Below the pieces are notes generated by a model, which worked only from the letters and a program-made list of their open reading frames with translations, did not search any database and was not told the DNA's origin. A stretch of DNA of 44,792 nt from a virus: positions 1 through 44,792 of the IMG/VR virus record IMGVR_UViG_3300020182_000062; one strand, 5' to 3'. Each line of letters begins with the position of its first letter. Within the stretch, counting starts at the first letter, position 1. This document shows positions 1 through 44,792 of the stretch, piece after piece. The translations under genes and the position numbers were made by a program.

Positions 1-438
1 AAGAAAGAAGCGAAACGTCTTGTTCGAGACTTTAATGAAAGTGCTGCTATAGGGTACTTACCTCCCCTCAGGGACGCCATACACTACGTGAAAAAAATTC
101 ACGAAGAGTTAGGTTATGTATTTCACTGTATAACTTCTTTAAGTGACGATGAGAACGCGCAAAGGTTGCGTACTATGAACTTGAAAAAGTTATTCGGTGA
201 GACAGTCTTCGAGAAGTTTACCTACCTTGATACGGGTGCTGACAAGGACGAAGTTCTTGCTAAGTACGAAGGTAAGGATTACCTTTGGGTTGAAGACAAG
301 GTTGAAAACGCCATAGAAGGTGCGAAGGTTGGTCTTGAAGGTGCTGTTATGAAGCATGGTTTCAATATTGATGCTATCGAACCAAATGGTTTGGTTGGTT
401 TCGCTAACTGGAAAGAAATCTACGAGTACTTAAAATAA
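1..438 (+). CDS. HAD-like phosphatase/nucleotidase family protein (5' end missing)
   Basis: The reading frame is open from the first base, so the gene starts upstream of the window; 145 residues are visible before TAA. The visible part contains an ITSLSDD segment after a beta strand (the place of HAD motif II, hydrophobic-hydrophobic-T/S) and, near the C-terminus, a DYLWVEDKVENAIEGAKVG stretch that fits HAD motif IV followed by a capping helix. This is the pattern of phage 5'-nucleotidase-like HAD proteins. The N-terminal catalytic DxD motif would lie upstream and cannot be checked. A GTG at position 88 is an internal codon, not the start, because similar sequence continues upstream of it. 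Family assignment is an inference from motif layout; the substrate is unknown. Confidence 0.6.
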   Translation, partial: KKEAKRLVRDFNESAAIGYLPPLRDAIHYVKKIHEELGYVFHCITSLSDDENAQRLRTMNLKKLFGETVFEKFTYLDTGADKDEVLAKYEGKDYLWVEDKVENAIEGAKVGLEGAVMKHGFNIDAIEPNGLVGFANWKEIYEYLK

Positions 439-476
439 GACTAAATATCCTTGTAATGTAAACAAGGAGAATAACA

Positions 477-866
477 ATGGCACAACAAACCGTTGACACA
501 CCTACAGGACAAGCAACTGTTGACTTAGAAAAGTATACGGAACTTGTCCTAAAAGTAGATGAAGCACAAGACAAAATAAAAGAGATGGAGTCTCTCTCAA
601 AAGAACTCAAAGTCGCGACAGCAGTAGCAAAACCCGTACAAAAAGGGTTTCTATCTATATTCCGAGACGAAAATAATATCAACGAAAAATCAATTATAGG
701 ATTCGCCTCGTTTCTTATGATGGTTGCCTTTGGTGTTGTTGACCTAATAACAGGTCTCGATGGTACACCTCTAGAAATATCTGATACAATCTATACATCC
801 TTTGTTGTTGTAACACTAGGTTCGTTTGGTATTGCTGAAGCAGGAAAAGCATTCTCAGGAAAATAA
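477..866 (+). CDS. Small two-helix membrane protein, holin-like
   Basis: A 129-residue protein. The N-terminal half is a polar, charged helix (residues 15-50) likely to form a coiled coil. It is followed by FRDENNINEKS and two hydrophobic segments at about 70-92 and 104-123 separated by a short polar loop. A polar N-terminal region, then FRDE, then paired transmembrane helices resembles small phage holin-type proteins, but this is suggestive only. The start has a strong Shine-Dalgarno sequence (AAGGAG at 463-468). A degenerate late-promoter-like ACTAAATA lies at 440-447. It may act in the host inner membrane, in lysis or in membrane remodelling. No lysis enzyme lies directly beside it, so the role stays open. 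Confidence 0.75.
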   Translation: MAQQTVDTPTGQATVDLEKYTELVLKVDEAQDKIKEMESLSKELKVATAVAKPVQKGFLSIFRDENNINEKSIIGFASFLMMVAFGVVDLITGLDGTPLEISDTIYTSFVVVTLGSFGIAEAGKAFSGK

Positions 867-874
867 AATAGTGC

Positions 875-903
875 TTGACTTTTATACAAAAGTATAGTAT
901 ACT
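875..903 (+). promoter_or_regulatory. Sigma70-type promoter for the glycan cassette
   Basis: TTGACT (875-880) and TATACT (898-903) are separated by exactly 17 bp. The predicted transcription start is near 910, 23 bp before the first gene (933). The spacing and the -35 match five other promoters in this window. Confidence 0.8.
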
Positions 904-932
904 TAAAGAGTCCTTTACGGAAGGTGGTATAT

Positions 933-1097
933 ATGAGAACAAGTAAAGAAAACATATGGCATTTCGTATGCTCATCTTGTAAAGGATGGTTTAGTATTGC
1001 TACAATGGATGAATGGAAACCTAAGAAACTCTATTGTCCACACTGTGGAGAACAACATACATCATTTGTTTATGATAAGTGGAAAGATAGAACATGA
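933..1097 (+). CDS. Zinc-ribbon miniprotein
   Basis: A 54-residue ORF. Two CxxC pairs are visible, CSSC at residues 13-16 and CPHC at 35-38, spaced as in a zinc ribbon. The sequence is rich in Trp, Lys and aromatic residues. The start at 933 is preceded by GGAAGG. It is the first gene after the 875-903 promoter. Its stop overlaps the next start (ATGA at 1094), which indicates translational coupling. Small zinc ribbons in phages often bind nucleic acid or RNA polymerase, but nothing in this sequence identifies a partner. Confidence 0.8.
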   Translation: MRTSKENIWHFVCSSCKGWFSIATMDEWKPKKLYCPHCGEQHTSFVYDKWKDRT

Positions 1098-1231
1098 AAC
1101 CATCATTAAGGAAAGTTCCAGGAGAATGGATAGTTTTATTTCCGATTATAGTTAGTCTCTTTACTAACTGGCAAGTTGGTCTTTGTGCATTCGTAATTTG
1201 TATTTTACTTTGCTTTTTAGAATGGGATTAA
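1094..1231 (+). CDS. Small single-span membrane peptide
   Basis: A 45-residue ORF that starts inside the stop codon of the zinc-ribbon gene and ends one base before the next gene. Residues 12-41 are almost wholly hydrophobic (VLFPIIVSLFTNWQVG, then CAFVICILLCFL), giving one long or two short membrane segments, after a basic N-terminus. This suggests an N-in orientation. Function unknown. Its place at the head of a glycan-enzyme operon may reflect membrane-associated sugar chemistry, but that is inference only. Confidence 0.65.
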   Translation: MKPSLRKVPGEWIVLFPIIVSLFTNWQVGLCAFVICILLCFLEWD

Positions 1232-1232
1232 A

Positions 1233-2027
1233 ATGAAGAAAATAAGAAGATTAATCTATCAAGTATCGGTAGGTAAACCAAGTAAGTTATATGAACACTG
1301 TATACAATCCGTAGCAGAGTATTGTAAGAAATATGATATAGAACATATAGTATTAACGAAACCTAAGTTGCGTATTGCTCCGGATATCTTTACAAATTAT
1401 CGTAGTAAAGAATCCTATGAAAAGTATGGAGGGTATCTTCCTATCTATGAGAAAGAGAATGCCTTTGACCTCATTGATAAGTATGACCAGATTGGTATTA
1501 TAGATGCTGACATTTATATAAGACCTGACTCACCTAATATATTTACTGAGTTTGGACATGATAATGTATGGGGTTCAGTAAGTGAACGTGAGATGGATAT
1601 CAATGATAACTATATAAGAAAGATACAAAACTATTCTCATATGCAGTATGCTAGTTTACATAATAGAAGAGGTGACTTTAAACCTAACGATAGAGGTTAT
1701 GAGTTCTTTAATATGGGTATGATACTTTTTAACTGTCAACTTCTTAAACCTTACCTCAAAGGACAGAACGCATTCGAGTTTCTAATGAGGGCAGAGTTTA
1801 AAGACTTCGTTGACGGTAAGGGTGCTTGGAAATGGAGTACAGACCAAACACTCCTTAACTATTTCTTAAAGAGATATAAAATACCTACTAAACATATGGA
1901 TGGTAAATGGAATGGTTTATATACCGCAGTCAATAATATAAAGGACTGTCACTTCGTTCACTTCTTCCTTAAAGATAAACTACCTTCAAGTGGAGAGAAC
2001 ATAGAGGAGTTGATGAAGACGATATGA
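1233..2027 (+). CDS. GT-A-type glycosyltransferase
   Basis: A 264-residue protein. A DADIY motif (D91, D93) after a hydrophobic strand (DQIGII) is the metal- and nucleotide-sugar-binding DxD of GT-A fold enzymes. Downstream, GYEFFNMGMILFNCQ and KWSTDQTLLNYFL match the acceptor-loop and D-Q-x-x-L features of GT8-like transferases, and HFVHFF near the C-terminus fits the usual late His. No signal peptide or membrane span is present, so it should act in the host cytoplasm. The stop overlaps the sulfotransferase start by 4 bp (ATGA at 2024). The sugar donor and acceptor cannot be read from sequence. Confidence 0.78.
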   Translation: MKKIRRLIYQVSVGKPSKLYEHCIQSVAEYCKKYDIEHIVLTKPKLRIAPDIFTNYRSKESYEKYGGYLPIYEKENAFDLIDKYDQIGIIDADIYIRPDSPNIFTEFGHDNVWGSVSEREMDINDNYIRKIQNYSHMQYASLHNRRGDFKPNDRGYEFFNMGMILFNCQLLKPYLKGQNAFEFLMRAEFKDFVDGKGAWKWSTDQTLLNYFLKRYKIPTKHMDGKWNGLYTAVNNIKDCHFVHFFLKDKLPSSGENIEELMKTI

Positions 2028-2731
2028 AGTTATTCATTCACATACCCAAAAATGGTGGAATGACAATCCGTAATATTGATGGAATACAAAATAAAGTTAT
2101 GTTCTGTTCTCATGGTAATCATGTCAGTATGGATTATACTAAAAGACTTGAAAAAAAGATGAGAGACACAGAAGACCACCAAGGGTATGAACACGCTCGT
2201 TGGAGAGATTGGAATAAAGATTTACGAACCAATCATAAGGCATTCGCTATTATAAGAAATCCTTGGGATAGAGTTGTATCACGATATCTTTTCGCAAAGA
2301 AGGTAATGTATCTTGAAAAGCATCAACCTTCAACATATGCAGACACTTCATCTTTCAAAGCATTTCTTGAGGAGAGACATAAGTGGGGCGATGAAGAGTT
2401 CATGTGGCATCGTGCAGTAAGAGGTTGGTATCCTGCCTTTGATCACGTAAGTGATGAGAAGGGTGAGAAAGTAAAATGCGACATACTAAGGTTCGAACAC
2501 TATAACGAAGACACCAAACTCTACCTCGGATTATTACAAAATCCTAATCCAAGAAATATAACTCGTGTACCTAATGATTATGGTCACACAGGATATGGTA
2601 GGTCTTATAAGGATATATACAATAAAGAGAAAGAAACAGTACAGATTGTGGCAGATTGGTACAAGAAAGATATAGATTATTGGGGGTTCGATTTTGATAC
2701 TCCCGCAACAAGGAACTATTGGAATGCATGA
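2024..2731 (+). CDS. Sulfotransferase family protein
   Basis: A 235-residue protein with both PAPS-binding elements. The 5'-phosphosulfate loop FIHIPKNGGMT lies at residues 4-14, and the 3'-phosphate-binding motif IIRNPWDRVVSRY at 76-88, with Arg78 and Ser86 in the conserved positions. This is the signature of Sulfotransfer_2-type carbohydrate sulfotransferases, which move sulfate from PAPS to sugar hydroxyls. It is coupled to the preceding GT by ATGA and to the following methyltransferase by an 8-bp overlap, so the three probably decorate the same glycan. Sulfotransferases are uncommon phage cargo. The target (LPS, virion glycan or other) is unknown. Confidence 0.85.
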   Translation: MKLFIHIPKNGGMTIRNIDGIQNKVMFCSHGNHVSMDYTKRLEKKMRDTEDHQGYEHARWRDWNKDLRTNHKAFAIIRNPWDRVVSRYLFAKKVMYLEKHQPSTYADTSSFKAFLEERHKWGDEEFMWHRAVRGWYPAFDHVSDEKGEKVKCDILRFEHYNEDTKLYLGLLQNPNPRNITRVPNDYGHTGYGRSYKDIYNKEKETVQIVADWYKKDIDYWGFDFDTPATRNYWNA

Positions 2732-3347
2732 GTTAAAGAAATTATTTGATAAGTATCAATGCGATAAAGGTACAGAGAAACATCATTACTATAAAGAGTA
2801 TGAAACTTATTTTGAAAACAAGCGGAACGAACCCTTAAACATACTTGAGATAGGAACCTTCAAGGGAGCATCTACTGCTGCATTTTCTGATTACTTTCCT
2901 AACGGAACCATATACACGATTGATATATTCGAGAGAAAAACGGCAGAAGATATACCATACCTTAAACGAGAAAATGTTAAGTGGTTGAAAGGTAACTCTA
3001 TGGATGCTGGACTTGGTATGAGAATGAAGAAAGAATGGGGAGATGTTAAGTTTGATTATATAATAGATGATGGCGCACATTACCCTGAAGCAAATAGACT
3101 CACCTTTCAAAACTGTTACCCATTCCTAAAAAAGGGTGGTGTATATTTTGTTGAAGACTTTATACCTTTACACCTTATGTCACTAGAAGAACTAAAACAC
3201 GACTGGGTAGTTAGGCATGCAAAAAGATATACTATGCTTGAACATAATAAATTTATGACAGAACTTGATCAGCATAACTATAAGTTTCATGACAGAAGAA
3301 AAGAAATAAGAACTATCGATACATTTATTGTTGCTATAACAAAATGA
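2724..3347 (+). CDS. Class I SAM-dependent methyltransferase
   Basis: A 207-residue protein when started at 2724, where AAGGA lies about 9 bp upstream; an earlier in-frame start at 2694 has no such signal. Motif I, LEIGTFKGAS (residues 41-50), binds SAM. The acidic motif II is YTIDIFE (Asp67). DYIIDDGAHY (111-120) and LKKGGVYFVEDF fit Methyltransf_24-like sugar or small-molecule methyltransferases, where DDGAHY often sits at the active site. It overlaps the genes on both sides. The likely role is O-methylation of a sugar made by the neighbouring GTs. The target is inferred from context only. Confidence 0.82.
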   Translation: MHELKKLFDKYQCDKGTEKHHYYKEYETYFENKRNEPLNILEIGTFKGASTAAFSDYFPNGTIYTIDIFERKTAEDIPYLKRENVKWLKGNSMDAGLGMRMKKEWGDVKFDYIIDDGAHYPEANRLTFQNCYPFLKKGGVYFVEDFIPLHLMSLEELKHDWVVRHAKRYTMLEHNKFMTELDQHNYKFHDRRKEIRTIDTFIVAITK

Positions 3348-4063
3348 TAAATGGATATGTAATAACACTCGATACAAATCAGGAAAGTATCGAAGCAACT
3401 CATAAATGTATCGGTTCAATCCGGAGTACAAAAAGTGAGATAGACCCTTCCGTATTTGTTGCGACTGTACCGCGTCAAATTAAACGACATCTTGAAGAGA
3501 TTGATATGGGAGATGTTGTATGGACTTATCCCCTAACAAAAGAAGAAGATGGTCTTGATATCAAAACAGGACTATACCTGAGACATTACCCCACCAAAAA
3601 TATATCCAGTCGTACTGCATGTATGGTATCTCATATGAGACTATGGCATAAATGCGCGACACACTATAAGAGACCGATTATCATACTTGAACACGACGCA
3701 ATCTTTACACGGAAGTTTGTGTTTGAACCTCTAGAAGAAGAGTTCAAGGGAGGAATACTTGGATTGAATGACCCAAGAGGTGCAACAAGACGGAGTAACA
3801 TATTCCACAATGTTGCGAGTTCTAAGATGGGGTTACAACCTGTACCGACAGTAGATGACATGGAAGTTCCACAGGGTCTCGCAGGTAACTCCGCATATCT
3901 TATCACACCAACTGCTGCTAAAAAACTACTAGATAAAGTAAGAGAAGTTGGGATGTGGGCAAACGATGCTCTTATGTGTAAACAGTTTTTCCCTTGGATG
4001 CAAGTAGTGTATCCCTACTATACAACTATACAGAGAGGATTGAAGTCAACAACTACATCATGA
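3344..4063 (+). CDS. GT25-type (LPS) glycosyltransferase, copy 1
   Basis: A 239-residue protein. It opens with GYVITLD, the start strand of glycosyltransferase family 25. SHMRLWHKC follows at residues 96-104, and ILEHDAIF at 114-121, the EHDA version of the family's acidic E-D-D motif. The late GNSAYLITPTAAKKLL is the typical C-terminal block of this family. GT25 enzymes add galactose or related sugars to bacterial LPS, or modify phage-linked glycans. Start and stop form ATGA overlaps with both neighbours. It shares the same motif order with the next gene, so the two are probably an ancient tandem duplication. Confidence 0.82.
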   Translation: MINGYVITLDTNQESIEATHKCIGSIRSTKSEIDPSVFVATVPRQIKRHLEEIDMGDVVWTYPLTKEEDGLDIKTGLYLRHYPTKNISSRTACMVSHMRLWHKCATHYKRPIIILEHDAIFTRKFVFEPLEEEFKGGILGLNDPRGATRRSNIFHNVASSKMGLQPVPTVDDMEVPQGLAGNSAYLITPTAAKKLLDKVREVGMWANDALMCKQFFPWMQVVYPYYTTIQRGLKSTTTS

Positions 4064-4713
4064 CAAAAGCATACGTAATAACAATAATGGATAATGATAA
4101 ATCGGTAGAGGTCGCAAAGAGATGCGTAGGGTCTGCTCAACTAAGAGGAACAGAAGTAGAAATGTTTCCTGCGATTACCCCAAAGGATGACCCTGTAAAA
4201 CTACTTGAAGAAAAGGGTATTGACCCAAAGGCATTTGATGAGGTCTACTCACGTAATCTAAATTGTATTGCGGCATTCCTATCACATCATTCTCTCTGGG
4301 AGAAGTGCGCAAAGGGTAATGAAAACTTTGTTATATTCGAACATGATGCGTTCGTTCATTCACCTATTCCTGTCAACGCCAAGTTTGCGTATGTAATGAA
4401 TATAGGTCAACCCTCATACGGTAGTTATAATACTCCATCTGTACTAGGGGTTAATCCCCTTACTTCAAAAAGATACTTTGGTGGCGCACACGCATATATG
4501 ATTACTCCTATTGGTGCTCAAATCTTAGTTGATAATGCACCTCTCTATGCAAGACCTACTGACATTTATATGAACCTCACAACCTTTCCTTGGTTACAAG
4601 AATACTATCCTTATGTAGCAGACGCAAGAGATAGTTTCACTACGATACAAGTAGAACGAGGTTGTACTGCGAAACATAACTTCAGAGATGAATACGAGAT
4701 TATTGATGCGTGA
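4060..4713 (+). CDS. GT25-type glycosyltransferase, copy 2
   Basis: A 217-residue protein. The start at 4060 is chosen because it makes an ATGA overlap with the upstream stop and lines up AYVITIM with the N-terminal strand of copy 1; a longer in-frame start at 3994 would overlap copy 1 by 70 bp. It contains LSHHSLWEKC (74-83), IFEHDAF (92-98) and GGAHAYMITPIGAQIL, all matching copy 1 in order. Divergence between the two copies is high, so they probably differ in donor or acceptor. It lacks membrane segments. Confidence 0.8.
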   Translation: MTKAYVITIMDNDKSVEVAKRCVGSAQLRGTEVEMFPAITPKDDPVKLLEEKGIDPKAFDEVYSRNLNCIAAFLSHHSLWEKCAKGNENFVIFEHDAFVHSPIPVNAKFAYVMNIGQPSYGSYNTPSVLGVNPLTSKRYFGGAHAYMITPIGAQILVDNAPLYARPTDIYMNLTTFPWLQEYYPYVADARDSFTTIQVERGCTAKHNFRDEYEIIDA

Positions 4714-5353
4714 GGTATTTTTAACAGGATGTGATAAAAAAACTGAATGGCAACTCCCTTGGTTTATAAATAACTTTACTAGGTTTGTTCCTAACGGAGA
4801 CCTTGTGATTGCTGACTTCGGTATGAGTGAAGAGATGTTGAGTCATATCTCAATGTTTACTGTGATACCTATACAATCTGGAGAGAAGGGATGGTTCAAG
4901 AAACCTCGTGCTATGCTTGCTGCATCTTCTCTTCCGGACGTAAAAAAGGTATGTTGGTTAGATACTGACTGTGAGATTGCAGGACGTGTTGACCATATAT
5001 TTGATTTGAGTGAACCGCATAAACTAGGAATGGTAGAAGACAGACCTTGGACGGCACGAAGAAATGAACTTGGTAAATGGTATAATAGTGGTGTTGTTTT
5101 AATAGAAGGAACACCCAAGATACTGAAGGATTGGGCAAACGAATGCCTCGCAAACCCTGTCCAAGGTGACCAAGAAGTATTGTATCTTATGATGGGTGGC
5201 GATGAGATAAAGAAACTTTCCTTTATCAATCCTTTGCCTCATACATACAATACTTTAAGATTAGACTATATAGATAATATCGCAGTAGAAAACCCAAGAA
5301 TAATTCATCATACTGGTGAGAAGGGAAACAACGTAATAAGGAAACAGTTATGA
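4706..5353 (+). CDS. GT-A-type glycosyltransferase (GT8-like)
   Basis: A 215-residue protein if started at 4706 (8-bp overlap with the upstream stop). A start at 4688 is possible but has no properly spaced ribosome site. CWLDTDCEI (83-91) is the DxD site. WYNSGVVLIEG (125-135) and GDQEVLYL match the acceptor and D-Q elements of GT8-like enzymes, and IIHHTGEKG at the C-terminus resembles the H-x-x-G-x-x-K diphosphate-binding tail of GT8. These features make it the best-supported retaining GT-A enzyme in the cassette. The stop couples to the next gene through ATGA at 5350. Confidence 0.8.
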   Translation: MREVFLTGCDKKTEWQLPWFINNFTRFVPNGDLVIADFGMSEEMLSHISMFTVIPIQSGEKGWFKKPRAMLAASSLPDVKKVCWLDTDCEIAGRVDHIFDLSEPHKLGMVEDRPWTARRNELGKWYNSGVVLIEGTPKILKDWANECLANPVQGDQEVLYLMMGGDEIKKLSFINPLPHTYNTLRLDYIDNIAVENPRIIHHTGEKGNNVIRKQL

Positions 5354-5559
5354 AGAACGCACATTTGATAAACGCATTAATAAAGAAACTAGAGGGTGAG
5401 ATTGCAGTTGCAGAAGCAAATGTAAGTGTCTACCTAAACAATCCTGCAGGTATTGGAGAACATTCTGATATCGTGGAATCTATCGAAACAGAAATCGGTA
5501 AGATGGCAGAAGCACAAGATAAGATTGAAGCATGTCAAAGAGTACTCTCCAATGTATGA
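5350..5559 (+). CDS. Small coiled-coil protein
   Basis: A 69-residue, mostly helical, acidic protein. Heptad-like hydrophobic spacing runs from residue 5 to 25 and from 42 to 66, with a Pro-Gly turn (NNPAGIGEH) between, suggesting a helical hairpin. It starts inside the ATGA overlap with the preceding glycosyltransferase and overlaps the following nuclease start by 8 bp. No enzymatic motif is present. It may be a small partner protein; unrecognised. Confidence 0.65.
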   Translation: MKNAHLINALIKKLEGEIAVAEANVSVYLNNPAGIGEHSDIVESIETEIGKMAEAQDKIEACQRVLSNV

Positions 5560-6001
5560 GTACAAATGTAAGATAGTCAAAATCATTGACGGTGATACTG
5601 TTGATGTTGACATTGATTTAGGATTTGGTATGTGGGTACATAAAGAACGTATTCGTTTATTTGGTATCGATACCCCTGAGTCACGTACACGCGACCTAGA
5701 AGAAAAACACTTTGGATTAAAAGCAAAACAATTTCTTACTGATATGTTAGATGACCCCAAGGGTATCAAACTTGTTACTAAGAAAGATGGTAAGGGTAAG
5801 TACGGACGCATACTGGGCGAACTCTGGAGATGCGGTAACTTCGGTGACCAATCCATAAATGATTATATGATTGAGAAGGGGCATGCTGCGGCATACTTTG
5901 GTCAATCAAAAGAACTGATTGCAGAGAAACATATAGAGAATAGATTAAAGGTTGACCCTGAGTGGAACCCTGAAACTTTTGTGTTTGGTGTAACAAAATA
6001 A
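5552..6001 (+). CDS. Thermonuclease-like nuclease (SNase fold)
   Basis: A 149-residue protein from the start at 5552, which overlaps the upstream stop. It carries the staphylococcal nuclease core: IIDGDTVDVDIDL (11-23), RLFGIDTPESR (35-45) and GKYGRILGE (82-90). The catalytic set is present: Asp15 or Asp20 for calcium, Arg35, Asp40, Thr41, Glu43 and Arg86. The numbering is nearly that of the S. aureus enzyme. No signal peptide is visible, so it should act inside the cell, perhaps on host DNA. It closes the operon that starts at 933. A promoter follows at once. Confidence 0.9.
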   Translation: MYEYKCKIVKIIDGDTVDVDIDLGFGMWVHKERIRLFGIDTPESRTRDLEEKHFGLKAKQFLTDMLDDPKGIKLVTKKDGKGKYGRILGELWRCGNFGDQSINDYMIEKGHAAAYFGQSKELIAEKHIENRLKVDPEWNPETFVFGVTK

Positions 6002-6004
6002 AAC

Positions 6005-6033
6005 TTGACTTCTGAAACGAATTAATATATAAT
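6005..6033 (+). promoter_or_regulatory. Sigma70 consensus promoter
   Basis: TTGACT (6005-6010) and a perfect TATAAT (6028-6033) have a 17-bp spacer. The predicted start falls at about 6040-6041, on the ATG of the next gene. Confidence 0.85.
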
Positions 6034-6040
6034 AGTGGTT

Positions 6041-6670
6041 ATGGTAAGACGTGTAAATATACTTGGTAACGGAGATAGTGCAGGATTATTCAAGAGGGGA
6101 ACCTCTGGGAAACTTCTTGTATGTAATATGCCTCCCTTTGAAATTACACGTAATGAAGTACACGCAACCTGTATGGTTGATTTTAAAATGATGAAGTCTT
6201 TAATGGCAGGTCATCTTCAACTTGATATGTACGATTGGATATTAGGTACAAGACCTAAGATATGGATGGAGCAAAAGGGTTCTTTCTATATGAAGTATGC
6301 TCATCTCATTCGTGACTTCTATACTCATATACCTAAGTATGTAACAGAGAATGCAGGGAATCCGCAACAAGCAGCGACTAACTTTAACTGCGGTCATATG
6401 GCAACGCACTATGCTTGTAGTAAAATGAAGGCAGACGAAGTTCACCTCTATGGGTTTGATAGTATCTTTGATATGAACCTAAATAGTTTCACTGACTTGT
6501 TATTAGAGTCAGACCGGAGTACAGGAAATACAGTTAGATTAAATAATTGGTGGCGACCTATCTGGGAACATATGTTTAAAGAGTTCCCTGATACTAAGTT
6601 TGTGCTTCATCACAATCACCCTAATATAAAGATTAGGTTATCTGAGAACTGTTCGATAGAAGTTAACTAA
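6041..6670 (+). CDS. Rossmann-type MptE-like/GT42-like protein
   Basis: A 209-residue protein. The N-terminal NILGNGDSAGLF matches the GNGxS nucleotide-binding start shared by MptE-like (DUF115) proteins and GT42 sialyltransferase-like enzymes. NCGHMATHYACSKMKADEV followed by HLYGFDSIFD matches the second conserved block (G-x-x-A, then x-L-x-G-x-D). A His-rich HHNHPN lies near the C-terminus. A GTG at 6035 is possible, but the ATG at 6041 places GNGDS correctly. No ribosome site precedes it, and the promoter predicts transcription starting at this codon. Likely a sugar- or nucleotide-transfer enzyme working with the upstream glycan cassette; the exact reaction is unknown. Confidence 0.7.
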   Translation: MVRRVNILGNGDSAGLFKRGTSGKLLVCNMPPFEITRNEVHATCMVDFKMMKSLMAGHLQLDMYDWILGTRPKIWMEQKGSFYMKYAHLIRDFYTHIPKYVTENAGNPQQAATNFNCGHMATHYACSKMKADEVHLYGFDSIFDMNLNSFTDLLLESDRSTGNTVRLNNWWRPIWEHMFKEFPDTKFVLHHNHPNIKIRLSENCSIEVN

Positions 6671-6672
6671 CG

Positions 6673-6680
6673 TATAAATA
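6673..6680 (+). promoter_or_regulatory. T4-type late promoter
   Basis: Exact TATAAATA. Transcription is expected from about 6686, 23 bp ahead of the gene at 6709. Confidence 0.8.
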
Positions 6681-6708
6681 AATATATTACTAGTAAAGGA
6701 GTAAAAAC

Positions 6709-6909
6709 ATGGAAAAACTAAAAAGTTTAGGAATGAAAATCGGTGCGAAGGTAGATGCCTTACGCGCAACAAGAAAAGGTTTATGGGTCGGTCTAGGACT
6801 TGGCATACTTAACCTTGTAGTAGGTGTACCGTCAGGTAATGTTGTTATGATGGTTACAGGTGGATTATTGATTATTGTGGATGGATACGACCTATGGAAG
6901 GCAAAGTAA
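6709..6909 (+). CDS. Small two-span membrane protein
   Basis: A 66-residue protein with a strong ribosome site (AAAGGAG). A basic amphipathic N-terminus (residues 2-22) precedes two hydrophobic helices at about 25-39 and 43-58, separated by VPSGN. The short hairpin form suits a holin, antiholin or virion membrane peptide, but no family is recognised. Expression is expected late because an exact TATAAATA lies upstream. It overlaps the next ORF by 16 bp. Confidence 0.65.
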   Translation: MEKLKSLGMKIGAKVDALRATRKGLWVGLGLGILNLVVGVPSGNVVMMVTGGLLIIVDGYDLWKAK

Positions 6910-7121
6910 ATAAATCTAGAGCAGTCTTTGCACCAGAGGATTATCCTGTGATACGCAAAGCACTGGAAATATATTTACATACCGAGAAGAGTGCCCACGA
7001 AAGTCGGATACTCTCTCGGTTACTACATCGATTACATCGTGTAGAGTATGAACACGAAAAGAATAAAAAGAATCAAAATACAGATTATGAATTATTTAAC
7101 AGCGAAATGAACAAAAGGTGA
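6894..7121 (+). CDS. Small basic helical protein, unknown
   Basis: A 75-residue protein that begins within the end of the membrane-protein gene. It is rich in Lys, Arg, His and Glu, with a likely long helix at 30-62. The ribosome site before 6894 is poor, so its translation may depend on coupling to the upstream gene. The coding frame is open across its whole length, and a well-placed ribosome site for the next gene sits at its end. No motif or family is recognised. Confidence 0.5.
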   Translation: MEGKVNKSRAVFAPEDYPVIRKALEIYLHTEKSAHESRILSRLLHRLHRVEYEHEKNKKNQNTDYELFNSEMNKR

Positions 7122-7124
7122 AAA

Positions 7125-7301
7125 ATGACTAACGAACGATATTATGACTATATGAGAAAAAGAATTATTGAAGAGAGACGACTAAGGGATGGCGAGGGTC
7201 AACCCACCATCAGAACTCTTGAGAGTAGAATATCCCGCCTCGAACGACGCATAGAGTTTTTAGAAGATAAAGACTTCGAAAGATATGTAGAAAATAATTA
7301 G
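7125..7301 (+). CDS. Small coiled-coil protein, unknown
   Basis: A 58-residue ORF preceded by AAAAGGTG. It is highly charged, with a leucine/isoleucine heptad pattern at 30-48 (TLESRISRLERRIEFLED), a clear short coiled coil. The stop codon overlaps the stop of the convergent minus-strand kinase gene by 4 bp, and no hairpin terminator separates them. Function unknown. Confidence 0.65.
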   Translation: MTNERYYDYMRKRIIEERRLRDGEGQPTIRTLESRISRLERRIEFLEDKDFERYVENN

Positions 7302-8005
7302 ACGTTACGCCTTTTGAATGTCGTGACACCCTTTTTCTTCATCTCTTCTTTCTTCCAATCTTTGTAGATAGAATGTGTTGGTTCTCTGTTTATCCAAGAT
7401 TTAAATCCGTTCATCGCTTTATTCGCTTGAGCAGTTAGGTCTTCTTTTGCTGTTTTGTTTCCATTCTCTATCTCAACAAACTGAGCGCCAAACATTCTCT
7501 TAAATTCATCACGATTTTTCTGAACTGCTTTCCAAGTTTTCGTAACTAACTCTGGACCAAGGGTTCTCTCTCTAGTCTTATCTCTTTCTATAGAAGTATT
7601 AAGTGAAGTGTTAACAAAAATCATACCGACATCATAACCCATATTTTGCATCGCTTTAACTTCTTTCTTTACATCATTAAGGTCTTTACCTGTACCATCT
7701 ACAATAATGCCTAGTCTTCCTTTTAACCACATTTCTTTTTGTTTATCAGTTAGAATTTTTGCTGAACTCCGGATTGCTTGACCCTGCGCAGACATAATAT
7801 CTGATGCTTTCTTTGTGAGTCCTGCCTTCGCGAGCATCCTTTCATAAGCAGGGTCGCTATTTGATACTTTCATACCAAACGACTTTAACCCTGTCATTTT
7901 TATCACATAACTTTTACCTGCCCCTGCACCACCTGCCATCATAATCGCTTTGAACGAAGCAGGGTCTTCTAAACCTTCTGTTATGAAATTTTTAAAATTC
8001 AACAT
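7298..8005 (-). CDS. P-loop kinase (zeta-toxin/AAA_33-like)
   Basis: A 235-residue protein. Walker A is GGAGAGKSYV at residues 25-34, right after a beta strand (FKAIMMA). GIIVDGTGKD near residue 100 fits the second strand with an acidic residue. Arg-rich ERDKTRERTLG fits the lid of a small-molecule or zeta-type kinase. It begins with a short MLNFKNFITEGLEDP leader resembling the FKxFIxE start common in marine T4-like structural and assembly proteins. It is the last gene of a minus-strand late operon (8986 to 7298). The target of phosphorylation is unknown. Confidence 0.75.
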   Translation of the reverse strand: MLNFKNFITEGLEDPASFKAIMMAGGAGAGKSYVIKMTGLKSFGMKVSNSDPAYERMLAKAGLTKKASDIMSAQGQAIRSSAKILTDKQKEMWLKGRLGIIVDGTGKDLNDVKKEVKAMQNMGYDVGMIFVNTSLNTSIERDKTRERTLGPELVTKTWKAVQKNRDEFKRMFGAQFVEIENGNKTAKEDLTAQANKAMNGFKSWINREPTHSIYKDWKKEEMKKKGVTTFKRRNV

Positions 8006-8009
8006 GTAG

Positions 8010-8720
8010 TTATCCTACCCTGTATATTTGTTTCACGGATTCTATATTATAAAATACTCGTTTGTATTTATCTGTTTCTTTTAATTCAACCATCGCATTA
8101 GACAGGATAGTAGATGATATGAGATTTATGCTCTGTGATGGAGTCTCCAACCCTAACAAAACTCTCGCTGAACCTCTGTAAATATCAATAAGGTCAAACC
8201 CCTCTTCACAATATGGGGTAAGTTGTTTTTTAATATCATCAGATTTAAATTTCTTGTTAATGATGCCCTCATTACCTAAGAGAACTACAGCATCAAAAGG
8301 TTCCCCTTCCCAATTTATGTTAATTGAATCTTTACCTAATGAAAATAATGAACCGACTTCAACCGAAGGAATATCAAAATCTTTATATAATCTATCAAAT
8401 TTACTTTCTACAGATTTAGATTTTGTTACTGTCATTTTACCTACACCATAATTGAACTTATGTATTACAGGAATTAAATGGTCACCTTCATTATTATCAA
8501 AAACACCTGATGTCATAACAAGGATATTTTTATAATCACCCGCAAGTATCATGGCACTCATAATAGAAGCATCTGTTATCAAATCAATAGTTTTATCAGT
8601 AGGATAAGTTATATGCTTACTGACCCTTGAGAGAAGGTCTTTCTTGCGTTGACGATTGTTAATGACAGATTTAAACTCTCCATCAACATATCCCATAGGT
8701 TGTGTTCTATAGTTTATCAT
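8010..8720 (-). CDS. Conserved phage protein of unknown function
   Basis: A 236-residue soluble protein without Cys-rich or membrane segments. Alternating hydrophobic strands and helices are visible (KNILVMTSGVF; FDAVVLLGNEGI), suggesting an alpha/beta, possibly Rossmann-like fold, but no nucleotide-binding glycine loop is clear. It lies between a coiled-coil gene and the kinase, with gaps of 2 and 4 bp, so the three are co-transcribed from the late promoter at 9005-9012. No function is claimed; a role in virion assembly is plausible from timing. Confidence 0.7.
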   Translation of the reverse strand: MINYRTQPMGYVDGEFKSVINNRQRKKDLLSRVSKHITYPTDKTIDLITDASIMSAMILAGDYKNILVMTSGVFDNNEGDHLIPVIHKFNYGVGKMTVTKSKSVESKFDRLYKDFDIPSVEVGSLFSLGKDSININWEGEPFDAVVLLGNEGIINKKFKSDDIKKQLTPYCEEGFDLIDIYRGSARVLLGLETPSQSINLISSTILSNAMVELKETDKYKRVFYNIESVKQIYRVG

Positions 8721-8722
8721 AA

Positions 8723-8986
8723 CTATCCTTGATATATTTTTTGTATGTGGTCTTCAAACTGTTCTACCTTCTCAAGTCTATTCTGCCACAGGATGTAATC
8801 TTTCTCTGGGTTCTTCTTGAGGTTATTGAGTAGAGGTGTTATTGCGTTGTATAGTTTATCTAGTCTGTCTTGTGTCTCGGATACTGATGTAGATACAGTC
8901 TCAACTTTAGCAGTCGCCTGTTGTACTGCTTCTAGTTCCTGCTCGTCTACTATTGTAAAACCGAAATCGAATAAATCGTCTGCCAT
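8723..8986 (-). CDS. Small conserved coiled-coil protein
   Basis: An 87-residue acidic protein. It starts MADDLFDFGFTIVDE, an acidic aromatic peptide, then has a long helix at about 15-50 with a heptad pattern and a second helix at 60-85. A strong AGGAG ribosome site and an exact minus-strand TATAAATA precede it, so it leads a late operon. Acidic FDFGF-type N-termini can bind partner proteins such as clamps or polymerase, but that is speculation. Function unknown. Confidence 0.75.
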   Translation of the reverse strand: MADDLFDFGFTIVDEQELEAVQQATAKVETVSTSVSETQDRLDKLYNAITPLLNNLKKNPEKDYILWQNRLEKVEQFEDHIQKIYQG

Positions 8987-9004
8987 TTTTAAATCTCCTA
9001 GTTC

Positions 9005-9012
9005 TATTTATA
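9005..9012 (-). promoter_or_regulatory. T4-type late promoter, minus strand
   Basis: TATAAATA on the minus strand. The predicted start near 8999 gives a 13-base leader that holds the AGGAG of the 8986 gene. It is divergent from the early promoter at 9046. Confidence 0.85.
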
Positions 9013-9045
9013 TAAAAAATAATTGTAAAAAAGACAAAATAAGTG

Positions 9046-9074
9046 TTGACTTTTTAGTTTTTTTATAGTAGAGT
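9046..9074 (+). promoter_or_regulatory. Sigma70-type promoter (duplicated block, copy 1)
   Basis: TTGACT (9046-9051), 17-bp spacer, TAGAGT (9069-9074). The flanks are nearly identical to the promoter at 9542-9570, from CAAAATAAGTG upstream to ATAGGAAAGGA downstream. Confidence 0.7.
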
Positions 9075-9098
9075 AGTATTATAGGAAAGGAACTTATT

Positions 9099-9257
9099 AT
9101 GAATAATTTATGTGAAAGATGTGATGGAAGTGGAACCGAGTGGTTCAACGGAGTAGAGTCAGATGATGACTGTATGACCTGTGACGGAACAGGCACTCAA
9201 GAAGGATGTGACGATTTATTCAGTCCATTCGGTAAGGTAGATTTTAGAAAGGGATAA
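9099..9257 (+). CDS. DnaJ-type zinc-finger miniprotein
   Basis: A 52-residue ORF with ribosome site GAAAGGAA. It carries two CxxCxGxG motifs, CERCDGSG (5-12) and CMTCDGTG (25-32), the zinc-binding repeat of the DnaJ cysteine-rich domain. DnaJ has four such repeats; here there are two, enough for one zinc site, and no J-domain is present. The C-terminal tail is acidic then basic. It is expressed from the early-type promoter at 9046. It could mimic part of a host co-chaperone, or be a nucleic-acid or protein-binding finger. Confidence 0.8.
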   Translation: MNNLCERCDGSGTEWFNGVESDDDCMTCDGTGTQEGCDDLFSPFGKVDFRKG

Positions 9258-9261
9258 GATT

Positions 9262-9513
9262 ATGAAACTGGTATATGAAACACAAATCGTAATAGAGAAT
9301 AAATGTAAAGGTGGCAACATCTTTGTGTTCGATGTCTCTATCGAGGAAGCACAATCTAAAGACTACTCTCGTTTCTATAACGAGATGAACTTGCCAGACG
9401 GTAAAGAGTATTGGGAATGTATTCGTGCCGAGTACCTCGTTGACGACTGCGACTGGGGAGAATGGTTAGAGGATTGCCCATCATACCTACAGAAGGGAAT
9501 AATTTATGGGTAA
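9262..9513 (+). CDS. Small acidic protein, unknown
   Basis: An 83-residue protein with AAAGGG upstream. It is acidic and aromatic, with Trp/Cys clusters near the C-terminus (EYWECIR; DDCDWGEWLEDCPSYL). The three C-terminal Cys do not form a standard zinc pattern. It shares the transcript of the DnaJ-type miniprotein. No family is recognised. It is compact and plausible as an early host-takeover protein, without direct evidence. Confidence 0.65.
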   Translation: MKLVYETQIVIENKCKGGNIFVFDVSIEEAQSKDYSRFYNEMNLPDGKEYWECIRAEYLVDDCDWGEWLEDCPSYLQKGIIYG

Positions 9514-9521
9514 AAAAGTTG

Positions 9522-9540
9522 ACTTATTTTCAAAATAAGT
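9522..9540. repeat. Perfect 19-bp palindrome next to a promoter
   Basis: ACTTATTTT-C-AAAATAAGT is a perfect inverted repeat with 9-bp arms and a single central base. It ends one base before the -35 box of the promoter at 9542. Its right arm (AAAATAAGT) is also present at the same place before the sister promoter at 9046, but the left arm is not. It is placed as an operator would be. Confidence 0.6.
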
Positions 9541-9541
9541 G

Positions 9542-9570
9542 TTGACTTTTTGGTTTTAATATGGTAGAGT
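9542..9570 (+). promoter_or_regulatory. Sigma70-type promoter (duplicated block, copy 2)
   Basis: TTGACT (9542-9547), 17-bp spacer, TAGAGT (9565-9570). The predicted start at about 9577 precedes the metallopeptidase gene at 9592. See the sister copy at 9046. Confidence 0.7.
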
Positions 9571-9591
9571 AGAGTATAGGAAAGGAAAACT

Positions 9592-10197
9592 ATGTCACTA
9601 AAACAAAAATATCGAAATTATCTTGGTGAGTTTCATCTAAGACAAAACCGTGGTGCAAAATATACACGCGATACTGAGAAAAGAAAAACTTATCGTGCCG
9701 AATGGGCATACACCAGAAACATGGGTGGTAAAGATACGTTCGCGTCTATTGAAGAAGCAGAGAAGTTTGCCAAAAGAATATACAAGTCTAAGACTTGGAA
9801 TAAAATTTGGGAAGAAAACTTTAGGAGTTGGCAAACTGAAAATGTAGGAACTAGAACACCTATGATAGTTGCGGCACAAAGAGATTCAAAAAGACTTGGC
9901 GGATATACAGATGGTCAGAGGGTTACTCTTTATAAGAGTGGTCTTTGTAAGTATACTCTACTTCATGAACTTGCGCATTGCCTTGGTCATATGCATCATG
10001 GTCGGTCATTCCGTAAAACAGTCCTTGCTTTGGTAGGAACCTTTCTAGGTGCAGACCATAAGAAAGAACTGAAGAGATGTTTCAAAGAACAAGGTCTTAA
10101 GTATGGAGAAGCAAGGAAACCAAAGACCTTTGAACAATGGCAAAAGTCTTATACACATATGATGTTATTGAGACATAGACAAAGGCAAGCGAAATGA
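9592..10197 (+). CDS. Zinc metallopeptidase-like protein (HExxH)
   Basis: A 201-residue protein. LLHELAHCLGHMHHGRSFR at residues 123-141 gives the HExxH zinc site (His125, Glu126, His129) with a third His (probably His136) in HGRSF. This arrangement is seen in SprT/WSS-like and small phage metallopeptidases. The N-terminal half is basic and aromatic. There is no signal peptide, so it should act in the host cytoplasm. The strong ribosome site and own promoter mark it as an early gene. Its stop overlaps the next start (ATGA at 10194). Substrate unknown. Confidence 0.8.
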   Translation: MSLKQKYRNYLGEFHLRQNRGAKYTRDTEKRKTYRAEWAYTRNMGGKDTFASIEEAEKFAKRIYKSKTWNKIWEENFRSWQTENVGTRTPMIVAAQRDSKRLGGYTDGQRVTLYKSGLCKYTLLHELAHCLGHMHHGRSFRKTVLALVGTFLGADHKKELKRCFKEQGLKYGEARKPKTFEQWQKSYTHMMLLRHRQRQAK

Positions 10198-10358
10198 GTA
10201 GAGAACTATATATGGAAAGAATCAAGAATGCCTATGAAGCATCGTATCGATGTGAAGGGGGTTCTTGGGGTCGCGGATATTGGAACAGTGTAGTCGAACA
10301 ACTTCACAGGAACTATTGGCGAGGAATAGAAAAATCTAAAAATGATTCACACAGGTAA
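10194..10358 (+). CDS. Small protein, unknown
   Basis: A 54-residue ORF coupled to the metallopeptidase gene by ATGA. It is rich in Arg, Tyr and Trp (ELYMERIKNAYEASYRC; GRGYWNSVVEQLHRNYWRG), likely a helical basic peptide. No family is recognised. An AAGAAGG ribosome site for the next gene lies just after its stop, in keeping with a real co-transcribed gene. Confidence 0.6.
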   Translation: MSRELYMERIKNAYEASYRCEGGSWGRGYWNSVVEQLHRNYWRGIEKSKNDSHR

Positions 10359-10364
10359 GAAGGT

Positions 10365-10907
10365 ATGAATATATTTCACGTAGATACAGACCCAAAGATT
10401 TGTGCCGAACAGATGTGTGACAAGCACGTAGTGAAGATGGTAATTGAGACTGCTCAGTTACTATCAACTACACACCGCGTAATAGATGGCAAAGAGTATA
10501 AGGGTAAGACAAAGTCTAATCGTAATATCAAACGATGGTTACACCCTGACTCAGAGATGGAAACAAAACTCTACAAAGCATGTCACGTCAATCATCCCTC
10601 TACTATTTGGACAAGAGAAACCTCATCAAACTATGAATGGTTGTATACACACTTCGTTGCGTTGTGTGATGAATACACTCATAGGTATGGTAAGGTACAT
10701 ATGACTGACACTAAGTTACGCAATACATTATCTAAGACACCCCGTAATCTTTTACAAGGTGGGGTGACTGAGTTTAAACAATGTATGCCTGACTACTGTA
10801 AACGCAAGAACCCTATTGAGGCATATCGCGTTTACTATATCAATGAAAAGAAAGATTTCGCTAGATGGACGAAAAGAAATATTCCATCTTGGTATATTAG
10901 TGCTTGA
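10365..10907 (+). CDS. Conserved phage protein, CDKHVVKM family
   Basis: A 180-residue protein. The N-terminus MNIFHVDTDPKICAEQMCD followed by KHVVKMVIETAQLLSTTHR is the hallmark of a protein family widespread in tailed phages, with invariant Cys, Asp, Lys and His residues. The family is usually left without a function, though some members have been compared with small DNA repair glycosylases; I do not assert that. Other visible residues are the HPSTIW and PDYCKRKNPIEAYRVYY blocks. It lies in the early gene block, so a role in DNA metabolism is plausible. Confidence 0.75.
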   Translation: MNIFHVDTDPKICAEQMCDKHVVKMVIETAQLLSTTHRVIDGKEYKGKTKSNRNIKRWLHPDSEMETKLYKACHVNHPSTIWTRETSSNYEWLYTHFVALCDEYTHRYGKVHMTDTKLRNTLSKTPRNLLQGGVTEFKQCMPDYCKRKNPIEAYRVYYINEKKDFARWTKRNIPSWYISA

Positions 10908-10932
10908 CTTTTTGGTTAAAGTATAGTACAAT
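10904..10932 (+). promoter_or_regulatory. Sigma70-type promoter
   Basis: TTGACT (10904-10909), 17-bp spacer, TACAAT (10927-10932). The -35 box overlaps the stop codon of the preceding gene. It serves the genes from 10966. Confidence 0.8.
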
Positions 10933-10965
10933 ATAAAAATAACAATAAAACACAGAAAGGTTAAT

Positions 10966-11154
10966 ATGAGTTATTACACAAATGAAAAGAAAAGACGTCG
11001 TGAAAATAAAAAGGTTGTTGAGGATATGTTCTCCGGCAACTACGACAAAGACTTCCGTAGAGGCATTTCATGGGGAAGTGACCGTAAATATGCAGACTCA
11101 CTTGTAGGTGACGTTTGCCGTAATACAAGAGCATACGAAAATGACTGGAATTAA
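10966..11154 (+). CDS. Small basic protein, unknown
   Basis: A 62-residue protein with GAAAGGT before the start. The N-terminal 20 residues are strongly basic (NEKKRRRENKKVVEDM), and the rest is rich in Asp, Arg and Tyr. No zinc or membrane feature is present. It is the first gene behind the 10904 promoter and is followed one base later by the next gene. It could bind nucleic acid through the basic region; unproven. Confidence 0.65.
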   Translation: MSYYTNEKKRRRENKKVVEDMFSGNYDKDFRRGISWGSDRKYADSLVGDVCRNTRAYENDWN

Positions 11155-11155
11155 T

Positions 11156-11416
11156 ATGACATACGAAGAAATAGTAAACACACTCCGAGAGGGTGTAGTA
11201 AAGTTATCCTTTACGAAAGTGAAGGATGGTGGCGTTCGTGACATGACAGCAACCTTAAACTCAGATTTAATACCTGAAGATAAGATGCCTAAGACTGATG
11301 CGAACGAGAAACTTCAGAAGAACCAAACTGCGGTACGAGTATTCGATACTGACCTAAGTGACTGGAGAAGTTTCCGCGTTGATAGTTTACTAACCTTCAA
11401 TCGCGCCACCACATAA
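11156..11416 (+). CDS. SH3-like beta-barrel protein (DUF2693-type)
   Basis: An 86-residue protein starting at 11156, one base after the previous stop. VKLSFTKVKDGGVRDMTATL at residues 15-34 and AVRVFDTDLSDWRSFRVDSL near the end match small phage SH3-like barrel proteins (DUF2693-type), which have a K-V-x-F-T-K-x-D-G-x-x-R-x-M-x-x-T core and end with a W-R-S-F-R strand. The molecular role of the family is not known. It lies in the early block just upstream of gp33. Confidence 0.75.
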   Translation: MTYEEIVNTLREGVVKLSFTKVKDGGVRDMTATLNSDLIPEDKMPKTDANEKLQKNQTAVRVFDTDLSDWRSFRVDSLLTFNRATT

Positions 11417-11417
11417 T

Positions 11418-11897
11418 ATGGCAAAGAAGAAACGTAAACTCAGCGAGGAACAACGTCTTGCCGCGAGTGAACGTCTTGAGAAAGCACGACTCGCTCGTGG
11501 TCACGATGGCAGTCTTTCTATTCATGAGGATATAAGAAACTTACCTGAAGACCATGGGTTACATTGGAAGAAAGTGAAGAGTTGGATAAAGAACTGCGAA
11601 CTTGATATCAAAACAAAAGAAATGCGTCTGAAGAGAGATTCACATAAGTGGAAAGAAAGAAACGAGTATACCTCCCTTCAAGTTTATATTGCTAATATGA
11701 AAACGTATCTGAGAACAGGTCTTTGGTTAGATATGTTCTATGGTTCCGAAAAGCAATATAAGATAAAATGGTTAGTAACTAAAAAAGGTTATCATGATAA
11801 CGGTGAAGTCAAACGAATAACAGGTTACTGGTATGACGATGGTGGTGTCTGGAATGGTACAGGTTTTGAAGAAGAAGGAGAAGAAGTTGAAAGTTGA
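11418..11897 (+). CDS. Conserved hypothetical protein upstream of gp33
   Basis: A 159-residue protein. The N-terminus is very basic and helical (KKKRKLSEEQRLAASERL), the middle contains HWKKVKSWIKNCELDIKTKE, a helical stretch, and the C-terminus has several Trp/Tyr/Gly turns ending in an acidic tail (EEEGEEVES). It occupies the position before gp33 in a gp33-gp32 cluster. It does not show features that would let me call T4 gp59. Unknown function; possibly DNA-binding given the basic N-terminus. Confidence 0.7.
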   Translation: MAKKKRKLSEEQRLAASERLEKARLARGHDGSLSIHEDIRNLPEDHGLHWKKVKSWIKNCELDIKTKEMRLKRDSHKWKERNEYTSLQVYIANMKTYLRTGLWLDMFYGSEKQYKIKWLVTKKGYHDNGEVKRITGYWYDDGGVWNGTGFEEEGEEVES

Positions 11898-12165
11898 TTT
11901 CGTACAAGGTGGGGCAGATAGTCCTACTGATGAAAAGGAAGAAAGTAACTTCCTAAGTAAGAAAAGATTCAGTAAGATGGTAGAAGATAATGTAAGAAAA
12001 ATGTCTATGTCTTATATGGATTCCGTAGTATATCTCTGCGAAGAGAATACAATTGAGATTGATGATGTTAAGAAATATCTTTCGTCATCTATAAAGGATA
12101 GGATAGAATCAGAAGCAATGAATCTAAACTTCCTTGAAAAGTCTCATAGACTTCCCGCAAAATAG
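11887..12165 (+). CDS. gp33: Late promoter transcription accessory protein gp33
   Basis: A 92-residue protein if started at the TTG codon at 11887. AAGGAG (11875-11880) lies six bases upstream, while in-frame ATGs further up (11833-11854) have no ribosome site and overlap the upstream gene widely. The core SYMDSVVYLCEENTIEID followed by DVKKYLS and SEAMNLNFLEK is the conserved gp33 helix region. In T4, gp33 bridges RNA polymerase (beta flap) and the sliding clamp and co-activates late promoters with sigma factor gp55. It is next to gp32, as in T4. Late TATAAATA promoters in the window fit its role. Confidence 0.8.
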   Translation: MKVDFVQGGADSPTDEKEESNFLSKKRFSKMVEDNVRKMSMSYMDSVVYLCEENTIEIDDVKKYLSSSIKDRIESEAMNLNFLEKSHRLPAK

Positions 12166-12178
12166 GAGATAAAAATGT

Positions 12179-12186
12179 TATAAATA
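12179..12186 (+). promoter_or_regulatory. T4-type late promoter before gp32
   Basis: Exact TATAAATA, overlapping by position the early promoter at 12190, so gp32 can be expressed both early and late. Confidence 0.7.
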
Positions 12187-12189
12187 TAC

Positions 12190-12218
12190 TTGACTTATTA
12201 GTCGCAATATACTATAAT
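12190..12218 (+). promoter_or_regulatory. Sigma70 consensus promoter of gp32
   Basis: TTGACT (12190-12195), 17-bp spacer and perfect TATAAT (12213-12218). The start at about 12225 leaves a leader of roughly 37 bases with AAGGA before the ATG. Confidence 0.85.
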
Positions 12219-12261
12219 ACAAATAATACAAAACACACAAAACATACAAGGAAAAATATAT

Positions 12262-13188
12262 ATGTCTTTTGCTAATTTAAAATCTAATCGTACTGATGTT
12301 TCTGCTCTCGCTAATGCTGCTGCAGAAATGTCTAATACAAAAAAATCAACAAACAAATATGAAGATACACGGTTCTGGAAACCGACTGTAGATGAGTCTG
12401 GTAATGGTTATGCCGTTGTAAGATTTCTTCCTGCAGGGGAAGGTCAAGAGTTACCATGGGTAAGATACTTTGACCATTTCTTTAAGGGTAATACTGGTCA
12501 ATGGTATGTAGAGAAATCACGTACTACATTGGGCGGTGAAGCAGACCCTGTGAGTGAATACAACTCACGACTTTGGAACTCTGGTATAGAGTCAGACAAA
12601 GAAATTGCTCGTTCTCAAAAGAGACGACTACATTATGTAACTAACATCATGGTACTGAGTGACCCATCTAATCCTTCCAACAACGGTAAAGTATTCCTTT
12701 ACGACTTTGGTAAGAAAATCTTTGATAAGGTTATGGATAAGATGCAACCCGAGTATCCGGATGAGACTCCTGTAAATCCATTTGATTTCTGGAGTGGTGC
12801 TGACTTCCAACTTAAGATACGTAACGTTGCGGGATATCGTAACTATGACAAGTCTGAGTTCAAGTCACCTTCTGCGTTGTTAGAAGGCGATGAAACTAAA
12901 CTAGAAGCAACCTATAATACTATGCATGACATGAGTGAGTTTACTGACCCAACATCATACAAGTCTTATAATGATTTGAAAGCACGACTTGAAGTTGTGT
13001 TAGGTCAGGCGACTGGTTCTGGTTCTACTATGAAGAATGAATCATTACAACAAACTGCTGAGACCGTAGGGTCTAAGTCAGTTGAACCTCAAGTGATTCC
13101 ATCTGCTCCTCAACCGCAGGTAGCGATGGCATCTGAGGGAGATGATGATACATTATCCTACTTCGCGAAACTCGCGGCAGAGGATTAA
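12262..13188 (+). CDS. gp32: Single-stranded DNA-binding protein gp32
   Basis: A 308-residue protein, close to T4 gp32 (301). The Ser/Asn-rich N-terminal segment (1-35) fits the cooperativity domain. The OB-fold core begins at TRFWKPTVDESGNGYAVVRF and LPAGEGQELPWVRYFDHFF and runs to about residue 240. The C-terminal tail is Gln/Pro-rich and ends in an acidic EGDDDTLSYF and AAED patch, which in T4 recruits replication and recombination proteins. gp32 coats ssDNA at replication forks. It has both early and late promoters and is followed by a strong terminator. Confidence 0.96.
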   Translation: MSFANLKSNRTDVSALANAAAEMSNTKKSTNKYEDTRFWKPTVDESGNGYAVVRFLPAGEGQELPWVRYFDHFFKGNTGQWYVEKSRTTLGGEADPVSEYNSRLWNSGIESDKEIARSQKRRLHYVTNIMVLSDPSNPSNNGKVFLYDFGKKIFDKVMDKMQPEYPDETPVNPFDFWSGADFQLKIRNVAGYRNYDKSEFKSPSALLEGDETKLEATYNTMHDMSEFTDPTSYKSYNDLKARLEVVLGQATGSGSTMKNESLQQTAETVGSKSVEPQVIPSAPQPQVAMASEGDDDTLSYFAKLAAED

Positions 13189-13266
13189 AAGATGTCCGCC
13201 TTTACCATTGGTATCCCCGAATAATTAGGGAGGGGATTTCCCCTTAAACCCACGTAAAAAAGGCAG

Positions 13267-13293
13267 GGGAGACTTTCGGGTCTCCCTTTTTTT
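13267..13293. terminator. Bidirectional intrinsic terminator
   Basis: GGGAGAC (13267-13273) pairs with GTCTCCC (13280-13286) around a TTTCGG loop. It is followed by seven T on the plus strand; six A (13256-13261) lie just before it, giving a T run on the minus strand. It separates convergent gp32 and the tape-measure gene. Upstream, ATCCCC (13213-13218) or CCCCT (13240-13244) can pair alternatively with the AGGGGAT at 13231-13237. Confidence 0.9.
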
Positions 13294-15076
13294 ATCCTAA
13301 TCCCGCTAAACCCATAAGCATTGCGAATTCAGGGGGTGGTCCAGAATCCGATGCACCATCAAGAGCACCAGAATATGAATTATTAGTCACAGAAGTTTGA
13401 CTGTTATCCATAACAGTTCCTCCACCTGATAATCTTCTTGTTTCCTCTCTTTGTAATCTTTCTTGTTCTTCTAGTGCTGCCTGTTTGCGTTCTGATTCTT
13501 CTTTTAATTTTCTTGCTCTATCTGCTTCTTTTTTCTCAAGTCTTGCTTTTTCTGCTTCTGCAACTTCTTTTGCTATTCTTGCATCGGTTTCTGTTTGAGT
13601 CTCTACACCAACAAGTTTCTGTGCACCCTCAAATGCAGAATCACCAAAATTCATAACTCCATTGAAAGCATCAAAAAATGCTTCTTTAGGACTTTTACCT
13701 CCAGGAGTTATAGCAAGGACACCAGCAAGACCACCTGCTACTAATGCCAAAGGAAATCTCATTATCTTTGTGGATATCTGTGCTAATTTTATAGCAAGGT
13801 TAGCGAGTCCTGGACCCATCCCTTGATCAAAGGCACTAGTTATGTTTGAGAAAAATCCTACTATTTTGTCACTAATCGCATTAAAGAAGTCTCCTATCAT
13901 TGCCGTAAAAGAAAATCCTTTCAAATACTCTGCAGCATTGTTTAATCCAAACTTTCCAAGAATCCATGCAACGATACTTTTTAGAAGGTCAAGTGGATAA
14001 CCTACAATCGCTTTAAATGCGCCACCGATACCTCCTAGCACACCACCTACTAATTTAGAAAATATACTTCCGTCTTTACCATATCGATTAAATCCTTGTA
14101 TAGCACCCTTTACTGTTTCAAATATAGTAAATATAATTCTAAGTGGTGCGAATATTGCTCCAAACATTTTACCAATTACCCTAAATGGACCAAGCATTGC
14201 TTGAATTGAATTTTTAAATCCAGTAATCAGTTTTGATAACTTTCCTGCCCCTGAAGGTTTAGGTGGACCCGCTGGTTTTTTAAATTTGTCAAACATTCCT
14301 ATGAATTTTTGATAACCCCTCATTATGGCATTCATCCTGCCACTACCTTTTCTCATCTGTTGAAACTCTTTGGGACTCATTTGTTTCGCTATATTACTTA
14401 CTTCCTTACCATACACGTTTGGCATTTTTGCCATTTGATTTTGAGATACACCCGCCTTTGCTAGTGTGTTCATTTTATTGAATGATTTAGTTGGTTTTGC
14501 CTTTTTAGATGCTTCTTTGAATTTATCTATACCAAAAATCTTTGAATTGAACTTATTGATTTTATCAATTGAACCTCTTAAAAGACCTAACGAAAACTTT
14601 ACTGTAGCAAAACCACCTTTACCAAAAATCATTTTACCTAGACCAAGACTACCAAGTCCTGCAAGAAAGAGAAGAGGCGCTTTTATCAAACTATTTAAGA
14701 TTGAACCAAGAAATCCCAACATACCTTTTCGGTCTTTAGTCTCATCTTTTTCTTTAGGACTACTACCTTTACCCCCTTGATTTTCTTTAAGACCCTTTAA
14801 TGAAGCAAGTAATTCTTTTCTTTCTTCTTCTTCATCTCCCTTTTTCGCATTAAGGTCATCGAAATATTTACTAACCAAAGAAAAAATACTTTGGAGTTGC
14901 GAGGTGTGAGTTTCTCCAATTTTTAATTGAAGTATATCCGTGTTTAATGAGCGTTGTCTCTGTTCATTTGCCAGTAGGAGTGTCTGAGTAACTACATTCA
15001 GTTGTGTTGCGTTCAAAAGACTATCATTGCTTCCAAATGCGGGAATAGCAGTTCCGTTGGTGTCATCAATTGCCAT
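13292..15076 (-). CDS. Tail tape measure protein (gp29-like)
   Basis: A 594-residue protein, near the length of T4 gp29 (590). The N-terminal part is a helical, charged region (25-105) with coiled-coil character. The middle (about 115-460) has many Gly/Ala/Phe-rich hydrophobic segments such as LLFLAGLGSLGLGKMIFG and LIGKMFGAIFAPLRI-like stretches, typical of tape measures that insert into membranes during DNA injection. A charged coiled coil follows (about 495-545). It lies directly downstream of gp26 and its frameshift extension, where tape-measure genes lie in most tailed phages. The start has AAGGT upstream. Its length would set tail length. Confidence 0.75.
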   Translation of the reverse strand: MAIDDTNGTAIPAFGSNDSLLNATQLNVVTQTLLLANEQRQRSLNTDILQLKIGETHTSQLQSIFSLVSKYFDDLNAKKGDEEEERKELLASLKGLKENQGGKGSSPKEKDETKDRKGMLGFLGSILNSLIKAPLLFLAGLGSLGLGKMIFGKGGFATVKFSLGLLRGSIDKINKFNSKIFGIDKFKEASKKAKPTKSFNKMNTLAKAGVSQNQMAKMPNVYGKEVSNIAKQMSPKEFQQMRKGSGRMNAIMRGYQKFIGMFDKFKKPAGPPKPSGAGKLSKLITGFKNSIQAMLGPFRVIGKMFGAIFAPLRIIFTIFETVKGAIQGFNRYGKDGSIFSKLVGGVLGGIGGAFKAIVGYPLDLLKSIVAWILGKFGLNNAAEYLKGFSFTAMIGDFFNAISDKIVGFFSNITSAFDQGMGPGLANLAIKLAQISTKIMRFPLALVAGGLAGVLAITPGGKSPKEAFFDAFNGVMNFGDSAFEGAQKLVGVETQTETDARIAKEVAEAEKARLEKKEADRARKLKEESERKQAALEEQERLQREETRRLSGGGTVMDNSQTSVTNNSYSGALDGASDSGPPPEFAMLMGLAGLG

Positions 15077-15085
15077 GTGTTTACC

Positions 15086-15280
15086 TTATGCGCTCGTCTT
15101 ATTCATTTTTTCCTGTTCTTGTGCCTCTTTTTCGAGATGTTGTTCTAATAACATTAAATAAACTTCTCTTTCCCACGGATGCATATTTTCAATATCATGT
15201 AACGAATATTTAAAATGCTGCATCAAAGCAAAATTAGTTTTAAAATGAGAAACTAAATTGTCATGCGAGAGGCATACTAA
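15086..15280 (-). CDS. Predicted -1 frameshift extension of gp26 (tail assembly chaperone T-like)
   Basis: After the slippery T TTT TTT at 15280-15286, the -1 frame reads 64 codons to TAA at 15086-15088, 9 bp before the tape-measure start. The predicted extension begins LVCLSHDNLVSHFK and continues through NFALMQHFKYSLHDIENMHP, WEREVYLMLLEQHL and a charged helix. An independent start is unlikely: the first in-frame ATG (MQHF) lacks a ribosome site and would drop the first 19 codons. The fused protein would be 300 residues. An overlapping frame between a chaperone gene and the tape measure is the standard layout of lambda G/GT-type systems. Use of the shift is inferred. Confidence 0.7.
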   Translation of the reverse strand, partial: LVCLSHDNLVSHFKTNFALMQHFKYSLHDIENMHPWEREVYLMLLEQHLEKEAQEQEKMNKTSA

Positions 15281-15987
15281 AAAAAATCTTGAAGACCCTC
15301 CAATGTTAATTTATTCTCATGTCCACACTTTTTACAGGTGAACTCTACTTTTTGTTTTAATGACGGAATAGTTCCAAGAAAATCTCCGAGTTTTTCGAAC
15401 TGAAGTGATGTCATTGAGTTAATGAATTCATCCATTTCTTTTTGTGACCATTCTGTTATTCTTTCGTTGGGTGTAAGAATTGCTAATATGCAATGATTGA
15501 TCAGACTTAAACCGTATTCTGATTCAGACATACCCTGAGAAAAGTTTGACATAAAAGCATTGTAAGAAGGATATCTTAATTCTATAGATATTTCTGGATT
15601 TATCTCTACAATATTACTAATGTCTTTAGGTGGTGTCGGAATATCTATACTGCTTAATTCTATAGTAACATCTGTTTTTCCGTCACAATCTTTTGCAGAA
15701 CAAACTCCATTTAATGTAGAAGTTTCTCCGACTGACTTTGCCCTTATCATTGTAAATAGATACTCAACATCAAAAGAGGTGAGTGAATCAATATCGACAT
15801 TGTCATATATACAAGCAACTACAGTATCGAGCATTGCTCTCATCGCTGTTTTTTCATCATTTGATTCATGCGCTTGTAAAAGTATTTTTTCTTCTTTCAC
15901 TAGATATGGTCTGTATGTTACGACCTTCATGGTTGAAGGTATTTGTACCTCATATCTAACTGATTCATTTAACTTAGGTAGTGCCAT
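15277..15987 (-). CDS. gp26: Baseplate hub/tail assembly protein gp26
   Basis: A 236-residue protein of the T4 gp26 type (about 208 in T4). It opens MALPKLNESVRYEVQIPST, then KVVTYRPYLVKEEKILLQA, the family's hallmark. Two Cys pairs, GVCSAKDC near 120-127 and CKKC near the C-terminus, could bind zinc. In T4, gp26 is listed as a hub assembly protein. Here its position before the tape measure, and a slippery site at its last codons (GAT TTT TTT TAG), point to a tail-assembly chaperone role. It has CGGAGAA before the start and a minus-strand late promoter at 16022-16029. Confidence 0.82.
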   Translation of the reverse strand: MALPKLNESVRYEVQIPSTMKVVTYRPYLVKEEKILLQAHESNDEKTAMRAMLDTVVACIYDNVDIDSLTSFDVEYLFTMIRAKSVGETSTLNGVCSAKDCDGKTDVTIELSSIDIPTPPKDISNIVEINPEISIELRYPSYNAFMSNFSQGMSESEYGLSLINHCILAILTPNERITEWSQKEMDEFINSMTSLQFEKLGDFLGTIPSLKQKVEFTCKKCGHENKLTLEGLQDFF

Positions 15988-16021
15988 AATATTATTTATT
16001 CTCCGTGTTTATAATATAATT

Positions 16022-16029
16022 TATTTATA
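16022..16029 (-). promoter_or_regulatory. T4-type late promoter, minus strand
   Basis: TATAAATA on the minus strand. The predicted start near 16016 gives a 28-base leader to gp26. Confidence 0.85.
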
Positions 16030-16035
16030 ATCTTT

Positions 16036-16752
16036 TTAAAAGATTTTTCTCATAACGCCGCCAAGAAGTGCCTCGCCAATCTGACTCCCTCTTCCTTTGT
16101 CATATTTTGATACAGTTTTAAATTTCTTGAACGATAGTTGTACTGTTTGTTTAAGTAATGTTGATTCTGACGCTCCACCCATAGTAATCTCTGACATACT
16201 ATAAGGAAAACAATCTTCAAGTTCAATCTCATATATTATATCATCACTTGTGATAAAATTTAAATCGAACTGCCCTTGAGCAAAATCTAGTGGACCAAGT
16301 CTCGGAAGTCTTGACCTTATAGAACTTGGTATTTTACCAGCATTAAATAATTTCTTCTTTGTGATATCAAACGCAACACCCTTTCTTAGAACTTGGATTA
16401 TTACAGGTTTAACATAACTTTTATTATATCTTAATGTTTTGTTTTGAGAATCATATGCTGTTCGTTGCCATGCTTCAAAATAATATCTTGACCCAAAATC
16501 GTTAAGAAGAATAAACGAAAGATTAATATCCATATGTGAATCGCCATAAGCAACCTTGAATGTGTTATCCATCCCCATTTGAACTTCTCTTGTAGTAATT
16601 TGTCTGCTAGGTAAAACTACATCAGTACACAATATATCCATACTTCTATTTTCGCCGTTTACTGTAGGCAGTTTAACTCTATATAAATTAGAGTCTGCTA
16701 GACCTCCACCTTTACCGATTTCTGATAAAATATCATCTACCCGTTGTGCCAT
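16036..16752 (-). CDS. Tail-tube-fold baseplate protein (gp54/gp19-like)
   Basis: A 238-residue protein. DILCTDVVLPSRQITTREVQ at about 39-58 and DINLSFILLNDFGSRYYFEAW at about 75-95 are the gp19/gp54 tail-tube fold pattern, with a late YEIELEDCFPYSMSEITM and a final beta strand (TVQLSFKKF). In T4, gp54 starts tube assembly on gp48 and is a paralogue of tube protein gp19. Because it sits with gp26, the tape measure and gp48 rather than beside a sheath gene, gp54 is preferred. T4 gp54 is longer (320), so identity as gp54 is moderate. Confidence 0.65.
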   Translation of the reverse strand: MAQRVDDILSEIGKGGGLADSNLYRVKLPTVNGENRSMDILCTDVVLPSRQITTREVQMGMDNTFKVAYGDSHMDINLSFILLNDFGSRYYFEAWQRTAYDSQNKTLRYNKSYVKPVIIQVLRKGVAFDITKKKLFNAGKIPSSIRSRLPRLGPLDFAQGQFDLNFITSDDIIYEIELEDCFPYSMSEITMGGASESTLLKQTVQLSFKKFKTVSKYDKGRGSQIGEALLGGVMRKIF

Positions 16753-16755
16753 TTT

Positions 16756-17334
16756 TTAACCTATCATCTTTCTTGAGTCTGAGTATGCAGTAAGAGCATT
16801 TGGAATTTTCTTGAAACTTGCTACAGGAAGGAATGCTGCTATCTCCCAATCTGTGGCAGGAACCTGTGCAAAACTACTTTTAACATTTGATGTTAAATAA
16901 TGTTTAAAACAAGGTTTATAGTATTTTAAATTTGCTGTTGATTTAAGAGTACTATATGTAATGTTAAATTTTGCGGTAGGTGAGTTTTTACTTGATGCAA
17001 TATCCATTAACCCGTCTAGCATCTTTGCTCGTAACATAGGATTAATGTAGTGTAGGTTTAATCCATAGAAACCCTTTGGTGCAGGTCCAACTATAACAAC
17101 TAAAGGGAAGGTGTCATAATACGGTAATGTGTCTTTTGTCTTTGGGTCGTAAAAGAACATCTGCATCGTTCCGACTATATCCCCACCAGTAGGTAACTCT
17201 CCCATTAATGCGTTACGATTAATTCCTCGTAAATCTCTTGCACGTTGGCGAAACCATTTACGTGATTCCGCAGTACGAGGTGTTACTCCCGCTCGGAATG
17301 CTTCTTGTGATAGGGTATCGAATATCTTACTCAT
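16756..17334 (-). CDS. Putative gp2-like DNA end protector protein
   Basis: A 192-residue protein. It has a basic N-terminus (SRKWFRQRARDL), then GTMQMFFYDPKTKDTLPYYD, TFPLVVIVGPAPKGFYGLNL, and HYINPMLRAKMLDGL. This compact domain is shared among marine T4-like phages. The gene is adjacent to gp4 as gene 2 is in T4, which supports the gp2 assignment. T4 gp2 binds packaged DNA ends and blocks RecBCD; it is longer (about 270). No ribosome site is visible, and a minus-strand TATAAATA lies so close that the transcript would be leaderless. The function is tentative. Confidence 0.5.
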   Translation of the reverse strand: MSKIFDTLSQEAFRAGVTPRTAESRKWFRQRARDLRGINRNALMGELPTGGDIVGTMQMFFYDPKTKDTLPYYDTFPLVVIVGPAPKGFYGLNLHYINPMLRAKMLDGLMDIASSKNSPTAKFNITYSTLKSTANLKYYKPCFKHYLTSNVKSSFAQVPATDWEIAAFLPVASFKKIPNALTAYSDSRKMIG

Positions 17335-17340
17335 ATAGTC

Positions 17341-17348
17341 TATTTATA
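17341..17348 (-). promoter_or_regulatory. T4-type late promoter giving a near-leaderless transcript
   Basis: TATAAATA on the minus strand. With TATAAATA at -13 to -6, the start is 17335, one base before the ATG (17334-17332). Confidence 0.65.
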
Positions 17349-17834
17349 CTATTTTTTACGACGTTTGAAAGGTTTTATTGGTTTTAATGGTTTGGTTGAC
17401 TTAGGTATAATAGACTTCAAGGGTTCGTTCTTCTCAGTCCATATTATAAACTCCCAACCTCTGTCCTTGGCATATTCTTCTGCTGCTTCCCATTTGTTCA
17501 CGTTCTTAATATAAGTCAAACTCTCGTTGAGGTATCTCTTTGTTCTGCGTCCACCCTTGGGAGGTCTAGTTTGTCCATCAGGTTTTATCTCTACAAGGAA
17601 CGTCTTACCCTGTTTAGTTGAAAGTTTCAAGTCCATAAAGTATCGGTGGTACTTCTTATCTACTTCATATAGATATGGTATAACAACTTCTTCGGATGAC
17701 CACTTGATTATATTAGGGTTGTCGTCGCACCATTTAAAGGCATGTCGTTCCCATAGAGAACGATAGATAACCTTGGTTGGGTCACCTTCATACTTAGATG
17801 GATTTTTTACTGAATATCTTCCAGAATATGCCAT
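17349..17834 (-). CDS. gp4: Head completion protein gp4
   Basis: A 161-residue protein (T4 gp4 is 150). The start at 17834 is chosen because MAYSGRYSVKNPSKYEGDP is the family N-terminus, while the longer frame upstream is hydrophobic and overlaps the divergent gene. It keeps a PD-(D/E)xK-like nuclease pattern: Glu29 in YRSLWERHAFKWCD, Asp68 in RYFMDLKL, and Glu82-Ile-Lys84 in FLVEIKP, as in TnsA-like folds. gp4 is needed for head completion after packaging and may trim or hold DNA ends. The C-terminus is a Lys/Pro repeat (STKPLKPIKPFKRRKK), probably DNA-binding. A weak ACTAAATA lies at 17870-17877 (minus). Confidence 0.85.
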   Translation of the reverse strand: MAYSGRYSVKNPSKYEGDPTKVIYRSLWERHAFKWCDDNPNIIKWSSEEVVIPYLYEVDKKYHRYFMDLKLSTKQGKTFLVEIKPDGQTRPPKGGRRTKRYLNESLTYIKNVNKWEAAEEYAKDRGWEFIIWTEKNEPLKSIIPKSTKPLKPIKPFKRRKK

Positions 17835-17842
17835 AAAAACCT

Positions 17843-17850
17843 TATAAATA
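17843..17850 (+). promoter_or_regulatory. T4-type late promoter for the baseplate operon
   Basis: Exact TATAAATA, with a start expected at about 17856 and a 34-base leader to gp48 at 17890. It lies in the 55-bp divergent region between gp4 and gp48. Confidence 0.8.
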
Positions 17851-17853
17851 GAC

Positions 17854-17882
17854 TTGACGAATATAAAACTATTTAGTAAAGT
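17854..17882 (+). promoter_or_regulatory. Possible sigma70-type promoter overlapping the gp48 leader
   Basis: TTGACG (17854-17859), 17-bp spacer, TAAAGT (17877-17882), seven bases before the gp48 ATG. It is weaker than the other promoters in the window and may be chance. Confidence 0.35.
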
Positions 17883-17889
17883 AATAAAG

Positions 17890-19029
17890 ATGGCATCAAT
17901 ATATAACAACTATATGGTTGACAAAAATGGTAACTTAGTCGACCGACGTAATGTTTATGGGGAGGAAGGTAGTGAAATAAAAACAGAGAAAACACCAATT
18001 CAGAGATTTTCTGAGTCAGGTTATATAAGAAATACCTTCCCACAAAATTTAAAAAGTGATGGTAATAAGACCTATATAAGGTTTGAGGTTATTGATGAGA
18101 AACCAGTAATGCTAGGTGATTTAGGGGGTTTGGTTAAACCTATGTTAACAGAAATTGTTGACCTCGCAGATGACTTCAGTGAAGCAGTTCAGAATACAAA
18201 TGGTTTAGGGTTGTTTGTAAATCTTGGATTATCTTTTGCGGACCGCGCTGCAGAATTATCACAGAGTAAGACTACACAAGACCGAGACATAATGCTCCCT
18301 GTGAAGGGCGACCAATATGTGGAAATATACATGCCTGAAGGAATAGTTTATGGAGGTAGTGTACAGTATAAAGGTGTGGATTTAGGTCGTGCTGGCGCTC
18401 TCGGTGTTTCTGCGTTACAAACTGGCAAAAACCCTTTAACCGCAATGTTAAATTCAGGAGTGACTACATTGGCACGTGGGTTAAAAGGTGCTGCTAATAG
18501 CGCATCAACAAACCTTGCCGTTAATCAGATTTTACAAAACTTCAGTAGTGATGATTTTGATACAACAATAGTTAAAAAAGTAGCGAATGTTGCTTCTCAA
18601 GTTACAGTAAATCCAAATACAAGACAAACTTTTGAGCATGTAGACACTCGTTCATTTTCGTTTTCGTTTACTATGATTCCTACCTCAAAAAATGAGTCAA
18701 TGGCAATTAAAGATATTGTTAAATTTTTCCGTACACAACTATATCCGGAATCAATTGATGAAGCAGGAATTAGTATGGGTTATAAATATCCAGAAAGATT
18801 TTATATACACATGATGTATGAAGGTAAAAGAGTATTTCATAAAATAAAACCAGCATATTTAACTGCTGCAGAAGTTAAGTATAATGGTGGTAAGCAAGTA
18901 TTCTTCAATGAAGGTGATGAAGTTGAACCTTATCAAACTGAATTGACTTTATCGTTTACAGAATCTACTCAGTTAGTAAGACAAGACATAAAAGGCGACC
19001 CTGAATCAACAGACCCAAGAGGATTTTAA
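17890..19029 (+). CDS. gp48: Baseplate tail-tube cap protein gp48
   Basis: A 379-residue protein from the start at 17890 (T4 gp48 is 364). The late promoter at 17843 rules out the longer frame from 17854. The N-terminus ASIYNNYMVDKNGNLVDRRN precedes TYIRFEVIDEKPVMLGDLGG. The middle contains QYVEIYMPEGIVYGGSVQYK. The C-terminal domain (TFEHVDTRSFSFSFTMIPTS; YPERFYIHMMYEGKRVFH) has the tube-like beta fold. gp48 sits on the hub-wedge dome and nucleates the tube with gp54. It is followed directly by gp53 with no gap. Confidence 0.8.
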   Translation: MASIYNNYMVDKNGNLVDRRNVYGEEGSEIKTEKTPIQRFSESGYIRNTFPQNLKSDGNKTYIRFEVIDEKPVMLGDLGGLVKPMLTEIVDLADDFSEAVQNTNGLGLFVNLGLSFADRAAELSQSKTTQDRDIMLPVKGDQYVEIYMPEGIVYGGSVQYKGVDLGRAGALGVSALQTGKNPLTAMLNSGVTTLARGLKGAANSASTNLAVNQILQNFSSDDFDTTIVKKVANVASQVTVNPNTRQTFEHVDTRSFSFSFTMIPTSKNESMAIKDIVKFFRTQLYPESIDEAGISMGYKYPERFYIHMMYEGKRVFHKIKPAYLTAAEVKYNGGKQVFFNEGDEVEPYQTELTLSFTESTQLVRQDIKGDPESTDPRGF

Positions 19030-19791
19030 ATGCCCACAAATTACTTTGCAAATTTTCAATCAGTTCCATATAGGTTTGGGGATAATGAGACTGCAGTTTT
19101 TACTAAAAAACTTTCTCAATATGTTTCTGTATTAGAACATACAAAGAATAGTGAAACCTTATATGAAAAATATACAATAATAGCAGGAGAAAGACCTGAT
19201 ACACTATCTTACAAACTTTATGGAACTGTAGATTACTATTGGACATTTTTTCTTGTAAACGAACACATTCGTGAATCTGGTTGGGCAATTCCTAGTTATG
19301 ATTTGCTTGAAGAATCAAAAGTTAGATATCCTCATAGAACAGTAACCACTAATGGTGATATATCAAGTGATAATGGTTCATATGAATTATTTCCTGTTGG
19401 GGTAACTGTTACGGGTCAACAAAGTGGTACACAAGGAACAATAATACGTAAGATACCAGAGATGGGTCAAATAATAATAAATACTGGAGGCAGTGCATTC
19501 CTTCCAACTGAACAATTGTCTTTTTCAACTGTTGACGGAAATAAAGTAGTAAATCTTATATCAGAGTCTGCTCAGTATGATTCCGTTCATCATTATGAAG
19601 ATGCTGATGGAGTACATCAAGATTTACCTTTATTTGATTTCGGTAATCCTGCTCAAGGGTTGACCCCCATATCATATCGCGAAAGACTTGAAAATAAAAA
19701 CCTAGAACTACAACGAATTGTTATTATCAAACCAAGTTCTATTGGTCCAGTTGTCCGTGAATTTAAGTCTCTTATGAAACAAAAAAATTAG
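19030..19791 (+). CDS. gp53: Baseplate wedge protein gp53
   Basis: A 253-residue protein (T4 gp53 is 196). The N-terminal domain is typical: NYFANFQSVPYRFGDNE, then ERPDTLSYKLYGTVDYYWTF and FLVNEHIRESGWAIPSYD, the LysM-like segment that grips neighbouring wedge proteins. Residues about 115-170 (VGVTVTGQQSGTQGTIIRKI, GQIIINTGGSAFLPTEQLSF) form an extra beta-rich insertion that explains the extra length. The C-terminus has the conserved SYRERLENKNLELQRIVIIK block. It joins wedges around the hub. It is immediately downstream of gp48. Confidence 0.87.
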   Translation: MPTNYFANFQSVPYRFGDNETAVFTKKLSQYVSVLEHTKNSETLYEKYTIIAGERPDTLSYKLYGTVDYYWTFFLVNEHIRESGWAIPSYDLLEESKVRYPHRTVTTNGDISSDNGSYELFPVGVTVTGQQSGTQGTIIRKIPEMGQIIINTGGSAFLPTEQLSFSTVDGNKVVNLISESAQYDSVHHYEDADGVHQDLPLFDFGNPAQGLTPISYRERLENKNLELQRIVIIKPSSIGPVVREFKSLMKQKN

Positions 19792-19794
19792 AAT

Positions 19795-21339
19795 ATGTCT
19801 AGTGGTTCACAAAGAAATCCTCAGTTCTTAATAAGGGAAGCAGTATTAACTGCAGATAGATGGCAGGTTCCGAATGCCCCTACTCCTGATCAAGAACAAA
19901 CTACAAACGATGATGCAGTAAAGGTTGCAACTACTGAAAAGAAACAAGAAGGAACACGTCCTGTACAAATAGAAATAACTTCATTGATTGCTGAAGTTCT
20001 TATATATGAATCTCTAGATAAACCTTTCCTGACAGGTAAAGTTACAGTAGTTGATTCTTCGGGTTTGTTTAATGGAATGGAATTTTCAGGAACAGAAAGA
20101 ATAACACTTTCTATTGGTACTATCGATGAAGACCATGAAGAAATGGTTGTGAGAAAGAATTTTATAATGACTGGTATTGAAGCAGTCAAAAGTAACAATA
20201 AGTCTTCTTCTTCAAGTACTTTTGTTTTTTCTATTATGGATGAGATTGGTTTCATTGGTCGCAGTACAAAGTTAAGAAAATCTTACAGTGGTAATTTAGA
20301 ATCTATTATAAGGAAAATTATTCGAAACGAATTTGGGCAAAAAATTGACGTAAGTCTTACGGGCGTTAAAAATGTAAAAGATATTGTAAGTGTTCAAGGT
20401 GGTATGAATGTAATTGTTCCTAACCTAAACATTTTGGAGACTATAACTTGGTTGTGTAGTAGATTGACAACAAGAAATAGTTCTCCATACTATGCTTTCG
20501 CTACATTAAATATTCCAATAGCGAAAAGTGAACTCGGTCTTGACATTTTAGATAATGCTTCAATCTCAAATTCATCTTCAAACGATTTGTCAAAATCTGT
20601 AATTAGACTCGGTAATCTGCAAACTATGCTAACTCAGTCACCTTTCAATAAGCAACCTTATGTTTTTACTCCTTCTACCGCAACCAAAAGTACAGAAAGA
20701 GGGTTGAATAGTTATTTCACTATTAAAGAATTAGATATCCCTAAAGGTTCTGACACACTAAGGATGGTAGATATGGGAGCAGTTAGCAGTAACTATTCTA
20801 ATACTAATTTAGGTACAGGAGAAGTAACCAAAGTACGTCATTTAATGACAAAAAGCGTGCTTTCATTGCAAAGGGATGGGACTATAGGTTCAGATGGACA
20901 AGGGGTTCAAAACGTTGTAGACCAACAATTTGCTATAGGACCAGAAAATAAATCTAAAAGCATAGACTTATACCCCTCTAGAAATTTTCATACAATATCG
21001 TCATCTGGAACTTATGGCGATTTGCAAAGTTATCACGATGAAAAGCAAGAGCAAAATTTTAGACATAAGATTTCTTCTAAGGCAATGAAGGCGCATCTAA
21101 ATAAACAACCATTAAATATTGTTATCGAAGGTTCTACTTTTATGATTGGTAGAGCAACAGTAGGAAGGGTTATAGATATAAGTGTGAGAAGTGATGTGAC
21201 ACAGGTAGAAAGTACTGAAAGTCTAAACGATTCTAGATATTCTGGAAAACATCTTGTTTACGAACTGAAACATCAGTTTACAAAAGAAAACCATAATATC
21301 ACACTAAATCTCCGCAAACTAGAATCTAAAAGAGAGTAG
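19795..21339 (+). CDS. Baseplate hub protein (gp27-like)
   Basis: A 514-residue protein (T4 gp27 is 391). IEITSLIAEVLIYESLDKPF and LTGKVTVVDSSGLF give the first tube-like barrel of hub proteins; FSGTERITLSIG, FVFSIMDEIGFIGRSTKLRK and SYSGNLESIIRKIIRNEFG continue the gp27/VgrG N-terminal pattern, and a NILETITWLCSRLTTRNSSP block precedes a second barrel. The C-terminal part (STFMIGRATVGRVIDISV; SGKHLVYELKHQFTKENHNI) completes it. Its place right before the gp5-like OB protein supports a trimeric hub that carries the spike. The assignment rests on pattern and position. Confidence 0.68.
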   Translation: MSSGSQRNPQFLIREAVLTADRWQVPNAPTPDQEQTTNDDAVKVATTEKKQEGTRPVQIEITSLIAEVLIYESLDKPFLTGKVTVVDSSGLFNGMEFSGTERITLSIGTIDEDHEEMVVRKNFIMTGIEAVKSNNKSSSSSTFVFSIMDEIGFIGRSTKLRKSYSGNLESIIRKIIRNEFGQKIDVSLTGVKNVKDIVSVQGGMNVIVPNLNILETITWLCSRLTTRNSSPYYAFATLNIPIAKSELGLDILDNASISNSSSNDLSKSVIRLGNLQTMLTQSPFNKQPYVFTPSTATKSTERGLNSYFTIKELDIPKGSDTLRMVDMGAVSSNYSNTNLGTGEVTKVRHLMTKSVLSLQRDGTIGSDGQGVQNVVDQQFAIGPENKSKSIDLYPSRNFHTISSSGTYGDLQSYHDEKQEQNFRHKISSKAMKAHLNKQPLNIVIEGSTFMIGRATVGRVIDISVRSDVTQVESTESLNDSRYSGKHLVYELKHQFTKENHNITLNLRKLESKRE

Positions 21340-21344
21340 GAATT

Positions 21345-22175
21345 ATGAGTCCCCATCCTATTTTATCAGAATACTATGGCGATAGTACAAGGTGGTTTAT
21401 CGCAACTGTTGTAAACTCAACCCCACCTGCAGGATATGAAGGAAGGGTAAAGATACGCATACACGGATTACATAGCGAGAATACACAAGATATTCCTGAA
21501 GACCATTTACCATGGGCGCAATGCGTTCTTCCAACTACCGAAGGTGGAGTATCAGGTATTGGTAAGATACCAAAAATATTACCGAGCGCATTAGTGTTTG
21601 GGTTGTTTATGGATGGTAAGAACTCACAAACCCCTATCGTGTTGGGTTCTATGCCCACAATAGAACGACCTTCTCAAGTACAGTTATCAACGAAGCAAAG
21701 TGTATTTGACCAAGAGTCTCTTAACATAACTACATACGACATAAAAGAGGATTTACAAGATAAACTAGAAGAAGAAACAAAGCAAAAGAGACAAGAGTTT
21801 ACAATACAATTCTTTTTAAATTCGGGTCTTACTTATAATCAAACACTTGGTATTACTGAAAATTTATTTCAAAAGGGAATGATATCCGGAGGAAAGGTAG
21901 AGGATGGACCATATGGAATTGCTGGGTGGACTGGTGTGAGATTAAGACACTTGAAAGAGTTTGACTCGGATTTTAGTTCTTTTAGTACTCAACTTGAATT
22001 TATTATGTGGGAGTTTAATGGAACTATGAGGGATTCTTATATCCGCTTATTGGAAACAAACAGGTATGGAGGAGATAATGGTTCCTTTAAAGTTTTCGCT
22101 AAATACTATCTCAAGGAATCCCTTTCTAATTTACGTGAGTTGAGACCTGTTAACACGTATAATGGCGCAGCATAG
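21345..22175 (+). CDS. gp5-like OB-fold protein with tail-lysozyme-like domain
   Basis: A 276-residue protein. Residues 15-105 are the gp5/baseplate V OB fold: GRVKIRIHGLHSENTQDIPE, DHLPWAQCVLPTTEGGVSGI and PIVLGSMPTIE. Residues 148-260 resemble the phage tail lysozyme domain (PF18013-like): GLTYNQTLGITENLFQKGM (161-179), GPYGIAGWTGVRLRHLKEF (188-206), and STQLEFIMWEF (214-224). In that family the helix after GNL usually carries a catalytic Glu (GNLxxES); here it reads ENLFQKG, with Lys177 at that site, so activity is doubtful. The beta-helix spike of T4 gp5 is absent from this protein and encoded separately downstream. Confidence 0.75.
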   Translation: MSPHPILSEYYGDSTRWFIATVVNSTPPAGYEGRVKIRIHGLHSENTQDIPEDHLPWAQCVLPTTEGGVSGIGKIPKILPSALVFGLFMDGKNSQTPIVLGSMPTIERPSQVQLSTKQSVFDQESLNITTYDIKEDLQDKLEEETKQKRQEFTIQFFLNSGLTYNQTLGITENLFQKGMISGGKVEDGPYGIAGWTGVRLRHLKEFDSDFSSFSTQLEFIMWEFNGTMRDSYIRLLETNRYGGDNGSFKVFAKYYLKESLSNLRELRPVNTYNGAA

Positions 22176-22184
22176 GAGTTTATA

Positions 22185-25100
22185 ATGAGGTCTATAATTA
22201 ATCAAGCGGAAATTAGAAAACTCATCAAATCAGGTAAAGCAAAACAGGTTCAGGATGCGCTTGAAAAAGCACAGATGATTCCAAATCCTCCTCCCCCAAT
22301 ACCTAAATTTATTCCATTTTCTGCTGAAGACGTTAAAGATACACCATTACAAGGTTTAGATGTTGGCGTCACAGTTGTAGAATATGACGTAGAAAACCTT
22401 GATCAGTCAACATTAGATATTCAAGTTGCAATTGATAGAGATAGAGTAAATAATTCATCAATAATTGGAGCAAACGATAATGATGGAGAAGAGTTTGCGG
22501 GATGGGTTCAGGCAATAGGTAACACAGACGGTGAAGTTGGTATTGCTAGACTCACAGGCGATTTTGGAGTAAGGGGTGGTAGTAAACCAGATGCGACTGT
22601 AGTTTGTAGTGGTGCACCTTTAGCAATAAAAGCAGCACAAAAAAAGCATATCGACAGAGCAAACAAGGCAAGAGAAGATGTCGCAAAACATTTAGATACT
22701 TTACCTCCTATACTTGGTGCTCCGGCGGCAGGATTTCTTGGTACTGTTTTAAAAATTGTAGGGATAGCAGGTTCTCTTGGTGCTATTTTTCCTCAAGTAT
22801 CTCCCATGGGCGGTATTGTTGGTAAGATTAAAGAAATAAAAGACTCAATCTTACAACAAACAGGAATTCAAGGAATTATTGATGATATTAAAGGTGCGTA
22901 TGATAACGCAGTTGCAACAGTAGAAGGTGTCTTTGAAGATATTCAGGAGGGAATAGAAGAAACTTTTAATGATTTAGTGGGTAGAGGAGAAGCAGTTGCA
23001 CAAGACGTTGCAGATGGAATTAGTAGTTCGATCACTAATTCTGCTGCTACAACCAGTTCTGCTACTGCTGCAAATGCACTTAGTTCTCCTGCGGGTGTTA
23101 ATATATTCGAGAATGCCGCAGTTGAACTTAATTTAGAATCTACTGGTGTTCTTAGAGGAAGTGGGGCAAATCTTGGGCAAAGGATATCGAGTATATCTCC
23201 TAGTGGGCAAGTAAATCTTAGTATTGGAGGACTCTTAAGAGAGTTAGCAGAAGAGACAATAAGTGTTCTTAAACTTGAGGTGAAACGCCTTACGACATTC
23301 AATATTCCAGACGATGCAGTTAATAATATAGTCAATGACATAGTTGAAGGTGGAGTTAAAAGGGTAAAAGCAGTTGCAAACATAACAGTACTAGATGGAG
23401 CAATAACTCCTCTATTAAATAAATTTGAAGGTATAGTAGATGAAGTAGACGGAATACTCTCGGGTGAGTTAACAGAAATTGATGTATTAAACAAGATAGC
23501 AGAAATTGGCAAAAAGAGTGGAGCAACCGCAGCAGAGATAAAAGAAGTTCAAGACGCATTTAGAGAGAAAATGAAACAAGTGGAAAATAGTTCTGCTTTT
23601 AATGACAATCTTGAAGATATATTTACAGAAGATGGTAATACGACAAGGTCTTTACCACCACCAAAACTTAAAGAAAAGTTCTCATACGTTGGTTCAGTAG
23701 AGGAACTAGAAAGAGAATTTTATTTAAGTGTCATAAGAAGCGAAAGACCTATTAGGGATGTCGTTATTCATGCAACCGAGACATTCACGAATAAAAATAT
23801 AGGCGCAGAAGAGATAGAAGATGCTGAGAATCCAGACAGTCGTGATCAAACAATAGGTTATCATTATGTTATTCGAAGAGACGGAAGACTTCAACGCGGA
23901 AGGGCAGTCTCAGAGCAGGGAAATCATGCGGGTTACGGGTTTGATGTAACTTCTATTGGTATTGCTATGGTTGGTGGTATTAATAGAGCAAGTACAGAAA
24001 ATTTAAACTTTCAAACTTCAAGCGCATCATTTACACGTGCTCAATATGATACGTTAGAACAATTCCTTAAAACATTTTATAACCACATTCCTGGAGGAAA
24101 TGTTTTTGGTCATAACGATTTACACAGACTTTTCTCAGATTCAGTTTCTGTGGAAACAGTTGATGAATATTTAGACCCTTACTTTGATGTGGCAGAATAT
24201 ATACTTTCTTTATTCGGAAAGGTAAACACATTACAACTAGAAAGTGCTGACTTCGATGCGAACGAAGAAGATGTCGTAACAGGACATTTCCTTGTACAAT
24301 CTATTCCTCCAGATTCAAATACAAGTCTTAGTGTTACAAATATTACAACTATTGATGAGAATGGAGAAGTAGTACAAGAAGAAGAGTCCTTCCTCGATGT
24401 AATATCAAGACAAGAAACAGAAATACCTAGAGCAAGAAGAACTCCAGCAGGAGATTTTTCTAATAGATTAGCAAGAGAAGCAGAAGAAGCAAGAATAGCA
24501 AGAGAAAATACAGAGAATTTACCTTTATTATCATCACCTCCAGTCGAAAATAGTCCAATTCCTGGGTCAGTAAAACATCCTGGAGCAGTTATACTTGATT
24601 GGTTCTCTAGATTAACACCTGCGTCTAAGGCGTTAAGAAGATATAATCGAATTCAAAGACAAGCAGCAATCGATGCAGAAAACTTTGAAACGAACAGAAA
24701 TAGTTCTACAGATGTTCCAATAGAAAACCTAATACCTGATATTGATGTCGTTGCTGATGAAGCAGAAGCAATAAATGAAAAACCACCTAAATCACAATAT
24801 TTGGTGGTTTATGCACCACAAATTGGATCAAAGGACCCAGACAGCGCTATAAAAGAGGGCGACTTGGTAGACCCAGCACTATTCAAAGATGCAGGTAAGA
24901 ACATACCAAAGGATTTAACAATACTTGCAAACCTTATACAATCAAATATAACGGTCAGTAGTGGGTATCGTGACCAAATTTATAACAAACAAATTGGTGG
25001 GAAAAAATATAGTCGTCATTTAAAAGGAATAGCAGTTGACTTTCAAATTGATAAATTTGCTTCAAAGAATGGTGGGACTGGAAACAATAGATATGGAAAA

Positions 25101-25382
25101 AATTACTATCACAGTGCAGAGGCACATTCTGTAATATATCCTTTGGTAAAAAAGGCAGTAGAGGACTTAGGTTATGGGGGGGTTCACTTGTATGGTTATT
25201 TCATACATTTAGATAAAGGTCCACTTCAATGCGGAGAAGGCGGAGGGGTTCTTCCTCAAAACCACGGAAACAGACCACTTGGAGAATTTATGAGAAGAAA
25301 AGGATTTACATCAACAAACCTAACTCAAGAAGACTCTAGATATGACGAAAGCGGAAAATATCTCGGACCAAAAACTAATTAA
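22185..25382 (+). CDS. Multidomain baseplate peptidoglycan hydrolase: amidase_2 plus M15 peptidase
   Basis: A 1065-residue protein between the gp5-like OB gene and the spike gene. Residues 1-170 are an unrecognised domain; 172-210 is a hydrophobic Gly/Ala-rich segment; 211-480 is helical. Residues 520-675 match zinc N-acetylmuramoyl-L-alanine amidases: VVIHATET (His529), IGYHYVIRRDGRL (Tyr559, His560), GNHAGYGFDVTSIGIAMVGG (His581), VFGHNDLHR (His643). Residues 870-1015 match M15 peptidases: VSSGYRDQIYN (925-935), SRHLKGIAVDFQI (His945, Asp952), GYFIHLDKG (His1008). Together they would cut the amide between glycan and peptide and a peptide cross-link. Likely a virion-borne cell-wall opening enzyme. 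Confidence 0.85.
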   Translation: MRSIINQAEIRKLIKSGKAKQVQDALEKAQMIPNPPPPIPKFIPFSAEDVKDTPLQGLDVGVTVVEYDVENLDQSTLDIQVAIDRDRVNNSSIIGANDNDGEEFAGWVQAIGNTDGEVGIARLTGDFGVRGGSKPDATVVCSGAPLAIKAAQKKHIDRANKAREDVAKHLDTLPPILGAPAAGFLGTVLKIVGIAGSLGAIFPQVSPMGGIVGKIKEIKDSILQQTGIQGIIDDIKGAYDNAVATVEGVFEDIQEGIEETFNDLVGRGEAVAQDVADGISSSITNSAATTSSATAANALSSPAGVNIFENAAVELNLESTGVLRGSGANLGQRISSISPSGQVNLSIGGLLRELAEETISVLKLEVKRLTTFNIPDDAVNNIVNDIVEGGVKRVKAVANITVLDGAITPLLNKFEGIVDEVDGILSGELTEIDVLNKIAEIGKKSGATAAEIKEVQDAFREKMKQVENSSAFNDNLEDIFTEDGNTTRSLPPPKLKEKFSYVGSVEELEREFYLSVIRSERPIRDVVIHATETFTNKNIGAEEIEDAENPDSRDQTIGYHYVIRRDGRLQRGRAVSEQGNHAGYGFDVTSIGIAMVGGINRASTENLNFQTSSASFTRAQYDTLEQFLKTFYNHIPGGNVFGHNDLHRLFSDSVSVETVDEYLDPYFDVAEYILSLFGKVNTLQLESADFDANEEDVVTGHFLVQSIPPDSNTSLSVTNITTIDENGEVVQEEESFLDVISRQETEIPRARRTPAGDFSNRLAREAEEARIARENTENLPLLSSPPVENSPIPGSVKHPGAVILDWFSRLTPASKALRRYNRIQRQAAIDAENFETNRNSSTDVPIENLIPDIDVVADEAEAINEKPPKSQYLVVYAPQIGSKDPDSAIKEGDLVDPALFKDAGKNIPKDLTILANLIQSNITVSSGYRDQIYNKQIGGKKYSRHLKGIAVDFQIDKFASKNGGTGNNRYGKNYYHSAEAHSVIYPLVKKAVEDLGYGGVHLYGYFIHLDKGPLQCGEGGGVLPQNHGNRPLGEFMRRKGFTSTNLTQEDSRYDESGKYLGPKTN

Positions 25383-25391
25383 GGTAAAATA

Positions 25392-27002
25392 ATGACAACA
25401 AAAACAAATAAATTTGACAGTAGAGTAAATGACTTTGGTATTGGTAAAGAAATCAGTGAAGGGGTTTCTGCAGATGGAATGCAGAATGCTTCAGGGGATT
25501 ACCCAAGAAGAGAATATAACTTTGGTTCGTCTATAAACAAAGCAGCACTTGGTACTAAGGTAAACCAACTCTATACAGGTGGTGGTGAGATTGGTGTTCC
25601 TTTAGGAATCCCAAAACAAATGCCATCACAATATCCTTTCAATCAAGTAGATGAAACCCCAAGTGGTCATGTTATTGAGATGGATGATACTCCAGGAGGA
25701 GAACGAGTCCTCATCAAACACCGTAAAGGTTCGGGTGTAGAGTTACGTGCTGATGGTACGGTTGTAATATCTGCATTGAATAATAAGGTTGAGGTGACAG
25801 GGGGAGACCAAACCGTAATTATTGAAGGTCATGGTAATCTTGTATACAACGGAAACCTTAATCTTAAAGTAAGTGGTGACTATAATGTAGAGGTTGGAGG
25901 AGATTACAATCTTAATGTAGCAGGAAACAACAATACAAGAACTAATAGGGCACACAAACTTGAAGTTGCTGGACCATGTATAGAAAAATATTTAAATACT
26001 AAAACAGAAAAGGTTCTTAAAACTAATACAAGAACTATGTTATCAAATGACTTTAATTATGTTAAGGGGAATAGGGAAGACGGAACAGAAGGTGATTACA
26101 AATCTACTTCTCGTGGAGATTTCTTAATATCCTCTGAATCACAAATTGATATTGTCTCCCCAGACGTTAACATAACAGCACCAATAGCACTGAACATAAA
26201 AGGAACCGCTGGTCTTATAGGTGGTAGTCATATAAGGTTTACTGGACAAACTTTCAGTGGAGGTTCTGAAGAAGAAAATAAACCAATAACTACCTCTCCT
26301 TTTAATGCTGATGATTCAGATGGTTTTGGACTTTCTCAGTCTGATAGTTCTGATAACCCATCCGGATATAGAACTGCTATATTTCACGGAACATTTAAAG
26401 GTACTGCGGATAAAGCATTACATGCAAGTAAAGCGAATAGTTCTGTTCTTGCTCTCGCATCATCTACTGCGCTTGGTGCTGTTGGAACAAGTACTGCAGC
26501 AGCAGGGTTTATTGCTGCTGCAAGTGCTATCTCTGGTATTATGGCAGTTAAAGATATGATGGCAAACTTTAGTCAAGAAGCAGAAGATGGTGGTCATATT
26601 CCATTAAACCCTAAAGAAGTTCGCGACCTCGCAAATAATTTAATACCAACTGATGGTCCATTAAGAAGAGACTTAGCACTCTCAAAACCTATACAGCATA
26701 CAACGGTTGACGCTGGAGACTTTATAAGAAATGAAACAAAAAGTTATGACTACTATCTTGACACTTTCAGAAGAAAACCTACAACACAAGAAATAAGGTC
26801 AGCATTTAGGAATGTAGATACAAGACTAAATACTCTTCTTGGAGCAAAACTTATAATTGATGGAAAGTTACATAAAACATATTTAAACGCAGTTCCCCCA
26901 GCACTCACAGGAAGAAGTGCTTCGTTTTCTCAAAAAGATAGAGGCAGGTATGGGTATACAGCAATAGGTAACTCATTAGATAATAGAGGAAAGAGATTTT
27001 AG
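25392..27002 (+). CDS. Baseplate central spike (gp5 C-terminal beta-helix-like)
   Basis: A 536-residue protein. HVIEMDDTPGGERVLIKHRK followed by GSGVELRADGTVVISALNNK is the gp5C/VgrG spike entry, and residues about 130-185 form octapeptide-like beta-helix repeats (VEVTGGDQTVII; LNLKVSGDYNVEVGGDYNLN). The N-terminal 80 residues (PSQYPFNQVDETPSG) would join it to the hub. Residues about 345-400 are Ala/Ser-rich and hydrophobic, and the C-terminal 100 residues are an unrecognised helical domain. A trimer would form the membrane-piercing needle. In T4 this helix is the C-terminal part of gp5, here split off. Confidence 0.8.
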   Translation: MTTKTNKFDSRVNDFGIGKEISEGVSADGMQNASGDYPRREYNFGSSINKAALGTKVNQLYTGGGEIGVPLGIPKQMPSQYPFNQVDETPSGHVIEMDDTPGGERVLIKHRKGSGVELRADGTVVISALNNKVEVTGGDQTVIIEGHGNLVYNGNLNLKVSGDYNVEVGGDYNLNVAGNNNTRTNRAHKLEVAGPCIEKYLNTKTEKVLKTNTRTMLSNDFNYVKGNREDGTEGDYKSTSRGDFLISSESQIDIVSPDVNITAPIALNIKGTAGLIGGSHIRFTGQTFSGGSEEENKPITTSPFNADDSDGFGLSQSDSSDNPSGYRTAIFHGTFKGTADKALHASKANSSVLALASSTALGAVGTSTAAAGFIAAASAISGIMAVKDMMANFSQEAEDGGHIPLNPKEVRDLANNLIPTDGPLRRDLALSKPIQHTTVDAGDFIRNETKSYDYYLDTFRRKPTTQEIRSAFRNVDTRLNTLLGAKLIIDGKLHKTYLNAVPPALTGRSASFSQKDRGRYGYTAIGNSLDNRGKRF

Positions 27003-27003
27003 A

Positions 27004-27666
27004 ATGACAAGATTGATACCAGACCCGTTATACGACCCTAATAATTTATCACCTATAAGTTCTAGGACTAAACTTGCTCCAGGAATTTCAATAGCAAAGT
27101 TTCTTGGGGCATATGGAGATAGAACTTCATTCAGATATATAACAAATGAATTAGGGCGAGTTCAAATAGCAAGAAATTTAACCCTACACTCAAGAGCAAT
27201 GTCCTTAATAAATGGGAATACAGATAGGTTTAATGATGTTCGAGTAATTGTAAGTGAAGGAATCTATTATCGCGAAATTCCAGATTTTACAAGTCCAGAG
27301 ATGCAATTAAAAGCAACGGGAAGACTTGTGTATTATCAAGTAATTGGAACTAATGGTTTGATTGATTTAGAACGTACTTATGATGTAGCAAAGTATTGGT
27401 TCGATCATATTGATTATGACGTTTTATATTTAGATTATGATCAATACAATCCGGATAAAAGTCTTACTGCACAAATTGGTTTAGAAATGCCTAGCGTGCC
27501 AGCAAATTATGATATTAAGTATAATCCTGGAGCAGGGTTCGGTGAGAAGGCATCGTTAGTGACTTTCTTCAACGGACAACTACAAGCATCAGGAAGTTTA
27601 GTTGAAATAACTAATAATAATTTAACTGATGGAATAACAGTATCAGAACCGATAATACAACAATAA
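27004..27666 (+). CDS. Baseplate-region structural protein, unknown
   Basis: A 220-residue protein one base after the spike gene. It opens TRLIPDPLYDPNNLSPIS and continues SSRTKLAPGISIAKFLGAYG; the central block IARNLTLHSRAMSLINGN and GRLVYYQVIGTNGLIDLER look like an alpha/beta domain. No catalytic pattern is obvious. Its place between spike and gp25, in the same late operon, suggests a virion or hub accessory protein. A 46-bp gap with a late promoter follows. Confidence 0.65.
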   Translation: MTRLIPDPLYDPNNLSPISSRTKLAPGISIAKFLGAYGDRTSFRYITNELGRVQIARNLTLHSRAMSLINGNTDRFNDVRVIVSEGIYYREIPDFTSPEMQLKATGRLVYYQVIGTNGLIDLERTYDVAKYWFDHIDYDVLYLDYDQYNPDKSLTAQIGLEMPSVPANYDIKYNPGAGFGEKASLVTFFNGQLQASGSLVEITNNNLTDGITVSEPIIQQ

Positions 27667-27699
27667 TATTATTTTATTTAAAAAGTAATGTTAAAAACA

Positions 27700-27707
27700 T
27701 ATAAATA
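27700..27707 (+). promoter_or_regulatory. T4-type late promoter giving a leaderless gp25 mRNA
   Basis: Exact TATAAATA. With the motif at -13 to -6, position +1 is 27713, the A of the gp25 ATG. No ribosome site precedes gp25. Confidence 0.75.
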
Positions 27708-27712
27708 AGAAT

Positions 27713-28162
27713 ATGACAAGAAGAGCATTCGCACAAGAAGATATAAACTTAGGAACTAACTCAGTAGAGATTAGTCGAACACGCAAGTATGTCGATATAG
27801 ACTTGACCCTTTCTGCAAAACCAACATCAAAAGATATCTATAAAAAGAATGATGCTGCAGCAGTTAAACAAGCAGTTAAAAATCTAATTATGACTAACCG
27901 ACTTGAAAAACCATTTAAACCTCAATTTGGTGGAGATATTAGAAGTGCTTTATTTGAACTAGCAGATTATGGTGAAAATTTTATTCTCACACAAAGAATA
28001 GTATCAACAATTCATTCTAGTGAACCTAGAGCAAAAGTAATTAATATTATTACTGCAACATCAGATGATTATAAAAATTCTGTTAATGTGACAATAATAT
28101 TTAAAGTAAGAAATACATCTGAGGTGGTTCAGTTAACCACAAATCTCGCAAGGTTAAGATAA
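27713..28162 (+). CDS. gp25: Baseplate wedge protein gp25
   Basis: A 149-residue protein (T4 gp25 is 132). YVDIDLTLSAKPTSKDIYKK precedes AAVKQAVKNLIMTNRLEKPF and KPQFGGDIRSALFELADYGE, the signature of the gp25/GPW baseplate family. The EPRAKVIN block near residue 110 follows the family. gp25 forms the wedge core bundle with gp6 and gp7 and starts sheath assembly. It begins at the predicted +1 of a late promoter and ends directly before gp6. Confidence 0.95.
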   Translation: MTRRAFAQEDINLGTNSVEISRTRKYVDIDLTLSAKPTSKDIYKKNDAAAVKQAVKNLIMTNRLEKPFKPQFGGDIRSALFELADYGENFILTQRIVSTIHSSEPRAKVINIITATSDDYKNSVNVTIIFKVRNTSEVVQLTTNLARLR

Positions 28163-29992
28163 ATGGCAACTACAATAAATTCAACATCACTAGATATTAA
28201 TAGTATAAAGAACAATCTAAAGGATTCTCTTAGAAACTCTGGTGAGTTCGAAGACTTTGATTTTGAAGCATCAGGAATATCGAGTATTCTTGACGTACTT
28301 GCCTACAACACACATTACAACGGTCTTACCGCAAACTTTGCGTTGAACGAATCATTCCTGAGTACAGCGCAACTTAGAAGTTCAGTCTTATCTCTTGCAG
28401 AGGGTATAGGGTATGTTGCTGATTCTAGAACCTCATCACAAGCAACTATAAATTTATCTCTTGTTGTTAGTGGTAGTGGCGTGATTGCTCCACCCCTTAT
28501 TCAAATAAACGAAAACTTTAAATTCAATGCTACAGTAGATGATGAGAGTTATATATTTCAAACTCGTGAAGATATAAGCGCAGTGAATAATAATGGTAAT
28601 TTTATTTTTTCAGATATATCCGGAGAAACAAATATAAAGATTATAGAGGGTCTGCAAAGAACAAAAACGTTCATAGCATTGAAAGCATCAAATAATCCTA
28701 TCTATGTTATTCCAGACAAAAATATGGATATGTCTACTGCAATAGTAAGGGTCTATGATTCAGCAACCTCATCAACATTCACTACATATTCTAATATAGT
28801 AAATGCTCAAACAATTAATGAAAACTCAACACTTTATATATTACGCGAAGCACCAAACGGAAACTTTGATTTATCTTTTGGTAATGGTTCCACACTCGGT
28901 AAAGCACCTAACGTTGGTGCAAAAGTAGAAGTAGAATATATCTCAACCAATGGTAGTGCCGCGAATACAGCAAAGGTGTTTGAGGCATCACAACAGGTAT
29001 TCATAAATAATGTTGGATATACTCTTTCTGTATCAACAGTATCTCCCGCTGTTGGCGGTAGTTCAAAAGAAGGTATAGAAAGTATTCGTAAGAATGCTCC
29101 ATTCCAATACGCATCACAGAATAGAATGGTAACTGCCGCAGATTACTCTGCGTTGATACTTAAAAACTTCTCAACATTCATTAGTGATATACAATCCTTT
29201 GGTGGAGAAGATGCATTAGAACCAGAATTTGGTGTGGTGTTCGTTTCAATACTCTTTAATGATGAGGTTATAGAATCAGGGCAAGATACATCAGTTAAAG
29301 AAGATATCCTAGATTTAGCAGAGCAATTATCTGTTGCCTCATTTGATGTTAAGTTCGAAGACCCCATAAAGACGTTTATTGAAGTTACAACCTTTTTCCA
29401 ATTCAATGACAACTTAACTACCCTTTCTAGGAATACAATAGAAGGAGAGGTTAATGTAGCGATATCAAATTACTTCACAAACAACACTGGTAAATTTGGT
29501 CAATCATTCAGAAGGTCAAACTTATTATCTTTGGTAGATGCTACAAGTGCCGCAGTATTATCATCAAGACAAGAAATAAAAATGCAAAGAAGGTTCACAC
29601 CTACTCTCACAGCAATACAAAATCATACCCTTAGATATGCTGCACCTATAGCAGCACCAGACGATGAATTTTATAGAGTTACTTCTGACCCATTTTTATT
29701 TAAAGGGAATGTTTGCATAATACGAAACAGATTAAAGTCAAATGTTCTTGAAATATTTAACAGTAATTCTGGTACAGTAATTATTGATAATATCGGAGAC
29801 TATTCTAATGATGTAGTAAGGTTAGTTGGTCTTCAAGTTGACTCTTTGACTTCAGGCGATTCGTTTATAAAACTAAGTGCAGTTCCCGCAAATCAAAGTG
29901 CAATATCTCCTCAAAGACAAGACGTTTTAGTTTTAGATAGTGCCAAAACTTTCACCAAGGTTGTTGACGTACTAGATGGAGTTAATACTTAA
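28163..29992 (+). CDS. gp6: Baseplate wedge protein gp6
   Basis: A 609-residue protein (T4 gp6 is 660). The N-terminal FEASGISSILDVLAYNTHYN and LTANFALNESFLSTAQLRSS are the conserved gp6 helices. ALNESF, SVLSLAEGIGYVADSRTSSQ and the J-like domain (RKNAPFQYASQNRMVTAADY) continue the family. gp6 makes the continuous inner baseplate ring and joins wedges; it is homologous to GpJ of P2-type phages. It has no gap to gp25, and its stop overlaps the next start by one base. Confidence 0.93.
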   Translation: MATTINSTSLDINSIKNNLKDSLRNSGEFEDFDFEASGISSILDVLAYNTHYNGLTANFALNESFLSTAQLRSSVLSLAEGIGYVADSRTSSQATINLSLVVSGSGVIAPPLIQINENFKFNATVDDESYIFQTREDISAVNNNGNFIFSDISGETNIKIIEGLQRTKTFIALKASNNPIYVIPDKNMDMSTAIVRVYDSATSSTFTTYSNIVNAQTINENSTLYILREAPNGNFDLSFGNGSTLGKAPNVGAKVEVEYISTNGSAANTAKVFEASQQVFINNVGYTLSVSTVSPAVGGSSKEGIESIRKNAPFQYASQNRMVTAADYSALILKNFSTFISDIQSFGGEDALEPEFGVVFVSILFNDEVIESGQDTSVKEDILDLAEQLSVASFDVKFEDPIKTFIEVTTFFQFNDNLTTLSRNTIEGEVNVAISNYFTNNTGKFGQSFRRSNLLSLVDATSAAVLSSRQEIKMQRRFTPTLTAIQNHTLRYAAPIAAPDDEFYRVTSDPFLFKGNVCIIRNRLKSNVLEIFNSNSGTVIIDNIGDYSNDVVRLVGLQVDSLTSGDSFIKLSAVPANQSAISPQRQDVLVLDSAKTFTKVVDVLDGVNT

Positions 29993-30927
29993 TGTCTACA
30001 AATAAGGACATAACACTTTTAGATTATAATAGGAGAGAACTTTCTTTACCTAAATACTCTGTAAAGGAAATCCTTCCAGAGTTTTTTCGCACTGAGTATC
30101 CTAGATTAATTACTTTACTCGACCAATACTATCATTTTGAGGATTCAAATTCATCCCCATCTAAACTTGTTAATGAACTTTTCAAAACAAGGGATATATC
30201 TCAAACAGACTTAAACCTCCTTTCATTTATTGAAGATGAATTGTTATTAGGTCAGTCTTTCTTTGAAGGGTTTCAAGATAAACGTGCAGCATCAAAGTAC
30301 TCTAATATATTGTTTAGGTCAAAGGGTACAAAGTATTCTATACAACAATTCTTTAGAACATTCTTTGGTATAGACCCCGACATTATATACACAAAGAAAA
30401 ACATATTTAATGTTGGTGATAAAATTGGAACTACTAGTGAAAAGTATATAACAGATAACAAGTTATATCAAAGACATGCAATACTTATTAAGTCAGAACT
30501 AACTCAAGATAAATGGAGAGATGTGTACAAACTTTTCGTTCATCCTGCTGGAACTTACTTAGGTTCAGAGATACAAATAGTAAGTGCAACCTTAGATACT
30601 ATACTTGCTCCGGATGTGATTGTTGCACCTCCCCCACCATTCGCTGTTCATAATCAAGCATCCTTTGCTGCCTCTGCATTTATAGACCATACTTCTATTG
30701 TAACAGATACTGCAGCAGATGGGTCAACAAGTACAAGTAGAATACGACCTGAGATTGTAAGTATGATATTCGACGGAACGAGCGGTATTACTATTGAACA
30801 GATAAATAATCAGTATGGAAGTTTACGTGAAGCACAACTCGCAACATCACCAACCTTTGATGATGATAGTATTGACTTCTCAAATGACTTTGCATTCGAA
30901 ACATTAGACCAAGGTAAACACGAATAA
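29992..30927 (+). CDS. Baseplate wedge-associated protein (possible gp7 N-domain equivalent)
   Basis: A 311-residue protein. Its N-terminal domain has VKEILPEFFRTEYPRLITLL and DQYYHFEDSN, then RSKGTKYSIQQFFRTFFGID, a pattern seen in proteins that follow gp6 in marine T4-like phages. In T4, the next gene is gp7 (1032 residues), which bundles with gp6 and gp25; this protein would cover only an N-terminal piece, so equivalence is uncertain. The C-terminal 120 residues are low-complexity with a Pro run (APPPPF). It lacks enzymatic motifs. Confidence 0.65.
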   Translation: MSTNKDITLLDYNRRELSLPKYSVKEILPEFFRTEYPRLITLLDQYYHFEDSNSSPSKLVNELFKTRDISQTDLNLLSFIEDELLLGQSFFEGFQDKRAASKYSNILFRSKGTKYSIQQFFRTFFGIDPDIIYTKKNIFNVGDKIGTTSEKYITDNKLYQRHAILIKSELTQDKWRDVYKLFVHPAGTYLGSEIQIVSATLDTILAPDVIVAPPPPFAVHNQASFAASAFIDHTSIVTDTAADGSTSTSRIRPEIVSMIFDGTSGITIEQINNQYGSLREAQLATSPTFDDDSIDFSNDFAFETLDQGKHE

Positions 30928-30951
30928 TTGAAAATATAAGTCAATAACTAT

Positions 30952-30959
30952 TATAAATA
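30952..30959 (+). promoter_or_regulatory. T4-type late promoter
   Basis: Exact TATAAATA. The start at about 30965 is followed by AGGA before the fibre-like gene at 30985. Confidence 0.8.
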
Positions 30960-30984
30960 GAATAAAGAATTAGGAATATTATAA

Positions 30985-32007
30985 ATGGCAAAACAAATAT
31001 TAAATAAAGGAAGTTCAGCGAATGACGGTGGTGGCGATACACTTCGTCAAGGTGCGCAAAAGATTAACGAAAACTTTACTGAACTCTATACAATATTAGG
31101 TGGTGATAGTTTAACTAATGCCGTAAGGTTTAATGCCACTGGAGTAGAGTTTGAGGGTAGTGGTAGTGATGATGATTACGAGACAACACTTACTGTAGTA
31201 ACTCCAACCGCAGATAGAACGATTACTCTTCCTAATGCCGATGGTACAGTTACCCTCAATGCTGAGACTCAAACACTTACAAACAAGACATTAACGAATC
31301 CTATATTAAGTCCTACTGCAACTACTGCGGGTAAGATAGAATTCTTAGAAGGTACAAACAACGGAACAAATAAGGCAACTCTGATTGGACCTGCTTCAAC
31401 TGCAGATGTCACAGTAACCTTACCTGCCGCAACGGATACCTTAATTGGTAAAGCAACAACAGATACACTTACTAACAAGACACTAACAACTCCTACAATA
31501 AACTCACCTAAGATTGGTACTGAGATACAAGATGCAAGTGGTAATGAACTCGTTGAGATAACCTCGACAGGAAGTGCGGTAAATCATTTCAAACTTACAA
31601 ATGCCGCAACAGGTGATAACCCTACATTAGAAGCAACAGGTTCAGATAATAATGTTGGACTCAATGTTACGAGTAAGGGAACAGGACTTGTTACCGTAAC
31701 AACAGGTTCTGCATTCTCATCAGGCACTTCTTCAATTATTACTGAAGGTAATGGGCATGTAATGTCTTTGTCTAAAACTACACATATTTTTAATAGTAGT
31801 GCAGGTGTTTATGCTTCTTCTCTTGCAAACGGTACACAAGGACAAATAATATTCATTATAAATAAAAACTCGAGTACAGTAACAATAACTCCTGCCGCTT
31901 TTGGTGCAGGAACATCAATCGCATTAGCGCAGCATAAGACCGCAACTCTTATGTTTGATGGAACTCAGTGGCAATTAATATCAACACATGGTGGAACGGT
32001 AGCATAA
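30985..32007 (+). CDS. Fibre-like virion protein
   Basis: A 340-residue protein. The N-terminus, KGSSANDGGGDTLRQGAQKI then NENFTELYTIL, is a common attachment domain of marine phage fibre and baseplate proteins. It is followed by repeated motifs with Thr/Asn/Leu periodicity (TLTNKTLTNPIL twice, near 95-110 and 160-172; DRTITLPNADGTVTL; DVTVTLPAATDTL), which fold as beta-strands in a trimeric fibre. The C-terminal domain ends with VTITPAAFGAGTSIALAQH and TLMFDGTQWQLIS, a small receptor-tip-like beta domain. It sits between gp6/gp7-like and gp8, so it is probably a baseplate-attached short fibre. Confidence 0.75.
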   Translation: MAKQILNKGSSANDGGGDTLRQGAQKINENFTELYTILGGDSLTNAVRFNATGVEFEGSGSDDDYETTLTVVTPTADRTITLPNADGTVTLNAETQTLTNKTLTNPILSPTATTAGKIEFLEGTNNGTNKATLIGPASTADVTVTLPAATDTLIGKATTDTLTNKTLTTPTINSPKIGTEIQDASGNELVEITSTGSAVNHFKLTNAATGDNPTLEATGSDNNVGLNVTSKGTGLVTVTTGSAFSSGTSSIITEGNGHVMSLSKTTHIFNSSAGVYASSLANGTQGQIIFIINKNSSTVTITPAAFGAGTSIALAQHKTATLMFDGTQWQLISTHGGTVA

Positions 32008-32008
32008 A

Positions 32009-33367
32009 ATGGCAATATTAACAAATACATTCAAAAGAGATACTATAGGGTTTATTAAAGATGACTTTGATAATGCTTCAAACCATTATCATATCGGTAT
32101 AGGTAGGTCAGAAGAATGGAACTCAACAGACACAACCATTCCTGCAGAAAATACAGATTACGAAGAAAGGTTATTTAGAAATTCTCTTCAATCTGTTAAG
32201 AAAGTAGCAGATACAGACGCAACGTTTGTTATTGAAAGACATAACTGGACTGCGAATGCTAAATACTCTGCATATAGTGACAAGCAAGCAGTTGCCCCAA
32301 GTAACCCATATTATGTTATGAACGACCAAAATGACGTATTCGTTTGCGTTCAAAACAATAAAATTGATGGCGTGGTACAAAATTCTACAGTACAACCCAC
32401 CTTACAATCATCAAACCCTTATATTATTTTTGAAACTTCTGATGGATATGCGTGGAGATTTTTATATTCTATATCTGCGGCAGACGTAAGTAAGTTCGTT
32501 GCTGCTAATTTCCTTCCTGTTAAATTAGTTGGTACTCCTGGAAATGCTACTGAAACTCAACAGAAAGCAGCACAAGATGCTGCAGTATCTGGACAAATAT
32601 TAGGATATGAAGTTGTATCTGGAGGAGTAGGGTATAGCGGAACAGTAACTCTTGCTGTTGAAGGTGATGGGACTGGTGCTGTCGCAACAGCAACTTTGAG
32701 TGGTGGTGCAATTTCTAAAGTAGAAGTTACAAGTATCGGAACTCCTGCAAACTTAGGTACAGGATACACTAATGCTATTGTGAAAATTACAGGTGGTTCA
32801 CCAACTACTGCTGCGGTCATTAGACCCATATTTGCCTCAAAAGGCGGTTTAGGTAGTGACCCAAGAGTTGATTTACGTTCAAGTTCTATTATGTTTGTAG
32901 TAAAACCAGATGGAGCAGATGGTAGTGGAGATTTCATAATAGGAAATGATTTCCGTCAAGTAGGGTTGTTTAGAAATATAACAACAGATGGTAGTACACT
33001 CTTTACTGCTTCAACAGGTCTTGCTTTAAGGAAATTAATATTAAGTGGTGCACCCACTGCAGCATTTTCTGTTGATGAAACTATAACAGATAGTACTACA
33101 GGCGCAAAGGCAGTTGTAGATGCTATATCTACAAATGGGCAAACACTAACATTCCATCAAAATGACACAACAGGTTATGGGACTTTTGGTGTAGGAAATA
33201 CATTAACTGGAGGTGATGGCGGTAACGGAACTATCCATGGTAGTTCTCATATAACTGCAGCAGAGGTAGATATCTCAACTGGAGATGTGTTATATATAGA
33301 TAATAGAGCAGCAGTAACTCGTTCAGCAGACCAAACAGAAGACATTAAAATAGTCATACAACTTTAG
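32009..33367 (+). CDS. gp8: Baseplate wedge protein gp8
   Basis: A 452-residue protein (T4 gp8 is 334). The N-terminal NHYHIGIGRSEEWNSTDT, then YEERLFRNSLQSVKKVADTD and YYVMNDQNDVFVCVQNN are conserved gp8 blocks; FETSDGYAWRFLYSISAADV follows. A Gly-rich beta domain at about 200-275 (GGVGYSGTVTLAVEGDGTGA; GTGYTNAIVKITGG) is an insertion that accounts for the greater length. gp8 dimers lie in the outer wedge and hold gp10 and fibre proteins. It begins one base after the fibre-like gene. Confidence 0.85.
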   Translation: MAILTNTFKRDTIGFIKDDFDNASNHYHIGIGRSEEWNSTDTTIPAENTDYEERLFRNSLQSVKKVADTDATFVIERHNWTANAKYSAYSDKQAVAPSNPYYVMNDQNDVFVCVQNNKIDGVVQNSTVQPTLQSSNPYIIFETSDGYAWRFLYSISAADVSKFVAANFLPVKLVGTPGNATETQQKAAQDAAVSGQILGYEVVSGGVGYSGTVTLAVEGDGTGAVATATLSGGAISKVEVTSIGTPANLGTGYTNAIVKITGGSPTTAAVIRPIFASKGGLGSDPRVDLRSSSIMFVVKPDGADGSGDFIIGNDFRQVGLFRNITTDGSTLFTASTGLALRKLILSGAPTAAFSVDETITDSTTGAKAVVDAISTNGQTLTFHQNDTTGYGTFGVGNTLTGGDGGNGTIHGSSHITAAEVDISTGDVLYIDNRAAVTRSADQTEDIKIVIQL

Positions 33368-33379
33368 GATAATAGAATA

Positions 33380-36300
33380 ATGCCAACAACTTTTACCTCA
33401 AATGTCTTTTCGTCAACATATAAGGATGACTACAAGGATAGTGATAACTATCACCGCATATTATTTAATAGTGGTCGCGCGTTACAGGCACGCGAACTCA
33501 CTCAGATGCAAACAATTATACAAGAAGAGATTGGAAGATTTGGTCGTAATATATTCAAAGATGGTGCTGCCGTAAATCCAGGAGGTCCATCTCTTAATAA
33601 TGATTATGAATTTGTTAAACTTGCAACAAACTCTTTAACAAATATATTAAACTCAAGTCTTATAGGATTAGAATTTACAGGAAGTAATGGCGCAAAAGCA
33701 AGGGTTCTTGAGGTTGTAGATGCAGTAGGTGATGACCCAGACACTCTTTATATACAGTACACTTCGACAAAAGATGGTGGGACTGGTGCTTCAGCAGTAA
33801 GGTTTGGCGTATCAGAAACATTATCAAGCGGAAGTACAACTCTTGTAACTGCAGGTTTAGATAAACAACCCGTTGTGGGTCGTGGTTCTAAGATTAATAA
33901 TGCTTCAGGAGACTTCTTTGTAAGGGGTCATTTCGTATTCGTTAAAGAACAAGGTCTTATACTCTCTAAGTATACACAAAATCCTAGTAAAGTTATTGGT
34001 TTTAAAATAACAGAAGATATAATAACATCTACAGATACTGACGCATTATTTGATAATCAAGGAGCAACACCTAATCAAACATCTCCAGGAGCAGATAGAT
34101 ATAGGATTCAACTTACTTTAACAACAAGGGATGAAGTTGCTGCTAATGAAAACTTTGTTTATTACTGTGATGTGTTTGAGGGTAAAATTGTTGATCAAGT
34201 ATCAGGTACAGATGATTATAATAAAATAACTGAAGTCCTTGCTACAAGAACAAAAGAAGAATCAGGAAACTATATCGTAAAAAGATTTAAGTCAAACGTT
34301 TTAGATGCTGGCACTAATCAAAGTATTACTATATCTCCAGGAGTCGCATACATAAACGGATATCGTGCGGTAACTAACAAACCAACAACTTTAACTGTAT
34401 TAAAACCAAGAACAACAACAGTACTTGATAATGATATTGCTCCAGTCTCATATGGTTCATATTTTATATGTGATACCTTTGAAGGTAAGTTTGGTATAGA
34501 TTCATTTGAGGTGATCAACCTAAGAGACAAAGCAGGATATACAGATAGTACAACTTTAACATTAGGTACTGCAAGAGTTCGATCAGTAGAAAAAGACGGC
34601 AGTAACTTTAAAGTCTATTTATTTGATATTAAAATGAATGCAACTAAAAATATTCGTGACGTTAAAAGTATTGGTTTATCAACAATAAGATTTGCAAACG
34701 TTTTACTAGAAAATTCTAAAGCAGTTTTAAAAGAGTCAGGTAATAATACACTCGTGTATAGCACATCTTATCCTCGTATCAAAACTATATCAAGCAGTAA
34801 CTTCGAAGTTCAAAGACTTTTCACTGCCTCAACAGGCACTAATGGTGACTTCTCAATATCCGGATTAGCGACTGGAGAAACTTTTGTAAGTAGTGGTGAG
34901 TGGATAGTAACAGATACTACAACAGGAGATGTTGCGGCATCAACGTTTACAATAAATTCTCCCTTTACTTCTGCTGCTATCAATACTTCTCTTGTTAGTG
35001 GTAGAGCAGTAACAGTATTAGCAAAGGTCAATAAAGCATCAGCATCGCGTAGGAGAAAATTTCTTCGTGAAAAAACTTTATCAGTAGATTTAACACAAGG
35101 TCTATTGACAGATAGTAGAACCGGAGTGAAATATGTTGACTTACATAATACAGATATTATATCAGTATCGGAAATAAAACAAACCAATACAAATGGAACA
35201 GACTTGTCGCATAAGTTTAATGTTGATAACGGACAAAGAGTAAGTCACTACGCAAATGCAAGACTTGTTTTAGATAAGGGTACAACCGACCCAACAGGAA
35301 CTCTTTTTGTAAAATATAAACACTTCGAGCATGCAACAGATGGAGATTTCTTTTCAGTTGATTCATATGACGGTGAGATAGCATACAATAAAATACCAGA
35401 CTTAAAATCAAATGGAACAGTAGTTGCTAATTTAAGGGATGTTATAGACTTCCGTTCTGCTGTTGACTCTGATGGAACATTTGGTGATGCTAGTGGTGGC
35501 AGAGACGCTACTATGCATGAACTTCCTAAAAATGGAGATTTCTTTAGTGGAGATGTAACAAACTATCTTAACCGTTCTGATAAAATTGTTATAACAGAAC
35601 AAGGTATAATAAAGAATATTACAGGTACTGCTGCTCTTGATGCATCACTTCCCCCTACACCAGAAGGAACTTTACCATTATTTGAAATATCTCATAATGC
35701 TTATGGACTAAGTGAAAAAGACCTTGCCATAAATCCAATTGAAGCAAAACGATTTACAATGAATGACATCTCTAAATTAGAGAAACGTATTGATAAAATT
35801 GAAGAGACAACTTCTTTAAATTTACTAGAGGTTGATACAAACTCTTTATTAGTACTAGACGGAAGTGGTAATATCAGAACTAAGTCAGGGTTCTTTGTTG
35901 ATAACTTTAGAAATCGTGCCTTTACTGATTTCAATAATGTAGAGAATCGTTCTGCGATTGACCCATCCCTTGGAACTATGCAAAATCAACAGTTGACAAA
36001 CAATTTCACTTTAAGATATGATTCTGATAAGTCAACAAACACTATATTAAAGGGCGATACAGTCTTCATTAACTATAGTGAAGACTCAGCGATAAAACAA
36101 ATTAAGGCAACAGGAACAGAAAATGTAAACCCATTTGCTGTAATTACAGGAGTAGGTAATATAACATTATCTCCCACTTCAGACGAATGGGTAGATACTG
36201 TATTTGAACCTCCTTTAATCACAATGGTTCCAAGAGTTGGATGGGATTGGTCAACAAATAACTTCTTCCCAATGAATGGTTTCGGAACAGTTGACGCAGG

Positions 36301-38581
36301 TACATTCACAGGTTGGAATGGCGACCAAATGTGGAACTGGAATGGTACTTCATCAAGACCTACTAATGATGTTAGAGCACAAGCAGCAGGTGCAGGTGGA
36401 GGCGGTGGACTTTTCGGTCTAGGAGCATTTACTAATCCAGCACTTGAGGCATTTGCCTCCAGACAAGCAGAACAAACTAGGTCTCCTAGAATCGTTACAG
36501 GTGCTGGAATTATTCGTGAAGTGATTGAAGATAGAGAAGTATCTGTCACATTCATACCTTTCATAAGGTCAAGAAAAATATTCTTCAGAGCGGAAGGATT
36601 AAAACCTAATACAAGATTCTATGCTTTCTTCGATGGAGTCTCCGTAGACAACTTTATAAAGGGTGATGATGCATTTGCTAACTTCGCTGACTCAGAAACA
36701 GGCGGAGTTGAATATGGCGATGAATTCAGAGAATCAACCCAACATCCTCAAGGTACTGCTGCACTCACATCATCTGCCGAAGGAAAGGTAGAAGGTTCTT
36801 TCTTCATTCCGTGTAATTCTCTTCCGGAGGACGAAGATGCAGAAGATACAGGTGTAAGGTTCCGAACTGGAGAGGTTGAATTTAAGTTACTAGATATAAG
36901 TGCGAATAATGATGAATCAGCAACAAGCATTGCAGCAGCATTGTATACAACCGCTGGCACACTTTCTACTCGCGTACAAACTATAAGACAATTTGATCAA
37001 ATAAGAAGAGCACAAGACCCTCTTGCTCAGTCATTCCGAGTTACCAAATCATCAGGAATGTTTGTAACTAAAGTGGATTGTTACTTTAAAAGTGCAGATG
37101 CAAGTGTTCCTATACAATTACAGATAAGACCTATGGTAAATGGTGTTCCTTCTGCAAGTGAAATTGTTACGGGTGCTGTTAAATTTATAGATGGTGGTGC
37201 TGTAGAAACTCCAGATGCAGATGAACAAGATATGACTGGTGTTCTTGGTCATCCTACAACATTCGAGTTTGATCAACCAATTTTCTTAAATCCAAACACA
37301 GAGTATGCGATTGTTCTTCTTGCAGAATCAGTAGAATTTGAGGCATATGTTGCAGAAACATATGAATATGAACTTGGTTCAACTGAAGCAAAGGTTAACA
37401 GACAACCTAGTATGGGTTCACTCTTTAAGTCACAAAATGGTTCTACATGGGAACCAGACCAAACAAAAGACCTTATGTTCAAAATACATAATGCTGTATT
37501 TGATACAGCAGGAGGCACTGCGGTATTTGAAAACACAGATACACAAAACTTATTACTTAGAACTAATCCTTTATTCACTACAAGCGGTTCTGCTGCGATT
37601 ACTGTTCTTGCTCCAGGACATGGTTATAGAAAAGACGATACTGTAACAATTTCTGGAGTAACAGGAAGTGACAATAATGGTATTAGTGCTGCAAATCTAA
37701 ATGGTAATAGGGTTGTAACTGCTGCTGACGGATTTGGTTTCACTTTCAACGCAGGTGGTAATGCTGATACAACAGGTAGAACTGGTGGGTCAGGATTTAG
37801 ATTCCCTGATCAAAGAAACTTTGATGGTGTTATTCCGAACTTTACTGCTCTTGTTCCAGATAATACAAAAATTGGATTTACTTCTGAGTTTACAAACGGA
37901 AGTTCTTTGGCAGGTTCAGAAACAGCATATGGTAAAGCGGCAGTTACAGGTTTATCTATAGGGGAAGAAAACTTCTTCACTAAACCTAGAATGATTGCAA
38001 ACAGAGCAAATGAAATCGCTTCAATTGAACCAGCAGGTACTCTAGTTCGTTCAACGACCTTTAATATGGCATTAACATCAACTAGTTTAGATGTCTCTCC
38101 CACTATAAATGCTCAGAGGTCTTCTATAACAACAATATCTAACCTTATAGATAAACAAATATCGGGTAGTACAGAAACCACAGGGTTTAATATTCCATTA
38201 AATTATATTGCAGAGACTAATGCCTTTGGTGGTTCTGCTCTTGCTAAGCACCATACTGGAGTATCTGTATTAGATGAACCTGCAGTTGGGTTGAAAGTTA
38301 TTCTTAATGCATTAAGACCAAGTGAAGCAGACTTTAGGTTGTACTTTAGAGTTGCTAATGAAGGGGACGATATAACAGATGTAGATTGGACTCTTCAGAC
38401 TCAAGAAGAAAATGTTCCTCCGGATACCTCTTCTTTCAGAGAATATAGATATCTGATAGGCGGCGCAGGAGGTGACCTTGATGAGTTTACTCATTATCAA
38501 TATAAGATTGAAATGAGAAGTTCAAACTCTTCTGCACCACCTATCATTAGAGACTTTAGGTCAATAGCATTAGCAACATAA
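33380..38581 (+). CDS. Large baseplate/tail structural protein (DUF4815-type)
   Basis: A 1733-residue protein, the largest in the window. The N-terminal PTTFTSNVFSSTYKDDYKDS followed by HRILFNSGRALQARELTQMQ is the DUF4815 hallmark, an N-terminal domain of large marine phage structural proteins. The rest is mostly beta-structured, with a Trp-rich WDWSTNNFFPMNGFG and GWNGDQMWNWNGTS region around residues 952-990, a Gly-rich stretch (AGAGGGGGLFG), and a C-terminal part with DPLAQSFRVT and a series of sandwich-like domains. It follows gp8, where T4 has gp9 to gp12, so it may replace gp10-type functions. It could bear fibre attachment. Confidence 0.82.
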   Translation: MPTTFTSNVFSSTYKDDYKDSDNYHRILFNSGRALQARELTQMQTIIQEEIGRFGRNIFKDGAAVNPGGPSLNNDYEFVKLATNSLTNILNSSLIGLEFTGSNGAKARVLEVVDAVGDDPDTLYIQYTSTKDGGTGASAVRFGVSETLSSGSTTLVTAGLDKQPVVGRGSKINNASGDFFVRGHFVFVKEQGLILSKYTQNPSKVIGFKITEDIITSTDTDALFDNQGATPNQTSPGADRYRIQLTLTTRDEVAANENFVYYCDVFEGKIVDQVSGTDDYNKITEVLATRTKEESGNYIVKRFKSNVLDAGTNQSITISPGVAYINGYRAVTNKPTTLTVLKPRTTTVLDNDIAPVSYGSYFICDTFEGKFGIDSFEVINLRDKAGYTDSTTLTLGTARVRSVEKDGSNFKVYLFDIKMNATKNIRDVKSIGLSTIRFANVLLENSKAVLKESGNNTLVYSTSYPRIKTISSSNFEVQRLFTASTGTNGDFSISGLATGETFVSSGEWIVTDTTTGDVAASTFTINSPFTSAAINTSLVSGRAVTVLAKVNKASASRRRKFLREKTLSVDLTQGLLTDSRTGVKYVDLHNTDIISVSEIKQTNTNGTDLSHKFNVDNGQRVSHYANARLVLDKGTTDPTGTLFVKYKHFEHATDGDFFSVDSYDGEIAYNKIPDLKSNGTVVANLRDVIDFRSAVDSDGTFGDASGGRDATMHELPKNGDFFSGDVTNYLNRSDKIVITEQGIIKNITGTAALDASLPPTPEGTLPLFEISHNAYGLSEKDLAINPIEAKRFTMNDISKLEKRIDKIEETTSLNLLEVDTNSLLVLDGSGNIRTKSGFFVDNFRNRAFTDFNNVENRSAIDPSLGTMQNQQLTNNFTLRYDSDKSTNTILKGDTVFINYSEDSAIKQIKATGTENVNPFAVITGVGNITLSPTSDEWVDTVFEPPLITMVPRVGWDWSTNNFFPMNGFGTVDAGTFTGWNGDQMWNWNGTSSRPTNDVRAQAAGAGGGGGLFGLGAFTNPALEAFASRQAEQTRSPRIVTGAGIIREVIEDREVSVTFIPFIRSRKIFFRAEGLKPNTRFYAFFDGVSVDNFIKGDDAFANFADSETGGVEYGDEFRESTQHPQGTAALTSSAEGKVEGSFFIPCNSLPEDEDAEDTGVRFRTGEVEFKLLDISANNDESATSIAAALYTTAGTLSTRVQTIRQFDQIRRAQDPLAQSFRVTKSSGMFVTKVDCYFKSADASVPIQLQIRPMVNGVPSASEIVTGAVKFIDGGAVETPDADEQDMTGVLGHPTTFEFDQPIFLNPNTEYAIVLLAESVEFEAYVAETYEYELGSTEAKVNRQPSMGSLFKSQNGSTWEPDQTKDLMFKIHNAVFDTAGGTAVFENTDTQNLLLRTNPLFTTSGSAAITVLAPGHGYRKDDTVTISGVTGSDNNGISAANLNGNRVVTAADGFGFTFNAGGNADTTGRTGGSGFRFPDQRNFDGVIPNFTALVPDNTKIGFTSEFTNGSSLAGSETAYGKAAVTGLSIGEENFFTKPRMIANRANEIASIEPAGTLVRSTTFNMALTSTSLDVSPTINAQRSSITTISNLIDKQISGSTETTGFNIPLNYIAETNAFGGSALAKHHTGVSVLDEPAVGLKVILNALRPSEADFRLYFRVANEGDDITDVDWTLQTQEENVPPDTSSFREYRYLIGGAGGDLDEFTHYQYKIEMRSSNSSAPPIIRDFRSIALAT

Positions 38582-38582
38582 T

Positions 38583-38792
38583 ATGAATAACAATTTAGTA
38601 AAAGTAACAAATGGTGTCGGTCTTGCTCGTGATAGGAATACTGGAACCATTTTAAATATAAATAAAAGTGAGATTAGAGAAGCACGTGAAAGAAAAGAAC
38701 TAAGAAAACAAAAGGAAAATGAGTTCGAACAACTTAAGGCAGATGTCTCTGAGATGAAACAACTCTTAAACACTATAATAGAGAAACTATAA
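38583..38792 (+). CDS. Small coiled-coil protein in the fibre locus
   Basis: A 69-residue protein with only one base between it and the large structural gene. Residues 30-69 form a charged helix with heptads (KSEIREARERKELRKQKENE; FEQLKADVSEMKQLLNTII). Residues 1-28 are a short beta-prone segment with Arg/Gly. Its stop overlaps the next start by one base. It may be a virion or chaperone peptide for the fibres; function unknown. Confidence 0.7.
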   Translation: MNNNLVKVTNGVGLARDRNTGTILNINKSEIREARERKELRKQKENEFEQLKADVSEMKQLLNTIIEKL

Positions 38793-39952
38793 TGACCACA
38801 CCAGCAAATAAACCGAAACTTGTTATTACCAATACCTTCTCGGATTTGGTGACTAAATTTAATACTGTCTCTATTGACTTAGGAGCGACAGGCGCACTTA
38901 ATACATCACAAGATTCAGATGTAGTAGGAGCAATTAATGAATTAGAAGCAGACTTATTTAATGCAGAAGGTGGTACTAAAAGAACCCTTGCTTCGCTTAC
39001 AACTACCGACAAAACTTGTATTGTTGACGCAATAAACGAACTTGATTTACTACAGGGTGACACTGCAATGGGTACAACTGCAACTACCGTTACAGGTGCG
39101 ATTGCAGAAATAGAAGGTGTCTTTGATGCCTCCGCGAAAGGTATTAGTGCGGGTTCAAATGCGTTTGATATTGCTTCAGGTGCATTTAGTGTTGATGCTT
39201 CAGGGGCAATTACTCTTGATGCTACAGGAGATGTAGTGCTTAAAGATGCAGGAGTTGTTTTCTCAACCCTAGAGAATAGTAGTGGTAATCTAATTCTGAA
39301 ATCTGGTACAACTACAGCATTAACGTTTGCGGGTGCGAATGTTACTATGGCAGGAACTATAACGCCAAGTATTTCTCTTAGCACAAGTGCTACTACAGTT
39401 GCTACAGCAATTAACGAAAACCATACAGAGGTAACTGCTGCGACAACTAATATTGCTACATTAAATACTAACATTGGTACAATCAATGCAACTAACTTAG
39501 GGACAACGGCATCAACAGTTGTTACTGCGATAAAAGAAGTTCACGATGAAGGTGCTACTGCAACAAGTAACGTAGCAACCAACACTAGTGCTATCAGTAC
39601 AATCAATACTAAACTAGGGACAATTACTGCTGTCGCAATGGGAACTACTGCGTCAAACGTAGGTGCTGCTATACGAGAACTTGAAGAAGAAATTGATACA
39701 ATTAATAGTACTGGTGCTTCTCCAAATAACGATGCAATAGGTACTATCGGAAACCTTACCACAACAGCAACTAATCTGACTGCCGCAGTAAATGAAATAG
39801 AAGCAGACCTATTTAATGCAGAAGGTGGTACTAAAAGAACCCTTGCTTCATTAACAACAACTGATAAAACTTGTATTGTAGATGCCATAAATGAGTTGAA
39901 GGCAAGTATCCCATTGATATATGCTGCTGACGGAACGACAGTATTGAATTAG
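38792..39952 (+). CDS. Tail fibre-like protein with internal duplication
   Basis: A 386-residue protein. It carries repeated modules of the marine fibre type: AINELEADLFNAEGGTKRTL with ASLTTTDKTCIVDAINEL at about residues 46-83, and again at 331-368. Between them, TTATTVTGAIAEIEGVFD and ATTVATAINENHTEVTAATT, NIGTINATNLGTTASTVVTA continue a loose A-x-N-E-type periodicity. A beta-rich GAITLDATGDVVLKDAGVVF domain lies at about 145-185. Predicted trimeric fibre shaft. It ends with a short hydrophobic strand (IPLIYAADGTTVLN). Confidence 0.8.
   Translation: MTTPANKPKLVITNTFSDLVTKFNTVSIDLGATGALNTSQDSDVVGAINELEADLFNAEGGTKRTLASLTTTDKTCIVDAINELDLLQGDTAMGTTATTVTGAIAEIEGVFDASAKGISAGSNAFDIASGAFSVDASGAITLDATGDVVLKDAGVVFSTLENSSGNLILKSGTTTALTFAGANVTMAGTITPSISLSTSATTVATAINENHTEVTAATTNIATLNTNIGTINATNLGTTASTVVTAIKEVHDEGATATSNVATNTSAISTINTKLGTITAVAMGTTASNVGAAIRELEEEIDTINSTGASPNNDAIGTIGNLTTTATNLTAAVNEIEADLFNAEGGTKRTLASLTTTDKTCIVDAINELKASIPLIYAADGTTVLN
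38936..39043 (+). repeat. 108-bp direct repeat in a fibre gene, copy 1
   Basis: It matches 39791-39898 with scattered, mostly silent differences; the block around AGAAGGTGGTACTAAAAGAA is identical in both copies. Both copies are in the same frame and encode almost the same 36 residues. Confidence 0.9.
39791..39898 (+). repeat. 108-bp direct repeat in a fibre gene, copy 2
   Basis: Second copy of the block at 38936-39043, 855 bp downstream (start to start), near the C-terminus of the same protein. Confidence 0.9.
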
Positions 39953-39961
39953 GAGTAATTG

Positions 39962-41611
39962 ATGTCTCGATTACCATTAAAACATAAATCTGCTAATGAT
40001 GTTCAGGAGATAACGACTTCTGAACATAACTACATTGCATATCTTGCAGGGTTAGAGTTACAAACTTCATCCGGAACATATAGTCAAACATCTTTAGGTG
40101 CTCTTGGAACTACTGGGGATACTGATGAACTGATTGGTTCTTTAAACAATTCAGAATATGATGGTGATGTTGGTGACCATGGAACACTTAGTGTGACAAA
40201 TACTACAACTAACATATATCAACAAAGTGGTTCTGTTCCCTCTTTACCAACAAATTTTCGCAATCCTTTGTATCAATCTAAAACAGGTATTCAACAAGAG
40301 ATACGCGAGTTTAATGATGCAGACCAATTAGCGCTCGGAGAAACTCTTGCAGGTATAATATACTCAAATAATTATCCTGGAACTTTTTACTTAGGTTCTT
40401 CTGCCCCTAGTCCTGCTTCAAATTATGCTGTTGCTATTGCAAATGTCATGACCGACACTACTACAGACGCAGACGATACTGATACCGTTTTTAACCTTTA
40501 TCAAAGAAAGACTATGACGTCAAGTCCATCTACTCCTTCTGCTATTTCTACTATGTGTGTTCAAAGAGCAAGTGGTCAGACAGGAGATTTCCAAGGGTTA
40601 CAATTAATGTCTTTAGCAAAGATGAAAGCAACTGCAAAACATTGCCTTGATAGATATCTTGCATTAAACACAAGCACTAATCTTGGTATCGGTTCATATC
40701 TAATTAGAACTTCTACTCCCTCAGAGACAGGAACATGGGTTCAAAGAGGCGAAGCAATTGATAAAAGAAACTCAATAACGCAGGTCAATTATACTGGAAC
40801 GTTTTCAGGAACACCAAGAACTTCTACGACAAGGGTTGCTAATTTTATAACTCAATACACAAATACGAGAAATTCAGTTACAAGCACCCAAGACTTCTCT
40901 AGTTCAAGAACTTCAACTACAAGAACTGAAGACTTTTCTTCACAAAGAACCTCTTCTTATACAGGAACCTTCACAGGTACATTCACAGGTACTTTTACGA
41001 GTACGTTCACAAGTACATTCACAGGAACATATACTAATCCTGGAACAACTACGACATATAATAATATCACTGAATCCTATATTGCTTGGCAATTCACTAG
41101 TGGAATATATAATGGCACAGGAACTGACCGTACAGATGTTTTTATTGACGGAACAATTGTTGCAACTTCGTCAGGTAGTCCTACAACTATCGTAAGTGGA
41201 GGTGTTACATATGCACGAACAGGGTTTCATTCTAGACCTTATGGAATTGGTAATATGGTCTTATATAAGTTTTCCGCTACAACTGCAACAACTACTAGTA
41301 CAGGAACACCAAGTACGAGAATATCAACAAGAACCTCTACTAACGATTTTACAAATACGTTTACAAGCACATTTACTCGAGACTTTATTGGTACACCTAG
41401 AACAGTCAATTACACAACAACCTTTACTGGTTCGCCAAGAACATCAACATCTACTACACAATATCAAGGTTTCTCTGAATCAATTACAAGTACTACAAAC
41501 TTTACTACTAATTTCACACCCACATTCACAAACACCTTTGCAGGTGATACTATCCAAGATAATTCATACGCTGACATTGTCACATATAAACTATATGTAA
41601 GGACTGCATAA
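39962..41611 (+). CDS. Tail fibre/adhesin with Thr-rich TGTF repeats
   Basis: A 549-residue protein from the ATG at 39962 (AGGAG at 39951-39955; a TTG one codon upstream is not needed). Residues 1-270 form a globular domain (SEHNYIAYLAGLELQTSSGT; NCG-free, with REFNDADQLALGETLAGIIY). Residues 275-360 and 455-535 are low-complexity Thr/Ser/Arg/Phe stretches, with GTFTGTFTGTFTSTFTSTFT as the clearest block. Such alternate-residue repeats form beta-stranded fibre shafts. Between them is a compact domain (YIAWQFTSGIYNGTGTDRTD; GVTYARTGFHSRPYGIG), perhaps a receptor-binding insert. It is the longest fibre in the locus. Confidence 0.8.
   Translation: MSRLPLKHKSANDVQEITTSEHNYIAYLAGLELQTSSGTYSQTSLGALGTTGDTDELIGSLNNSEYDGDVGDHGTLSVTNTTTNIYQQSGSVPSLPTNFRNPLYQSKTGIQQEIREFNDADQLALGETLAGIIYSNNYPGTFYLGSSAPSPASNYAVAIANVMTDTTTDADDTDTVFNLYQRKTMTSSPSTPSAISTMCVQRASGQTGDFQGLQLMSLAKMKATAKHCLDRYLALNTSTNLGIGSYLIRTSTPSETGTWVQRGEAIDKRNSITQVNYTGTFSGTPRTSTTRVANFITQYTNTRNSVTSTQDFSSSRTSTTRTEDFSSQRTSSYTGTFTGTFTGTFTSTFTSTFTGTYTNPGTTTTYNNITESYIAWQFTSGIYNGTGTDRTDVFIDGTIVATSSGSPTTIVSGGVTYARTGFHSRPYGIGNMVLYKFSATTATTTSTGTPSTRISTRTSTNDFTNTFTSTFTRDFIGTPRTVNYTTTFTGSPRTSTSTTQYQGFSESITSTTNFTTNFTPTFTNTFAGDTIQDNSYADIVTYKLYVRTA
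40961..41035 (+). repeat. Tandem 12-bp repeats encoding TGTF/TSTF units
   Basis: About six units of the form acaggtacattc, with acgagtacgttc and acaagtacattc variants, in frame with the fibre gene. The array can expand or contract in steps of four residues without breaking the frame. Confidence 0.85.
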
Positions 41612-41614
41612 ATA
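41607..41614 (+). promoter_or_regulatory. Near-consensus late promoter
   Basis: CATAAATA (7 of 8 bases) overlaps the stop of the fibre gene. The start at about 41620 gives a 28-base leader to the gene at 41648. Confidence 0.55.
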
Positions 41615-41647
41615 ACATATAGATATACTTGATTGTGGAGATTTATT

Positions 41648-42073
41648 ATGGAAAGAACTTGGAAAGATAATGCTTTCTGGGAAACACCCAAGAAAAAAAT
41701 TCTAAATTGTATTAGCGAAGAAGTTTCTCCGGATGGAAAAATCATAACTAAGGTTATGAAACTTCAAGAAAAAAATCCTCTCTTTCAAGAATGTTTAACC
41801 TTTCTCGGCGAAGATGTTATTGATGCTTCTACAGTAGAACGCAAGGGAAGAAAACAAAGAGAAGCAGAGGTAAAACTCGAAAGTGAAAAAGAGTTACAGA
41901 AGGCAAAGAAACTAGAGAAACTTTTCAAGTACAAACTAGAAACTTTTGAGATACCTGAAATAAAATTAACTAAAAATAGAAAACTTAAATCAAAACTTCG
42001 TAGGTCGAAATCAACTATCGAAGTTAATCTATATGCTATGATGATACTCCAAGAAAGTCTGAAAGATGAATAA
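41648..42073 (+). CDS. Conserved phage protein downstream of tail fibres, unknown
   Basis: A 141-residue protein; the ATG at 41648 is used, with GTGGAG upstream. The N-terminal ERTWKDNAFWETPKKKILNC domain precedes a long, highly charged helix (about 65-115, KGRKQREAEVKLESEKELQK). It ends with YAMMILQESLKDE. A compact N-terminal domain followed by a basic coiled coil suits a fibre-assembly helper or structural connector, but no family is recognised. It overlaps the next gene by 8 bp. Confidence 0.65.
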   Translation: MERTWKDNAFWETPKKKILNCISEEVSPDGKIITKVMKLQEKNPLFQECLTFLGEDVIDASTVERKGRKQREAEVKLESEKELQKAKKLEKLFKYKLETFEIPEIKLTKNRKLKSKLRRSKSTIEVNLYAMMILQESLKDE

Positions 42074-42812
42074 GGGGTTTATTATTGTTGCGTCAAGAAA
42101 GAACAACTTTTATATATATGCCATTAATCTTATAGAGTCAATCAAAGACTTCTATCCGGAGGCACATATCACTTTCGTTACGGAAGAAAGATTTCTTGAT
42201 GGTAGAGAAGATATTGCTGACAATATTATATTATGCGATGATCACTATCGTGCAAAGTTATGGGGTATGGCAAACTCTCCATATGATGTTACTATGTATA
42301 TTGATGCCGATATGGAATGTGAACACGAAGATATTATGACAGTATGGGATAACCTTGGCGAGAATGATATGGTGTTTCATGAACTTACTGAAGAACGCTC
42401 CAGATATTATTCAGTGAGACATTTTGAGGTTGACCATATAGAAAAAGGGGGTTGGTTCAGTTTATGCGGTGGAGTGTGCCTGTATAGAAGTTCCAATCCC
42501 CTAGTGAAAGAGTTTATGAATGAGTGGTATGAGTTATATGATAAACAGCAAAAAGGTAACTGGAAACCAGAGTGTTTCACAAGAATAGATGAATGGGATA
42601 AAAATTTAAAAGTCTTTGATCAAACAACACTATGGTACATGACAGAAAAAATGGAAAAGTATAAAGACCTCAAGATAGGTTTCTTTCATGATGACATTCG
42701 TTGGAACTACTTTACGCAATATCAGTATGAGAATCTAAAATCAATTGAGAACAAACCTGTCATACTCAGACATTATTCAGGTTGTCTTGAAAAGGATAAG
42801 GCATTGGTGTGA
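42066..42812 (+). CDS. GT-A-type glycosyltransferase in the fibre locus
   Basis: A 248-residue protein. The N-terminal GFIIVASRKNNFYIYAINLI strand and helix and MYIDADMECEHEDI (77-90, Asp80 and Asp82) give the nucleotide-sugar-binding fold with DxD. FSLCGGVCLYRSSNPLVKEF and FDQTTLWYM fit the acceptor and D-Q elements, as in the enzyme at 1233. It is embedded among tail-fibre genes, with an 8-bp overlap upstream and a 4-bp GTGA overlap downstream. The location suggests it may glycosylate virion or fibre proteins rather than host LPS; this is inference. Confidence 0.78.
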   Translation: MNKGFIIVASRKNNFYIYAINLIESIKDFYPEAHITFVTEERFLDGREDIADNIILCDDHYRAKLWGMANSPYDVTMYIDADMECEHEDIMTVWDNLGENDMVFHELTEERSRYYSVRHFEVDHIEKGGWFSLCGGVCLYRSSNPLVKEFMNEWYELYDKQQKGNWKPECFTRIDEWDKNLKVFDQTTLWYMTEKMEKYKDLKIGFFHDDIRWNYFTQYQYENLKSIENKPVILRHYSGCLEKDKALV

Positions 42813-43474
42813 GGGATATACCTATAAATAATCCATATGTCAAGGAGGCATTAAATAACTTCCTTTGGTATTACGAGAATAAAGACCTTGTAATGAAAAC
42901 AATAAAGAGAATAGGTAACACCAAATCACGGAAACATTTTACCTCAAAAAAATATTTAGACAATTTAGTTTTTATGGGTAGAGACCATAACGGATACCCT
43001 GAGGATATGTGTTCGTATGAACTTAAAGCAGATAAACTAGAATCAAATATAAAGGACAATACACATGCGGCAGAACTCATTAAAAGATACAGTGATTACA
43101 ATACGGAATTATGTTCTATTCTTTGCACTAAGAACAATGCTCTAACCACAATGTATCCACCTAATGGATTTATTGGGTGGCACAATAATGCAAACGCGAG
43201 TGCTTACAACCTTATATTCTCGTGGAGTGAAACAGGGGATGGACACTTTCAATATATAGATGGAGAGACTGGTGAAACGATTGTAATGAAAGACAGAAAG
43301 GGTTGGAATTGTAAGGCAGGATACTTCGGTTCATATAATGAGCATGAAAGTAAACTAGTGTATCATTCTGCGGAAACTGATTGTTGGAGAATGACTGTAT
43401 CGTATATGTTTAATCGTACTGAGATGAGTGCTAATATACAAGAAGAAACAATACAGGAGATAATGGATATCTAA
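42809..43474 (+). CDS. 2OG-Fe(II) oxygenase-like protein
   Basis: A 221-residue protein with a GTG start coupled to the GT stop (GTGTGA). YPPNGFIGWHNNANASAYNL at residues 116-135 and KLVYHSAETDCWRMTVSYM at 182-200 place a distal His186 and Arg194 on the last core strands, like double-stranded beta-helix dioxygenases. The first motif reads H125-N-N127 where canonical enzymes have HxD or HxE; either Asn replaces the acidic ligand or iron binding differs. Candidate reaction: hydroxylation of a protein or sugar in the fibre. The family call is moderate because of the ligand change. Confidence 0.6.
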   Translation: MRDIPINNPYVKEALNNFLWYYENKDLVMKTIKRIGNTKSRKHFTSKKYLDNLVFMGRDHNGYPEDMCSYELKADKLESNIKDNTHAAELIKRYSDYNTELCSILCTKNNALTTMYPPNGFIGWHNNANASAYNLIFSWSETGDGHFQYIDGETGETIVMKDRKGWNCKAGYFGSYNEHESKLVYHSAETDCWRMTVSYMFNRTEMSANIQEETIQEIMDI

Positions 43475-43581
43475 CCTCCCCCAGTATTCTTATTTCTTAA
43501 CATTATGTATTACTACTTATACGAATTAAGATTTATAGAATTAATAATTAGTATATCCATCCCTCCCCAAAGAGTACTTTA

Positions 43582-43610
43582 ATTATACTATACTTTTAAA
43601 GAAAAGTCAA
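43582..43610 (-). promoter_or_regulatory. Minus-strand sigma70 consensus promoter with no gene downstream
   Basis: On the minus strand TTGACT (43610-43605), 17-bp spacer, TATAAT (43587-43582). The transcript would start at about 43575 and run antisense into the oxygenase-like and GT genes. Confidence 0.75.
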
Positions 43611-43655
43611 GCATAAAATATATTTTTATTTCTCTGATATAGGGTTTCAAAAACA

Positions 43656-43663
43656 TATAAATA
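43656..43663 (+). promoter_or_regulatory. T4-type late promoter
   Basis: Exact TATAAATA, with a start at about 43669 and a 27-base leader to the gene at 43696. Confidence 0.8.
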
Positions 43664-43695
43664 GATGTAACGATTAAGTAAAATGGAATTAAAAA

Positions 43696-44064
43696 ATGGC
43701 ACTAGTATCACACGAAGATATTGTAATAAACCAAGGCACAGATGTCGCGATAGAAATACATCTCGTTCACGATAGTGGTAGTGTTTATGACTTAACAAAC
43801 AGAACAGTAACCTCAAAAATGAAAAGAAGATATGCTGACTCCGCTGGAGACCCCTCAACAGTATCTTTCAACTCAGTTATTGCGACACCCCCAACAGCAG
43901 GTATCGTAACATTATCCCTAACTAACGCAGTCACAGATGCCCTTGAAACAAGAGGTCGTTATGTGTATGATGTAGAACTTTCCTTTGTAGACGATAATAA
44001 CAATACTATTATCGAAAGAATACTACAAGGAGAAGTAGAAGTTTCACCCTCAGTAACAAGATAG
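43696..44064 (+). CDS. Ig-like/BppU-type virion protein
   Basis: A 122-residue protein, all-beta in prediction: DIVINQGTDVAIEIHLVHDS and GSVYDLTNRTVTSKMKRRYA, then GIVTLSLTNAVTDALETRGR and YVYDVELSFVDD. The pattern (N-terminal strand with N-Q-G-T, T-x-x-L-x-x-A-x-T-x-A-L, Y-x-Y-D-V) matches small Ig-like N-terminal modules that attach fibre components (BppU-like). It sits just before the next fibre gene in the same late transcript. No ribosome site is strong before 43696. Confidence 0.7.
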   Translation: MALVSHEDIVINQGTDVAIEIHLVHDSGSVYDLTNRTVTSKMKRRYADSAGDPSTVSFNSVIATPPTAGIVTLSLTNAVTDALETRGRYVYDVELSFVDDNNNTIIERILQGEVEVSPSVTR

Positions 44065-44071
44065 ATTAAAT

Positions 44072-44792
44072 ATGCCTTCAGTTATATACCGAGACCCAAA
44101 GATTAAAATAAATGCTGTCATCTATAAAGACACCACAGTCAGAGTAAAGAAACTCAAAGTAGGAACACCTGTAAAAAGAGTTACTTCAGGTGCATTTAAT
44201 ATTGATAACCTTTCAGGAGTAAGTACTTTAAATAAGACTGCAGGTTCTATACTTGCATACAATGCGTCCGATACAAATTGGTCTACCACAAACTTTGCTA
44301 CAGGTAATAACATTTCTATTACTTTTGATAGTGCTGCAAATACATTTACCTTTGGTACGAATGCCGCATTAACGAATGTAACTTCACTTGACGCAACGAC
44401 TACGAGTACAGTACGCGGTGTATTATCTGTAACAGATGCAGGAGGAGATGGTTCTCTTGCGTACAATAATAGTACAGGTGTAGTAACATATACTGGACCA
44501 AGTGCAAGTGAAGCACGCGCACACGTTTCTGCCGTTGATGGTGGAGGTGATGGGTCATTTACATACAACTCTGGAACAGGGGCATTTACTTATACTGGAC
44601 CAAGTGCCGCAGAAGTTCGCGCACATATAACCGCAAACAAAGGTTTAAACATAAGTAGTGGTGAGTTAAATATTGACTCTGCTAATGTCAAGGGAATGTT
44701 CTCAGGTGGAACAGGGGTTACTTATAATGACGGTGTAATATCTATAGGACAACCTGTTGCGACCACTTCGGATGTTACATTTAATGATGTTA
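44072..44792 (+). CDS. Tail fibre protein with 34-residue repeats (3' end missing)
   Basis: The ORF begins at 44072 and is open to the window end (240 codons). The N-terminal 30 residues are a compact domain (SVIYRDPKIKINAVIYKDTT). Two repeats follow, starting at 44435 and 44537: DAGGDGSLAYNNSTG then VVTYTGPSASEARAH, and DGGGDGSFTYNSGTG then AFTYTGPSAAEVRAH, a module common in marine phage fibres. The last visible residues (IGQPVATTSDVTFNDV) match the shaft end before C-terminal knobs or chaperone domains. The ribosome site is weak. Confidence 0.8.
   Translation, partial: MPSVIYRDPKIKINAVIYKDTTVRVKKLKVGTPVKRVTSGAFNIDNLSGVSTLNKTAGSILAYNASDTNWSTTNFATGNNISITFDSAANTFTFGTNAALTNVTSLDATTTSTVRGVLSVTDAGGDGSLAYNNSTGVVTYTGPSASEARAHVSAVDGGGDGSFTYNSGTGAFTYTGPSAAEVRAHITANKGLNISSGELNIDSANVKGMFSGGTGVTYNDGVISIGQPVATTSDVTFNDV
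44435..44638 (+). repeat. Two 102-bp tandem fibre repeats
   Basis: The units start at 44435 and 44537, 34 codons each. The segment encoding YTGPSAxExRAH is the most conserved. They probably form a beta-strand shaft segment. Confidence 0.75.

Follow-up and report, generated by a model that had tools for sequence, protein, structure and literature searches.

A predicted -1 frameshift joins gp26 to a gp51-type extension upstream of a putative tape measure gene in an uncultured marine T4-like phage

Tail assembly chaperone pairs in lambda and in T4-like phages

Just upstream of its tape measure gene, phage lambda encodes a short protein (G) and a -1 frameshift extension of it (GT), with G_GGA_AAG as the slippery site. 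For T4, Vladimirov, Gautam and Davidson are said to have assigned the tail assembly chaperone (TAC) pair to genes 26 and 51. Their study is described as identifying the tail assembly chaperone genes of T4-like phages (Vladimirov, Gautam & Davidson, Virology 2022, doi 10.1016/j.virol.2021.11.003) and is cited in the PRFect paper (PMC10885494) for T4-like phages in which a short TAC gene is accompanied by a longer, fused one, and in the Adele paper (PMC12846349, 2025) for poly-T -1 slippery sites in T4-like TAC-N genes. According to these citations, the frameshifted TAC arrangement has been in print for T4-like phages since 2022, and we describe here a previously unassigned case. Since the main conclusion is in print, the value of the present analysis lies mainly in the annotation and in the evidence from cis signals and phylogeny.

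The stretch of DNA analyzed (IMG/VR record IMGVR_UViG_3300020182_000062, 44,792 nt; hereafter the window) belongs to an uncultured marine phage in which the genes were not annotated as TACs. It shares with the set of Vladimirov et al., as cited, the TAC pair and the poly-T -1 slippery site in the TAC-N gene, and it differs from that set in its source and annotation; the present analysis adds the Shine-Dalgarno (SD)-like element, a structure profile and a tree. The likeness to lambda G/GT lies in a short protein with a predicted -1 frameshift extension just 5' of a putative tape measure gene, but the heptamer of the window is T_TTT_TTT and its protein is larger and contains Cys pairs. The domains are homologous to those of T4 gp26 (TAC-N) and gp51 (a TAC-N paralogue plus the extension), whereas T4 encodes them in two separate, divergent genes without a heptamer. 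The TACs of the Vandenendeviridae and Andersonviridae (PMC12846349) are likewise myovirus proteins with a -1 frameshift at a T-rich site; their site, however, is GTTTTT, as in phage BX-1 (Ackermannviridae).

We consider it very likely that gp26 of the window is TAC-N and that an SD-assisted -1 slip on T_TTT_TTT yields TAC-NC with a ‘gp51’ domain, both forms together being the chaperone pair of the tape measure protein. A preliminary description of the locus had predicted such a frameshift and had drawn the analogy with G/GT. Frameshifting is the best reading of the conserved signals and of the selection in the -1 frame, and the analogy with G/GT holds. That description had overlooked that the extension corresponds to annotated gp51 (PHROG 634), that T4 encodes both forms as genes 26 and 51, and that the assignment had appeared in 2022.

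The gp26 gene and its -1 frame extension

The gp26 gene (15277-15987, minus strand) is an open reading frame of 236 codons, whose product contains two Cys-x(n)-Cys pairs and matches PF12322 (T4_baseplate, 9.7e-53) and PHROG 150 (7.7e-54). Its 3' end reads CTT CAA GAT TTT TTT TAG. As described before, it contains a perfect heptamer T_TTT_TTT (15286-15280, minus strand), in phase for simultaneous -1 slippage and followed by the 0-frame stop TAG (15279-15277, minus strand) that closes TAC-N. An in-phase T_TTT_TTN occurs once in 12,004 codons of the main ORFs of the window.

The -1 frame extension, or TAC-C (15280-15086, minus strand), comprises 64 open codons (15280-15089) and a TAA stop (15088-15086); the next ATG, at 15076, follows after 9 nt, again in agreement with the preliminary description. 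Fusion to gp26 gives a predicted TAC-NC of 300 aa with the junction peptide ...LQDFFLVCLSHD..., by which the exact fusion junction is now defined for detection. The extension, described before as protein-like, matches PHROG 634 (‘baseplate hub assembly catalyst’, gp51; 8e-25) and also the C-terminus of PHROG 150 (8.5e-8). At 36% G+C, an open run of this length is no great rarity (iid P about 0.008 for 64 codons), so that a chance ORF 3' of the T run might be considered; this reading has a negligible probability, as it is refuted by the conservation of frame, peptide and heptamer over several phage families. In pairs of related extensions, codon positions 1, 2 and 3 of the -1 frame take 30, 14 and 56% of the differences, the median dN/dS in this frame is 0.13, and pN/pS is 0.23 versus 0.95 and 2.05 in the other two frames, which contain 4-6 stops in this region. 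Purifying selection acts on the extension only as read in the -1 frame.

The extension has its own CDS in the GenBank records of P-SSM2, OLIVR5, phiM9, P10VF and others, and in some relatives (e.g., V09 and Cr30) an ATG overlaps the gp26 stop, which would fit a small gene in its own right (gp51), with translation beginning at a dedicated start codon or through reinitiation at that stop. An overlapping ATG is not general, however, and in the window the earliest -1-frame starts (TTG/ATG) are those of the conserved FALM motif, well within the extension, and inspection by eye shows nothing SD-like upstream of them, in agreement with the earlier remark that the extension lacks a ribosome site of its own. 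Moreover, the conservation starts 5' of any start codon and includes the heptamer, and in T4 a gp26 paralogue carries the same domain as an in-frame part. As no start is suitably placed in the window, we prefer ribosomal slippage to independent translation and regard the latter as quite improbable. The ‘gp51, baseplate hub assembly catalyst’ of cyanophages and other marine T4-like phages would then mostly be a frameshift extension mis-called as a gene.

Conservation and cis signals of the slippery site

Among the 98 gp26 loci scored, 94 contain an in-phase T_TTT_TTN; they comprise all 80 IMG/VR relatives and loci from Kyanoviridae, Pootjesviridae, Cr30, Menderavirus and the KVP40/Aeh1 branches of Straboviridae. 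The layout proposed for the window is shared by relatives in several families, as the preliminary description had thought possible. A homologous -1 extension accompanies the heptamer in the 80 IMG/VR relatives (in a few of which the contig end cuts the extension) and in P-SSM2, Mosig and C48C1, and the +1 frame closes within 13 codons in the IMG/VR relatives while the -1 frame is conserved. The layout is common to Schizotequatrovirus, Cinqassovirus, Ishigurovirus, Pootjesviridae, Emdodecavirus, Cr30 and Menderavirus, and the heptamer and extension likewise occur in phiM7 and Moby. The four loci without the heptamer are Ackermannviridae or look-alikes (BX-1, 2050H1, K476, and K445), in which GTTTTT, GTTTTC or CTTTTT replaces the canonical heptamer and the -1 extension is kept. 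The comparison of extension and slippery site across relatives, as suggested in the preliminary description, shows conserved heptamers and a conserved -1 frame.

Two side observations concern these relatives. The -1 extensions of the Ackermannviridae and look-alikes (loci L093, L094, L095, and L103) have a conserved PWH-type motif. In Pelagibacter phage Mosig (L004:3306-4037), the heptamer lies 31 nt 5' of the gp26 stop instead of the usual 7-13 nt, and the short form therefore acquires a small unrelated tail.

All 65 distinct loci have the same base 1 in the heptamer and the same first Phe codon (TTT), although the choice of codons for Asp and Phe is variable in the rest of gp26. The window has eight consecutive Ts, and long homopolymers can make RNA polymerase slip, so the -1 product might also be made by transcriptional instead of ribosomal slippage. 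Yet 27 of the 65 distinct loci have just six Ts (TTTTTTC/A/G) with the phase kept, and the conserved features, i.e., the in-phase heptamer, the SD-like element and the downstream structure, all act on ribosomes. Based on the loci with six Ts only, ribosomal slippage is favored, and a transcriptional origin appears extremely unlikely.

The probable upstream stimulator is an SD-like GGAGGG (15296-15301, minus strand) located 9 nt 5' of the heptamer; it is perfect in the window, with an anti-SD duplex of -9.5 kcal/mol. Over the final 150 nt of gp26, pairing with the 16S anti-SD has a single peak, 9-10 nt 5' of the heptamer, with a mean of -5.84 kcal/mol over the 65 loci versus a background of -0.55. 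The conserved Leu-(Glu/Lys/Arg)-Gly peptide accounts for part of this signal. Synonymous-codon shuffles give -4.53 ± 0.18 kcal/mol (null minimum -4.99), none of 300 reaching the observed value, and where the key codon encodes Glu, GAG and GAA are used in a ratio of 20:3 versus an overall usage of 32:68. The SD-like element exceeds the synonymous-codon expectation, the effect size being approximate because related loci are not independent.

Many relatives also have a localized RNA structure downstream: the folding z-score is lowest for segments whose first base lies 0-30 nt from the heptamer, with a mean of -1.97 at +12 versus -0.42 in control segments. In the window itself, no stable downstream structure was found (folding z +0.44). 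An apparent trade-off between the SD-like element and structure (rho -0.52, 65 loci) fell to -0.19 (p 0.28) on 35 clusters at 80% and was dropped.

In the mechanism that we propose, a minority of ribosomes would slip back one base on T_TTT_TTT, assisted by the GGAGGG element, and would read the 64 further codons in the -1 frame, giving a TAC-NC with a C-terminal ‘gp51’ domain. Like lambda G and GT, the two forms, made in a fixed proportion, would then coat the product of the next gene, the putative tape measure protein, and guide it.

The chaperone role and the neighboring genes

The putative tape measure gene (13292-15076, minus strand) encodes 594 aa, compared with 590 aa for T4 gp29. The preliminary description had called its start the tape measure ATG; place and size are right, but the family assignment finds no strong match in Pfam/PHROG-type searches (best tape-measure match phrog_5448, E 0.87), and pairwise BLASTP of the 594-aa ORF against the ORFs at the same place in Cr30 and P-SSM2 gave nothing. 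We therefore call it a tape measure protein by position and size only. Upstream of gp26, on the same strand and in the same order, are a tail tube or baseplate tube initiator-like gene (16036-16752; PHROG 45, tail tube, 1.5e-26) and a gp2-like DNA end protector gene (16756-17334; PHROG 429, 6.6e-46), both on the minus strand. This local gene order is shared with C48C1, Aeh1, phiM9, and P10VF. A gp4-like head closure gene at 17349-17909 of the window also matches a TnsA-like endonuclease N-terminal domain (PF08722, 1.3e-18).

The TAC role of gp26 is inferred from this layout, from homology and from T4 data summarized in a review (PMC3004832). Alternatively, gp26 could be a structural subunit of the hub and the frameshift product a hub variant, as the database name ‘baseplate hub’ suggests and as genetic work cited in the same review, which places gp26 in the hub, would support. 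The review, however, also counts gp26 and gp51 among the hub assembly chaperones and reports that gp51 is required yet absent from the particle; in addition, the short/long layout lies just 5' of the putative tape measure gene, and TACs have been assigned in T4-like phages by published work. A structural role is thus improbable. The preliminary description had noted that T4-like gp26 is usually described as a hub assembly protein and not as a frameshifting chaperone; this contrast is one of naming.

The AlphaFold2 model of the window gp26 has a pLDDT of 85.9 and a pTM of 0.82. In a fold search of this model against the PDB, the HK97 TAC (2ob9) ranks 8-9 with a non-significant score (E 1.5, prob 0.20-0.25, TM 0.38-0.39 by target), and a PDB sequence search with T4 gp26 and gp51 returned no meaningful match. 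A T4-like gp51, which has the extension in frame, was modeled with a pLDDT of 85.6, the extension being mainly helical at about 61-72.

Genes 26 and 51 in the T4 lineage

T4 gp51 consists of a gp26-type domain (3.9e-52) followed by the same extension in frame, and T4 gp26 has no extension. Profile comparisons with hhalign relate T4-type gp26 to marine gp26 (E 3.8e-19), gp26 to gp51 (E 6.4e-23), and the gp51 C-terminus to the marine -1 extension (E 2.8e-9). The heptamer is absent from T4, where genes 26 and 51 are separate and divergently transcribed; a divergent arrangement is found in T4, Thanatos, phiP4-3, KARL-1, Aeromonas 31, and SFHK24. The T4-type arrangement of two genes was not found in the window, a 44.8-kb fragment of the phage with one gp26 match and its -1 extension; a second gene may lie elsewhere in the phage.

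In a tree of the shared domain, T4-type gp26 and gp51 group in one clade (99/94), as do the gp51 sequences among themselves (100/99), whereas the branching on the gp26 side is uncertain because two gp26 branches (Aeromonas 31 and RB43) are long. All frameshifting genes and the Ackermannviridae type fall outside the T4-type gp26/gp51 clade. Since the T4-type proteins form one clade, a single duplication in the T4 lineage probably replaced the frameshift. This would illustrate how gene duplication can take the place of recoding: a ribosomal slip would yield in one lineage the two proteins that T4 encodes in separate genes. Phage RB43 (L102:2501-4187) has genes 51-26-25 in tandem on one strand (named by homology, with 26 and 51 confirmed in the record), a possible intermediate between a tandem duplication and the divergent T4 arrangement.

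A more speculative and rather unlikely scenario would derive the T4 hub assembly genes from one frameshifting TAC: a single duplication would have frozen genes 26 and 51, gp28, encoded just 5' of the T4 tape measure gene, would perhaps be a third copy, and the ancestral site would have combined an SD-like element with downstream structure, the clade of the window using the SD-like element alone.

For T4-type gp28, the distal hub subunit, hhalign gives a weak, collinear match with the N-terminal domain of T4-type gp26 (E 2e-4, prob 46%, 102 columns), and T4 gp26 also matches the gp28 PHROG (9e-4), the T4 genes 28 and 26 being located at L002:5849-6382 and L002:3303-3929, respectively. No similarity of T4-type gp28 to marine gp26 was seen in the profile comparison. 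gp28 may be a third, diverged gp26 paralogue. In Citrobacter phage Moon (L117:16607-18245), gp27/gp28 carry the annotation of a ‘GT-like’ tape measure chaperone fusion, which looks misassigned; gp26/gp51 are indicated instead. A T4-like gp51 gene in an IMG/VR contig (L115:2001-2746) has a disrupted reading frame, perhaps through an assembly error.
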